This document shows, in pieces, positions 1 through 40,096 of a stretch of 40,096 nucleotides of DNA. Location: the IMG/VR virus record IMGVR_UViG_3300036859_000445, positions 1 through 40,096 of that record; one strand, written 5' to 3'. The position numbers and the translations under genes are program-made. How positions within the stretch are numbered: position 1 is the stretch's first letter; each line of letters begins with the position of its first letter. This DNA is from a virus. The notes beneath the pieces were generated by a model. That model saw only the letters and a list, made by a program, of their open reading frames with translations, ran no database searches and was not told the DNA's origin.

Positions 1-285
1 CTGAGCCTGTCGTCCTTTTCGCTGTTGTTCCATAGAAGCGCCTGTAATGAACACATCATCTACGATAAGAAGTTGGCCTTCTGGGTCTCGATATGGCTTT
101 AAAACTTCAGCTAGCTTTAGACCGCCTTTTGGTACACCTTCTACCTTGTTGAAAGGCAGTGTATGGGTAGCTATTATGGCTGCTAAATTGTCCCAATCTA
201 AATCTGTTAGTGCGTCACATTCGATTTTGAACGGTAAAGTTAAACCTGAGTGGGATTTAAATTGGCCGTACTGGAAAAGGTTCAT
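1..285 (-). CDS. Phosphoribosyltransferase-like protein (3' end beyond window)
   Basis: The leftmost leftward gene is cut by the window edge; 95 N-terminal residues are visible. They contain VPKGGLKLAE followed by LLIVDDVFITGASM, the hydrophobic-DD-hydrophobic-TG pattern of the PRPP-binding loop of type I phosphoribosyltransferases (orotate PRTase or ComF-like). Members of this fold transfer phosphoribose from PRPP to a base, so a nucleotide-metabolism role is inferred; the substrate cannot be told. The ATG overlaps the stop of the upstream RuvC-like gene as ATGA, which fixes the start. Confidence 0.75.
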   Translation of the reverse strand, partial: MNLFQYGQFKSHSGLTLPFKIECDALTDLDWDNLAAIIATHTLPFNKVEGVPKGGLKLAEVLKPYRDPEGQLLIVDDVFITGASMEQQRKGRQAQ

Positions 286-731
286 ATTTTTAGTGCATGT
301 TCCAGAAGATGATACTTGGTAATTAGCTTGAACAGTGCTTGTCTTACTGAGTCCATGGCATGTATTTGTCCAGGACGCCATAGCTGTAGACCTTTTATAA
401 CAACATCTGTGATGAGTTTCTTGGCTGCTGACGGAGGAGTCAATTCGAAATCACATTCATATTTATAAGCAAAGTAGCGACTGAGTCCTATCGCTTCAAG
501 GGACCAAGGCGCTTGACTTTTCTTACCAGTTTCAACTGTAACTAAGAATGATTCTACAGCAAAGAGAGGCCTGTTGTCAAGTACCCATTTCTTTTCTGCT
601 TCTAACCATAAACCTAGCTGCAAAAAGTTTAATTCACTAGTCCAATAATATTCAATCTCATTATTACCAGAGACTTCTAGTTGGCATATTCCTGATTGAA
701 GACCTGGGTCAAGTCCTAGGATTGAGATCAC
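282..731 (-). CDS. RuvC-like Holliday-junction resolvase
   Basis: 149-residue protein with an RNase H-like/RuvC layout: ILGLDPG at residues 4-10 (Asp8), FAVESF around Glu60, and a late acidic motif HAMDSVRQAL around Asp127 that matches the HAxDA-type motif of RuvC. These acidic residues bind the metals that cut four-way junctions. The length suits phage RuvC relatives. It starts with GTG, overlapping the upstream stop as GTGA. Its place beside DNA polymerase fits resolution of replication and recombination intermediates before packaging. The RuvC fold is fairly sure; junction specificity is inferred. Confidence 0.75.
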   Translation of the reverse strand: MISILGLDPGLQSGICQLEVSGNNEIEYYWTSELNFLQLGLWLEAEKKWVLDNRPLFAVESFLVTVETGKKSQAPWSLEAIGLSRYFAYKYECDFELTPPSAAKKLITDVVIKGLQLWRPGQIHAMDSVRQALFKLITKYHLLEHALKI

Positions 732-1201
732 ATTAGTAAGTCATTCTCAGAATTTAGAGTGGAGTCATTAGCAACACCAAAATTATTATTGTAATCACAA
801 TTCCAAGCTGTGATAGAGTTTTCATGCTCATGTTCTGAAAGACAGACACATGGAATAGGATTGTCTTTTTCATCTACAAGAATTAGATTCATTTCGTCAT
901 CCGATTTTATCGGATGGCCTGGGACACATTCGTAACCACATCCTGCATAGCCCGCAATGTCAATCCAGTGGTCAGATTTCTTAGCATCCCAAGAAGCTCT
1001 AGATAGTTTTACACAAATCATTGCCATAGCAACTTCATGTGGTTCAAATGGATACCCAAAAAGCGTTGACCACATCGAAGCAATTCGTTTGAAATCTGAA
1101 GTGGGATCTCCATATTGTACATTACGTTCTTTGGTAGTTAGAGATATGGCTTCAGATAAAATCTGCTCACGAGCAGTTGTGGGTTTTTCAGAGGGAGTCA
1201 T
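728..1201 (-). CDS. DUF6378-like phage protein
   Basis: 157 residues from the chosen start. The core has NVQYGDPTSDFKRIASMW, then EVAMAMICVKLSRASW and a DHWIDIAGYAGCG segment, which I recognise as the helical DUF6378 family of phages; its function is not established, though the helical H/D-rich pattern recalls MazG-like housekeeping folds. The start at 1201 follows AGGAGG closely; an ATG at 1234 would add 11 residues but has no ribosome-binding site. The acidic, Asn-rich C-terminal tail is not recognised. It overlaps both neighbours, so it is in the replication operon. Confidence 0.65.
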   Translation of the reverse strand: MTPSEKPTTAREQILSEAISLTTKERNVQYGDPTSDFKRIASMWSTLFGYPFEPHEVAMAMICVKLSRASWDAKKSDHWIDIAGYAGCGYECVPGHPIKSDDEMNLILVDEKDNPIPCVCLSEHEHENSITAWNCDYNNNFGVANDSTLNSENDLLM

Positions 1202-1367
1202 CTTCCTCCTGGGAATGAATAAATTCCAAATCAATTAGGAGATCTAGGATAAATTCCTTAGCTTGTCTACGTCCCCTAGTTGAAAGTAAGTCAAAGGATT
1301 GAGCCCAAAGCACGGTTCCTTGTTTATCAAGGTATTGTTCGATGTGGTTTTCTAGTTCGAAATTCAT
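1188..1367 (-). CDS. Small hypothetical protein
   Basis: 59-residue, mostly helical and acidic protein of unknown function. The ATG at 1367 overlaps the polymerase stop as ATGA, which favours it over the in-frame ATG at 1385. Its 3' end overlaps the start of the DUF6378-like gene. Position between polymerase and that gene suggests translation coupled to the polymerase. No catalytic motif is visible. Confidence 0.6.
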   Translation of the reverse strand: MNFELENHIEQYLDKQGTVLWAQSFDLLSTRGRRQAKEFILDLLIDLEFIHSQEEDDSL

Positions 1368-3091
1368 TGATATTTGCCACCCCACCGCTCGTAAGGACCT
1401 TCCACTGAGACAGTAAGAGGGACTAGCCAGTCATCTTGAGTCATCACTTTTTCTACTTCTTTTAAAGCTCCGTTTTTAATTAATTCAAGTGGGAAGTCAA
1501 AACATTGTTCGTCATGATTTGGAAGAACCATATAAGGTCCAAATCCTGAGTGATCTAAATCAACAAGCGCTTGTTTGAACACATCACTGGCTGATCCTTG
1601 AAGAAGGCTATTTCCTAATGTATATATTTTAGCTGGTTCAGCGTAATGGATACGGCCTAGTCGGGACTTTACATATGCTCTTCCTGATTCTCGTAATCTT
1701 TGAGTTCCAGTTTTATCGATAGTTTTCTGAAATCCTTTTACTCCTGGGAATCTAGCATCATAGATGGTTAAAAATTCTTCTGCTTCATCAACAGGAATAC
1801 CAGCAGTCATTGCGAATTTTTCAAGACCTCCCGAGTAGGCCTTGCAAAAGTTGCTGTTCTTAGTTTTGTTATAGCGAGAATCTTCCTTAGTGATTGAATC
1901 ATCACCATAGATTAATTTCGCCATTTCTAAGTGAACATTTCCCGCTCGAATTGCTGAGAGCATTCCCTCATCTTTGGAAAAGTGAGCGAGAAGTCTCATT
2001 TCAATTGCGTTATAATCTGCACTAATCCAACCATTGTTTGGAGAGGCTACAAAAGCATTACGAACTACTGACCCACGAGGTAATGTTTGAGCAGCGGGAT
2101 TTTGCACGCTCATTCTTCCAGTTCTAGCTCCAAGCGTATTGATTGACGGATGGAGTACACCATTGTCATGGTCCCTAAGAAAATTCCTAAAATAAGTGTT
2201 TCCAATTTTGGTTTTCTTCCTGTGTTCAATCACCATTTTAGCTAAAGGATGATCTACCCTGGCTAGAGACTCTTCATCCATAGCTACTTTACCAGTAGCT
2301 GTTAACTTGCTGAGTTGACATCCTTCATCAATAAGTTTCCTAGCAACTTCCTGATTCTGAGAAGGACGTACTCCGTAGTTTTCCACGCACCATTTCTCAG
2401 CTTCTTCACAGAAGTGAGTGATTTTCTCATATATTGTTTCGCAGTATTGTACATCAATTGGAATGCCACGCATTTCCATATTGGAACATATACGTGAGAT
2501 TTGCATTTCTAAATCAAAAACTGGTCGATAATTTGATTCGATCTGAAGCCACAGTTGTTCTGCTAATGCGGAAGTAAGTAGAACATCAACTCCAGCGTAT
2601 CCCGTGTAAATGTTATAATCATAAGGAACTGTGTCCCAACCCCAACCTTGCTGTTTCATGGCACTGTTGAGTACGTTTTGAAGTCGCTTAGCTGTAGGAC
2701 TCAGAAATTGTGCACCAAGTGTCTTCAAAGCTTTTGATCTGGTGGGGTCAATGTTGTGAGCCATAATCATGGTGTCGAAACTACGGTGCCATGGAGGAAT
2801 AATTCCTGCTTGAGTTTGGATGAATCGATAATCGAAACCTATATTATGGCCGACAATACGTCCTTCGTAGGTATTCAGAACTTCTTCACATACACCCATC
2901 CATCTGTCTGCACGAAATACGAAAGCAGCGTTCGGATCTCCGAATTGAAACAAACGAATAGGTTGTTTCCAACTTTCTAACCCGCCTGTTTCCAAATCAA
3001 AGGCTAACCAAGTGTGTTCTTCACTAAGCCAACGTTTAAACTCCATAACTTCATCGATAGATTCAACGTAAGTTATTACTGCTTCATCCAT
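1364..3091 (-). CDS. Family A DNA polymerase with 3'-5' exonuclease domain
   Basis: 575 residues. The N-terminal proofreading domain shows FDLETGG (Asp32, Glu34), NIGFDYRF (Asp87) and YAGVDVLL (Tyr165-x3-Asp169), the three exonuclease motifs. The polymerase domain has motif A SADYNAIEMRLLAHFS (Asp359), motif B RYNKTKNSNFCKAYSGG (residues 406-422) and motif C PNHDEQC (residues 526-528). There is no 5'-nuclease domain, as in T7-like phage enzymes of similar length. Motif B departs from the usual RRxxK..NFG..YG by having Tyr407, Cys416 and Ser420. It is the likely replicative polymerase; primase-polymerase and SF3 helicase are encoded in the divergent operon. Confidence 0.95.
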   Translation of the reverse strand: MDEAVITYVESIDEVMEFKRWLSEEHTWLAFDLETGGLESWKQPIRLFQFGDPNAAFVFRADRWMGVCEEVLNTYEGRIVGHNIGFDYRFIQTQAGIIPPWHRSFDTMIMAHNIDPTRSKALKTLGAQFLSPTAKRLQNVLNSAMKQQGWGWDTVPYDYNIYTGYAGVDVLLTSALAEQLWLQIESNYRPVFDLEMQISRICSNMEMRGIPIDVQYCETIYEKITHFCEEAEKWCVENYGVRPSQNQEVARKLIDEGCQLSKLTATGKVAMDEESLARVDHPLAKMVIEHRKKTKIGNTYFRNFLRDHDNGVLHPSINTLGARTGRMSVQNPAAQTLPRGSVVRNAFVASPNNGWISADYNAIEMRLLAHFSKDEGMLSAIRAGNVHLEMAKLIYGDDSITKEDSRYNKTKNSNFCKAYSGGLEKFAMTAGIPVDEAEEFLTIYDARFPGVKGFQKTIDKTGTQRLRESGRAYVKSRLGRIHYAEPAKIYTLGNSLLQGSASDVFKQALVDLDHSGFGPYMVLPNHDEQCFDFPLELIKNGALKEVEKVMTQDDWLVPLTVSVEGPYERWGGKYQ

Positions 3092-3103
3092 TAATTACTC
3101 TAC

Positions 3104-3430
3104 TCATGAACAATCCTCCAAACCCGTCAACATAGTCGCAAGCAATTTCTTTGCTAGTCGACTAGCACTATTCCCTACCACAGCGTTCACAATATCGAGA
3201 GGATCATCTGACATAATCATCCAATGTCTATCAGATTCTCCAGGGACTATAGAGCGCCCTATCCCCTGCAGAACATATTCCCCCTGAGATGTTAGGTAGG
3301 CGTTGAATTCGGACCAACGCTGCTTACTAGGAAGTTCAGCACTCACATGTGCTATCTGTTCCCCAAAAAATTTAAGAGTTTTTCCTGAGTTATTAGTTAT
3401 AATTTCGAAGTCTTGTTCAGGATTTGGCAT
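3104..3430 (-). CDS. Hypothetical protein upstream of DNA polymerase
   Basis: 108-residue protein with no recognised family. The C-terminal half has a helical DIVNAVVGNSASRLAKKLLA segment; the middle has QGIGRSIVPGESDRHWM. A GTG three codons upstream (3439) is an alternative start. Neither start has a good ribosome-binding site, and both lie inside the upstream gene, so coupling is likely. It ends 12 nt before the polymerase start, so co-expression with replication functions is inferred. Confidence 0.55.
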   Translation of the reverse strand: MPNPEQDFEIITNNSGKTLKFFGEQIAHVSAELPSKQRWSEFNAYLTSQGEYVLQGIGRSIVPGESDRHWMIMSDDPLDIVNAVVGNSASRLAKKLLATMLTGLEDCS

Positions 3431-3623
3431 TGATAGCACTCACAGATAATGGTTTAGGGCGATGGAGGTTTTTTGTGCCTAAATCACAGTATGTCATAGC
3501 GTCAGAATCTTCCCATTCGTACCCCTCGGGGCGACGCCAAATCTGGGTTTGACAATGAAGACAAAATCTAGGAATAATATGTCCATCTAATTTAGACATA
3601 AAATCAGCATTATTCGTCAACAT
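3417..3623 (-). CDS. Small CxxC zinc-ribbon-like protein
   Basis: About 68 residues. It contains CLHC followed some 25 residues later by YCDLG, suggesting a partial zinc knuckle. The ATG at 3623 is preceded by GGTGAT and overlaps the upstream gene; a later in-frame ATG near 3602 is possible. Function unknown. It belongs to the long series of small Cys-containing proteins in this operon. Confidence 0.5.
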   Translation of the reverse strand: MLTNNADFMSKLDGHIIPRFCLHCQTQIWRRPEGYEWEDSDAMTYCDLGTKNLHRPKPLSVSAINAKS

Positions 3624-3855
3624 CTTCATCACCTTGGATAGCGTGGGTATGTGCAACAAAACTAAATTTCCTACTGAAGGTTTCTAATTCTAGAATTCCT
3701 AGAGCTTCGAAAGGATTCATATCTTCTGTCATCATTGGAACCCATGTGTAATTACCGCTGTCAACCTCTAAAACTTTAACTAAAATGACGCATCCTACAG
3801 GGTGGATGTCATCTGGTAGATCGGGTAACTCTAAGCCATAAATATTCTGAGGCAA
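3610..3855 (-). CDS. Hypothetical protein (TTG start)
   Basis: 81 residues from a TTG at 3855, preceded by AGGAAAAGG at good spacing. The longer open frame reaches a TTG at 3897, but that would start inside the terminator hairpin at 3884-3910, so the shorter form is preferred. The protein has a beta-rich VGCVILVKVLEVDSG core and an acidic C-terminus. No family recognised. It is the first gene after a likely terminator and may be read by read-through. Confidence 0.5.
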   Translation of the reverse strand: MPQNIYGLELPDLPDDIHPVGCVILVKVLEVDSGNYTWVPMMTEDMNPFEALGILELETFSRKFSFVAHTHAIQGDEDVDE

Positions 3856-3883
3856 AGTTTTTCCTTTTCCTAGGGACAACGAA

Positions 3884-3910
3884 GCGGGCTCCCCCAAATG
3901 AGGAGCCCGC
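3884..3910 (-). terminator. GC-rich hairpin after the 253-aa gene
   Basis: A perfect 9-bp inverted repeat, GCGGGCTCC / GGAGCCCGC, with a 9-nt loop begins 11 nt past the stop of the leftward 253-residue gene. The position suits a transcription terminator, but there is only a weak T-rich tail (TTCGTTGT), so partial termination or mRNA 3'-end protection is equally possible. Confidence 0.6.
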
Positions 3911-3921
3911 TGTCATTGATA

Positions 3922-4683
3922 TCAGAACTCGGGGGCTATGGAGGAATCTATTTCAGCAGCAGCAGCTTCGTTCGGAGTTGAACGGATGTACGTCCCACGA
4001 GCCACTTTTGCCAATTCGCCCTTACCCTCAAGAGCAGCAAGCGCACGGCTAGCAACAGCGTTGTCAAGGCCAAGAGCATACGCTACGGCACCAACTGCGT
4101 GACCGATACCAGCGTGCTTGTCAAAGTAAGCAAGAATCTCGGAACCGTTGATTCCACTGCTCCCACGAGGACCACGCTTCGAAGAGGCAAAAAGTGAAGC
4201 TTGGTCTTCTGAGGGAAGTGCAGTCATTGCGACAATGCGGACCTTCTCGGGAGCGAAACTACGGAAAGAGGCGATGTTTCCCTTCCCACCGAACACCTGA
4301 ACAGAACCATCCTCATTGGTACTGGAATATGACCACTGACCAGCTTCGCCAACGATTAGGACAGGAGCGCCTCGCTCAACAGATGAGAACTCAGGAGTAT
4401 CAAACTCACCAAGACCGTAGAGATAATCAAGATAAGCAACAGTATCTTCGGAAAGTCCACGACTGCCTACTGTCTCAACAGTTTTTGTCGAACCGTCTTT
4501 ACTTTCAATGGTCGAAATTAGGGTACCGCTTGTGTTGGGGACGGCTTCCTCAAGCTTTGTGAGACCTGAAGCTGAAATCTTGTGACCAGCACGTAGGACT
4601 AGAGAAACAACTTCAGCCCGGCTAAGTGCGAGGGAATGACGAGTTGTTCCATATACGTTTAGTGGCTTATTACTCTTAGGCAT
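3922..4683 (-). CDS. Putative DNA-binding protein with C-terminal winged helix
   Basis: 253 residues. The C-terminal part, GSEILAYFDKHAGIGHAVGAVAYALGLDNAVASRALAALEGKGELAKV.RGTYIR, has the helix-turn-helix plus wing layout of a winged-helix domain. The N-terminal region (LSRAEVVSLVLRAGHKISASGLTKLEEAVPN) is helical and a beta-rich middle follows; neither is recognised. Codon use is more GC-rich and regular than in its neighbours, which suggests high expression. A terminator-like hairpin follows it directly. It could be an abundant early regulator or nucleoid-type protein; this is inference. Confidence 0.55.
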   Translation of the reverse strand: MPKSNKPLNVYGTTRHSLALSRAEVVSLVLRAGHKISASGLTKLEEAVPNTSGTLISTIESKDGSTKTVETVGSRGLSEDTVAYLDYLYGLGEFDTPEFSSVERGAPVLIVGEAGQWSYSSTNEDGSVQVFGGKGNIASFRSFAPEKVRIVAMTALPSEDQASLFASSKRGPRGSSGINGSEILAYFDKHAGIGHAVGAVAYALGLDNAVASRALAALEGKGELAKVARGTYIRSTPNEAAAAEIDSSIAPEF

Positions 4684-4745
4684 TTTGTCCGATTTCTCTT
4701 TCTGGGTTTCGAAGGAGGACTATCCTCCTGCTCTACTTCCATCAT
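4659..4745 (-). CDS. Possible 28-residue basic peptide
   Basis: A 28-codon frame whose ATG overlaps the upstream stop as ATGA and whose end overlaps the start of the 253-residue gene by 25 nt. The peptide begins acidic (MMEVEQED) and becomes strongly basic (KPRKRNRTK). Only the overlap geometry supports it; it may simply couple translation of the next gene. Confidence 0.25.
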   Translation of the reverse strand: MMEVEQEDSPPSKPRKRNRTKCLRVISH

Positions 4746-5008
4746 ATCATAATTTCTCTTGCGAGTCTTGCTACTCGACAGCATTTTTCGTTGCAGTCCT
4801 CGGGGTGGTCCTTCGTAGCTTCTATCAGAGCAGCGTATAGGGCGCTGTAGCGTCTCCACAAGCTGCCTCGGAAGCTACACCAGCAGCACACCCCAAGAGG
4901 CTTAGGGACTCTTGTACCGCCTTCCACGAAGGAATGGTCACATACTTTGCATTTAATCCATTCTAATGCTTCATTTTCCTCTTGTGCTAAGGCAACCTTG
5001 GTGCTCAT
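4742..5008 (-). CDS. Cys-rich zinc-finger-like protein
   Basis: 88 residues with CKVC at 20-23, CCWC around 41-44 and a later C-x4-CC cluster, consistent with one or two zinc knuckles. The ATG follows GAAAGGAAAA, a good ribosome-binding site. It is the first clear gene after the 278-nt leader at 5009-5286, so its translation may respond to that leader. Function unknown; nucleic-acid binding is a guess from the fold type. Confidence 0.65.
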   Translation of the reverse strand: MSTKVALAQEENEALEWIKCKVCDHSFVEGGTRVPKPLGVCCWCSFRGSLWRRYSALYAALIEATKDHPEDCNEKCCRVARLAREIMI

Positions 5009-5286
5009 TTTTCCTTTCTAAATCTAAATTTATTACCCTACAGGAAGCTGATACTGCGCTTTCGGGCTCTGCAAACTCCCTAGCTCCTTGAAGTTCAGAG
5101 TTACCGTCAGTTCTTCCTGTAGGAATCTCGTTGGGGTGCTGCTCACATTCCGCCCATCAGTAGATGTTAGCGCACACCCAACGCCAGGCCAGTTGTCCTT
5201 TAGAGCCCACCCGAATAAACTCCTTTGATAGCTTTCGCTACAGGACAACGCCAACGCTTAAAGGAGAATAGCGTTGTTCCTGGAAT
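5009..5286 (-). promoter_or_regulatory. Structured 278-nt leader without a confident gene
   Basis: This is one of the few large gaps in the leftward operon. On the minus strand, a hairpin AACGCT/AGCGTT (5251-5273) carries CTCCTTT in its loop; the complementary AAAGGAG lies about 40 nt downstream (5220-5226) and resembles a ribosome-binding site. That site sits 9 nt before a GTG opening a 17-codon Trp-containing frame (5157-5210). An 11-nt inverted repeat, CCTACAGGAAG / CTTCCTGTAGG, spans about 5037-5124. A 37-codon GTG frame (5033-5146) is possible but unconvincing. The arrangement suggests a regulatory leader; no known riboswitch was recognised. Confidence 0.35.
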
Positions 5287-5472
5287 TCAAACATCAATAA
5301 TGTTTACTTCAGAACATAACAATGTAACAGTCACATTGGCTGGTCCAGGTCCCGCTGCGATAATTATAGAAGATTTACTGGGGATTTCCAGTCTTTTACC
5401 ATCGATTTGAATGGCTACAAACCTTACGTAATCAATTTTATTATCACGAAGCAATGTTATTTTCGGGTTCAT
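5287..5472 (-). CDS. Small beta-rich phage protein
   Basis: 61 residues from the ATG at 5472, preceded by GGGAAAG; an in-frame ATG at 5499 lies within the upstream gene and lacks a ribosome-binding site. The VRFVAIQIDGKRLEIP....GPGPANVTVTLL pattern resembles small all-beta proteins common in actinophages, whose function is unknown. It closes a run of zinc-ribbon genes before the 278-nt leader. Confidence 0.6.
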   Translation of the reverse strand: MNPKITLLRDNKIDYVRFVAIQIDGKRLEIPSKSSIIIAAGPGPANVTVTLLCSEVNIIDV

Positions 5473-5473
5473 T

Positions 5474-5647
5474 TTAAACTTTCCCATTCGTTTTGACATC
5501 TTCTATAGCACAACGCACCATAGTTGATGTGAAACATTTATGACACCAGTAAATTATTGCGTATTCAAATACCATTTCGATTGTAAGATTCGGGTTCTCA
5601 CAAAACCTACACTTCGGGCGTGTCCGAAATCCTGGACGAGGTGGCAT
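5474..5647 (-). CDS. 57-aa zinc-ribbon protein
   Basis: A short gene with CRFC at residues 13-16 and CHKC at 35-38 framing an aromatic beta segment (MVFEYAIIYW): the classic two-knuckle zinc ribbon. The start follows GGTGAGAA and overlaps the end of the upstream gene by 41 nt; the stop lies 2 nt before the next ATG. Such ribbons bind nucleic acid or protein partners; the role here is unknown. Confidence 0.65.
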   Translation of the reverse strand: MPPRPGFRTRPKCRFCENPNLTIEMVFEYAIIYWCHKCFTSTMVRCAIEDVKTNGKV

Positions 5648-5867
5648 TTCTCACCACCATACTTCTCATCCAACCTTTATTTTGACAAGAATAGCAAGTT
5701 ACTTCTTGGCCTTCTGGATCAATGAGTAAGCCGTTCCTAAGGGGTTGACGAATGCAGACGCTCTTAATTGTCTCTCCGTCTATGTATGCGACATGTTGAT
5801 AACGTTTTCCATAGCCATGGCGGGAACTTCTATTGGCTCTGAAAAGGCCAAGTCTCGGGAGTATCAT
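5607..5867 (-). CDS. Small CxxC protein
   Basis: 86 residues. The ATG follows GAGAGGAG at ideal spacing. A basic N-terminus precedes GKRYQHVAYIDGETIKSVCIRQPLRNG and CYSCQNKGWM; the three cysteines could form a partial zinc site. No family recognised. It overlaps both neighbouring genes. Confidence 0.6.
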   Translation of the reverse strand: MILPRLGLFRANRSSRHGYGKRYQHVAYIDGETIKSVCIRQPLRNGLLIDPEGQEVTCYSCQNKGWMRSMVVRNATSSRISDTPEV

Positions 5868-6012
5868 TTTTTTCTCCTCTCAAATCTACAAAACAATCAC
5901 AGTTTTCTACGGTGCAGAAAGCCCAGAACCCAATGGAATCTTCTGTTCGAAAATGAGCTTGCCAGCCATGTTTACAGGCGACGCAACGTATCTTTGGCTT
6001 TGGATAATTCAT
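5830..6012 (-). CDS. 60-aa Cys-rich zinc-binding-like protein
   Basis: Residues include CVACKHGWQAH near the start and CTVENCDCF later, giving CxxC plus a C-x4-C-x-C cluster around a His, a plausible small zinc fold. The gene overlaps the 3' end of the upstream gene and the start of the next. Function unknown; it is one of several stacked zinc-knuckle microproteins. Confidence 0.6.
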   Translation of the reverse strand: MNYPKPKIRCVACKHGWQAHFRTEDSIGFWAFCTVENCDCFVDLRGEKNDTPETWPFQSQ

Positions 6013-6145
6013 CTAAACAGAAATCTGATGGAATCCACCGGTATCCTAATCTTAGTTGGTTAATTGGTATTAGATCTAAAGCTCGCTTTATCTGCTCAAT
6101 TGCTTCTTCGAATTGAATAATTTGCATTTCATGCTCAGATTGCAT
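5972..6145 (-). CDS. 57-aa helical hypothetical protein
   Basis: A short helical protein (IIQFEEAIEQIKRALDLIP) with a WIPSDFCLDELSKAKDTLRR tail and no recognised family. The ATG directly follows the tRNA-like hairpin at 6146-6195, so the only nearby ribosome-binding site is a weak GGGGG that lies in the hairpin's 3' strand. Confidence 0.5.
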   Translation of the reverse strand: MQSEHEMQIIQFEEAIEQIKRALDLIPINQLRLGYRWIPSDFCLDELSKAKDTLRRL

Positions 6146-6195
6146 AGCCCCCGGTTAACGAATCGAACGTCTATAAGTGCCAACTAGCCGGGGTT
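6146..6195 (-). other. tRNA-like hairpin remnant
   Basis: On the minus strand the gap between the LAxTG gene and the next start reads like a shrunken tRNA. CCCCGG and CCGGGG can pair as an acceptor stem; TAGTTGGCA resembles a D-loop; and GACGTTCGATTCGTT matches a T-arm with the invariant TTCGATT loop, with four of five stem pairs. There is no anticodon arm and the total is about 50 nt, so it is not a functional tRNA. It could be a degenerate tRNA, an attachment-site relic or a terminator. Confidence 0.35.
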
Positions 6196-6201
6196 CTTTA
6201 A

Positions 6202-6768
6202 CTAGACCTTAGTCTTCTTTGACCAAAGTGGAGTTGCAGAAATCTTACTTAACATCCAAGTTCCAATCCCAAAAAGAATGAGACCGAACCCAGCGCCAAT
6301 TAAAATATCCGATGCTGTGCCTGTCTTAGCTAGAGATCCAGGCGTGACAGCCAGAGTAGGGGTAGGCGTTTCTGAGGTCTTAGGAGCCGCTACGGTCGTA
6401 CCAGAAATCGTTACAGTAGGAGACTGAGTGGTCGAAGTAACAACTGGCTGTGTAATTGTGGTATTTCCTACAGTTGTCGTGGTTACAGGTTGAGTCGTTG
6501 TGGTCACAGGCAAAGTTGTGGTCGTGATGGGGGGTTGTGTCGTAGTCGTGGTAGCGCAGTGGTCTTCGTTAATCCCACCATGCTTCCCATGTTTCACACA
6601 GTCCTTACCGTGAGTTGGTTGAGGATCTGGCTTACAAGCTTTGCCGGTATGCCCATGATCACATCCGTCAATCTCTTCTTGGTGAGGATTATTCTTTGCT
6701 GCGAGAGCAGGAGCAGCCATCAATGTAACTCCTGCAACCATAAATAGTGCTGCAACAATCTTACGCAT
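6202..6768 (-). CDS. Secreted Thr-rich surface protein with LAxTG sortase signal
   Basis: 188 residues. A Sec signal peptide (MRKIVAALF..PALAA) is followed by a short Cys/His-rich region (residues 35-72), a Thr/Pro mucin-like stalk (residues 73-140), LAKTG at 146-150, a membrane segment (about 154-174) and a basic KK tail. This order is that of Gram-positive cell-wall-anchored proteins; LAxTG is the class E sortase signal of high-GC Gram-positives. The product is therefore expected on the host cell surface, perhaps blocking superinfection or altering adhesion. It overlaps the upstream two-TM gene. Confidence 0.75.
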   Translation of the reverse strand: MRKIVAALFMVAGVTLMAAPALAAKNNPHQEEIDGCDHGHTGKACKPDPQPTHGKDCVKHGKHGGINEDHCATTTTTQPPITTTTLPVTTTTQPVTTTTVGNTTITQPVVTSTTQSPTVTISGTTVAAPKTSETPTPTLAVTPGSLAKTGTASDILIGAGFGLILFGIGTWMLSKISATPLWSKKTKV

Positions 6769-7027
6769 TTTTACCTTTAACGCCTTTCACAATTTTCTTG
6801 ATTGATTTCTGCCCAGGTAGTGGGCACTCTTCGTATAGGTGAAGAATTAGTATAACAGTTGCCACAATGCAAATCTTTTTCTTTCTTGGAACCAAAATCC
6901 ATCTCGCAAAAGCCTTCGACATGGTTTCTTCATCTTGATAGATGAGGACTAGGTCAGTAATAATAATTGCCCCAGCTAATGTTATCCACGCTTTTTCTGC
7001 TTTAGTAGGGCTACTACGTCCCGTCAT
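6761..7027 (-). CDS. Two-TM membrane protein, DUF7427-like
   Basis: 88 residues with KAWITLAGAIIITDLVLI and KKICIVATVILILHLY as two likely membrane helices separated by about 25 residues that include ETMSKAFARWI. This pattern matches a small actinophage membrane family (DUF7427-like, from memory). The C-terminus is strongly basic. It overlaps the LAxTG surface protein gene, so a joint envelope role is plausible but unproven. Confidence 0.6.
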   Translation of the reverse strand: MTGRSSPTKAEKAWITLAGAIIITDLVLIYQDEETMSKAFARWILVPRKKKICIVATVILILHLYEECPLPGQKSIKKIVKGVKGKNA

Positions 7028-7031
7028 CAGT

Positions 7032-7334
7032 TTATCTTATTTTGCCTGTGTGGAGCTTTAATTCTTCAGCGTACGCTTTCTGAAAATTTTGTCTTTTGGC
7101 ATAAGCTCTTCTTTCGGATTTAATCATACCACCCCACACACCATGTTCCTCGTGATGTTGGATGGCGTAGTCGAGACATTCTTGCTTGACAGGACAAGTA
7201 TCGCATACTTTTCTAGCTGTAGCAACTACTCTTCTACTATTTCCACCGTTTTCTGGGAAGAAGGCGTCATTATTTGAACCTTTGCAGGCAGCTTGTTTCA
7301 TCCATTCTTCATATTGAGAAGGGTACAGACTCAC
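7032..7334 (-). CDS. whiB: WhiB-family transcription factor
   Basis: 100 residues with the four conserved cysteines of WhiB proteins: C17, then C44-x2-C47-x5-C53 (VCDTCPVKQECLDYA), and the GVWGG turn at 65-69, followed by a basic tail. WhiB proteins hold a 4Fe-4S cluster and modulate the main sigma factor; the family is confined to actinobacteria and their phages, which is the best host indicator here. The GTG start overlaps the upstream stop as GTGA. Phage WhiB can repress host whiB genes; that role is inference. Confidence 0.93.
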   Translation of the reverse strand: MSLYPSQYEEWMKQAACKGSNNDAFFPENGGNSRRVVATARKVCDTCPVKQECLDYAIQHHEEHGVWGGMIKSERRAYAKRQNFQKAYAEELKLHTGKIR

Positions 7335-7498
7335 CAGGAGTCCACCATTTTCAGCACTTGAGCTTTCTCACCTAACTGACGAGATTCAGCTACGAAATCC
7401 TCCGCTTCTTCAACAGTCTTAAAAGGACCGTAGAGAAGATCATTGTTTACGAGGACTCCGTATATTTCCACTTTCTTAGGAAGGAAGGCCTTGACCAT
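7331..7498 (-). CDS. 55-aa hypothetical protein
   Basis: A short gene with a beta-beta-alpha look (KKVEIYGVLVNNDLLYGPF then EEAEDFVAESRQLGEKAQV), reminiscent of small phage proteins with a sheet followed by a helix. Its stop overlaps the WhiB GTG start, coupling the two. No function known. Confidence 0.6.
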   Translation of the reverse strand: MVKAFLPKKVEIYGVLVNNDLLYGPFKTVEEAEDFVAESRQLGEKAQVLKMVDSW

Positions 7499-7509
7499 TA
7501 ATTCCAATT

Positions 7510-8016
7510 CTAGAACGGGGGTTCAACAGGAATACTACCGCCATTTACTGCAGGAACAGTCTTAAAAGGATCCACTTGAGAAGCGCTCATAGAAACAGGA
7601 GCACCCCCCTGATGCGCCTTCATACCGAGAACTTCATTGCGGTCAGTCCCCTGATAAGGCTTGATTCCAATCTTAAGCCATACCATTCGGTCTATCATCA
7701 TTTGAGCAATCTGCTCATCTGATGGGTCATGTTCAAGAACTTCCATCGTAATACCAAGGGAAGCCATGTCCTTGAAAAAGAAGGCTAGAGCGTTGGGATT
7801 CTCAGGACTAAGTGTAATTCGGTTCCATACCTTGGCACCAGCTTTTGGACCTTCTGCAATTTCAAATTTGATGGTCCACATACGCTTACCACCAGCAGAA
7901 GGCGTAGTTCCTACTTCAGTTACCTTACCGAGGTATTCGCCAGAAGGAAGAACCTCCCAACTGACGTCCGCACTCTGAGCAATCTTCTGAAGCTCTGCAA
8001 AACTCATGCTACTCAC
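7510..8016 (-). CDS. DUF669-like single-strand DNA-binding accessory protein
   Basis: 168 residues. The GEYLGKVTEVGTTPSAGGKRMWTIKFEIAEGPKAGAKVWNRITLSPENPNALAFFFKDMASLGI core matches, by eye, the OB-like layout of DUF669 proteins that accompany phage RecA-like or Sak4 recombinases, with an acidic hydrophobic C-terminus (PVEPPF) like that of SSBs. The GTG start has AAGGAAG at 7 nt; an ATG three codons later is possible. Context beside the Sak4-like ATPase and the RecB-like nuclease supports a role in recombination or replication. Confidence 0.6.
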   Translation of the reverse strand: MSSMSFAELQKIAQSADVSWEVLPSGEYLGKVTEVGTTPSAGGKRMWTIKFEIAEGPKAGAKVWNRITLSPENPNALAFFFKDMASLGITMEVLEHDPSDEQIAQMMIDRMVWLKIGIKPYQGTDRNEVLGMKAHQGGAPVSMSASQVDPFKTVPAVNGGSIPVEPPF

Positions 8017-8173
8017 TTATTAACTTCCTTTCATATTCTACTTCGATTGAATACATTTCTTGTGAAGCAAGAATTGTTCTCTGATAGTGCATTTCAGCAG
8101 ATTCATCGGGTTTCTTACTAGAAACAAGTTCAGTGTGCCACACCTGCCAAGTTGGATCATCTCGATAGTTCAT
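8009..8173 (-). CDS. 54-aa hypothetical protein
   Basis: A short gene between the Sak4-like ATPase and the DUF669-like gene. It overlaps the ATPase stop as ATGA and runs into the next start. The N-terminus has DDPTWQVWH and the rest is helical and charged. No family recognised; an ATG two codons upstream (8179) is an alternative start. Confidence 0.55.
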   Translation of the reverse strand: MNYRDDPTWQVWHTELVSSKKPDESAEMHYQRTILASQEMYSIEVEYERKLISE

Positions 8174-8868
8174 TGACATACTAGTTCCAACATTTCAGTT
8201 AGATTTGGATTAGTGATGATGACAGGAAAAACTCCGGTTCTATCTCCTGCTGCGAATCTATCATGCGGTTTGGTGAGTAAGGCGTTAGAGAATTTACCAT
8301 CTTCTCCCCAAGAACCTTTAAGGTACCCTAGCACATCAATATAATAGGGGAGACTTGTAGCAAGTTGGCCCTGGACATAGGGGACCGACTGACCAGCTTG
8401 ATTCTCCTTCGTCATGGCAGTGATAATAACACATTGAAGCGGCTTAGTAGGATGAACAAGGAGATCACGATATTGCCGAACTAGGGTTGACATCTCACGT
8501 AATAGGGTTCCCCAGTCTTGTAATTTTAGTTGTTCTGTACCGACAATAGCATCAACACATCTTTGTTGAGATTCAGAGATTGAATCAATGGCTACAGAAT
8601 TAAATGGATGCTTCCCGGAAGCTAACCATTGATACGCCATCTTCAAAGTATTGAAATCACGAATGTAAGCTATGCAAGTTTCCCAAGAACCATCATCTAC
8701 TGGGGGCGCACCCTCAGTAGGTTTCCAATAAGTCTTCTTTGATTTTAAAAATCGAGTGTTAGATTCTGCATCAAGAATCAGTCTTGGAGCGGGGGCTGAA
8801 TCTGCAAGCCAAGTTTTACCTGCTTTAGAAGGTCCGTGGAAAAGAAAACTAACTCCACACTCACTCAT
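8170..8868 (-). CDS. Sak4-like RecA-fold ATPase (phage nucleotide-binding protein)
   Basis: 232 residues. Walker A is FHGPSKAGKTW (residues 10-20) and Walker B is FNSVAIDSI (residues 89-97). The compact RecA core and length match Sak4/AAA_24 proteins, which promote single-strand annealing or strand exchange in phage recombination. A DUF669-like gene lies two genes downstream, the usual partner. A RecB-like exonuclease is encoded upstream, giving a plausible recombination set together with the RuvC-like resolvase. Confidence 0.75.
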   Translation of the reverse strand: MSECGVSFLFHGPSKAGKTWLADSAPAPRLILDAESNTRFLKSKKTYWKPTEGAPPVDDGSWETCIAYIRDFNTLKMAYQWLASGKHPFNSVAIDSISESQQRCVDAIVGTEQLKLQDWGTLLREMSTLVRQYRDLLVHPTKPLQCVIITAMTKENQAGQSVPYVQGQLATSLPYYIDVLGYLKGSWGEDGKFSNALLTKPHDRFAAGDRTGVFPVIITNPNLTEMLELVCQ

Positions 8869-8977
8869 CTTCGTCAGATTCTATTTCTCCAGTGCTACCA
8901 CATGCTTCACAAGAATGTTCATAACCCATATCACAATAAATATAACCTAAGCCTTCACAGGTTCTACATTCACTCAT
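8861..8977 (-). CDS. 38-aa DnaJ-type zinc-finger microprotein
   Basis: A tiny gene holding CRTCEGLGYI and CEACGSTGEI, two CxxCxGxG repeats as in the zinc domain of DnaJ, plus an extra Cys, and an acidic tail (ESDEDE). The start overlaps the upstream stop as TAATG and the end overlaps the ATPase gene. The repeat pattern makes coding highly likely. It may bind an unfolded or partner protein, but no role is known. Confidence 0.7.
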   Translation of the reverse strand: MSECRTCEGLGYIYCDMGYEHSCEACGSTGEIESDEDE

Positions 8978-9078
8978 TAGAATACCCACTTAATAGCAGT
9001 GACAAGAACACCCAATGAAGCAATTACTCCAGCCCAACAAAGAACTAGTAAAGAGATGTTAATCAGGAGCTTCTGCAT
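8977..9078 (-). CDS. 33-aa single-span membrane peptide
   Basis: A tiny gene encoding one hydrophobic helix (INISLLVLCWAGVIASLGVL) with a basic end on both sides. Both ends form TAATG overlaps with neighbours, which supports translation. Possible roles include a membrane-acting peptide, but nothing in the sequence specifies one. Confidence 0.55.
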   Translation of the reverse strand: MQKLLINISLLVLCWAGVIASLGVLVTAIKWVF

Positions 9079-9980
9079 TACTCTTCACCCTTAGTTTCAT
9101 ATCTTGCATAGGGGTTTGTCTTCTGGAAGTTATCCTTCAAGAAATCTTCAAAGTGACTTCCATCATCCATCATCGGGCATACAACCCTAAATTCGCATTT
9201 CCAAGAACACATCGAGGAGGGGCTAGGATAGCAAACTGTTCTATCGCTTTCTCCCTCCTTCAGACGGTCACGTGTTCGAAGGATATCAGAAATTTCACCA
9301 TGAATGCGTTCATAGAAATTACGTAGTTCCTCGTCACTAACGTACATTTCAACTGAGTCATAGAACGGAGGCTTGGCACGTCCTGTTCTAAGGACCTTCT
9401 TCAAAAGTCTCCAGTAGCAGTACTGGATAGCTTCATTCCCATTAAGCTTCTGAAGGAGTAAGTAAGTAGGACCTTGTTCATTAAGATCTAGCATCGGATC
9501 ATTGAATGAGGCAGCGGTTTTGAAGTCGATAAGTACGCTCAACCCATCTGAACGTCGCTTACCAATTGCATCACGCTTACCTCGAAGCCAAACTGCTTCT
9601 CCTCTGATATTGATAGGAGCTTCAATTTCAGCTTCTGCTTCGATGATGTCTAAATCTGAGTCAACACCTTCTACGGAGACCCAATCAAAATAGCCTTCTA
9701 CCATTATTCGAGCAAGCTTAGCTTCCTTGTCGAAGGCTTCCATGTCTTCTATATCAACTACTTTGCGGTCTTCAGCAATACTAATTTCAAGAACTGACAT
9801 TGCATCAAGTTCAGTCCCACCAGGTGTGTAATATGCTGCGAGACAAGCGTGAATGCGAGTACCGAGAGCTAGAGGACCAATCTTCTTTTCAGCAGAAGCT
9901 AGTCCTAAGAAATATTTGAGGTACCACTTCCTTTTACATTGTTTGAAATCTTGGATTTCCGAATTACTACAGACCTGCAC
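9078..9980 (-). CDS. RecB/Cas4-like PD-(D/E)XK exonuclease with Fe-S cluster
   Basis: 300 residues from a GTG at 9980, which has AAAGGA five bases upstream; an ATG at 10034 would add 18 residues of unlikely composition. Near the N-terminus, QCKRKWYLKY gives the first Fe-S cysteine, and CSWKCEFRVVCP near the C-terminus gives the other three, the AddB/Cas4 arrangement. The nuclease core has GTRIHACL, GKRDAIGK and VLIDFKTA, the D..DxK catalytic pattern. It is expected to resect DNA ends for the Sak4-type recombination genes downstream. Confidence 0.8.
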   Translation of the reverse strand: MQVCSNSEIQDFKQCKRKWYLKYFLGLASAEKKIGPLALGTRIHACLAAYYTPGGTELDAMSVLEISIAEDRKVVDIEDMEAFDKEAKLARIMVEGYFDWVSVEGVDSDLDIIEAEAEIEAPINIRGEAVWLRGKRDAIGKRRSDGLSVLIDFKTAASFNDPMLDLNEQGPTYLLLQKLNGNEAIQYCYWRLLKKVLRTGRAKPPFYDSVEMYVSDEELRNFYERIHGEISDILRTRDRLKEGESDRTVCYPSPSSMCSWKCEFRVVCPMMDDGSHFEDFLKDNFQKTNPYARYETKGEE

Positions 9981-10045
9981 GGGATTCCTTTCTTGGCTCC
10001 TGGACACGTCACAGAAGTGCTCCCTTCTCTCCATGATATCACACT

Positions 10046-10195
10046 TCAGTCATGTAAGGAAGGACGAATCTTCCGGCCCACCCACATTTCAAGGCACTCC
10101 CATGAGCAAAACGAACGAAGTTGCTTGATACCAAATCTCAACTCAAGTGGGGTTTTAAGTACACCTCGGCAAAAACTACAATCTGGCGTTCTCAT
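10046..10195 (-). CDS. 49-aa zinc-knuckle protein
   Basis: A short gene with CSFCRGVL at residues 6-13 and CSWEC around residues 30-34, forming a treble-clef-like zinc site, then an aromatic MWVGRKIRP segment. The start overlaps the upstream stop as ATGA. The pattern resembles MYM/FCS-type zinc fingers. Function unknown. Confidence 0.6.
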   Translation of the reverse strand: MRTPDCSFCRGVLKTPLELRFGIKQLRSFCSWECLEMWVGRKIRPSLHD

Positions 10196-10404
10196 TTCTG
10201 AACTCCTAACTGGTCTAAAGCCCATTTACTAATTTCTACAAGTCCATCTGCAACCCCAGGCATGTGCAAATCCGTAGCCATAACTTGAGCAAGTGCCAAT
10301 ATTGAAGTCACAACACTAAACACAACTACTCGTTCATGAGAAACTTCGGGGTTAGCTTCATGGTACTCCATGCTACAGATTTGCAGGCACTCGATCATAT
10401 TCAT
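10192..10404 (-). CDS. 70-aa helical hypothetical protein
   Basis: Mostly helical; a central hydrophobic stretch VVFSVVTSILALAQVMA could be a buried helix or a weak membrane segment. The ATG overlaps the upstream stop as ATGA. No family recognised. Confidence 0.55.
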   Translation of the reverse strand: MNMIECLQICSMEYHEANPEVSHERVVVFSVVTSILALAQVMATDLHMPGVADGLVEISKWALDQLGVQK

Positions 10405-11069
10405 AGGTAATTCTTGAGTCTTTCAGTTTGCCAAGTTTGTTCAGCAGACCAAGCAGCAGACCAAGCAGCAGACCAAGCAGCAGACCAAGCAGCAGACTCA
10501 GCAGCAGACCTAGCAGCAGACTCAGCAGCAGACCAAGCAGCAGACCAAGCAGCAGACCAAGCAGCAGACCTAGCAGCAGACCAAGCAGCAGACTCAGCAG
10601 CAGACCTAGCAGCAGACTCAGCAGCAGACCTAGCAGCAGACTCAGCAGCAGACTCAGCAGCAAACAATTCTTCTCTTGTCGCCTTTCCTAATGCAAATTT
10701 CCTAGCTACTTCAATAGAATCCCGTAATGTGTCGTTATTTGGAAACAGATTTTCAAAATTATGTAGTACATGCTCAGTACAATCTATTGCAAAAAGACGA
10801 GCATTTTTCTCGTTCCATTGTGTCTTTTTTATCAGTCTAGCAGATTCAACTACTAATTTATCTCCATTATCAACAGTTTTGCCTTTGATTTCTACAACCC
10901 AAATCTCTGGACCTAGCCATGAAAAAAGTTGATCCAACTTACAAACATGGTAACCTTGTACACAAGGAATAGGATTAATAGGTGGTGTCCATTTCCTGTA
11001 AGGCCACTGTCCGTTTCCTCCGTGGTATGGCATTCGATTCTTATTAAGAACCTTGTACAGTATTTCCAT
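10401..11069 (-). CDS. DUF7666-like protein with Ala/Ser/Trp/Arg tandem repeats
   Basis: 222 residues. Residues 1-105 contain KVLNKNRMPYHGGNGQWPYRKW, PCVQGYHVCK and WVVEIKGKTVDNGDKLVVESARLI, a layout I recognise as the DUF7666-type phage domain of unknown function. From about residue 140 the chain consists of about 18 four-residue units SAA(W/E/R), encoded by 12-bp DNA repeats, before a short polar tail. The repeat would form an extended Ala-rich helix with Trp/Arg/Glu on one face. Repeat number probably varies between relatives. Confidence 0.7.
   Translation of the reverse strand: MEILYKVLNKNRMPYHGGNGQWPYRKWTPPINPIPCVQGYHVCKLDQLFSWLGPEIWVVEIKGKTVDNGDKLVVESARLIKKTQWNEKNARLFAIDCTEHVLHNFENLFPNNDTLRDSIEVARKFALGKATREELFAAESAAESAARSAAESAARSAAESAAWSAARSAAWSAAWSAAWSAAESAARSAAESAAWSAAWSAAWSAAWSAEQTWQTERLKNYL
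10441..10662. repeat. 12-bp tandem repeat array (about 18 units)
   Basis: On the plus strand, units of CAGCAGAC followed by CAAG, TCAG or CTAG repeat about 18 times without spacers. Because 12 is a multiple of 3, all six frames stay open, giving spurious Leu-rich and Ser/Arg-rich frames. The array encodes the helical tail of the leftward DUF7666-like gene. Unit variants alternate rather than cluster, suggesting repeated slippage or unequal exchange. Confidence 0.9.
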
Positions 11070-12790
11070 CAGATATTCTCTCCCTTAATAAGTTTCCTGA
11101 GTGTGTCCTTGTCCTTTACAATCTGTTCAAGTGCGTCAGCTTTTCCTTCGAGCACCTGAAGTTGACCAATTTCAACACTGTTGTTACTAAGATAATCTAC
11201 TACAAGCACAGAGTCAAACTTCTCGCTGCCGATTCGGTGTATTCGTCCTATTGCTTGGGTCATATCTACGTTCGACCATGAGCGTTGAAGGAAGATACCT
11301 ATTCTTCCTCTATTCAAATTCAGACCTGTTCCGCCAGCAGCTATCACGACAAGAATTATATCAACCTTCCCGTTCATGAACGAGTCAATAGCTGCCTGTC
11401 GCTGGTCAACCGTCTGAAGGCCTTTAATTATTGAGTGATTAATCCCTGCTTTTTCAAGGCGCTTCGAAGTTAACTCAATTAATTGGCGACTTACTGCGAA
11501 AACAACAACGGGCTCATCGTAATCTTCTAGGTCTGTAAGTAGAGCGTCAATTTTATTCGAAGGTTCCTGCATCTTCGGACCTTCAGGTATCATCTCAAGA
11601 ACAGCAGAAGCGTATTGCGTTAACCTGGTGAGTTGCGAAATCGGGTTTTGTGCAATCACTATTCCTTCATCATCCGTTTCAGCATACATCTTCTCACACA
11701 TTGTGGTGTAAGACTTGGTCTGTTTCGGTGACATGTCGATGTAACGTTGTTGACGGATGATAGGAGGTAGTTGGGGAAGTACAACTTTCTTTGGAAGTCG
11801 ACGGAATCTAGGCTCAAAAATAGCTTCGAACTCAGTTTGCATTTCGGGACGCAACCCCCAAACCTCAAGCGCTCCCCATACGTTTAAATGACTTAGTGTG
11901 TAGCGATCAATGAAGGCTGACTTCACAGGCCACTCTTCAGGAGCAATAAAATGAAGGATAGGAAAGAGAGTGTCTAACTGATTCGTGAGAGGAGTACCAG
12001 TAAGGGCGAATCTGTATTGCACAGAAGACTGGTGGGACAGGAACCAAGCCGATCTAGTCTGCTTTGACTTACAATCTTTTAACTTGTGAGCTTCATCAGC
12101 AATAACAACTTCGAAGTTAAAGCTGTTAAGTTCCTTCTCTTGCTTTTCTTTTTCGGTCAAGGACAAGGAACCGTACGGCGCAAGTCGGGAATGAACTCTA
12201 AGAGATTCCCAGTTGATAATACACCAAGAGCCTGGAACTTTCTTAGCTGCTGCAAAGGTTCTTGCTCGTTGTGTAGTTGTTCCTCCAATAACAAATGTAG
12301 ATTCTTTTGGAGCCCACTTCGCAAGTTCTCTTTGCCAAGAGATTTTCACGCTATTGGGACAGATGATTAGCTTGTGTCCCTGAACCTTCGAAAGTAAAAC
12401 AGCTTGAATAGCTTGTAAACTTTTTCCCGCCCCGACAGGGTCAGCAAGTATTGCGTGCTTAGCAACAGATAAGAAATGTGCTCCTGCTCGCTGATAATCA
12501 AACATTTGAGAGTGTTCAAATGAGTCATCAGTGAGAGCTAAACGCATCTCCATGCACGGCTGCACTCGTTCTGAAATTTCTCGCTTAGCCCAAGCTACTA
12601 ATTCCGGGCCAACCTGAAGCTGCTGCCCGAACGTTGTTCGGAGTTGTTTGCACGCAGCAAAACTAATTGGGAAGGTCCAACAGACTTTGTTCTTATCCCA
12701 TCTTCGGCCTGGAATTTCCTTTGCATATTCTGATTCAGCCCGGTTTATAGTTTTCGAGATGATTCTATTTCCCTCAATTTCAACCCACAC
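11069..12790 (-). CDS. SNF2-family helicase/translocase
   Basis: 573 residues. An N-terminal domain (residues 1-80, with RRWDKNKVCWTFPIS) resembles the HARP-like domain of annealing helicases. The motor has Walker A ADPVGAGKS (116-124), DEAH at 232-235, FALTGTPLTN (motif III), GTGLNLN and QAIGRIHRIG (motif VI). Such proteins translocate on duplex DNA and may regress forks or strip proteins; phage versions are common in replication modules. It sits between ParB-like and nuclease genes. Start ATG; its end overlaps the next gene. Confidence 0.9.
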   Translation of the reverse strand: MWVEIEGNRIISKTINRAESEYAKEIPGRRWDKNKVCWTFPISFAACKQLRTTFGQQLQVGPELVAWAKREISERVQPCMEMRLALTDDSFEHSQMFDYQRAGAHFLSVAKHAILADPVGAGKSLQAIQAVLLSKVQGHKLIICPNSVKISWQRELAKWAPKESTFVIGGTTTQRARTFAAAKKVPGSWCIINWESLRVHSRLAPYGSLSLTEKEKQEKELNSFNFEVVIADEAHKLKDCKSKQTRSAWFLSHQSSVQYRFALTGTPLTNQLDTLFPILHFIAPEEWPVKSAFIDRYTLSHLNVWGALEVWGLRPEMQTEFEAIFEPRFRRLPKKVVLPQLPPIIRQQRYIDMSPKQTKSYTTMCEKMYAETDDEGIVIAQNPISQLTRLTQYASAVLEMIPEGPKMQEPSNKIDALLTDLEDYDEPVVVFAVSRQLIELTSKRLEKAGINHSIIKGLQTVDQRQAAIDSFMNGKVDIILVVIAAGGTGLNLNRGRIGIFLQRSWSNVDMTQAIGRIHRIGSEKFDSVLVVDYLSNNSVEIGQLQVLEGKADALEQIVKDKDTLRKLIKGENI

Positions 12791-12791
12791 A

Positions 12792-12992
12792 CTAATCTTC
12801 TTCCTTGCTCACTCCCATTGGCAAAACCCAAGTAATCATATACTCCTCCCATTCGGCATAAGGAGTGTCGTGAGACTTCATTCTTCGATTCTCACTGGCT
12901 CTGAATACACCATTAATTGGCCAGTACATTTCTCGGGTTCCGTCTTCGAATTCTACGGTGACTCCGATAACTTTCTTACGTTGGGGGTTCAA
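12792..12992 (-). CDS. 66-aa hypothetical protein (TTG start)
   Basis: The beta-rich N-terminus VIGVTVEFEDGTREMYWPINGVF suggests a small sheet. The TTG overlaps the upstream stop as TTGA and has TAGGAG just before it. Function unknown; it ends one base before the SNF2 helicase gene. Confidence 0.5.
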   Translation of the reverse strand: MNPQRKKVIGVTVEFEDGTREMYWPINGVFRASENRRMKSHDTPYAEWEEYMITWVLPMGVSKEED

Positions 12993-13153
12993 TCAACAAC
13001 TCCTACACATAATTTAAAACGATGTTCATCAATTATCTTTTGAACTATTTCAGTGGTGTCATCTTCTTTTAAAGCATAAAACCATCCACATTCACAAACT
13101 ACTCTCCCATATGGATAGGGGGGTTTTCCTCCAATCGCAATAGCTTTACCCAT
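12989..13153 (-). CDS. 54-aa hypothetical protein with CxC
   Basis: A short protein with GRVVCECGWFY and a helical EIVQKIIDEHRFKLC tail, resembling the small phage proteins that pair a CxC turn with a helix. The ATG at 13153 overlaps the upstream stop; an upstream in-frame ATG (13186) lies deeper in the previous gene and is less likely. Confidence 0.5.
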   Translation of the reverse strand: MGKAIAIGGKPPYPYGRVVCECGWFYALKEDDTTEIVQKIIDEHRFKLCVGVVD

Positions 13154-13328
13154 TTTGCACCGCCAACCACAGTTTAAATCTATCACAATTATTCTCTGCG
13201 CTGTACCTAGTTACTGCTGTGTAGAAGGTGTCTCGATCTAGCTCTCCCACTTCACCCTTCCACTGTAGCACATTCGCAATGTGAGATTCAAAGGTTGTTC
13301 CTCTTGGAAGTGACTGAATTCTACCCAC
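13146..13328 (-). CDS. 60-aa hypothetical protein (GTG start)
   Basis: The GTG at 13328 overlaps the upstream stop as TAGTG, with AGGTG upstream; another GTG at 13337 is possible. The sequence (GTTFESHIANVLQWKGEVGELDRDTFYTAVTRYSAEN) is soluble and helical. No family recognised. Confidence 0.5.
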   Translation of the reverse strand: MGRIQSLPRGTTFESHIANVLQWKGEVGELDRDTFYTAVTRYSAENNCDRFKLWLAVQNG

Positions 13329-13516
13329 TAGGAACACCTACAGTACACAGAAATCGGACCTCCACAACTGGCACATATTTCTTGTTCCTTTTCGTAGGGA
13401 GTAGCTGGCGGACTCGTGTCAATCCACGCTGCATCTTGAGGCTTAATTACTTGCTTTTCTGCTTCTCGTTCTTTGAGAAATTCTTCGGTTAGTTTTATCT
13501 TCTTTTTAGAGGGCAT
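13328..13516 (-). CDS. 62-aa protein with C-terminal zinc knuckle
   Basis: A lysine-rich helical N-terminus (KKKIKLTEEFLKEREAEKQ) is followed by a C-terminal CASCGGPISVYCRC, a compact four-cysteine site. AGAGGA precedes the ATG. DNA or RNA binding is possible from the basic helix plus zinc site, but is not established. Confidence 0.6.
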   Translation of the reverse strand: MPSKKKIKLTEEFLKEREAEKQVIKPQDAAWIDTSPPATPYEKEQEICASCGGPISVYCRCS

Positions 13517-13700
13517 AAACGTCCTCTACTTTCGCATAGCCGACCGTCTTACGTTGCTCTAGATTCTCAGTTTCGGTTAGATCAAAGTCAGGAAATACCC
13601 CGAAGAGATGAACCCAATCACCAGTTACCTGTAGTACCTTGAATCTACCTTGCAAACCTGCAATTGCTACTTCATCATTGAACCTTAGTTTACGTTTCAT
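13506..13700 (-). CDS. Small SH3/KOW-like beta protein
   Basis: 64 residues from the ATG at 13700. The sequence FNDEVAIAGLQGRFKVLQVTGDWVHLFGVF has the beta-turn-beta spacing of KOW/SH3-like barrels seen in many small phage proteins. It overlaps the ParB-like gene upstream and the zinc-knuckle gene downstream. Function unknown. Confidence 0.5.
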   Translation of the reverse strand: MKRKLRFNDEVAIAGLQGRFKVLQVTGDWVHLFGVFPDFDLTETENLEQRKTVGYAKVEDVYAL

Positions 13701-14823
13701 TTGTAACAACCCAATTCAACATCTTATTAAAGGCCTCTTCAATTGCTCGGTATTTTACTCCAAAAGCTTCCATCTGCTCTAAAGTATAAACAGTAGTTTC
13801 CATTAGAGTCAAGGCCTGGAAAAGATTAACCCCGGCTGTATGAAGATGAAACTGAGTCTTGTTGAAATTTGCAGTACGGAGGCGCTTCTCTTCTACTTCT
13901 TGACGCTTAGCATTATCTTCTGCTTTCTGACGGAGAAGCATTTCTTCTCTGGCTTTGCGCTGTTCTGCATCAATGCGGAATTGTTCCTTAGCGAGAGTCA
14001 GCTTAGCGGCCGTCTCAGCCTCTCTAGCCTCCTCTTCGATGCGAGCTAACTCTGAAGCATTGGCGGCAGCGAGAGCAGCCCTAGCGGCCCTGTCCTGGGC
14101 AGCCTGTGCCTCACGCTCTGCCCGTAGGAGAGCCTCAGCCTGTCGACGCCCTGCCTCCTCGATCAGTCTAGCCTCTTCCTGCTGACGGGCTAGCTGGATT
14201 GCTCGCTGCTGCTCAGCCGCCTTACGCTTACGTTCTATTGCACGTTCACCAGCTTTGGTGAATTCAGTATCAATTTCATAAGCTTCTGCCCACGCTGTGA
14301 GGGCTGTTTCAGCCTCTTTGAGGCTGAGATGGCCATCACGTACCTGCATCCAAACCGATCCAGCCTCTTCATTGTAATTAGCTAGCGTTGCAGAATCCCG
14401 CAAAACTTTGTCTGCATGTCGAACTTTATCCTCGTCAACTTGGAACATACGAGCAGCTTGCCGGGCTGCTGTACCTGGAGTTCCAACGTTCGCTCCACCC
14501 ATTCGTTCCTTTGCAAGTGGAGCAAAGACATCTCGCCAAACGTGGGCTGCTATCAACGCCTTTTGGTCACTTGTGATTTGGCGCCTGCATTCACCACTAA
14601 TAACAATTCGCATAGGGTCCGAACTTAAAGGAAGGTCTTCATAGACCGGCTCAACACCAGCTTGTAAACAAGCTAGATAACGATTTCGACCATCAATAAT
14701 CTCACCATTTAGAAGTGAAATGGGGTGTAGGAGTCCGTTCTGTCGAATGTCTTCAACGAGAGCTTCGAACTGAACGGTGGACATCATAGGAAGGAATTTG
14801 GCGTACTGATGGATCTCAGTCAT
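13690..14823 (-). CDS. ParB-domain protein with long coiled coil
   Basis: 377 residues. The N-terminus has FEALVEDIRQNGLLHPISLLNGEIIDGRNRYLACLQAG, the ParB/Spo0J nuclease-like (CTP-binding) fold, then a helix-turn-helix-like region with TAARQAARMFQVDEDKVRHADKVL. Residues about 190-320 form a very long Ala/Glu/Arg coiled coil, followed by a helical tail (about 330-377). ParB-like phage proteins act in segregation, transcription control or nicking; no parA was seen, so a regulatory role is more likely. Codon use in the coiled coil is GC-richer than in flanking genes. Confidence 0.8.
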   Translation of the reverse strand: MTEIHQYAKFLPMMSTVQFEALVEDIRQNGLLHPISLLNGEIIDGRNRYLACLQAGVEPVYEDLPLSSDPMRIVISGECRRQITSDQKALIAAHVWRDVFAPLAKERMGGANVGTPGTAARQAARMFQVDEDKVRHADKVLRDSATLANYNEEAGSVWMQVRDGHLSLKEAETALTAWAEAYEIDTEFTKAGERAIERKRKAAEQQRAIQLARQQEEARLIEEAGRRQAEALLRAEREAQAAQDRAARAALAAANASELARIEEEAREAETAAKLTLAKEQFRIDAEQRKAREEMLLRQKAEDNAKRQEVEEKRLRTANFNKTQFHLHTAGVNLFQALTLMETTVYTLEQMEAFGVKYRAIEEAFNKMLNWVVTNET

Positions 14824-14998
14824 TCGTTGTGACCTCAGTAATTGTCATAATTGGTTGACAGTCAGGATCTTGGGTGTTGTTTTTAACCATCTCAGAAACT
14901 ATATGTGTCAATAAAGAAAATTGATTAGGAGTTAAATTAATTTCTATCTCTGCTTCGTAGCAACTATGGATGGTGATTTTATATGGAACCATCACCAC
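14816..14998 (-). CDS. 60-aa hypothetical protein
   Basis: A strand-rich N-terminus (YKITIHSCYEAEIEINLTP) is followed by the helix NQFSLLTHIVSEMVKNN. Two ATGs near the start leave two residues of doubt. It overlaps ParB by a few bases. No function recognised. Confidence 0.5.
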   Translation of the reverse strand: MVMVPYKITIHSCYEAEIEINLTPNQFSLLTHIVSEMVKNNTQDPDCQPIMTITEVTTND

Positions 14999-15228
14999 CC
15001 TGCAGTCTTAATCTCACCATCTCGATTGCGGTTTCTGCACCTTAATACAATTACATCTTCATTTTGCATATCTAAGGACAGTTCTTCTGCATATTCCTGT
15101 GCTTGGCTGTGTGAAATGCAAGCGTCTGTTGGGTGCGTAAACATCTCACTTAGAAAGGTTTCACCATCTCGCTTGTACTGGACTATGTAAGAGAAATCTT
15201 GGTAACGGAGTTGGGTTAGACTATTCAC
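14992..15228 (-). CDS. 78-aa hypothetical protein (GTG start)
   Basis: The layout is strand (YIVQYKRDGETFLSEMFTHP) and helix (SHSQAQEYAEELSLDMQN) followed by strand (DVIVLRCRNRNRDGE). The GTG overlaps the upstream gene. Function unknown. Confidence 0.5.
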   Translation of the reverse strand: MNSLTQLRYQDFSYIVQYKRDGETFLSEMFTHPTDACISHSQAQEYAEELSLDMQNEDVIVLRCRNRNRDGEIKTAGW

Positions 15229-15514
15229 TAATTGTCCTTCTTGTGGTTATAGTATGGATTTGTGAGCACCTGCTTGCGGTCTTATCCCATCCGAAAGCTA
15301 CGGGAGTGTCTACTAACTTACTTGTAAGTTTTCCTTCCTTGGAAAGATGCATCTTATTTTCTTTCACTGATAAACTAATTTTTGCTGTGAATTGTTTCTG
15401 GCCTGCTTCTCGCCTAGCCTGGTTTTCTGCGGAGGCCTTGGGTGGCTGTCTGAAATTCTTCTTGTTACCAGCTTTAACTGATGTGTTGTTCGTTGGCTTA
15501 GGAGGCTTAGGCAT
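15221..15514 (-). CDS. 97-aa basic hypothetical protein
   Basis: The ATG at 15514 follows AAAGGAAAGA; the longer open frame to 15595 would start within the hairpins of the leader. The protein is rich in Lys, Arg, Asn and Gln, with a Pro/Lys N-terminus, and looks largely disordered until TAKISLSVKENKMHLSKEGKLTSKL. RNA or DNA binding is possible on charge alone. Confidence 0.5.
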   Translation of the reverse strand: MPKPPKPTNNTSVKAGNKKNFRQPPKASAENQARREAGQKQFTAKISLSVKENKMHLSKEGKLTSKLVDTPVAFGWDKTASRCSQIHTITTRRTISE

Positions 15515-15652
15515 TTCTTTCCTTTGTGAGATACTATAAGTCCGCACCCAGGGTGCTGCCCCCTGCTCAAAACCGTTTATAAGACGGCTTCCCACAACTG
15601 GTGAGATGATGCGGTTGTGCGTAGGAAATTAGCTGCCTACGCTCAGCCTTTA
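15515..15652 (-). promoter_or_regulatory. Terminator-like hairpins after the secreted-protein gene
   Basis: The 138-nt gap holds three inverted repeats: GCGTAGG/CCTACGC (15619-15642), AAGCCGT/ACGGTTTT ending in a T-run on the minus strand (about 15569-15590), and the 13-base near-palindrome GCACCCAGGGTGC (15544-15556). The middle one is a fair Rho-independent terminator for the leftward secreted-protein gene. A TATAGT hexamer shortly before the next gene could be a -10 box, but no good -35 accompanies it. Confidence 0.5.
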
Positions 15653-16441
15653 CTAGCTTAGTAGATCGTGACAGCGCCCGAGAGCTACATTGCCAACTAC
15701 ATTTCCTGAAGAAAGAACCTGCATGGAAATCCAGGGATTGCCCCCTGCACCTCCAGCATTGCCCCCCTTGGGAACAACCTCTGCATGATCCAGTGTAACA
15801 CCGAAGTCAGCAGTAGAAATAGCTCGGTGGACAACTTTGTTGATGTTATTGTCCAAATAGAGCAGGCCGCTAAAGCCGATGTGAGAGCCATAGCCGCCGA
15901 ATTCTAGATTCGACTTCACACTTGAACACTCAAGTGCAGAGACATTCAGATTCGCATTGGCTGGAATCGAAAGTACTTGGTCAAGATGCTTGTAAGAAGT
16001 ACCCTGAACACACCTGCCGAGCAAGATAGGTGCACCTAGGACAGCACCATTGTCATCGGTGAACTGGAATGAGATGTACGGATTACCGCCTACACCTTGA
16101 CCCCAATACGATCCATTGTCAAAATGAATCGCCGGCTGCTTGGGAATCGTAAGAGTGCCATCAGTAATCGTTACACCAAACGGTGCATCAACTATATCTG
16201 TGATGTATTTGTGAGTGCCCTTGGCATTGTTCTGAAACACGAAACGAACAGCTGTGTCACCATACGCTAGTGTGCCAGAAATATTGATTGTTGGGCCAGT
16301 GTTCGAACAGTTCCAGTCAGCATCGAGAGATGCGTGAACTGGGATGTTGAAATTCTGGTTCACATTCGCTGAAGTTGCGCCTGCAGGACCTGCCCACCAT
16401 GTGGCGATGGCAAGAACAACTACAGGAATTAATTTACGCAT
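15653..16441 (-). CDS. Secreted protein with two tandem disulfide-type beta domains
   Basis: 262 residues from the ATG at 16441. A Sec signal peptide (MRKLIPVVVLAIATWWAGPAGA) precedes two homologous domains. Each begins with a lone Cys (WNCSNT; LECSSV), contains FGVTxxxxxxxPK and GGNPxISxQ, and ends in LGRC. One disulfide per domain and a beta sandwich are inferred. No family recognised. It is preceded by stem-loop copy 2 and co-transcribed with a two-TM protein, so export to the envelope or medium is expected. An open frame extends upstream to 16534 through the stem-loop but would destroy the signal peptide. Confidence 0.7.
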   Translation of the reverse strand: MRKLIPVVVLAIATWWAGPAGATSANVNQNFNIPVHASLDADWNCSNTGPTINISGTLAYGDTAVRFVFQNNAKGTHKYITDIVDAPFGVTITDGTLTIPKQPAIHFDNGSYWGQGVGGNPYISFQFTDDNGAVLGAPILLGRCVQGTSYKHLDQVLSIPANANLNVSALECSSVKSNLEFGGYGSHIGFSGLLYLDNNINKVVHRAISTADFGVTLDHAEVVPKGGNAGGAGGNPWISMQVLSSGNVVGNVALGRCHDLLS

Positions 16442-16485
16442 AAGTTTTACTTGTTTTCTTTCTGTTGGGGGGATAAAGCGGATTA

Positions 16486-16542
16486 TTTTCTGGTTGGGAT
16501 ATGCAATGCCCTTTTCAGGAATGCTCATGCCCAACCAGAAAA
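16486..16542 (-). promoter_or_regulatory. Repeated stem-loop element, copy 2
   Basis: A perfect 13-bp stem (TTTTCTGGTTGGG with its complement) encloses a 31-nt loop. On the minus strand the loop region carries two GGGCAT boxes separated by 15 nt and a small inner helix CCT/GGG. It begins 4 nt after the stop of the 66-residue membrane protein and ends 44 nt before the ATG of the secreted protein. Copy 1 at 16791-16845 has the same loop length, box spacing and distance to its gene but a different stem sequence, pointing to a conserved RNA structure. Confidence 0.6.
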
Positions 16543-16546
16543 ATTG

Positions 16547-16747
16547 TTAAATGTCTTCGGCCTTGGTCAGATAACGAGCGCCTAGACCAAAAGCGCCAGC
16601 AGCAATGATTGCGAAAATAGCGCTCCAAGCCTGGTCTGATGTGCTCGTCCAACCCTCGTCAACCCATGTAAGGCTCACGAGAGTGTAGGCGTTAGCCACA
16701 GCAACTGCTAGAGCCAGAAGCATTGCGAATATGCGTACGAATTTCAT
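16547..16747 (-). CDS. 66-aa two-TM membrane protein
   Basis: The first helix (FVRIFAMLLALAVAVANAYTLV) could be a signal anchor; a short outside loop (WVDEGWTSTSDQ) and a second helix (AWSAIFAIIAAGAFGLGARYL) follow. A holin-like size and topology are possible, but no lysin gene is adjacent. Stem-loop copy 1 lies 44 nt upstream; AGGGAG sits 12 nt before the ATG. It is likely co-regulated with the secreted two-domain protein. Confidence 0.65.
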   Translation of the reverse strand: MKFVRIFAMLLALAVAVANAYTLVSLTWVDEGWTSTSDQAWSAIFAIIAAGAFGLGARYLTKAEDI

Positions 16748-16790
16748 TTAGTTTATCAACTCCCTTCTTAGTTAGATTTGATTTTGTAAA

Positions 16791-16845
16791 GGATTTGTCG
16801 GGATGCCGTATGCCCATTACGGGACCTGGTATGCCCTGACAAATC
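16791..16845 (-). promoter_or_regulatory. Repeated stem-loop element, copy 1
   Basis: The stem GATTTGTC.GGG pairs with its complement (one bulged base) around a 31-nt loop. Two GGGCAT boxes are 15 nt apart, and CCC-GTAAT-GGG forms an inner hairpin. The element starts at the last bases of the 42-residue gene's stop codon and ends 44 nt before the two-TM protein gene. Seventeen of the 31 loop positions equal copy 2, with the second GGGCAT box in register. Confidence 0.6.
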
Positions 16846-16972
16846 AATCCTCTTCAATTGGATCCTTGATGAATTCTCGCTCATCAAAGAGTCGGAGAAC
16901 TTCGTAGGACATTGGATTCATGTCATTAAGCGCACACCATTCCAAGAAATCATCAACCATATCGGGATTCAT
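16844..16972 (-). CDS. 42-aa acidic hypothetical protein
   Basis: A short, acidic, helical protein (DMVDDFLEWCALNDMNP..YEVLRLFDEREFI). The ATG overlaps the upstream stop as ATGA. The stop codon marks the 5' edge of stem-loop copy 1. Function unknown. Confidence 0.5.
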   Translation of the reverse strand: MNPDMVDDFLEWCALNDMNPMSYEVLRLFDEREFIKDPIEED

Positions 16973-17121
16973 GATTGGTTAATCTCCTCCTGCACGAGAG
17001 CTTGCAAATCGTTGATGGCTGCTTCGAGGATTTCAAGATCCTGGACGGACCAACTGGGATTCTGTTGATTGTCAATCCAACGCTGGAGCATTCTATGATG
17101 TTCCTGCAGCAGTGCTGTCAT
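16969..17121 (-). CDS. 50-aa helical protein
   Basis: A two-helix, Gln/Leu-rich protein (ALLQEHHRMLQRWIDNQQN and VQDLEILEAAINDLQALVQEE). The ATG at 17121 overlaps the upstream stop as ATGA and has AAAGGAA before it, so the longer frame to 17151 is rejected. No family recognised. Confidence 0.55.
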   Translation of the reverse strand: MTALLQEHHRMLQRWIDNQQNPSWSVQDLEILEAAINDLQALVQEEINQS

Positions 17122-17354
17122 TGAATTTCCTTTGGCGGATAGTGTTCCCAATTCAATGGAGCTCCACTAGATTCACTTCGAAGCCGGAGTTCATGATACC
17201 CGTGTTTAATCAGAAATCCAGCGAGATATATTCCTCCCACTTCTTCCAACTCAGAAAGTTGAGGATCAGCAAATGTCATTCCTCCTGCTGTTCTCCCAAT
17301 CTGAGGACCAATTACTTCACAAGTTTCACATTCAACTGCCCAGTAGCTACTCAT
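17118..17354 (-). CDS. 78-aa protein with CxxC
   Basis: The start at 17354 follows AAGGGAG at good spacing. The protein has YWAVECETCEVIGPQ near the N-terminus and LAGFLIKHGYHELRLRSE later, resembling a half zinc ribbon with a beta-alpha core. Function unknown. It lies just downstream of the deaminase-like gene. Confidence 0.55.
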   Translation of the reverse strand: MSSYWAVECETCEVIGPQIGRTAGGMTFADPQLSELEEVGGIYLAGFLIKHGYHELRLRSESSGAPLNWEHYPPKEIQ

Positions 17355-17370
17355 TTTCAATCTCCCTTGC

Positions 17371-17697
17371 TCAAGTTGTATAGTAGCAGGTGTAACCGTG
17401 AGTGTCAAGAACTATTTGGCACTTGAAACAAGGTTTGCTGAGGACAGGTTCGTTCCTGCGATTGATTCTGGCGCAATAGACATCTGCCTTAGAAGGCCAA
17501 CCTGCACGCTTAAGAGCAACTATCTCTGCATGGATTTGACAAGATTCCCACGGGCTAAAAGCCGGGTCTCCCTTTGAGATGTTAGTTCCAATTCCCACTA
17601 CTCGACCGTGTGTCACAACCACACAACCGTGCCTCTTATGGCAGGTACTAGCTTCTGCAATTCGAATGGCCTTCTGAAGGAATTTATCGTGTCGCAT
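17371..17697 (-). CDS. Cytidine/deoxycytidylate deaminase-like zinc enzyme
   Basis: 108 residues. HAEIVAL (His56-Ala-Glu58) and PCFKC (89-93) supply the zinc ligands and the catalytic Glu of the cytidine deaminase superfamily, and HGCVVVTHGRVVGIGTNISKGDP is the usual substrate-side segment. Superfamily members hydrolyse the amine of cytosine or related bases; dCMP deamination for the dTTP supply is the common phage role. It is short for dCMP deaminase, so a tRNA- or base-modifying activity cannot be excluded. Confidence 0.8.
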   Translation of the reverse strand: MRHDKFLQKAIRIAEASTCHKRHGCVVVTHGRVVGIGTNISKGDPAFSPWESCQIHAEIVALKRAGWPSKADVYCARINRRNEPVLSKPCFKCQIVLDTHGYTCYYTT

Positions 17698-17706
17698 TAT
17701 TTATCG

Positions 17707-18031
17707 TTATTCATCGTTACGTAGATATATTTCAAAGAAATGTGCGAGACTAACTATAGAGTCACCTGATACTATCGGACGACCTTGATAAGTTTTGATA
17801 GATTGCTTTAAAGCTTCAAGCTGGGGATGTGTTCGGGGGGGGGGGTAGGGGGGGTAGGGGGGAGGGCGGCGGGACCTTGCTGCTCGCTGTGATCAGATGC
17901 GTGATCAGCATCGGATCGACCCCCAGCGGGGCAGGCGGTGGGTCGTCGGCCTGCGTAGGGTCGATCAGGTCGCAGGCACACGTATCGCAATGCCGAAGTC
18001 GTTCATCATGAGTAAGAATATCTTCACTCAT
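17707..18031 (-). pseudogene. Gene interrupted at a C11 homopolymer (apparent frameshift)
   Basis: From ATG 18031 (ATGA overlap) the frame encodes RHCDTCACDLIDPTQADDPPPAPLGVDP-type sequence and then a Pro-rich run, ending at 17816 just past a run of 11 C (minus strand). Removing one C joins it to a clearly protein-like frame, QLEALKQSIKTYQGRPIVSGDSIVSLAHFFEIYL, ending at 17707, 9 nt before the deaminase start. The intact product would be about 107 residues with an N-terminal CxxCxC motif, a Pro linker and a C-terminal alpha/beta part. Either a sequencing indel or slippage-based switching could explain it. Confidence 0.55.
17835..17866 (+). repeat. G-tract cluster (G11, G7, G6, G3), quadruplex-capable
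   Basis: The plus strand has four G runs of 11, 7, 6 and 3 separated by one or two bases, well within the usual definition of an intramolecular G-quadruplex. It lies on the non-coding strand inside a Pro-rich coding part. Such tracts are prone to slippage, consistent with the frame break in the host gene. Confidence 0.8.
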
Positions 18032-18177
18032 CGTCGCCGGGGTGGGTTCCCTTGGATGCCATCTGCCGCTCGGCCCCAGAAAAGATCCGTGATGAAGCTC
18101 TTCAGGGCTCCGGTGTCGACACTACAACCTTGCTTTTCAATCCAGTCCATGATCTTGCGGTAATCACGTCCACTCAT
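18028..18177 (-). CDS. 49-aa hypothetical protein
   Basis: The ATG follows GGAG at 5 nt and the stop overlaps the next start as ATGA. The peptide is helical with GRDYRKIMDWIEKQGCSV and ends in a basic PPRRR. Codons are GC-rich like those of the downstream frameshifted gene, unlike the neighbours, so the two probably arrived together. Confidence 0.55.
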   Translation of the reverse strand: MSGRDYRKIMDWIEKQGCSVDTGALKSFITDLFWGRAADGIQGNPPRRR

Positions 18178-18218
18178 GAGTGCTCCAAACATTATTTTAG
18201 TCACTATCGTTTCATGGT

Positions 18219-18250
18219 TTCTGAAAATTTTATTTTTTGAAAATTCAGAA
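18219..18250 (-). other. AT-rich inverted repeat
   Basis: TTCTGAA and TTCAGAA flank an A/T-only interior that extends the pairing to about 11 bp with a bulge. It lies between the 78-residue and 49-residue genes and is followed by no T-run on the minus strand, so an operator or weak terminator is possible. Confidence 0.35.
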
Positions 18251-18268
18251 TAACTAAACGCTCAATCT

Positions 18269-18505
18269 TTAACTAACGTAGGGGGCTGGGAGTGTATAGG
18301 GAGGGTCAAGGACAACGTACTCGGGCCAGTCTTCGACGGGTGTAATTTTAATAAGATTGTTGGCAATGAGCATCTCAAGGGCTCTTTGGAGTACCCGACG
18401 GGTCATCTCGGCCGAGGTCTGATTTCGATTTACAGAACTCAGTACTATTGAATCAGCAGCAAAGCATGCATTTTGGACAAGCATGTCAATAAGGTTTTCG
18501 GACAC
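18269..18505 (-). CDS. 78-aa helical protein, possible winged-helix fragment
   Basis: GTG start after AGAGGGG. The sequence SAEMTRRVLQRALEMLIANNLIKITP..WPEYVVLDPP has the helix-helix-strand pattern of small phage proteins and of winged-helix N-termini. No specific family. The 91 nt between it and the next gene hold an AT-rich hairpin. Confidence 0.5.
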   Translation of the reverse strand: MSENLIDMLVQNACFAADSIVLSSVNRNQTSAEMTRRVLQRALEMLIANNLIKITPVEDWPEYVVLDPPYTLPAPYVS

Positions 18506-18516
18506 AATTTCCCCTC

Positions 18517-18648
18517 TTAACTAGAAGACTGTACTCTGCTGTCAATGTGCCAACAGTAAGTTTTGCAGTCGGGATTTACGCAGTGGAACATAACTTCGCA
18601 GTGTTTGAAACGTTTGCCTTCTTTACCACACCTTGGGCATGTGGTCAT
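18517..18648 (-). CDS. 43-aa zinc-ribbon microprotein
   Basis: It carries CPRCGKEGKRFKHC at the N-terminus and HCVNPDCKTYCWH further on, enough cysteines and histidines for one full zinc ribbon. AGGAG directly abuts the ATG, and the start lies within the 3' end of the upstream gene, so coupling is expected. Function unknown. Confidence 0.6.
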   Translation of the reverse strand: MTTCPRCGKEGKRFKHCEVMFHCVNPDCKTYCWHIDSRVQSSS

Positions 18649-18871
18649 CTCCTGGGAGTTCACTTTCCTCCAATACTTTACGACTAACATCATTGATCAT
18701 AAGACGGAGGGTGTCCTTCAGTTCATCGACTGAAGAAAACCCGTATAATGTTAAATCTTCTGATGAAACATACCCATCCAAGTCACCTTCTTCATCATAG
18801 AAGGCTTCAATTATCCCGTAAGTTCCGTTGTTATAATGAACAACTCTGTAATTCCAAGTCCCATTTGGCAT
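18623..18871 (-). CDS. 82-aa phage hypothetical protein
   Basis: WNYRVVHYNNGTYGIIEAFYDEEGDLDGYVSSEDLTLYG is a pattern seen in many small phage and cyanophage proteins (beta-hairpin with a Tyr-Asp-rich loop), followed by a helix (VDELKDTLRLMINDV). Function unknown. Its start overlaps the upstream stop. Confidence 0.6.
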   Translation of the reverse strand: MPNGTWNYRVVHYNNGTYGIIEAFYDEEGDLDGYVSSEDLTLYGFSSVDELKDTLRLMINDVSRKVLEESELPGDDHMPKVW

Positions 18872-19065
18872 CAGATCCCTTCCAGAGCTCTAATAGCTTC
18901 GAAAACACTGTATTCCATGTTCTCAACAAGATTAAGAACTGCAGTTGCGAACTGGTCGGAGTAGCCTGGATGACCTGCTGCTGAAAGGATTTCAGCAGGA
19001 GCGAGTCCCTTTCCCCAGAAAAACTCAATTCCGAGCTTGCGGTAAGTACTGTATGAAAGAAGCAT
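18871..19065 (-). CDS. 64-aa hypothetical protein
   Basis: The ATG at 19065 has GGAG six bases upstream, within the end of the previous gene; an upstream TTG (19083) is less likely. The sequence is helical with FFWGKGLAPAEILSAAGHPGYSDQFATAVLNLVENM. No family recognised. Confidence 0.5.
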   Translation of the reverse strand: MLLSYSTYRKLGIEFFWGKGLAPAEILSAAGHPGYSDQFATAVLNLVENMEYSVFEAIRALEGI

Positions 19066-19066
19066 T

Positions 19067-19243
19067 TCAATCTCCGTAATCAAATCCAGCGGGACGGGGA
19101 CGGTTGTAGTAATCAGCTGGAGTGTTTGTGAGCTTAGGCAGCCCCCGTCGGTAAGCCTTCACAGCTTCTGCTGAAGTGCACATCTCGGTTTCCTTGTTGA
19201 GAGATTCGAGAACTTCTGCTTCTTTGAGTTGCTTGGCGTTCAT
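19067..19243 (-). CDS. 58-aa hypothetical protein behind an internal promoter
   Basis: AAGGAG precedes the ATG. The protein is a charged helix (AKQLKEAEVLESLNKETEM) with a Tyr/Pro/Arg-rich tail (PADYYNRPRPAGFDYGD). It is the first gene after the TTGACC/TATTCT promoter at 19282-19310, so it may be expressed independently of the main early promoter. Function unknown. Confidence 0.6.
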   Translation of the reverse strand: MNAKQLKEAEVLESLNKETEMCTSAEAVKAYRRGLPKLTNTPADYYNRPRPAGFDYGD

Positions 19244-19281
19244 GGTGGCTCCTTGTGGTGGGGAGTTGCTTCATTAACTAG

Positions 19282-19310
19282 AGAATAGCATGAGCGCAGT
19301 GAGCGGTCAA
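19282..19310 (-). promoter_or_regulatory. Internal leftward sigma70-type promoter
   Basis: On the minus strand TTGACC and TATTCT are spaced by 17 bp in one of the few noncoding gaps of the leftward operon. The spacer contains a direct repeat CGCTCA-CTG-CGCTCA that could be an operator. It would drive the 58-residue gene and those downstream. Confidence 0.6.
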
Positions 19311-19333
19311 GAGAAGAAATTTGATTTGTCCGT

Positions 19334-19474
19334 TTAGTTCTTACGATGTCCGCCATCAATTAAGCGCTTTCCACAGACTGGACAAAGAGAAGCGAGACGC
19401 CGCTTCTCCATAGTTGCTGGATCCTTTAATCGAACTAACTTTTCATACTGCTTAATATCTTCGGGTTGCAACAT
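19334..19474 (-). CDS. 46-aa protein with CxxC
   Basis: A basic helical N-terminus (DIKQYEKLVRLKDPATMEKRR) precedes LCPVCGKRLIDGGHRKN, a half zinc finger with a possible His ligand. The start lies inside the upstream tiny gene. Function unknown; the gene precedes the internal promoter gap. Confidence 0.55.
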   Translation of the reverse strand: MLQPEDIKQYEKLVRLKDPATMEKRRLASLCPVCGKRLIDGGHRKN

Positions 19475-19544
19475 TAAATTTCAGATGAGGAAGTCGATCT
19501 AGCCGGGGGTCTTTTATTTTAGATTTGTCAGCTAGTTTCTTCAT
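19452..19544 (-). CDS. 30-aa basic microprotein
   Basis: A tiny gene with AGAGGA before the ATG, encoding a Lys/Arg-rich peptide around KDPRLDRLPHLKFN. Peptides with a (K/R)DPRLDR core recur at the N-terminus of longer phage proteins, so this may be a minimal or truncated relative. It overlaps both neighbours. Confidence 0.45.
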   Translation of the reverse strand: MKKLADKSKIKDPRLDRLPHLKFNVATRRY

Positions 19545-19845
19545 ACGTCCTCTTTATCAATAAAGAATCTCGAAGAATTTCAACAGCATTGGCAACAGGT
19601 GCGGGATAATCAGAAGTAGGAACACCTAAGTTACTAAGTGCTGCTTCAATTGCGTAAATCAAACGTTCTTCTATTGGAGGCAGTCTTAGTTTTAAACCAG
19701 TATCATGTATGAAAGCAAAAATATGTGAAGCGTTTTTACCTGGATCTTCCTCAGGTACATAAGCTTGAATTAATGCCTGACGAATAACTTCAAAAGCTTC
19801 TGGATGATGTCCAGCAGGTGTGATTTTAGCTTCTGTGATTCTCAT
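19528..19845 (-). CDS. 105-aa helical hypothetical protein
   Basis: Largely helical, with EERLIYAIEAALSNLGVP and ANAVEILRDSLLIKR. GGGGGG precedes the ATG. No family recognised. The overlap with the downstream 30-residue gene is 17 nt. Confidence 0.55.
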   Translation of the reverse strand: MRITEAKITPAGHHPEAFEVIRQALIQAYVPEEDPGKNASHIFAFIHDTGLKLRLPPIEERLIYAIEAALSNLGVPTSDYPAPVANAVEILRDSLLIKRTYEETS

Positions 19846-19899
19846 TCATTCCCCCCTTCAGTCGTCATATCGACTCCGTATATCATGCATAGTTAAGCT

Positions 19900-20052
19900 T
19901 TATTCCTTCAATGGCTTCTGCTTCCTGTGCCATTCCGTGTGGTTAGCTTCGATATCTGGGTGGTCAATTATTGCAGATGAACACTCAGGACAGATGAGGA
20001 AATGCATGGCAACGCAAGGTAGGTAGTCCAATTTTAAGTCTTCTGACTTCAC
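19900..20052 (-). CDS. 50-aa C2H2-type zinc-finger protein
   Basis: It has CPECSSAII followed at about 20 residues by NHTEWHRKQK, a CxxC...HxxxH finger with a basic tail, suggesting DNA or RNA binding. The GTG overlaps the upstream stop as GTGA. Function unknown. Confidence 0.6.
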   Translation of the reverse strand: MKSEDLKLDYLPCVAMHFLICPECSSAIIDHPDIEANHTEWHRKQKPLKE

Positions 20053-20324
20053 TTCCAACACTCCTTTGCAATTTTTAGTCGTTGAGTCCTTGACATGGAT
20101 AGAAGAATTCTACCTAAGCGTGTTCCTTCTTCGTCTCCATACTCTATAGCTGAGTTAATACAGTATTGTACATTACTATCTTCTATATTAAAATCATCTA
20201 AAACAAGATGAAGACTTCCACCTGAATTAAATTCAGTTTGACGAACATAGCGTTTGAAATCCTCGATAACGTCTGATACAGTTAAGTTGCCTGCGCAATC
20301 TTCTTGGTGTTCTTCGTTCAACAT
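20049..20324 (-). CDS. 91-aa conserved-looking phage protein
   Basis: The segment GGSLHLVLDDFNIEDSNVQYCINSAIEYGDEEGTRLGRILLSMSRTQRLKI resembles a small family widespread in phages, with a strand carrying LHLVLDD and an all-helical end. AGGAG precedes the ATG. Function is not known to me. Confidence 0.6.
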   Translation of the reverse strand: MLNEEHQEDCAGNLTVSDVIEDFKRYVRQTEFNSGGSLHLVLDDFNIEDSNVQYCINSAIEYGDEEGTRLGRILLSMSRTQRLKIAKECWK

Positions 20325-20356
20325 TCTCCTTTAGGGTCTTCTAGGGTAGCACAGGA

Positions 20357-20379
20357 GTGAGGTGCCCCAGACACCTCAC
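20357..20379 (-). terminator. GC-rich hairpin, possible terminator
   Basis: GTGAGGTG and CACCTCAC pair perfectly over 8 bp with a 7-nt loop, starting a few bases after the stop of the 77-residue gene and before the ATG of the next. No T-run follows, so it may be a weak terminator or processing signal. Confidence 0.45.
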
Positions 20380-20383
20380 CCAA

Positions 20384-20617
20384 CTAATCCGCTTCAATTA
20401 TTTCAACGATTTGATACTCAACTTTGACCTTATGAATAGTTATTGAACTTAGCCAAGTTGATTCATTGATAACTCGTTCTAAACTATTTGCAAGTTCTTG
20501 GCTGTTATATGGCCCTTCTATTTTTTCAGGATAGTCAAGTAAGAACATTTCCTCAGATCTTAAAGGCAACATACATTCACAACCTACAAGATCCATTCCT
20601 TTGATTCTATTTGTCAT
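20384..20617 (-). CDS. 77-aa hypothetical protein
   Basis: The middle DYPEKIEGPYNSQELANSLERVINE and the end ITIHKVKVEYQIVEIIEAD suggest an alpha/beta fold like small phage proteins with a 'GPY' turn. The ATG overlaps the upstream stop as ATGA. Function unknown. Confidence 0.5.
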   Translation of the reverse strand: MTNRIKGMDLVGCECMLPLRSEEMFLLDYPEKIEGPYNSQELANSLERVINESTWLSSITIHKVKVEYQIVEIIEAD

Positions 20618-20778
20618 GTAATAGTTAATCCTTGCTTGTCACGCTTAGCCCGAATTCGGTAACCATGAAGAGTAATTTCTTCGTGGAAAATCCACCAGTC
20701 ATTGGATTCTAACTCTTGAATTGTTTTATCAGCCTCAGTCAGGTTGGTAAAGAACCCTTCAAAGACTTCATAAATCAT
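20614..20778 (-). CDS. 54-aa hypothetical protein
   Basis: Short alpha/beta protein: YEVFEGFFTNLTEADKTIQ then DWWIFHEEITLHGYRIRAKR, a strand-helix-strand layout. The ATG overlaps the upstream stop as TAATG and its own stop overlaps the next start. Function unknown. Confidence 0.55.
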   Translation of the reverse strand: MIYEVFEGFFTNLTEADKTIQELESNDWWIFHEEITLHGYRIRAKRDKQGLTIT

Positions 20779-20846
20779 TACTTAGCCAACTTCCTAATTC
20801 GAAGAATCTTCAAGATAATTGTGAGGAATTGATTAAAGGCTTTCAT
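20778..20846 (-). CDS. 22-aa cationic amphipathic peptide
   Basis: A 22-codon frame starting with an ATGA overlap and ending in a TAATG overlap. The peptide alternates hydrophobic and basic residues (FLTIILKILRIRKLAK), giving a net positive amphipathic helix. Overlap geometry at both ends supports translation, but it could merely bridge the coupling between the flanking genes. Confidence 0.4.
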   Translation of the reverse strand: MKAFNQFLTIILKILRIRKLAK

Positions 20847-21316
20847 TCAGTGTTTTCCTGCTCGGGAGCCTGATCAATATGGCGAAGCCAAGGAGTCTTG
20901 GGAGAACGGACGTCAGGCTTGCCGTTTCGTGTCTTTTTCCCACCACGCTTTTCTCCCTTACGTGCACCAAGGGCAGTACTAAGTGTAGGAGGAAGAAGAT
21001 GGACTGTTACCCCTGAAGGATAAAATCCAGCCTTATCATAAGCCTTAATCATCGCTTGTGTTTCTTTGGAGATGATGTAGCGCTTAATGTGATTACCATA
21101 ATGAATCCGAGCAATAGTTGCACCAATTTTTACAGCAAGAGCACCATCATTAACTGTTCGCATAATGCCACGAGCAGCTACACAAGCTTCTGGATTTCTA
21201 GCAATTGCACCCTTAGAATCCCGTGGACGAGTTTGAAATTTAATCTCTTCAGTTGCATCGACAATAGGGACATTGGAATCAAGATTTCCATTACTCCAAA
21301 CAGATTCTGCTGACAT
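20843..21316 (-). CDS. 157-aa phage hypothetical protein
   Basis: GAIARNPEACVAARGIMRTV..ALAVKIGATIARIHYGNHIKRYIISKETQAMIKAYDKAGFYPSGVTVHLLPP resembles a conserved actinophage family of unknown function, with a Cys-containing helix, a beta-hairpin and a terminal strand. The C-terminus is strongly basic (ARKGEKRGGKKTRNGK), which may mean nucleic-acid binding. Confidence 0.6.
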   Translation of the reverse strand: MSAESVWSNGNLDSNVPIVDATEEIKFQTRPRDSKGAIARNPEACVAARGIMRTVNDGALAVKIGATIARIHYGNHIKRYIISKETQAMIKAYDKAGFYPSGVTVHLLPPTLSTALGARKGEKRGGKKTRNGKPDVRSPKTPWLRHIDQAPEQENTE

Positions 21317-21319
21317 TTC

Positions 21320-21754
21320 CTAAACGCTCTCTTTCATTTTATCTTCGATTTGTGAAATTAACTGCTTAGTTTCTTCTAAATCTTCTTGGATTAGGGGGTA
21401 AACATCCACAGATAGTTGACTTATGATAGGTACCATTTCCTTGAGTTTCTGGTTAATTTCCTGAACGAATCCGTTCTTAGGAGGAACCCCGTCATTTACG
21501 CAGGTGGGGGAGGCATTCTGAGGCTGTCGGTTACCGACATTCGGTAACCCAAATTCCTTAAGCCACCCAGAAAATGTTTGTTGCTTAATTCCAAGTTTTC
21601 TAGAAAAAGATGTCGCATTAACAGTTACTACTTTTCCTCTAATCTTCTCGTCTGTCTCTAGTCCTTCGTACTTTTCAAAGAGGCGAACTACTCGTTCCCG
21701 ATAACCCGTTGCAATGCCTTCATATTCTGATTGAATTTCTGACCATTTAATCAT
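21320..21754 (-). CDS. Putative helix-turn-helix DNA-binding protein
   Basis: 144 residues. NATSFSRKLGIKQQTFSGWLKEFGLPN is a good helix-turn-helix, followed by a Pro/Asn linker and a C-terminal coiled-coil-like helix. It is the second gene of the leftward operon, behind the ribbon-helix-helix regulator, which suggests an early regulator. Confidence 0.6.
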   Translation of the reverse strand: MIKWSEIQSEYEGIATGYRERVVRLFEKYEGLETDEKIRGKVVTVNATSFSRKLGIKQQTFSGWLKEFGLPNVGNRQPQNASPTCVNDGVPPKNGFVQEINQKLKEMVPIISQLSVDVYPLIQEDLEETKQLISQIEDKMKESV

Positions 21755-21908
21755 TATTTTCTCTGTCTTGTAGTTCTTTCCTTAGAAGGTAGCGGATAAA
21801 TTCGCTGACGTTGGTGTCGTTGTTTACACAATGAATCTTGACCAGGCGCAGAAGCTCCTTGTCAATCATTATTGTGGTGATCTGTTGTCCAGGTGGTGCT
21901 TTGCTCAT
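21747..21908 (-). CDS. Ribbon-helix-helix regulator, leaderless
   Basis: 53 residues: a strand ITTIMIDKELLRLVKI, then helices CVNNDTNVSEFIRYLLRKEL, the CopG/Arc-type ribbon-helix-helix layout. It is the first gene of the 22-kb leftward operon. A TTGACA/TAACGT promoter ends 6 bp before its ATG, so the transcript probably begins at the start codon. Autoregulation of the divergent promoter region is likely, though no operator was identified. Confidence 0.7.
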   Translation of the reverse strand: MSKAPPGQQITTIMIDKELLRLVKIHCVNNDTNVSEFIRYLLRKELQDRENND

Positions 21909-21914
21909 AGGACT

Positions 21915-21944
21915 ACGTTACCACAGGCTATGGGTCCCTGTCAA
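21915..21944 (-). promoter_or_regulatory. Main leftward early promoter
   Basis: On the minus strand a consensus TTGACA (21939-21944) and TAACGT (21915-21920) are spaced by 18 bp. The expected start site falls at about 21908, the A of the regulator's ATG, implying a leaderless mRNA. This is the only strong promoter at the head of the leftward gene block. Confidence 0.75.
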
Positions 21945-21949
21945 GGGGG

Positions 21950-22165
21950 GTCGTCCTGGTGGGGGGGAAGGGCTCCCTGCCTCTTCCTGATGGGGGTCAG
22001 CCTAGCAAGGCTCGGGGCTCAACCGGTCGGCGGAAGGGAGGGACCGCCAAGCAGGAACTCCCGAGCCATGCTAGACTGAAGGTCTACCGCTTGCCTTGGG
22101 CGGTAGCCAGGTGAGGTTGGCGCCTCTCCTGCCTTCTAAGTATAGCATACGGAAAGGGAGGACCA
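21950..22165 (+). promoter_or_regulatory. Divergent control region with rightward promoter
   Basis: A G-rich, GC-rich noncoding stretch. CTACCGC/GCGGTAG (22083-22105) forms a 7-bp hairpin and GGCGG/CCGCC another nearby. TTGGCG (22117-22122) and TATAGC (22141-22146), spaced 18 bp, form a plausible rightward promoter for the primase gene, with AGGGAGG before its GTG. An upstream TGCTAGACT could be an extended -10. A small RNA from this region is possible. Confidence 0.5.
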
Positions 22166-23062
22166 GTGGCTCTAGCGGATCCTCGTGGATTAATTTTCGC
22201 AAAACAAATTTCTGAGTGGGGTTGGAAGATAGCTCCTGGATTCATCTCTAAAGCTGGAGCCAAAGTTCCTCTTTGTGGTGATTGGACCAAAAACGCAACA
22301 AAGAACGTTACGCAGTTAGAAAAATGGTGGGCTTCTCGTCCTTGGTTGTGGCCGGGTGTAGTTTCTGGAGTGGGGAGTTGTTTAGTGGTTGATTGTGACA
22401 AACCAGATGCAGTAGAACTTTTCTTAAGTTGGGGATTTGAAAAAGAAGATTGTCTGTCTTATCACACCCCCGGCAAAGGTGGAGGATTACATGCTATTTG
22501 GAATTGGCCTTCTTATTTAGATAAAAACTTCGGACAAAAGAGATTTGGATTGGAAACGGGAGGTTCAATCCAATTCCGTGGAAATAATCATTTCACAATG
22601 CTTATTGGATGTCAACGTTCAGATGGAAAGTATTCACTGATAAATACCCCGGATAAACCTTCTGAGTTTCCTAGAGAATTGTGGGATAGACTTCCAACTG
22701 AGGGTTGGACCTTTACAGGAGAAGGCAATTCAGGGAACTCTGAGGTTAAGAGTATTTCTCCAGAAGATGTTTGGAAAGCGGCTCCTTATTTCGATGGACG
22801 TAAAAATACCTTAGCCGGGCTTGCATGGTTTTTAGTGTCTGCTGATTGCTATTCAGACTCTGAAGTTTTGAATTGGTGTTTGTCTTTTGGTAGAGAGTGT
22901 TGCATTCCTGAGCTTGATGCGGAAGTTTGTGAGAAAAAAGCACAGTACGCTATTAATAGGTGGGCAGCAGCAAAAGAATCTTCACGCCGAATGGAACAAA
23001 AATGGGGAACACACGCTCAGCGGGGTAGTTTGCTAGAAATAAATCGTGAAAGGATTTTTTAG
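22166..23062 (+). CDS. Primase-polymerase (bifunctional PrimPol, N-terminal part)
   Basis: 298 residues, GTG start with AGGGAGG four bases upstream. The PrimPol pattern is visible: WGWKIAPG, LEKWWASRPWLWPGVVSGVGSCLVVDCDKPDAVE with acidic VDCD, then SYHTPGKGGGLHAIW and IQFRGNNHF. The family makes RNA/DNA primers and is normally fused or linked to a D5/SF3 helicase, as here. The frame ends in TAG directly followed, in the same frame, by the helicase gene. The C-terminal 100 residues form the usual helical PriCT-like extension. Confidence 0.85.
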   Translation: MALADPRGLIFAKQISEWGWKIAPGFISKAGAKVPLCGDWTKNATKNVTQLEKWWASRPWLWPGVVSGVGSCLVVDCDKPDAVELFLSWGFEKEDCLSYHTPGKGGGLHAIWNWPSYLDKNFGQKRFGLETGGSIQFRGNNHFTMLIGCQRSDGKYSLINTPDKPSEFPRELWDRLPTEGWTFTGEGNSGNSEVKSISPEDVWKAAPYFDGRKNTLAGLAWFLVSADCYSDSEVLNWCLSFGRECCIPELDAEVCEKKAQYAINRWAAAKESSRRMEQKWGTHAQRGSLLEINRERIF

Positions 23063-24463
23063 GTGAGGAGTGATGAAGAAAGAAAAACGGATGATCCAAA
23101 TCTAGCAGAGCATCAATTAAATGAAGCTGGAACCGCAGAAATGTTAGCTGAAGATTGGAAAGATAGTCTTAGATGGTCTGAAGAATTAAATCGCTGGTTA
23201 GTCCGGAGAGATGGAGAGTCAGTCTGGCGTCCAGATGTTTTAGTAGAACGAACGGCAAAGGCTGTTGTAACCTGTTCTCGAAGAAAGATAACATGGGGTT
23301 ATGAACGTTTTTTAAAGCCTACCTTTATAAGGAATGCTTTGGAATTCGCAAAGCCTTGGTTAGCAATAGATCTTTCTGAATTTGATACAAATCCTTGGGC
23401 TTTGAATACGCCTGTAGGGGTAATTAATCTTTTGACCGGTGAGCTAATTCCGTCTGATCGGGTTGTGGGGCTTTATCGCCTTCAAACTCGTGTTGCTTCG
23501 GATTCTAAATGCAAGACTCCTAAGTGGCTAAATCATCTACAAATAATGTGCCATGGTCAACAGGAATATATTGATTACCTTCAGTTATTGGCGGGGATTA
23601 CTCTCATTGGAGATCAGAATCTTAAGCCTCATCTGTGTCCTCAATTAAATGGGCTTGGTAGGAATGGCAAGGGAGTTTTTTTACAGGTACTTGCGTGGGC
23701 TTTGGGAGATTACGCTAAAAACGGATCAACTAGGTTGTTAACAACAACTGAGAATGCACACACCACAGAACAAGCTAGTTTGTGTGGGAAAAGAATGGTT
23801 ATAATTGAGGAAGTTAAACGGATTAACAGTTCGATCCTAAAAGATCTTACAGGTGGTGGTATGATAAGTGCTCGTAAAATGCGAGCAGACGATCAAGAAA
23901 TTCTAAAGACATGGACCATCTGGTTTAATAATAATGGGGCAATGCAATTTAGTGGAGACCAATCAGATGGGTTGTGGGATCGAATTCCAACCATAAGTTT
24001 AGGAGAAGGAATTCCTGAAGAATTTCGAGTAGCTGATTGGACTGAGCAAGTTAAAGAGGAGGCGCCGGGAGTTTTGTGGTGGGCTCTGGAGGGTTTGAAG
24101 CGGTACTTGGAGTTGAAAGAAAATGGTTTGGGTATTGTTACGCCTAGTTTTGTGAAGAAGGCTGTCTTAGAGCGTCGCAAAGATGCGGATCCAATTAAAA
24201 CTTATTTGTTGGAATTTTATGAATTTGACAAGGATTCGAAAGTAAAGGCAACGGTGTTTAAACAAGGACTTAGAGATTGGGCTGAAGGCACTGGGGAAGG
24301 TAAAGTAGGGGGTCAAAGGATGATTTATGACCATTTAAGAAATGCCTTAGGCTTAACTATAGAGGAATCTACAGGAGGTGTGTTTTGGATCTTTGGTCTT
24401 CGGAAGAAAGAAATTAGCCTTGCGGAGTTGGGTTCGGAGTGGGAAGGGAGGAGTTGGAATTGA
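23063..24463 (+). CDS. SF3/D5-like replicative helicase
   Basis: 466 residues, GTG start with AAAGGA 8 nt upstream. A D5-N-like region (residues about 30-180) precedes the SF3 ATPase: Walker A LNGLGRNGKGVFLQ (195-208), Walker B KRMVIIEEV, motif C IWFNNNGAMQF, then a C-terminal winged-helix-like part. It is expected to unwind DNA at the origin and to work with the primase-polymerase encoded just upstream. The two genes abut in one frame, separated only by TAG. Confidence 0.88.
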   Translation: MRSDEERKTDDPNLAEHQLNEAGTAEMLAEDWKDSLRWSEELNRWLVRRDGESVWRPDVLVERTAKAVVTCSRRKITWGYERFLKPTFIRNALEFAKPWLAIDLSEFDTNPWALNTPVGVINLLTGELIPSDRVVGLYRLQTRVASDSKCKTPKWLNHLQIMCHGQQEYIDYLQLLAGITLIGDQNLKPHLCPQLNGLGRNGKGVFLQVLAWALGDYAKNGSTRLLTTTENAHTTEQASLCGKRMVIIEEVKRINSSILKDLTGGGMISARKMRADDQEILKTWTIWFNNNGAMQFSGDQSDGLWDRIPTISLGEGIPEEFRVADWTEQVKEEAPGVLWWALEGLKRYLELKENGLGIVTPSFVKKAVLERRKDADPIKTYLLEFYEFDKDSKVKATVFKQGLRDWAEGTGEGKVGGQRMIYDHLRNALGLTIEESTGGVFWIFGLRKKEISLAELGSEWEGRSWN

Positions 24464-24746
24464 GGACAAAAGGTGTAGTCCACTTGGAAAAATGGCCTCT
24501 GACCTGCTATAGTGGAGTTGAGAGTGGTAAAGTGGAGTTCAGGGACTGTATAGACAACGTATGCGCATGTGCACGCATGCAGGTGAGAATCTCGGGCTTA
24601 TGTAAAAGTGAACTCCACTCCACTCGAAAACCACTTTGGGAGGGTAAAGGTGCTGGTCAGAGGGTATTTTTGAGCTGGAAGGGGCATTTTCGAAATCCCC
24701 TGAACTCAAAAGGGATAAATCTGTTAAGGTTGGGGGGTGTAAGGGT
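24464..24746 (+). other. Repeat-rich noncoding gap, candidate replication origin
   Basis: AGTGGAGTT occurs at 24511 and 24531; AGTGGAGTTCA (24531-24541) is matched by the inverted TGAACTCCACT (24609-24619). More CCACT/AGTGG cores lie between 24479 and 24634. Inside the large loop are three consecutive palindromes, ATGCGCAT, GTGCAC and GCATGC (24551-24570). An iteron-like array next to primase and helicase genes is a typical origin setting, but an operator array is also possible. A 103-codon frame across it is judged spurious. Confidence 0.45.
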
Positions 24747-25067
24747 ATGAGCGGTCCCAAGCCCCCGTCACGGACCGAATTGGTAGCAATTGACCTGAAA
24801 CAGCGAGCGATTGAATTAGCTCGTTCCGAGACTGAATCGCTTGTTGCGGAGACAACGTATAAAGTGGTAAAGGTTCTTGTTGGTGCTTTGGATTCGGATG
24901 ATGAACGGATTCGGTTGGATGCTGCTAAGACGCTGTTGGATAGATTAATGCCTAAGCTAGCCTCGGAGAAGTTGAGTGGAGGGGATGAAGAAGTTGTGGA
25001 GACTGTAGATAATCAGTTGTTGATAGATGAGATTAAAGAGATAGCTCGTGGACGACAAGCTTCTTAG
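24747..25067 (+). CDS. Possible small terminase subunit
   Basis: 106 residues. A helical N-terminus (VAIDLKQRAIELARSETESLVAETTYKVVKVLVGAL) precedes DSDDERIRLDAAKTLLDRLMPKLASEKL, a pattern seen in small phage proteins linked to packaging, and an acidic C-terminal helix. It precedes the large terminase by 3.7 kb with only small genes between. The match is by eye and weak; a general DNA-binding role is the alternative. Confidence 0.4.
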   Translation: MSGPKPPSRTELVAIDLKQRAIELARSETESLVAETTYKVVKVLVGALDSDDERIRLDAAKTLLDRLMPKLASEKLSGGDEEVVETVDNQLLIDEIKEIARGRQAS

Positions 25068-25455
25068 GGGTAGTTGTCAGATAGGTAAGTCGGTTGTTGA
25101 GTGGACCTTTACAAGGGAGGAACTGATGGACTTAGTAGGTAAGACGTGCAAAGAGAAGTTGGAGGAACTAGGAATAAGGCGGCTAGGACAGCGAGTTAAG
25201 ATATGTTCGGGTAGGCATGCTGGTGTTGTTGGAGTTGTAGAGTGTATTAACTGGGAGAGTGCAGAACTTCGGCTGGAAGGGTTAGGAAGGTGGTTCGGGC
25301 CTGGTTTCTTTCTAGTGTTGGATCCTGATTATTCGGTGGTGGAGAGGAAAGTGTGGGAAGGTCCGGTTAATGTTGTTCCTCGTAAGTCTAGGGTGGAGTG
25401 TGTTACGGATGTTGTTAGTGTTACTAAGGGTTTTCTCCCACGGAGAATTAAATAA
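25048..25455 (+). CDS. KOW-motif-containing hypothetical protein
   Basis: 135 residues, GTG start overlapping the previous gene by 20 nt. LGQRVKICSGRHAGVVGVVECINWESAELRL has the KOW/SH3-like pattern of a Gly-flanked strand pair. The C-terminus is basic (GFLPRRIK). Function unknown; RNA or protein binding is typical of KOW domains. Confidence 0.55.
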   Translation: MDDKLLRGSCQIGKSVVEWTFTREELMDLVGKTCKEKLEELGIRRLGQRVKICSGRHAGVVGVVECINWESAELRLEGLGRWFGPGFFLVLDPDYSVVERKVWEGPVNVVPRKSRVECVTDVVSVTKGFLPRRIK

Positions 25456-26281
25456 AAATATTGTTTAGTGTTAAATACTGTCAGTAAGTTAATAGAATGT
25501 TGTTTAGGAGAGGTTTTGGGGGAAGGTGAATAGGGTTGTAAAAGGGTCCGTGAGTGGTAAGGTGCTGCGCCTCTCTCAAGACGCTCCAAAAATTCCAGGA
25601 TTTTTACCCCGTAGAATTTCTTAATTTCCAAATTAAGATTTTTCCAAATATTCCTTTAATTAAAAAGTCAAAAATTCTGTGGCGAAAAAAATTTTGAACT
25701 CGGCGATATCCTCTTATAGGAAATTTTGCCTGTCCCCACCAACTCCCCAACTTGGTGGAGTTTCCCCACCCCGGCATAGCTCCGCCCCGCCGTTGGCTCG
25801 CCGCCGCCGGAGCGTGCTCTGCCCCGCCGTCGACACCGGGATACCCCGCCCTAAGGCTGCTCTGCCGTCTCGCCACCGTGGGATGCGTGAAGGTAGGTGC
25901 GTGTCCTGGGCGTCTGTAGCCTCCTCTCGCTGGCTTCGAGGTTGGGCGTGCTGCCTAGGGGCCGCCCCGAGGGGCGAGGCTTAGGCGGGCGCCTACGGGA
26001 GTGCTGGTGGGGAAGGTTCTTCCGTAGCGCCTATATGAAGGATGACAGCCCGGCTGTGGAGTAGATAGAGAACTGCGACAGATATGCCCCAGTTCATTGA
26101 AAACAGGTTCTTGACAAAATCAAAAACGTTCGAACGCCGGTTTTTGCGAAACGGGCCGGAGGCGAAAATCGCAGAACGGCGTTGGAGCGGAAAGTGAAGA
26201 ACGGCGTTGGAGCGAAGATTCTTCTAGGGCAGCGGTAGATTTCCATTGACTTCGGATAGGCGTTCGTGGTTCAATCATGTT
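25456..26281. other. 825-bp noncoding stretch with sharp AT-to-GC shift
   Basis: The first part (to about 25735) is AT-rich; from about 25740 the DNA becomes strongly GC-rich with the hairpin CCACCAA/TTGGTGG (25736-25758). Further on are ACAGCC/GGCTGT, a TTGACA (26111), the 10-bp palindrome CGTTCGAACG (26127-26136) and a 17-bp direct repeat AGAACGGCGTTGGAGCG at 26173 and 26198. No frame in it has convincing protein character. It probably holds a promoter or operator region for the GC-rich cluster. Confidence 0.5.
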
Positions 26282-26488
26282 GTGAACAAGAACGTAGAAC
26301 TCAGCCCCCTAACCTCCACCACATGGGTGAGTGCCGATTGGCGCTACGTGGTTGAGATGGCACCGACCTACAGCGAGCCCTACGCCGTTACGGACAAGGG
26401 CCGGCTGGTCGGTACCTTCGCTTCATTCGAGGACGCTGCAGCGTGGCTCAGCCGCTTCGACGCCGGTGAAGTGAGGGCTCAGTCCTAA
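26282..26488 (+). CDS. 68-aa hypothetical protein of GC-rich island
   Basis: GTG at 26282 (a TTG at 26246 would add 12 residues; neither has a clear ribosome-binding site). WRYVVEMAPTYSEPYAVTDKGRLVGTFASFEDAAAWLSRF has the strand-strand-helix look of small actinophage proteins. Codon use is GC-rich, unlike the flanking phage genes. Function unknown. Confidence 0.5.
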   Translation: MNKNVELSPLTSTTWVSADWRYVVEMAPTYSEPYAVTDKGRLVGTFASFEDAAAWLSRFDAGEVRAQS

Positions 26489-26703
26489 GCAGGAAAAGGC
26501 GCTCAAGTTCACGAAGTGAGATGCCGATAACAGAGGTGAAGGGCAGCACCGAGGAGGAGAGTCCCGAGGGATCTCCAAAGCCGAGGTTAGTGGGAAGCCG
26601 AAAGTCTGGGAGAGCAGGGTGTCCAGGCAAATACGTAGGGACCACACTCGATCCTCCTCGGTCCTGCTCTGACGAGTCGCCACCTAGAAGGAGAAGGAAA
26701 CCG

Positions 26704-26913
26704 ATGTTCACCCAGATCCCGCAGGTCCCCTCAGGTTCCATCGTCACCGTCGAAATCGTTCGGAACGGCATCACGGTCCGCAGGACCGGTCCCGTTGCCG
26801 CACAAACCACTACGTCGATCACGCTCCGTACCGCTGCTGGTCGGATGGGGCGTCCCATCTACTTCCCTCGCAACGTCAAGGTCGTCGGGTACGTTGTTCC
26901 TTCGGAGGCTTGA
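26704..26913 (+). CDS. 69-aa small beta-barrel-like protein
   Basis: AAGGAGAAGGAA before the ATG is the strongest ribosome-binding site in this cluster, which overrides a longer frame to 26521. VPSGSIVTVEIVRNGITVRRTGPVAAQTTTSITLRTAAGR resembles an SH3/OB-like barrel. Function unknown. The untranslated 215 bp upstream contain the inverted repeat CCGAGGAGGA/TCCTCCTCGG. Confidence 0.55.
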   Translation: MFTQIPQVPSGSIVTVEIVRNGITVRRTGPVAAQTTTSITLRTAAGRMGRPIYFPRNVKVVGYVVPSEA

Positions 26914-26914
26914 G

Positions 26915-27097
26915 ATGCTCATGCTGCCTACCGTCCACTACGTCAACGACGACCAGACCACTGCCTACATCACACCGATTTCCGGGGCAGTTCGCCTCCG
27001 TGTGGACTTCACGCCGTTCATGAGTCGAGACGGTAAGCCTTCCGTTTGGATTCACGCCGAGGGGCAGGATGTTCTGGAGATTCAGGTGGTTGCGTGA
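26915..27097 (+). CDS. 60-aa hypothetical protein
   Basis: The ATG at 26915 follows GGAGG at six bases. VHYVNDDQTTAYITPISGAVRLRVDFTPFMSRDGKPSVWIHAEGQDVLEIQVV is all-beta. The stop overlaps the next ATG as TGATG. No family recognised. Confidence 0.55.
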   Translation: MLMLPTVHYVNDDQTTAYITPISGAVRLRVDFTPFMSRDGKPSVWIHAEGQDVLEIQVVA

Positions 27098-27294
27098 TGG
27101 ATCCGACAACCGCATTGATGAACCTTCGAGGGATTGTGTCCGACCTTCACAACCCCGCTCGAATCGAAGTAGAGGGACTTGACCGCCTTGCTTATGACTT
27201 CGCCGAAGTCTTCGAAGCGCTTGACAACTGGCTGTCCCGTGGCGGTTTCCTGCCCGAGCAGTGGAAAGGGGTCGAGAATCGAATTTGGCGATAG
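27097..27294 (+). CDS. 65-aa actinophage-type small protein
   Basis: The C-terminal FEALDNWLSRGGFLPEQWKG motif is one I recognise from many small proteins of mycobacteriophages and related phages, following a helical N-terminus (ALMNLRGIVSDL). Function unknown. Its presence in the GC-rich island supports an actinophage source for the island. Confidence 0.65.
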   Translation: MDPTTALMNLRGIVSDLHNPARIEVEGLDRLAYDFAEVFEALDNWLSRGGFLPEQWKGVENRIWR

Positions 27295-27307
27295 ATAAGT
27301 CTGATTC

Positions 27308-27363
27308 TCGCTCAAGTGCATCTAGCGTTCTGCCGATAACTGTGGTTAGATGCACTTGAGCGA
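27308..27363. other. Perfect 17-bp inverted repeat
   Basis: TCGCTCAAGTGCATCTA (27308-27324) is repeated exactly in inverse orientation at 27347-27363 with a 22-nt spacer. It follows the 65-residue gene and ends just before AAAGGAAA of the next gene. It could be a terminator, an RNA processing site or a protein-binding operator. Confidence 0.8.
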
Positions 27364-27376
27364 AAGGAAACTCCGA

Positions 27377-27511
27377 ATGAACCGCAACGTCTCCACCATG
27401 ACTCACGAGGAGTTGGTACAACTCCTCCTCTTCTCCGACTGTCCCGTAGCCCGAGAGACCGCCCGCACCGAACTCCGAGCCCGCCTGCTGCACACAACCG
27501 AGGGGAAGTAA
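27377..27511 (+). CDS. 44-aa hypothetical protein
   Basis: AAAGGAAA lies before the ATG. The sequence is two helices: MTHEELVQLLLFSDCPVARETA and RTELRARLLH. GC-rich codons. Function unknown; it lies 4 bp before the lipoprotein gene and is probably co-translated. Confidence 0.5.
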   Translation: MNRNVSTMTHEELVQLLLFSDCPVARETARTELRARLLHTTEGK

Positions 27512-27515
27512 CCCG

Positions 27516-27851
27516 ATGCTCGTTCGCCGAATTCTCACTGCTGCCGTTCTTCCGATCATCTTCCTCTCCGGTTGTTCAAAGACTAGTGGTTCGACGGAAC
27601 TCACCAGGGCCGAGTGTGTTGTCCGTGCTAGTGATGCTTCAGATAGCTTGAGCGCCGTCGCTCGAATGTCAAAAACAACGAATCCTTCTTCGTCCTACGC
27701 TGTTCAAAACCTCTTGCGTGAGGGTAGGGAAGCAGTGGCGCAAGGCCGTTCGTTGGTTCGTGATTGCCAGATCCTGGGAGACACTTCCACCGTCGAAGCG
27801 AACCTTGACACGGTCGACCGGACCATGGCCCTGCTTGATGCCCTTTCCTGA
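27516..27851 (+). CDS. Lipoprotein
   Basis: 111 residues. A signal peptide with lipobox (RRILTAAVLPIIFLSGC, Cys at residue 20) predicts lipid anchoring to the membrane. The mature part is helical and Ser/Ala-rich (ECVVRASDASDSLSAVARM; ANLDTVDRTMALLDAL) with two further cysteines. Phage lipoproteins often block superinfection; that role is inferred. AGGGGAAG precedes the ATG. A long terminator follows. Confidence 0.75.
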   Translation: MLVRRILTAAVLPIIFLSGCSKTSGSTELTRAECVVRASDASDSLSAVARMSKTTNPSSSYAVQNLLREGREAVAQGRSLVRDCQILGDTSTVEANLDTVDRTMALLDALS

Positions 27852-27866
27852 AACGCATTACGAAAC

Positions 27867-27909
27867 GAGCGGGTCGAGTTCAACGATACACGTTGAGCCG
27901 GCCCGTCTC
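27867..27909 (+). terminator. Long hairpin terminator after the lipoprotein gene
   Basis: About 19 bases on each arm (GAGCGGGTCGAGTTCAACG against CGTTGAGCCGGCCCGTCTC) pair with a few mismatches around a 5-nt loop, followed by GCTTTG. It lies between converging genes and probably stops transcription from both sides. Confidence 0.75.
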
Positions 27910-27965
27910 GCTTTGTAGGTGGGTGCACTAAACTCAAAAAATATTATTTTCCACCCCAAACCAAC

Positions 27966-28157
27966 TTACTCATCAGTAACACACTCATGCACTCCACCCT
28001 CAATCCGTTCCCCTACCCTAACTTCCTTCTCACACCGACCGCAAAACCCGTACTCACAACCCCACGCACACCCACCTACACCATAATCTACACTCTCAGG
28101 GTTCATTTCAAACACGATCTCGGTTTTACAATACGGACACACGTTACCCAATTCCAA
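27966..28157 (-). CDS. 63-aa zinc-ribbon-like protein
   Basis: CPYCKTEIVFEMNP, CAWGCEYGFCGRC and a last HEC give six or more cysteines, enough for one or two zinc sites. The TTG at 28157 overlaps the upstream gene; a GTG at 28142 that starts just before CPYC is an alternative. It is the last gene of a short leftward unit. Confidence 0.6.
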   Translation of the reverse strand: MELGNVCPYCKTEIVFEMNPESVDYGVGGCAWGCEYGFCGRCEKEVRVGERIEGGVHECVTDE

Positions 28158-28626
28158 TCCGGTAGAAAAACTTCTTGAACCAATCCCAAATAGGATGCGG
28201 AAACTGAGCCCGCCTGTGGGTTTTGAAATCTTTTCGAGCAGCCCAGCGTGCCGAACCGTAAGTTCCTGCGCAACCAGGGTGAAGGTAGAGAAACTGATTC
28301 CGCTGATTCCGCTGATTCCGCTGATTCCGCTGATTCCGAGGCATTCTTCCTAGCTCCTCTGTGAGTTTCCTAATTTCTTCCTGAGGGAGGTTGAACCACT
28401 CACCTCCATTTCTTATTCTATACCTCTCCAACCGAGAATGCAACTCTTTTTCCACAACATAAGGACAACTAAACACCCCGGCCGCCAACACCCGCAACTC
28501 AAGCCAACTCCCCGTTTGCAGTTCCACAAGCCGACGTTCCAAATCAACGGTTACTCCTATTTTTACCGCTCTCGCTCCACCGCCTTCCAAAACCGCAGGA
28601 CCTATTAAGTACACATAACCGCTCAT
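28144..28626 (-). CDS. GIY-YIG-superfamily protein (T5orf172/MUG113-like)
   Basis: 160 residues. GYVYLIGP..........VKIGVTVDLERRLVELQTGS, then VEKELHSRLERYRIRNGGEWFNL matches the T5orf172/MUG113 branch of the GIY-YIG fold, which includes phage and mobile DNA endonucleases. After about residue 95 an NQR repeat encoded by 9-bp units breaks the sequence, followed by a basic tail. A leaderless promoter (TTGTGG/TATAAT) lies directly upstream. It could be a moron or a homing-type nuclease. Confidence 0.7.
   Translation of the reverse strand: MSGYVYLIGPAVLEGGGARAVKIGVTVDLERRLVELQTGSWLELRVLAAGVFSCPYVVEKELHSRLERYRIRNGGEWFNLPQEEIRKLTEELGRMPRNQRNQRNQRNQRNQFLYLHPGCAGTYGSARWAARKDFKTHRRAQFPHPIWDWFKKFFYRIGIG
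28294..28338. repeat. 9-bp tandem repeat (five CTGATTCCG units)
   Basis: Five exact copies of CTGATTCCG encode the NQR repeats of the GIY-YIG-like protein. Exact identity of units suggests recent slippage expansion. Confidence 0.9.
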
Positions 28627-28632
28627 TCTTTA

Positions 28633-28661
28633 ATTATAACAGAATAACACCCCGGCCACAA
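28633..28661 (-). promoter_or_regulatory. Leaderless leftward promoter
   Basis: On the minus strand TTGTGG and a perfect TATAAT are separated by 17 bp. The -10 box ends 6 bp before the ATG of the GIY-YIG-like gene, so the transcript should start at or next to the start codon. Confidence 0.7.
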
Positions 28662-28670
28662 CTCAAAGGC

Positions 28671-28701
28671 GCCAAAAGGCGCAACCAAAAGGTGCTATAC
28701 T
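28671..28701 (+). promoter_or_regulatory. Rightward promoter of the virion operon
   Basis: TGCTATACT (28693-28701) is an extended -10 box about 33 bp before the terminase ATG; no good -35 is seen. The inverted repeat GCGCC-AAAA-GGCGC lies just upstream between the two divergent promoters and may be an operator. Confidence 0.5.
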
Positions 28702-28734
28702 GTTGCTGACCGCCGACAGAACCGGACAAACCTT

Positions 28735-30417
28735 ATGGAACAGCTAGACCTAAACAAAGAACTTGAGGCCAAGCTTAAAAAACTCCCGGCTGAAGATCTT
28801 CTGTTCTTGAAGTGGCACTTGATGCGGCGACCTAACCAAACCTTGCCGAATCCAATTCCTTACATCTGGTTTTTGTGCGCTGGACGTAATACGGGGAAAA
28901 CCCTGACCGGCTCTTACTCAGTTCTAGAATCAGCCCGTTCTCTTCCAAACCGTTCGGATTGCCGAATTGTAAGGGTTGCGCTTGTTTCTGAAACTTTCCG
29001 AGACGTTCGATTGACGATGCTCGAAGGCGCAACCGGGTTAGTAACAATTATTCCTGATTCAATGATTATCAACTATAACCGCTCGATGGGTGAGTTAAAG
29101 GTTAGATTCCAAACGCCTTTCTATCGAGAAGTTCACTTTTTTGCGTATTCTTCGGAAACCCCAGAACTATTAAGAGGCCCGGCTCATCACATTGTTTGGT
29201 TAGATGAGGTAGCGAAGCTAAAAGATTCTCATGAGAACCCAATTAAGGAAGGAACCACTTGGAGTAACCTTTTGATGGGACTTCGAGAAGGACCCTCTCC
29301 TCATATCATTGTAACAGGTACTCCGGAGAATAGCAAATTAGTAAATTACATCGAAAGCCACCCAGAAACCGTTATAGTTAATATGGGAACGTTTGATAAC
29401 GCTGCTAATGTTCCTGAAGCTCAACTAACAGAACTACGCCGGCTAGACCCCAACTCAAAAGTTTACAAACAAGAAGTTCTAGGTTTAATTGTTCATGATA
29501 ACCCGGATGCGCAATTTAATTTAGATAAAATCAATGAAAATCGAAAAGATTTCACAGAGGACCTAGAAAACCTAGAAAACCTAGAAAACCTAGAAAAAAC
29601 ACTCTTAGTGCTCGGTTGGGACCCTTCCGTTTCAAATAATGAAGATTTGGATGAAGCTGGCATAATTTTAGCTGCTTCACGGACGCAGTCCGTGAAGAAT
29701 GAAGAAAATCAAGTAATTAAACAGACAGATGCATATGTTTTGGAAGATTTTAGCGATTTTATGACTCCAACCCAACAATCTAACAAAATTGTACAGATAA
29801 TTTTTGAAAAAGAGGTGGATGAACTCGTTTTTGAACAAAATCAGGGTGCTGGATTCATTATGACGCAACTTTTTAACGCAATTGGGTACTATTTAGAGAT
29901 TTTAGGCGTTAAAAATGAGGTTTTTAAGAAAGAATTGAAGGTAAAAAGAGAGAAAATTGGGGCTGTGCGACGGTGGAAAGTAACGACACCGTTGCATAAT
30001 TTTATCGTTTGTACAGTTCACGCAAAACAAAATAAGCAGACTCGTGCAGGAACTGCGAGTCTTCAATATGATTTTGGACGGGTACATCACCCAACCCAGC
30101 CATTAAGTAAGCTAGAAGATCAGATGGTTACGTGGAATCCTACGAATACTAAACACTCCCCGGATAGGATGGATGCCTTGGTCTACTGCATTCTAAATAT
30201 TTTCGGATTCGAACACTCATTAGCTCGGACCAGGCGTGCTATACTTGCGGCGCCTCCCAACCCCCAGCAGGAAGGGCTAGGCGCCGGGCGAGAGATGAGC
30301 AAAGGTGCAAGGATATACAGCCTTGATTTTGAAAGAGACATAAGAGAGGGAGCAAGAATCTACAATGACATTTCTAGTTCTCGTAATCCTTACGCTAGCC
30401 GTTTACCGAGTGACTAG
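28735..30417 (+). CDS. Terminase large subunit
   Basis: 560 residues. The ATPase has Walker A CAGRNTGKTLT (48-58), Walker B HHIVWLDEVA (151-160) and a C-motif IVTGTPEN. The nuclease domain begins with LVLGWDPSVSN and has acidic LVFEQNQGAG and PDRMDALVYC. The enzyme cuts concatemers and drives DNA into the prohead. Between the domains sits a repeat LENLENLENLE encoded by 9-bp units (29561-29600). The last 120 bp of the frame include an Arg/Tyr-rich tail overlapping the next gene. Confidence 0.93.
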   Translation: MEQLDLNKELEAKLKKLPAEDLLFLKWHLMRRPNQTLPNPIPYIWFLCAGRNTGKTLTGSYSVLESARSLPNRSDCRIVRVALVSETFRDVRLTMLEGATGLVTIIPDSMIINYNRSMGELKVRFQTPFYREVHFFAYSSETPELLRGPAHHIVWLDEVAKLKDSHENPIKEGTTWSNLLMGLREGPSPHIIVTGTPENSKLVNYIESHPETVIVNMGTFDNAANVPEAQLTELRRLDPNSKVYKQEVLGLIVHDNPDAQFNLDKINENRKDFTEDLENLENLENLEKTLLVLGWDPSVSNNEDLDEAGIILAASRTQSVKNEENQVIKQTDAYVLEDFSDFMTPTQQSNKIVQIIFEKEVDELVFEQNQGAGFIMTQLFNAIGYYLEILGVKNEVFKKELKVKREKIGAVRRWKVTTPLHNFIVCTVHAKQNKQTRAGTASLQYDFGRVHHPTQPLSKLEDQMVTWNPTNTKHSPDRMDALVYCILNIFGFEHSLARTRRAILAAPPNPQQEGLGAGREMSKGARIYSLDFERDIREGARIYNDISSSRNPYASRLPSD

Positions 30418-30691
30418 ATTTTTCTTATTCGATACGCTGATTAAAAGTGAACGTGTAAAACTCCATACATTTCTAACTAAGGGCGAACGGGTCAATAGCT
30501 GGTTTTTTCAAAAGTTGTATGAGTTAACAAGTTGCAGTTGGTGCTTCGGAATTTGGGTTGCGCTTGTTTTAACTTCATTTTATTTCTGGGAGTGCCCACT
30601 AGATTGGACACGGGAACTCTGGGTTTTCTTTGCAGCGGTTGCTGGTGGTGCTGGTCTCCTTCACGCTTTCGAGCCTAACGAATCAGACTGA
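30365..30691 (+). CDS. DUF1360-like membrane protein
   Basis: 108 residues. An N-terminal helix VLVILTLAVYRVTRFFLFD, then ELTSCSWCFGIWVALVLTSFYF and a third helix near the C-terminus. YRxTR...SCxWCxGxW is the signature I associate with DUF1360 phage and Bacillus membrane proteins of unknown function. It overlaps the terminase end by 53 bp. It is typical between terminase and portal in actinophages. Confidence 0.75.
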   Translation: MTFLVLVILTLAVYRVTRFFLFDTLIKSERVKLHTFLTKGERVNSWFFQKLYELTSCSWCFGIWVALVLTSFYFWECPLDWTRELWVFFAAVAGGAGLLHAFEPNESD

Positions 30692-30694
30692 AGA

Positions 30695-30877
30695 GTGACA
30701 CCAGAAATGGAAAAAGCGAAGACAGCAGCATTTCTAACGCCTGTTGATATTTCGCTTTTTAAACTGCGTCATGGGGAAAATCCAGTTCCGGTAATTAATG
30801 AATTAGTTGCAAAGGTTGCAGAACTTACTCAGAGGGTTCAAGTTCTTGAATCTTATTTGATAGGTGATGGTAAATAA
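30695..30877 (+). CDS. 60-aa coiled-coil protein
   Basis: GTG start. A short soluble N-terminus is followed by NELVAKVAELTQRVQVLESYLIG, a two-to-three-heptad coiled coil. The stop abuts the portal ATG. It may act as a portal or scaffold assembly factor by position; not recognised. Confidence 0.55.
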   Translation: MTPEMEKAKTAAFLTPVDISLFKLRHGENPVPVINELVAKVAELTQRVQVLESYLIGDGK

Positions 30878-32467
30878 ATGGGTTTAACAAGAACACCTAA
30901 ACCTAAAGAGCAAGAAAGCCTCCAAGCAGCGGTAATGCCGCTTAAGAGTACTAGTAAAGACGTCTATCTTTCTAATAGGGAGATGGACTTAATTGTTAAT
31001 TCAAGTTTAGATAAAAAGGTTGAATTAGCTTGGTACTATTACGAATCAGTTCCTGAATTACGTTATATCATACGCTATATAGCAAATGCTGTAAGTCAAG
31101 CCAGGCTTTATGTAGGACGAGTTACATCAGACCCCACAAACCCAGAGATTTTAAAAGAAAGCCATCCAGCTAGTCAACTGCTCGAAAGTTTCGCTGGTGG
31201 AATGGTTGGTCAAAGTGAAATGCTTGACCAACTTGCTGTCCAATTGACATTAATTGGGGACAGTCGAATTGCAGGTCCGAAACAAGGGAAAAACGCTCCA
31301 GAACCATTTGATAAATGGAACGTCTTTTCAATCAATGAAATAGTAAGTAGGAATGGGCAACTTTTCTATACTACAGCTGATGGTAGAGAATTACCGCTTC
31401 CAAATAATGTTAAGGCCTTAAGAGTCTGGAGGCGTCACCCACGAAATAGGTGGCTAGCGGATAGTCCAACTAGAAGTAGTATGAGGGTTCTACGTGAAAT
31501 TGACATGCTTGATAAGCATGTTAATGCAACAGGAACAAGTCGGTTATCGGGTGCTGGTTTACTTCTACTATCAGATGAAATGTCATTCCCTGTGAATGAA
31601 GTTGAAACTGATGGTGTTGAAACCGATAATTTTGTAAAATTTTTTGCAGAAGTTATGTCAATAGCTATTAAGAATCCTGATAGCGCTGCCGCAAGAGTTC
31701 CTATCATTGGTCAAGGTTCAGCAGAAGCTATCCAAGCCGCTCGTTATATGACCTTTAGTACTCCATTTGATGAGCAAGTCCCGGAACTGCGTCAGAAGGA
31801 TATACGCCGACTTTCGTTAGGAATGGACATTCTTCCTGAAATCTTATTAGGCTTCTCAGACACTAATAGTTGGGGGAGTTGGCAATCTGACGAAACAACT
31901 CAGCGAATCCATATAACTCCACTTCTTCAGATTATAACTGGCGCTTTGACTATTGGCTGGTTGCGTCCTACGCTTCGAGAGCTTCCTCTTTCTAAAACGA
32001 ATCAAGATATGATTGATTCGCTTGTTATTTGGTTTGATCTTTCAAATCTTCGAGTCAAGCCAAATGTTACTGAAGAAGCTCAGAATATGTATGACCGATT
32101 CGCAATTGGTCAAGATACGTTAAGGCGCGTAAGCGGCTTAACTGAGAGTGATTCACCTACGGGTGAAGAACTGGAACTTCAGATTCTTCTTAAACTGATT
32201 GAAAATGGTAATCCTCAACTCGTAGGCTATGCGATTGATGCGTTAACCGCAAAAGGTGTTATTAATCTTCCTGATGCAACTGAAGCTAATGTACGTTCGG
32301 TTGTGCGGTCTGAGGGTGCTCCTCCAACAGGAAGCCAGCCTGGTACGTCTGAAACGCCTAACGGGCTGCCAGGTGACAGGTCTTTTGATAAAACAGTGAC
32401 AATTCCTGTGAGTGATCCAACAAATCCTGATCCTCATAATAATCATGCGGGGGCGGTGGGTAAATAG
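30878..32467 (+). CDS. Portal protein
   Basis: 529 residues. YYYESVPELRYIIRYIANAVSQARLYVG is the typical N-terminal portal segment; a wing region (to about residue 250), a clip/stem region LPEILLGFSDTNSWGSWQSDETTQRIHITPLLQ and a C-terminal LLQ..LTIGWLRPTL helix follow. The dodecameric portal forms the DNA entry channel at one capsid vertex. Gene order terminase-portal-protease-capsid supports the call. A disordered Pro/Thr/Gly tail ends the protein. Confidence 0.85.
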   Translation: MGLTRTPKPKEQESLQAAVMPLKSTSKDVYLSNREMDLIVNSSLDKKVELAWYYYESVPELRYIIRYIANAVSQARLYVGRVTSDPTNPEILKESHPASQLLESFAGGMVGQSEMLDQLAVQLTLIGDSRIAGPKQGKNAPEPFDKWNVFSINEIVSRNGQLFYTTADGRELPLPNNVKALRVWRRHPRNRWLADSPTRSSMRVLREIDMLDKHVNATGTSRLSGAGLLLLSDEMSFPVNEVETDGVETDNFVKFFAEVMSIAIKNPDSAAARVPIIGQGSAEAIQAARYMTFSTPFDEQVPELRQKDIRRLSLGMDILPEILLGFSDTNSWGSWQSDETTQRIHITPLLQIITGALTIGWLRPTLRELPLSKTNQDMIDSLVIWFDLSNLRVKPNVTEEAQNMYDRFAIGQDTLRRVSGLTESDSPTGEELELQILLKLIENGNPQLVGYAIDALTAKGVINLPDATEANVRSVVRSEGAPPTGSQPGTSETPNGLPGDRSFDKTVTIPVSDPTNPDPHNNHAGAVGK

Positions 32468-35052
32468 TGCCGTGGGAAATAGTAAAACGGGACGATAAAT
32501 ACTGTGTGGCCAAACAGGACTCTGGGTCAACGGTTCCAGGCGGTTGCCATGACTCGAAATCAGATGCGGAAAGTCATCTTCGAGCATTGTACGCTGCTGA
32601 GCCTAAATTGAGTTTTGATGCTTCTGGGCATACTAGCACAGTTTTAGCTGTAATTCCGGAAAATCCTTCACAATTTGCTGTTGAAGGTGGAGATGCTCCT
32701 GAAACTTTACATGTGACTCTTAATTTTCTTGGCAAGGAATTAGCGGATGATGCCAAAGAATTCGCTAAGAAAAAAGCTAAGAAAGTGACTAGTCGTCATA
32801 AGCCACATAAAGCAAAAGTATCTGGATACGGAATACTCGGTTCAGATCAGCCAGCAGCTACGGTTTTATATCTTCAAAGTAATGAATTAGTTGCTATGCA
32901 GCAAGATTCTGCTAATGAGTTGTATGGGTACGGGTATGAGTATACAACTCCGCATCCAAATTATATTCCTCATATGACTTTAGGCTATGGAGTTCCATTA
33001 GAACTTGCTGCTCAATTTCATGGTCAAGAAATTAGTTTAAATCAACTTGCTTATGCAAGTGACGGTTTAGCAGAAACTTATATGCTTGGTGAAGAGTACG
33101 AAGATTCTCCTGAAGTTGGAATTCCTTGGGAAGGTCCAATTGCGTTTGAAAAAACTCCTACAGGTGATGGTCGCTTTTTCGAAGAAGATAGTATTGTTTG
33201 GGATGAGGCTGATCTTCCCATGCCCTTCCGCTGGCAACGAGTATCGGCAGAAGGGCATCAACAGTCCGTCACGATTGGTCGTGTAGACGATATTTGGAAA
33301 GATGAGTCTATCGTAATGGGAAGAGGGGTTATTCTTCCTATCAATGAGGAAGCCTATGAATATCTTAACCTTTTAGAGTTCGGTGCTGCTGGTGGAGTTT
33401 CAGTTGATGGGGATGACTGGAAATTAGCTGAAGTCATTGATCCAACACAGCCTTTACCTGAATTACAAATTTTTACTAGGATTCGAATTCGTGGTCTAAC
33501 AGCAGTTTCAACTCCTGCATTCAAGGACGCTCAGATTTCCTTGGTCTCCTCAGGGGTGGACAAATGCGAAACCGACCCAGAACCCAACATGAACGAGCCT
33601 GTCCATGCTACTATGGAGCCGATGGTTGGTGGGCCACTCTCAAATGTCTCTGTCGATTCTATAAAGGTAGGAGATGGCGTGGGCGAATTAGTTGCTAATC
33701 GAGCGGAGGTAGTAGGTGCCACCGGCACCGGCAGTACCAGTTCAATTACGATTGGAATTGGGACTAAAACTTCAGCTAATTCTTCAATTGCGATTGGTAA
33801 TACTAATTCGACAATTAGTGATTCAGCAGGAACTTATTATATTCCTGAAAAACGTGGTACTTTAATTGCTGCTGCAACAAAGAGTGAGGGGGATGCGGGT
33901 AACTTTCCTGCATCTGATTATGCCTACGTACCAGATCCAGATAAGCCATCAACTTGGAAACTCCGTCTGACTGCAACTCCAGGTGGCCCTCCTGATGCTC
34001 GAATTGTAGGCGCAGCAATTGCAGCGCTTGGTAAGGGATTCAGGGGTAATAAAGTTCAGATTCCTGCAGAAGATTTACCTGCTGTTAAAGCTAAAGTGCG
34101 AGCGGCTTGGAAGAAAGCCAATCCAGACAAGGAGCCTGAGGATATGCCAGACGTAATTAAGGCTTCTGCTGAAATGGAAGCTCTTAATCTCAAAAATCTA
34201 TCTTCTGCATTGAAAAATATAAATGATGTTATTGATGCTCTAGAAGCAGAGCCACCCAAGGTTGCATCGGCATTATCAAATGCTCGTGATACTAAAAAAG
34301 CCATTGATAAAGCCATTGATAGTTATCCAGGTGGAAGTAAGGTTATTTACCCTGTTAGAGTTGTAAAATCTCCTCCGCCTTCTTCGCCTCCACCAAGTAT
34401 GTCTGCATCAATAGGTTTGGATCTACCCCCAGCAGATTGGTTTACTTTATCCGAATTTAATGAGCCAACTCCATTAACGATAACTGACGATGGTCAAGTT
34501 TATGGGCATCTCGCTCTGTGGGATACTTGTCACATTGGTATGCGTGATTGTGTGACTCCTCCAACTCAAGATGATTTTTCCTTTTTCCATCTTGGTGAAC
34601 TGAAAACCCAAGAAGGCGAATCTGTTGCTGTTGGTCATATCACTTTTAATACAGGTCATGCTGCATTTGAAAGTGACCCCTTAACGGCAGCTTCTCACTA
34701 TGATAATACAGGTTCTGTGGGAGCAGATATAGTAGCTAGCAATGGGTCACATGGGATTTGGGTAAGTGGTGCCATTCGTCCTGGTGTTTCTGATGAGGAT
34801 TTGCGCACACTTCGTAGTGCTCCTCTCAGTGGAGATTGGCGCAGGATAGGGAATCAATTAAGGCTTGTTGCTGCTTTAGCAGTAAATACGCCTGGATTCC
34901 CTGTAAGCAGAACTAAAGTTCTTGTTGCTGGTGGGCAACCTGAAGTTCTTCTCTTCTCAACAGTTCCTTCAGATGTAAAACAAGCTCAAACTGAAGGACG
35001 TCAGAAGATTAAGAACCGTATCTTCAAGTCGATTAATAAGGAAGGAAACTAG
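32467..35052 (+). CDS. Multidomain capsid maturation protease with 2H-phosphoesterase-like domain
   Basis: 861 residues, GTG overlapping the portal stop. Domains in order: a small YCVAKQDSGSTVPGGCH..A.SHLRALYA module (12-43); a 2H-phosphoesterase-like domain with two H-x-T motifs, LHVTLNFLG (82-84) and PHMTLGYG (169-171); a prohead-protease-like domain (about 220-360) with GRVDDIWKDESIVMGRGVIL and GGVSVDGDD; a trimeric-adhesin-like SSITIGIGTKT..SSIAIGNTN piece (about 420-460); an actinophage segment SDYAYVPDPDKPSTWKLRL..AALGKGFRG (475-565); and a C-terminal domain LALWDTCHIGMRDC. It probably acts in prohead maturation. Confidence 0.7.
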   Translation: MPWEIVKRDDKYCVAKQDSGSTVPGGCHDSKSDAESHLRALYAAEPKLSFDASGHTSTVLAVIPENPSQFAVEGGDAPETLHVTLNFLGKELADDAKEFAKKKAKKVTSRHKPHKAKVSGYGILGSDQPAATVLYLQSNELVAMQQDSANELYGYGYEYTTPHPNYIPHMTLGYGVPLELAAQFHGQEISLNQLAYASDGLAETYMLGEEYEDSPEVGIPWEGPIAFEKTPTGDGRFFEEDSIVWDEADLPMPFRWQRVSAEGHQQSVTIGRVDDIWKDESIVMGRGVILPINEEAYEYLNLLEFGAAGGVSVDGDDWKLAEVIDPTQPLPELQIFTRIRIRGLTAVSTPAFKDAQISLVSSGVDKCETDPEPNMNEPVHATMEPMVGGPLSNVSVDSIKVGDGVGELVANRAEVVGATGTGSTSSITIGIGTKTSANSSIAIGNTNSTISDSAGTYYIPEKRGTLIAAATKSEGDAGNFPASDYAYVPDPDKPSTWKLRLTATPGGPPDARIVGAAIAALGKGFRGNKVQIPAEDLPAVKAKVRAAWKKANPDKEPEDMPDVIKASAEMEALNLKNLSSALKNINDVIDALEAEPPKVASALSNARDTKKAIDKAIDSYPGGSKVIYPVRVVKSPPPSSPPPSMSASIGLDLPPADWFTLSEFNEPTPLTITDDGQVYGHLALWDTCHIGMRDCVTPPTQDDFSFFHLGELKTQEGESVAVGHITFNTGHAAFESDPLTAASHYDNTGSVGADIVASNGSHGIWVSGAIRPGVSDEDLRTLRSAPLSGDWRRIGNQLRLVAALAVNTPGFPVSRTKVLVAGGQPEVLLFSTVPSDVKQAQTEGRQKIKNRIFKSINKEGN

Positions 35053-35056
35053 TACG

Positions 35057-35251
35057 TTGGGGTGCAACTGCGGAAAAGGAAAAACAACTACTGTAACTGC
35101 GAGTGGTGAGCGCAGACAAACTGTTTATCGGGTAGTGCTTGCGAATGGTACGGTTCATTCGGAGCATGACAACAATCAACTAGCCCGGCTTGCTGCTAAT
35201 GCATCCGGTGGTCGTGTAACCGTGACAAGCAAAGTTGTAAGTAATGTCTAA
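35057..35251 (+). CDS. 64-aa CxC small protein upstream of the capsid gene
   Basis: TTG start with AAGGAA upstream. The protein begins GCNCGKGK and then has YRVVLANGTVHSEHDNNQLARLAANASGG, a pattern of small actinophage proteins found next to capsid genes (DUF7196-like by memory). Function unknown. Confidence 0.65.
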   Translation: MGCNCGKGKTTTVTASGERRQTVYRVVLANGTVHSEHDNNQLARLAANASGGRVTVTSKVVSNV

Positions 35252-35292
35252 CCAAAAGGTTAGTGACAGCAAACTGCGGAGGTGTGTTCTTT

Positions 35293-36885
35293 ATGTTTGA
35301 AATGCCCAACGATATCTCAGGGTTGGCTGTCAATGACCTTTCTGGTCTATTAGCCAGTGCCACTGAGGAATTCAATTCCCTAAATACATCTGAAGACGTT
35401 TCGGATGAAACGCTTGCTCGTATGGCGAGTCTAGCAGATTCAATCGAGACTCTTAATGGTAAAATTACAGAACTTTCTGCTGCTGAAACTGTAGAACTTG
35501 CTGTTGAAGAGCCTGTTGAAGCTACTGTTGAAGTAGCAGAAGTAGTTCCTACTGCTGTAGAGCGTAAGGCAGCACTTGCTAGTCGAGTTCCTGCTCTTAT
35601 AGCTGCTGGTATTTCACAACCTAGTACTACTTCACTTGTGATTCCTGAAGCTAAGCCGTTAGTTACTATTACGGCTGCTGCTGATGTCCAGGGTTTTGCA
35701 GGCCAAGCTCTAACAGTTGATACACTTTCTCAAGCAATTCACATGCGTGCTCGTCGCCTTGTGAACAGTCCAGGCCGGCGTGATATCAACCCAGTGGCTA
35801 GTATTCAAAAATACTACGCTCCCGAGTATGACCTTACACGGTTTAGCATGGGGTCTTCAGATTCTGCTCTAGATGGTGCAGATGTCTGGGACGCAATTGC
35901 TAAGGGTACAACTCCTAATGCTCTAACGGCATCTGGTGGGTGGTGTGCCCCTAGCGAAACACTCTATGACCTTTTTGAAGTAGAGTGTACACGTGATCAG
36001 CTTTTCATGCTCCCTGGGTTCCGTATTCCCAATAACCGTGGAGGGATTCGTTGGCCAATCTTCGTACCCCATGACGAGGACTTCGATCCTAGTTGGGTGT
36101 GGACCGAAACTGACGATATTGTAACTTCAGGTACAAAGCCTTGTATTCTAATTCCTTGTCCTGAGTTTACTGAGTGTCGTGCAGATGCTGTTGGTATCTG
36201 TATACAAGCCGGTAACCTAATGAATATTGCTTATCCTGAGCAAATTCGTTGGTTCGTTGCTCGTGCAATGCGTGCATGGGAACGTGCGAATGCCCTTCGC
36301 CAGCTTAACATTGTTATTGCAGATAGTGTTCCTGTTGTACTAACTGCAACATTCGGTGCTGCTTCTGCAATAATTTCCGCCCTTCTTCTTCAGGCTGCTG
36401 ATTATCGGGAAGAGAATGGCCTTTGTTGCGGGGAGCGCCTTGATGTTATCTTCCCTTGCTTGGTTTCTGACCTAGTTAAGGCTGATATTGCACGTCAAGA
36501 TGGAACACTTTCTATTGGCAATCTTCCTAGTGATGCAGATGTTCGTGCGTGGTTTGCTGCTGCTAACTTAAACGTTACCTTCATTAACCACTGGCAGCGG
36601 ATTGATAGCACTCCTCCTGCAACTACTTGGCCTGCTAGTGTTCAGTTCCTTCTTAGCTATCCTGGTAGCTGGGTGCGGTTCGATAATGGCCGTTTGGACC
36701 TTGGGGTTATTCGTGACTCGGTTCTTAACGCTACTAACGACTTTACCCTACTTTGGTTCGAGGAATTCTATTGCGTAGGTCGCAGGGGTCCACAGAGTCG
36801 GATCGTGACTGTTCCTACTTGCCCACTTGGTGAGGTTGGCGGTCGTAATCCTTCTAGTGGTGAAGTTACTTGTCCTACTCCTTAA
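35293..36885 (+). CDS. Major capsid protein (HK97 type) with scaffold-like N-terminus
   Basis: 530 residues from the ATG at 35293, which has GGAGG 10 nt before; a GTG at 35263 is possible. Residues 1-110 are acidic and Ala/Glu-rich (TVELAVEEPVEATVEVAEVVP), likely a scaffolding delta domain removed on maturation. The rest shows WCAPSETLYDLFEVECTRDQLFMLPGF and ADSVPVVLTATFGAASAIISALLLQAADYREENG.C.GERLDVIFP, the capsid pattern of this phage group. It assembles the icosahedral shell. Confidence 0.85.
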   Translation: MFEMPNDISGLAVNDLSGLLASATEEFNSLNTSEDVSDETLARMASLADSIETLNGKITELSAAETVELAVEEPVEATVEVAEVVPTAVERKAALASRVPALIAAGISQPSTTSLVIPEAKPLVTITAAADVQGFAGQALTVDTLSQAIHMRARRLVNSPGRRDINPVASIQKYYAPEYDLTRFSMGSSDSALDGADVWDAIAKGTTPNALTASGGWCAPSETLYDLFEVECTRDQLFMLPGFRIPNNRGGIRWPIFVPHDEDFDPSWVWTETDDIVTSGTKPCILIPCPEFTECRADAVGICIQAGNLMNIAYPEQIRWFVARAMRAWERANALRQLNIVIADSVPVVLTATFGAASAIISALLLQAADYREENGLCCGERLDVIFPCLVSDLVKADIARQDGTLSIGNLPSDADVRAWFAAANLNVTFINHWQRIDSTPPATTWPASVQFLLSYPGSWVRFDNGRLDLGVIRDSVLNATNDFTLLWFEEFYCVGRRGPQSRIVTVPTCPLGEVGGRNPSSGEVTCPTP

Positions 36886-36897
36886 TTTAGTGGGTTT

Positions 36898-36929
36898 GGG
36901 GGAGGGGTTCATTGTGGAATCCCTCCCCC
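36898..36929 (+). terminator. Strong hairpin after the capsid gene
   Basis: GGGGGAGGG and CCCTCCCCC pair perfectly (9 bp) with a 14-nt loop, 12 nt after the capsid stop. No T-run follows, so partial termination or mRNA stabilisation upstream of the less expressed structural genes is likely. A second hairpin CTCTCA/TGAGAG directly precedes the GAGGAGG ribosome-binding site of the next gene. Confidence 0.65.
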
Positions 36930-36961
36930 CTCACTCTCAGCCTTTGAGAGGAGGCTAAATA

Positions 36962-37807
36962 ATGCTGATTCTTCCAGGTTTAGTTCTTCCAGGTCCTAAA
37001 CCTGAACCCACTAAATATGGCTTGTTTTCAGGACTCCAGTCACTAACTCGTCCTGGGGATATTCATTGGCGCACTGGTGTCCAAGTTGAATCATCTTTTT
37101 GTTCAGATTTGGACTCTACGCTTCTGAGTTGTCCTCCAGATGATGTACCAAAAAGCTTCGAAGCGGGGCGTGATTTTTGTCAGTCCGACCCGTTCATAGT
37201 TTATTCTAGCCTTCAATGTTCTCCAGTAGGGTTTACTGCTGGTCGATTCTATGAAATTGTGCGAGAACGTTATGAAGCTAGTGTAGAACGGGCTGTTGAA
37301 ACTATCTTCTGGACAGGACAAACTAGCGCCGGTGCAGTTAATCCTAGTCTCGCATTCGGCAATCCAAGTTGTGGTCTAGTTCCTGTTGATCTAACACCTG
37401 TTGAGGGTGCTGTTTCCCCTGCATGTGCGGTCGGATTCTTAGAGTCTGCTCTTGCTAATTGTTGGCCTGGTCCTGGTGTTCTTCATATGAATGCAGGTGC
37501 GTTAGCGTTTTTAGATGCTAGCTTCCTTGTGGAAAATGGGCACACAGAACTAGGTTCACGAGTTATTGCTGGTGCAGGTTATCCAGGAACAGGCCCAGCT
37601 AACGTAGCTGTAGCTGATGATGAGACTTGGATTTTCGCAACTTCACAGGTAGTTGGTTGGAGAGGCGATCCATTTTTTAATCCACCTCTATTTCCTGAAG
37701 CAGTAGATCGTGATATCAACGATGTTATTGTCAGGTTAGAGACTGAATGGGCTTTCTCATTTATTTGTTGTATTTATGCTATTCGCATGCTGTATTGTGC
37801 TGAATAA
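36962..37807 (+). CDS. Virion structural protein, capsid-associated
   Basis: 281 residues, ATG after GAGGAGG. Unusually Cys-rich (around 12 cysteines). HWRTGVQVESSFCSDLD, FYEIVRERYEASVERAVETIFWTG and GYPGTGPANVAVADDETWIFATSQVVGWRGDP recall the second capsid-like protein that follows the capsid gene in some actinophages. A stabilising or pentamer-type shell role is inferred. No enzymatic motif. Confidence 0.5.
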   Translation: MLILPGLVLPGPKPEPTKYGLFSGLQSLTRPGDIHWRTGVQVESSFCSDLDSTLLSCPPDDVPKSFEAGRDFCQSDPFIVYSSLQCSPVGFTAGRFYEIVRERYEASVERAVETIFWTGQTSAGAVNPSLAFGNPSCGLVPVDLTPVEGAVSPACAVGFLESALANCWPGPGVLHMNAGALAFLDASFLVENGHTELGSRVIAGAGYPGTGPANVAVADDETWIFATSQVVGWRGDPFFNPPLFPEAVDRDINDVIVRLETEWAFSFICCIYAIRMLYCAE

Positions 37808-37827
37808 ATTCATGGAGGTGGATTACC

Positions 37828-38523
37828 ATTCCTACACAATGCTTCAAATCACTGCAGGGTCTTGCTCTTCGAGTTACGAGATTGGATGATTGTTGCAATC
37901 CCGTAGAAGGTCTTTGTTCAACAGTTGTAAGTGAATCTTTTATTACTGCAACTCTTACCGCTGAACTTGAAGATCCAGATGAATTCATTGTTAAGTTAGC
38001 TAATGGTCAGCTATGTATTAATGAAACAGGGTGTGCAACTCTTAAGCGGTATACAGTAGCGCTTGAAATTTGTAATGCTGACCCTGATATGTTTGAGATT
38101 ATCTCAGGTGTTAATACAGTCCAGGATTTCGATAACAATGCTGTTGGTTTTGAGGTTGATCATGATCTCAGCGGTTGTGATACTCGTTTTGCTATTGAAT
38201 TCTGGACTAAGGTTCCATCAGATGTTTGTGTAGCGGGACAAGGTCAGCAGTATCTCTATTGGCTACTTCCTTGTCTCAAGAATGGTCGTATTGGGGACTT
38301 TACTATTGAAAATGGTCCTCTTACGTTCACTCTAACAGCTGATGGTTCGTCCTCATCTACATGGCTCCAAGGTCCCTATGATGTTGTGCCACAAGATTCT
38401 TTAGGGACTCCTGGGCCACTTCTTGTTGCTCTTCCTGCAACAGTTCCGTTACATGTTCAGTTAACTAACGTACCCCCGCCCACCGAGATGTGTGGATGCC
38501 AGCCTCTCGTGCTTCCTTCATAG
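37828..38523 (+). CDS. Virion structural protein with apparent AUU start
   Basis: 231 residues. The frame is open from 37804 and is protein-like from IPTQCFKSLQGLALRVTRLDDCC onwards, but it has no ATG or GTG; the first standard start is a TTG at 37882, which would remove 18 conserved-looking residues. An ATT at 37828 lies 9 nt after GGAGG. CFKSLQG..RVTRLD...C is a pattern I associate with actinophage structural proteins. The rest is beta-rich, like tail-tube or head-tail proteins. Confidence 0.6.
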   Translation: MPTQCFKSLQGLALRVTRLDDCCNPVEGLCSTVVSESFITATLTAELEDPDEFIVKLANGQLCINETGCATLKRYTVALEICNADPDMFEIISGVNTVQDFDNNAVGFEVDHDLSGCDTRFAIEFWTKVPSDVCVAGQGQQYLYWLLPCLKNGRIGDFTIENGPLTFTLTADGSSSSTWLQGPYDVVPQDSLGTPGPLLVALPATVPLHVQLTNVPPPTEMCGCQPLVLPS

Positions 38524-38526
38524 TTG

Positions 38527-38559
38527 AGGAAGGGAGTGTTGGAATGATGCTCCCTTCCT
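38527..38559 (+). promoter_or_regulatory. Hairpin sequestering the ribosome-binding site of the next gene
   Basis: AGGAAGGGAG and CTCCCTTCCT pair perfectly over 10 bp with a 13-nt loop that contains the ATGATG start of the following gene. The ribosome-binding site GGGAG is in the stem, so translation would be low unless the hairpin opens. It may double as a terminator for the structural genes upstream. Confidence 0.6.
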
Positions 38560-39194
38560 TGATTATCTTAATCCCAGTACTGCATAGACCACATCGAATT
38601 GAACCGATGTTGGAGACTACTGCAGGATATTCCGTTCTTTTTCTTGCAACTAAAAATGATAAGCAAGAAATAACAGAACTACGCCGGATGAATGCCGATT
38701 ATTTGGTAATCGGACCAAATCAAGTTGGTGACTACGCTAAGAAGATAAATTTAGGTGTTCGAGAAACTAAGGAAGACATAGTTTTTCTTGGTGCGGATGA
38801 TTTAAAATTTCATAATGGGTGGTTTGAAAATGCCTGTAAGAGACTCAAACCGTCTATTGGTGTGGTTGGCACAAATGACCTTGGGAATCCTAGTGTTATT
38901 GCTGGTCATCATGCTACTCACTCTCTTGTCACACGCAATTATATAGAAAATTTTGGAACAATAGATGAACGTGGTAAAGCCCTTCATGAGGGCTACGTTC
39001 ATGAATATGTAGATAATGAATTTGTTATGACAGCTAAAAAACGAAAAGCGTGGGATTTTGCTAAAGATTCGGTTGTGGAGCATCTTCACCCTAATTGGGG
39101 GAAAGCTCCTAATGATTCATTATATATGATGCAGCGACAAAGAATGAATTTGGGACGACAATTGTTTATGAGGCGTCAACGACTTTGGATGTGA
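38544..39194 (+). CDS. Glycosyltransferase-like (GT-A fold) protein
   Basis: 216 residues. PSLIILIPVLHRPHRIEPMLET is the nucleotide-binding start of GT2-like enzymes; EDIVFLGADDLKFHNGWFE has the metal-binding DD motif in a DxD-like position; VDNEFVMTAKKRKAWDFAKDSVVEHLHPNWG gives a possible acceptor/base region with ED-like and HLHP motifs. It may glycosylate a virion or tail protein, or DNA. The start is inside a hairpin loop; an upstream frame to 38490 overlaps the structural gene. Confidence 0.7.
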   Translation: MMLPSLIILIPVLHRPHRIEPMLETTAGYSVLFLATKNDKQEITELRRMNADYLVIGPNQVGDYAKKINLGVRETKEDIVFLGADDLKFHNGWFENACKRLKPSIGVVGTNDLGNPSVIAGHHATHSLVTRNYIENFGTIDERGKALHEGYVHEYVDNEFVMTAKKRKAWDFAKDSVVEHLHPNWGKAPNDSLYMMQRQRMNLGRQLFMRRQRLWM

Positions 39195-39197
39195 TAT

Positions 39198-40096
39198 ATG
39201 CCGAAAACTTGTGGATGCCGGTCATCTTCTGGATGCTCTTGCGTAATCGAAGGTCTCGATACTAATTGTATCGATACAACTGTAACTGGTGATGGTTCTG
39301 CAGGTAATCCATACCAAATTTCATCAGAACCCATTATTGATCCAACTCCTGGTAACATAATAACATGTGGTCCAGCAGGACTTTTTGCTGAGCCTGGGGC
39401 TTTTGCAGGTATAACAACTTCAGACACAAACTGTATTGATTTATCAGGCAATGGGACAGTTTTAAGCCCATTAAGCGCAGATCCTATAATTGATCCCGAT
39501 CCTGATAATATAATCACCTGCGGACCTGCTGGGTTATTTGCTACGTCAGAACCATTCACTGGAATCTCAACTTCTGATACATCTTGTATTGATTTATCAG
39601 GAAACGGCACACCAGGAACACCTCTCAGTGCTGCGCCAATTATTGATGCTGCAGCTGGGAATCTTCTAAGCTGTGAAGCGGGTGGATTGCGTGCAGATTT
39701 ATCAACTCTTGATAGTGGAACAATAGATTTCTCAGGTGACGGGACTCCTGGTACCCCATTAACTGCTTCAGTTATTGCAGGAACTACAGCAATAACTACA
39801 ACAGATAGTTCTAGTATAGATTTTTCAGGGGTAGGAACTTCCGTAAGTCCATTAACTGCTGTAACTATTGCGGGCGGCACTGCAATTGTTACAACAGATA
39901 GTGCAAGTGTTGACTTTTCAGGGGATGGTACTTCTGGTTCTCCTTTAACAGCAGTTATTTTAGGTGGAACTTTCCATACACACGATGGGACTGGCGGAGG
40001 TGCTTCCCTTGTAATTGGTGGTGTAAATGAAGGTGGAGCTACAGTTCCAACAGCAACTACAGCACAATCTGTAGCTATGGGAGATTTCGCTAATGC
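39198..40096 (+). CDS. Tail-fibre-like repetitive protein (partial)
   Basis: The gene begins MPKTCGCRSSSGCSCV and runs off the right edge with 299 codons visible. At least three units of IDPxPxNIITCGPAGLFA...GITTSDTNCIDLSGNGTxxxPLSA repeat about every 50-60 residues, then shorter (T)AITTTDSSSIDFSGxGTxxxPLTA units. Near the end, THDGTGGGASLVIGG and TTAQSVAMGDFANA resemble trimeric adhesin head repeats. An adsorption or tail-appendage role is inferred. An antisense frame (39176-39880) mirrors the repeats and is spurious. Confidence 0.7.
   Translation, partial: MPKTCGCRSSSGCSCVIEGLDTNCIDTTVTGDGSAGNPYQISSEPIIDPTPGNIITCGPAGLFAEPGAFAGITTSDTNCIDLSGNGTVLSPLSADPIIDPDPDNIITCGPAGLFATSEPFTGISTSDTSCIDLSGNGTPGTPLSAAPIIDAAAGNLLSCEAGGLRADLSTLDSGTIDFSGDGTPGTPLTASVIAGTTAITTTDSSSIDFSGVGTSVSPLTAVTIAGGTAIVTTDSASVDFSGDGTSGSPLTAVILGGTFHTHDGTGGGASLVIGGVNEGGATVPTATTAQSVAMGDFAN

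Follow-up and report, generated by a model that had tools for sequence, protein, structure and literature searches.

Two intergenic hairpins, hereafter E1 and E2, form a matched pair in the leftward operon of a 40,096-base virus record, which was analysed over its whole length (hereafter the window), and probably constitute a genuine small mRNA control element. Our preferred reading, to which we give a probability of roughly 0.4, is that of a cis-acting intercistronic mRNA element whose conserved loop would be recognised by a phage or host protein, thereby tuning the two adjacent genes.

Genomic context of the two hairpins

The plus strand of the window carries the terminase, portal, protease-like and major head protein genes, and the minus strand a tightly packed leftward operon encoding DNA polymerase A, a nuclease, a helicase and many small ORFs. 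The portal protein shares 30-36 % identity with those of actinobacteriophages (e.g. Curtobacterium phage Sunfish and Streptomyces phage Mischief19), and the helicase 41.5 % identity with that of the Actinomycetia phage DSL-LC01, from lake water; the closest IMG/VR helicases reach 41-46 %, and a single-protein search for portal kin found none. Since the portal and helicase identities are low and the matches are to actinophages, the virus appears to be an isolated, divergent and actinophage-like genome, with a putative actinobacterial host.

Most genes of the operon overlap or abut. The leaders of E1 and E2, which are neighbouring, are two of its few gaps near 100 nt, and the genes flanking both elements are all leftward (i.e. 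on the minus strand). A candidate sigma-70-like promoter (TTGACA-N17-TACTAT with TG before the -10; 17380-17408, minus strand), recognised by consensus match only, is located about 540 nt upstream of E2, the number of such matches being not above chance expectation.

Other features were recorded elsewhere in the window. The gap between two divergent operons (21908-22166) folds at -114 kcal/mol over 267 nt of the minus strand and contains a 20-nt, 90 % inverted repeat (21997-22016 / 22060-22079); the cumulative GC skew turns there and a TTGACA-like promoter adjoins the leftward start. This gap is a candidate for either a replication origin or a structured leader. The region 26001-28000 has a G+C content of 54-57 % vs. 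about 43 % elsewhere; both strands carry open frames there, few genes are recognisable, and the region looks like a later insertion; a perfect 17-bp inverted repeat with a short loop (27308-27363; 19 pairs with G-U) lies inside this higher-G+C stretch. Just before the terminase gene, a minus-strand gene (28144-28626) encodes a protein with a T5orf172/MUG113 (GIY-YIG-like) domain, possibly a homing endonuclease, and a single ORF of 861 aa (32467-35052) has matches to portal/protease families and weak ones to RNA ligase families.

Structure of E1 and E2

Both minus-strand stem-loops proposed in the first-pass annotation are present. In E1 (16486-16542), the outer stem UUUUCUGGUUGGG / CCCAACCAGAAAA consists of 13 pairs, all perfect (16486-16498 with 16530-16542), around a 31-nt loop. 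In E2 (minus strand), the outer stem GAUUUGUC(A)GGG / CCCGACAAAUC consists of eight pairs, a bulged A and three further pairs, again around a 31-nt loop; this element ends at 16845, as originally placed, and starts at 16792, one base away from the 16791 first given. Both loops are closed by GGG/CCC. The two elements have in common a core of the form GGGCAU-N15-GGGCAU-N5-AUCCC, located on the minus strand at 16496-16532 in E1 (boxes at 16527-16532 and 16506-16511) and at 16800-16836 in E2 (boxes at 16831-16836 and 16810-16815), with 23 of 37 bases identical. The equal 31-nt loops, the GGGCAT boxes 15 nt apart and the agreement of 17 of 31 loop bases were all found exactly as first described. 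UCC.G.AA inside the loop is common to both elements, and GGGCAT-N15-GGGCAT occurs exactly in E1 and E2 and at no other site in the window.

The small inner helix that had been reported is there, as three to four pairs, but its register is uncertain: RNAalifold, run unconstrained, recovered the same outer stem and GGG/CCC closure and moved the inner helix by one base. In one register the apical loop is GNAA in both elements, compatible with a GNRA tetraloop, E2 being devoid of the closing pair.

Regarding the strand of action, folding thermodynamics point opposite ways for the two elements. E1 folds strongly on the coding strand (z -5.3; -29.4 kcal/mol for minus-strand RNA vs. -24.8 for plus), whereas E2 folds weakly on it (z -1.7) and better as its complement (z -3.7; -26.3 kcal/mol for plus-strand vs. 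-20.2 for minus). A conserved U.G pair of the inner helix is possible on the minus strand only. The covariance model scored E1 and E2 at 65-71 bits on the minus strand and E1 at 19 bits on the plus strand, a preference that is non-independent evidence since minus-strand sequences had served to build the model.

Covariation and odds of chance

Comparison of eight pairs of the outer stem revealed five double changes with pairing kept, three identical pairs and none broken; the inner helix contributes a sixth double change, and there are no one-sided changes. The stems, which had been called unrelated, thus differ through compensated changes in five of eight outer pairs, but the three remaining pairs and the GGG/CCC closure are the same in both. 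With the bulged A of E2 accommodated in the alignment, 94.7 % of the cells pair, the non-pairs being two inner-helix cells, and sliding the 3' partners by 1-3 bases lowers pairing to 50 % or less. All this covariation comes from two sequences of one genome.

The similarity of the loops is by itself borderline against chance: the best ungapped match of E1 in the whole window is E2 (23/37, the next reaching 21), and the best of E2 is E1. Two same-strand strong hairpins with equal loops and at least 62 % identity were found in none of 200 order-1 Markov shuffles of the window, the best shuffled-genome pair reaching 42 % identity vs. 62 % for E1/E2; a looser simulation (8-bp stems with G-U) admitted about 540 hairpins per genome and was uninformative. 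What is convincing is the combination of loop likeness, in-register compensated stems, 300 bp spacing and equal placement relative to the genes.

Leaders, flanking sequences and adjacent genes

Counted from the visible stem ends, the distance to the downstream ATG is 44 nt in both cases, as previously stated (leaders at 16442-16485 for E1 and 16748-16791 for E2, minus strand); counted from the conserved CCC, this equality does not hold (54 nt for E1 and 52 nt for E2). The leaders, running TAATCC...ACTT and CTTTAC...CTAA, respectively, are unrelated to each other (14/44), and that of E2 contains the Shine-Dalgarno-like sequence GAAGGGAG. Agreement between the flanks is likewise near random, with 20/60 at best upstream and 22/100 over the first 100 coding bases. 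As the similarity ends at the hairpin edges, a recent DNA duplication is unlikely, and the simple DNA-level duplication that the first-pass annotation had set against its own proposal is not borne out by these flanks. E1 and E2 are either an old duplication kept by selection on the hairpin or the result of separate spread. Because the copies covary, with six double changes and no one-sided change, and their similarity stops at the hairpin edges, the proposal of a selected RNA structure is supported.

Both hairpins had been said to start at the preceding stop codon: E2 indeed overlaps the UGA of a 42-aa ORF (16844-16972, minus strand) by two bases, whereas E1 begins 4 nt past the UAA of the 66-aa gene. 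The latter, located after E2 and before E1 (16547-16747, minus strand), encodes two hydrophobic segments and its product is a predicted two-helix membrane protein. The gene after E1 (15653-16441, minus strand) encodes 262 aa with an N-terminal signal-peptide-like segment and two internal repeats of about 115 aa (repeat score of 97 vs. at most 51 in 500 shuffles), i.e. a predicted secreted repeat protein. Each copy precedes one predicted exported-protein gene. No homologue was found for the 66-aa protein in PHROGs, Pfam and phage records (DUF202, with an E-value of 0.052, is below the cut-off), nor for the 262-aa protein in PHROGs, Pfam, phage records and IMG/VR. A PDB sequence search gave no convincing match, and the AlphaFold model of the 262-aa protein, obtained without an alignment, had a pLDDT of 33 and was unusable for fold search. 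Another hairpin, GCGTAGG/CCTACGC (15600-15640), is found in the gap that follows the 262-aa gene and has a loop unrelated to those of E1 and E2.

No Shine-Dalgarno sequestration by E1 or E2 was seen, neither element covering a Shine-Dalgarno sequence. A consensus scan detected no intrinsic terminator (G+C-rich stem, short loop, U tract) at either hairpin, the bases after the stems being AAUAAUCC in E1 and CUUUACA in E2. The E1 leader contains at 16466-16485 the sequence CCCAACAGAAA, a near-copy of the E1 3' arm CCCAACCAGAAA. Pairing of the 5' arms with the leaders as alternative stems did not go beyond shuffles or swapped controls (fractions of 0.06 and 0.27 against shuffled leaders, and of 0.06 and 0.19 for mismatched control pairs).

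Search for further copies

Rfam 15 yielded no family at gathering score over the whole window, in agreement with the earlier statement that no known riboswitch class was recognised; under relaxed settings, 16300-17000 gave a best E-value of 0.62 or worse, with no match on the coding strand spanning E1 or E2 whole. In IMG/VR, four exact patterns (boxes, inner helix, CCC) retrieved 0, 4, 1 and 38 stretches, all of them lacking a real outer stem; the best stretch (L232) has seven pairs, including G-U, with one interruption. A pattern scan of bacterial and archaeal genomes gave, among the at least 117 loci listed, chance matches only, as judged by stem extension, and a descriptor scan of 80 helicase-kin loci gave as many matches as in shuffled sequence. 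The covariance model (R1), for which the window itself served as positive control, found nothing in 41 + 49 related phage records (helicase or portal kin, 90 in total) and no third copy elsewhere in the virus's own genome. Among 397 actinobacterial genomes it found two weak matches (22-23 bits) with several broken pairs, which is fewer than E-values predict by chance. This absence is limited in that elements whose boxes have changed escape exact patterns, and a two-sequence covariance model is narrow. Further homologues with covarying stems, on which the first-pass annotation had made its proposal depend, were thus not found as far as we searched, and within that scope E1/E2 is a two-copy orphan of one divergent actinophage-like genome.

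Possible functions

Under protein recognition, the leftward early operon would contain a single cis-acting RNA element in duplicate, as E1 and E2. Transcribed between genes, from the minus strand as we infer, each copy would adopt a long hairpin with a variable outer stem needing pairing alone and a GGG/CCC closure. The conserved interior would comprise a bulged C, AU/AU pairs, a UCC(C/U)/GGG inner helix, a G-N-A-A apical loop and a single-stranded CAU, and it would be recognised by a trans-acting factor, most likely a phage or host RNA-binding protein; a recognition site is favoured over a bare stem because the conserved bases sit in loops and bulges. By binding about 45-50 nt upstream of the start codons, this presumed partner would tune translation or message life-time of both exported proteins together, an effect whose direction we likewise infer, the genes after E1 and E2 being assumed to be regulated alike. 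Counting against protein binding are the two sequences from one genome, the failure of the searches to find a third copy, the weak coding-strand fold of E2 and the fact that no Shine-Dalgarno sequence is covered. Ligand sensing, protein binding and processing are indistinguishable here; we rank protein binding first and processing or stability second.

The latter, which we hold to be somewhat unlikely, is modelled on the intercistronic hairpins of T7 and T4 mRNA: E1 and E2 would be RNase III-type sites or 5'/3' protecting hairpins splitting the messages of the exported-protein genes from those of the upstream genes. It fits with their position directly after a stop codon, with stems of 13 and 11 pairs plus inner pairs whose sequence is free to vary, and with the stable hairpins also seen in some other operon gaps. 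Double-strand-specific cleavage, however, needs no shared 31-nt loop with GGGCAU boxes at fixed spacing, and the hairpins of the other gaps do not share the loop, the covariance model finding E1 and E2 only.

We consider it unlikely that both genes are controlled by a ligand-sensing, riboswitch-like element, in spite of the conserved interior loop, the covarying closing stem, the distance of about 45-50 nt to the ATG and the possibility that the near-copy of the 3' arm in the E1 leader forms an alternative stem. No Rfam family matched and no expression platform was seen in the terminator scan and the shuffled pairings, and, whereas riboswitch classes are normally widespread, nothing was found elsewhere with the IMG/VR patterns or in the 397 actinobacterial genomes.

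A DNA-level feature devoid of RNA function, such as a duplicated operator, a recombination or replication site, or a mobile sequence, would agree with the better fold of the E2 complement, with inverted repeats being DNA features as well and with the cassette-like arrangement of E1 and E2 around the 66-aa gene. It is nevertheless quite improbable: a dsDNA-binding site would conserve its arms, whereas those of E1 and E2 differ and complementarity alone is kept, and the flanks are not duplicated. A single-stranded DNA structure would be a conceivable variant of this explanation.

Chance resemblance of two unrelated hairpins can invoke the existence of two copies only and a 23/37 match barely above the window background maximum of 21, but the likeness comes jointly with strong in-register stems, a combination unmatched in the 200 shuffles (best 0.42 vs. 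0.62), and we regard such chance resemblance as very improbable. Stop-codon readthrough or recoding, in which the hairpin after the stop would extend the preceding protein, is hardly tenable: the frame that follows the 66-aa gene's UAA stays open across E1 and runs on into the 262-aa gene, but past the UGA before E2 it closes after eight codons. The two copies would thus yield no shared product, which rules out readthrough as a function common to both.

If E1 and E2 are indeed a recognition element, they would represent a small phage post-transcriptional regulon, recognised from its sequence only, in a viral lineage for which the searched collections contain no close relatives. More tentatively, they may define a new class of phage cis-regulatory RNA, i.e. 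a two-copy regulon with one RNA-binding factor co-controlling a membrane protein and its secreted partner via the GGGCAU-N15-GGGCAU loop, unrelated to catalogued RNA families. The stems of the two matched elements already constitute a natural compensatory mutant, ready for testing, and the element would, if true, open a way into studying two predicted exported phage proteins for which no homologue was found. Limited at present to two copies in a single genome, the element is of modest wider importance.

Comparison with known systems

The translational operator of gene 43 (DNA polymerase) of T4/RB69 is 16-18 nt long, and its site extends over the ribosome binding site; the gene under its control is that of the polymerase (PMC3014915). 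The sequence and placement of E1/E2 likewise correspond to a hairpin with a conserved loop upstream of a start codon, but these elements are 54-57 nt long, occur in two copies in one genome and precede exported-protein genes.

In Cluster K mycobacteriophages, ESAS/SAS are repeated inverted repeats of unknown function, located just upstream of the starts of a subset of non-structural genes; ESAS have conserved 17-bp arms and a variable spacer of 4-13 bp, with the 13-bp SAS beside the start (PMC3203893). As inverted repeats shortly before starts in an actinophage-like genome, E1/E2 find there their nearest actinophage analogue in placement, but their arms vary and their 31-nt loop is conserved, i.e. 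the opposite pattern of conservation (PMC3203893), and they are therefore not an ESAS member. The conserved 13-bp SAS GGGATAGGAGCCC at the start codon is absent from both leaders. Membership of the Cluster K SAS/ESAS was ruled out on the lack of SAS, the variable arms and the 31-nt loop.

The early mRNA of phage T7 contains intercistronic RNase III sites. E1 and E2 resemble them in hairpin size and in lying between the genes of a polycistronic phage message, and differ from them in their loop boxes, which are not expected to be shared among T7 sites. Although an orphan at present, E1/E2 is in our view of a kind already familiar, that of the phage intercistronic cis-acting hairpin.
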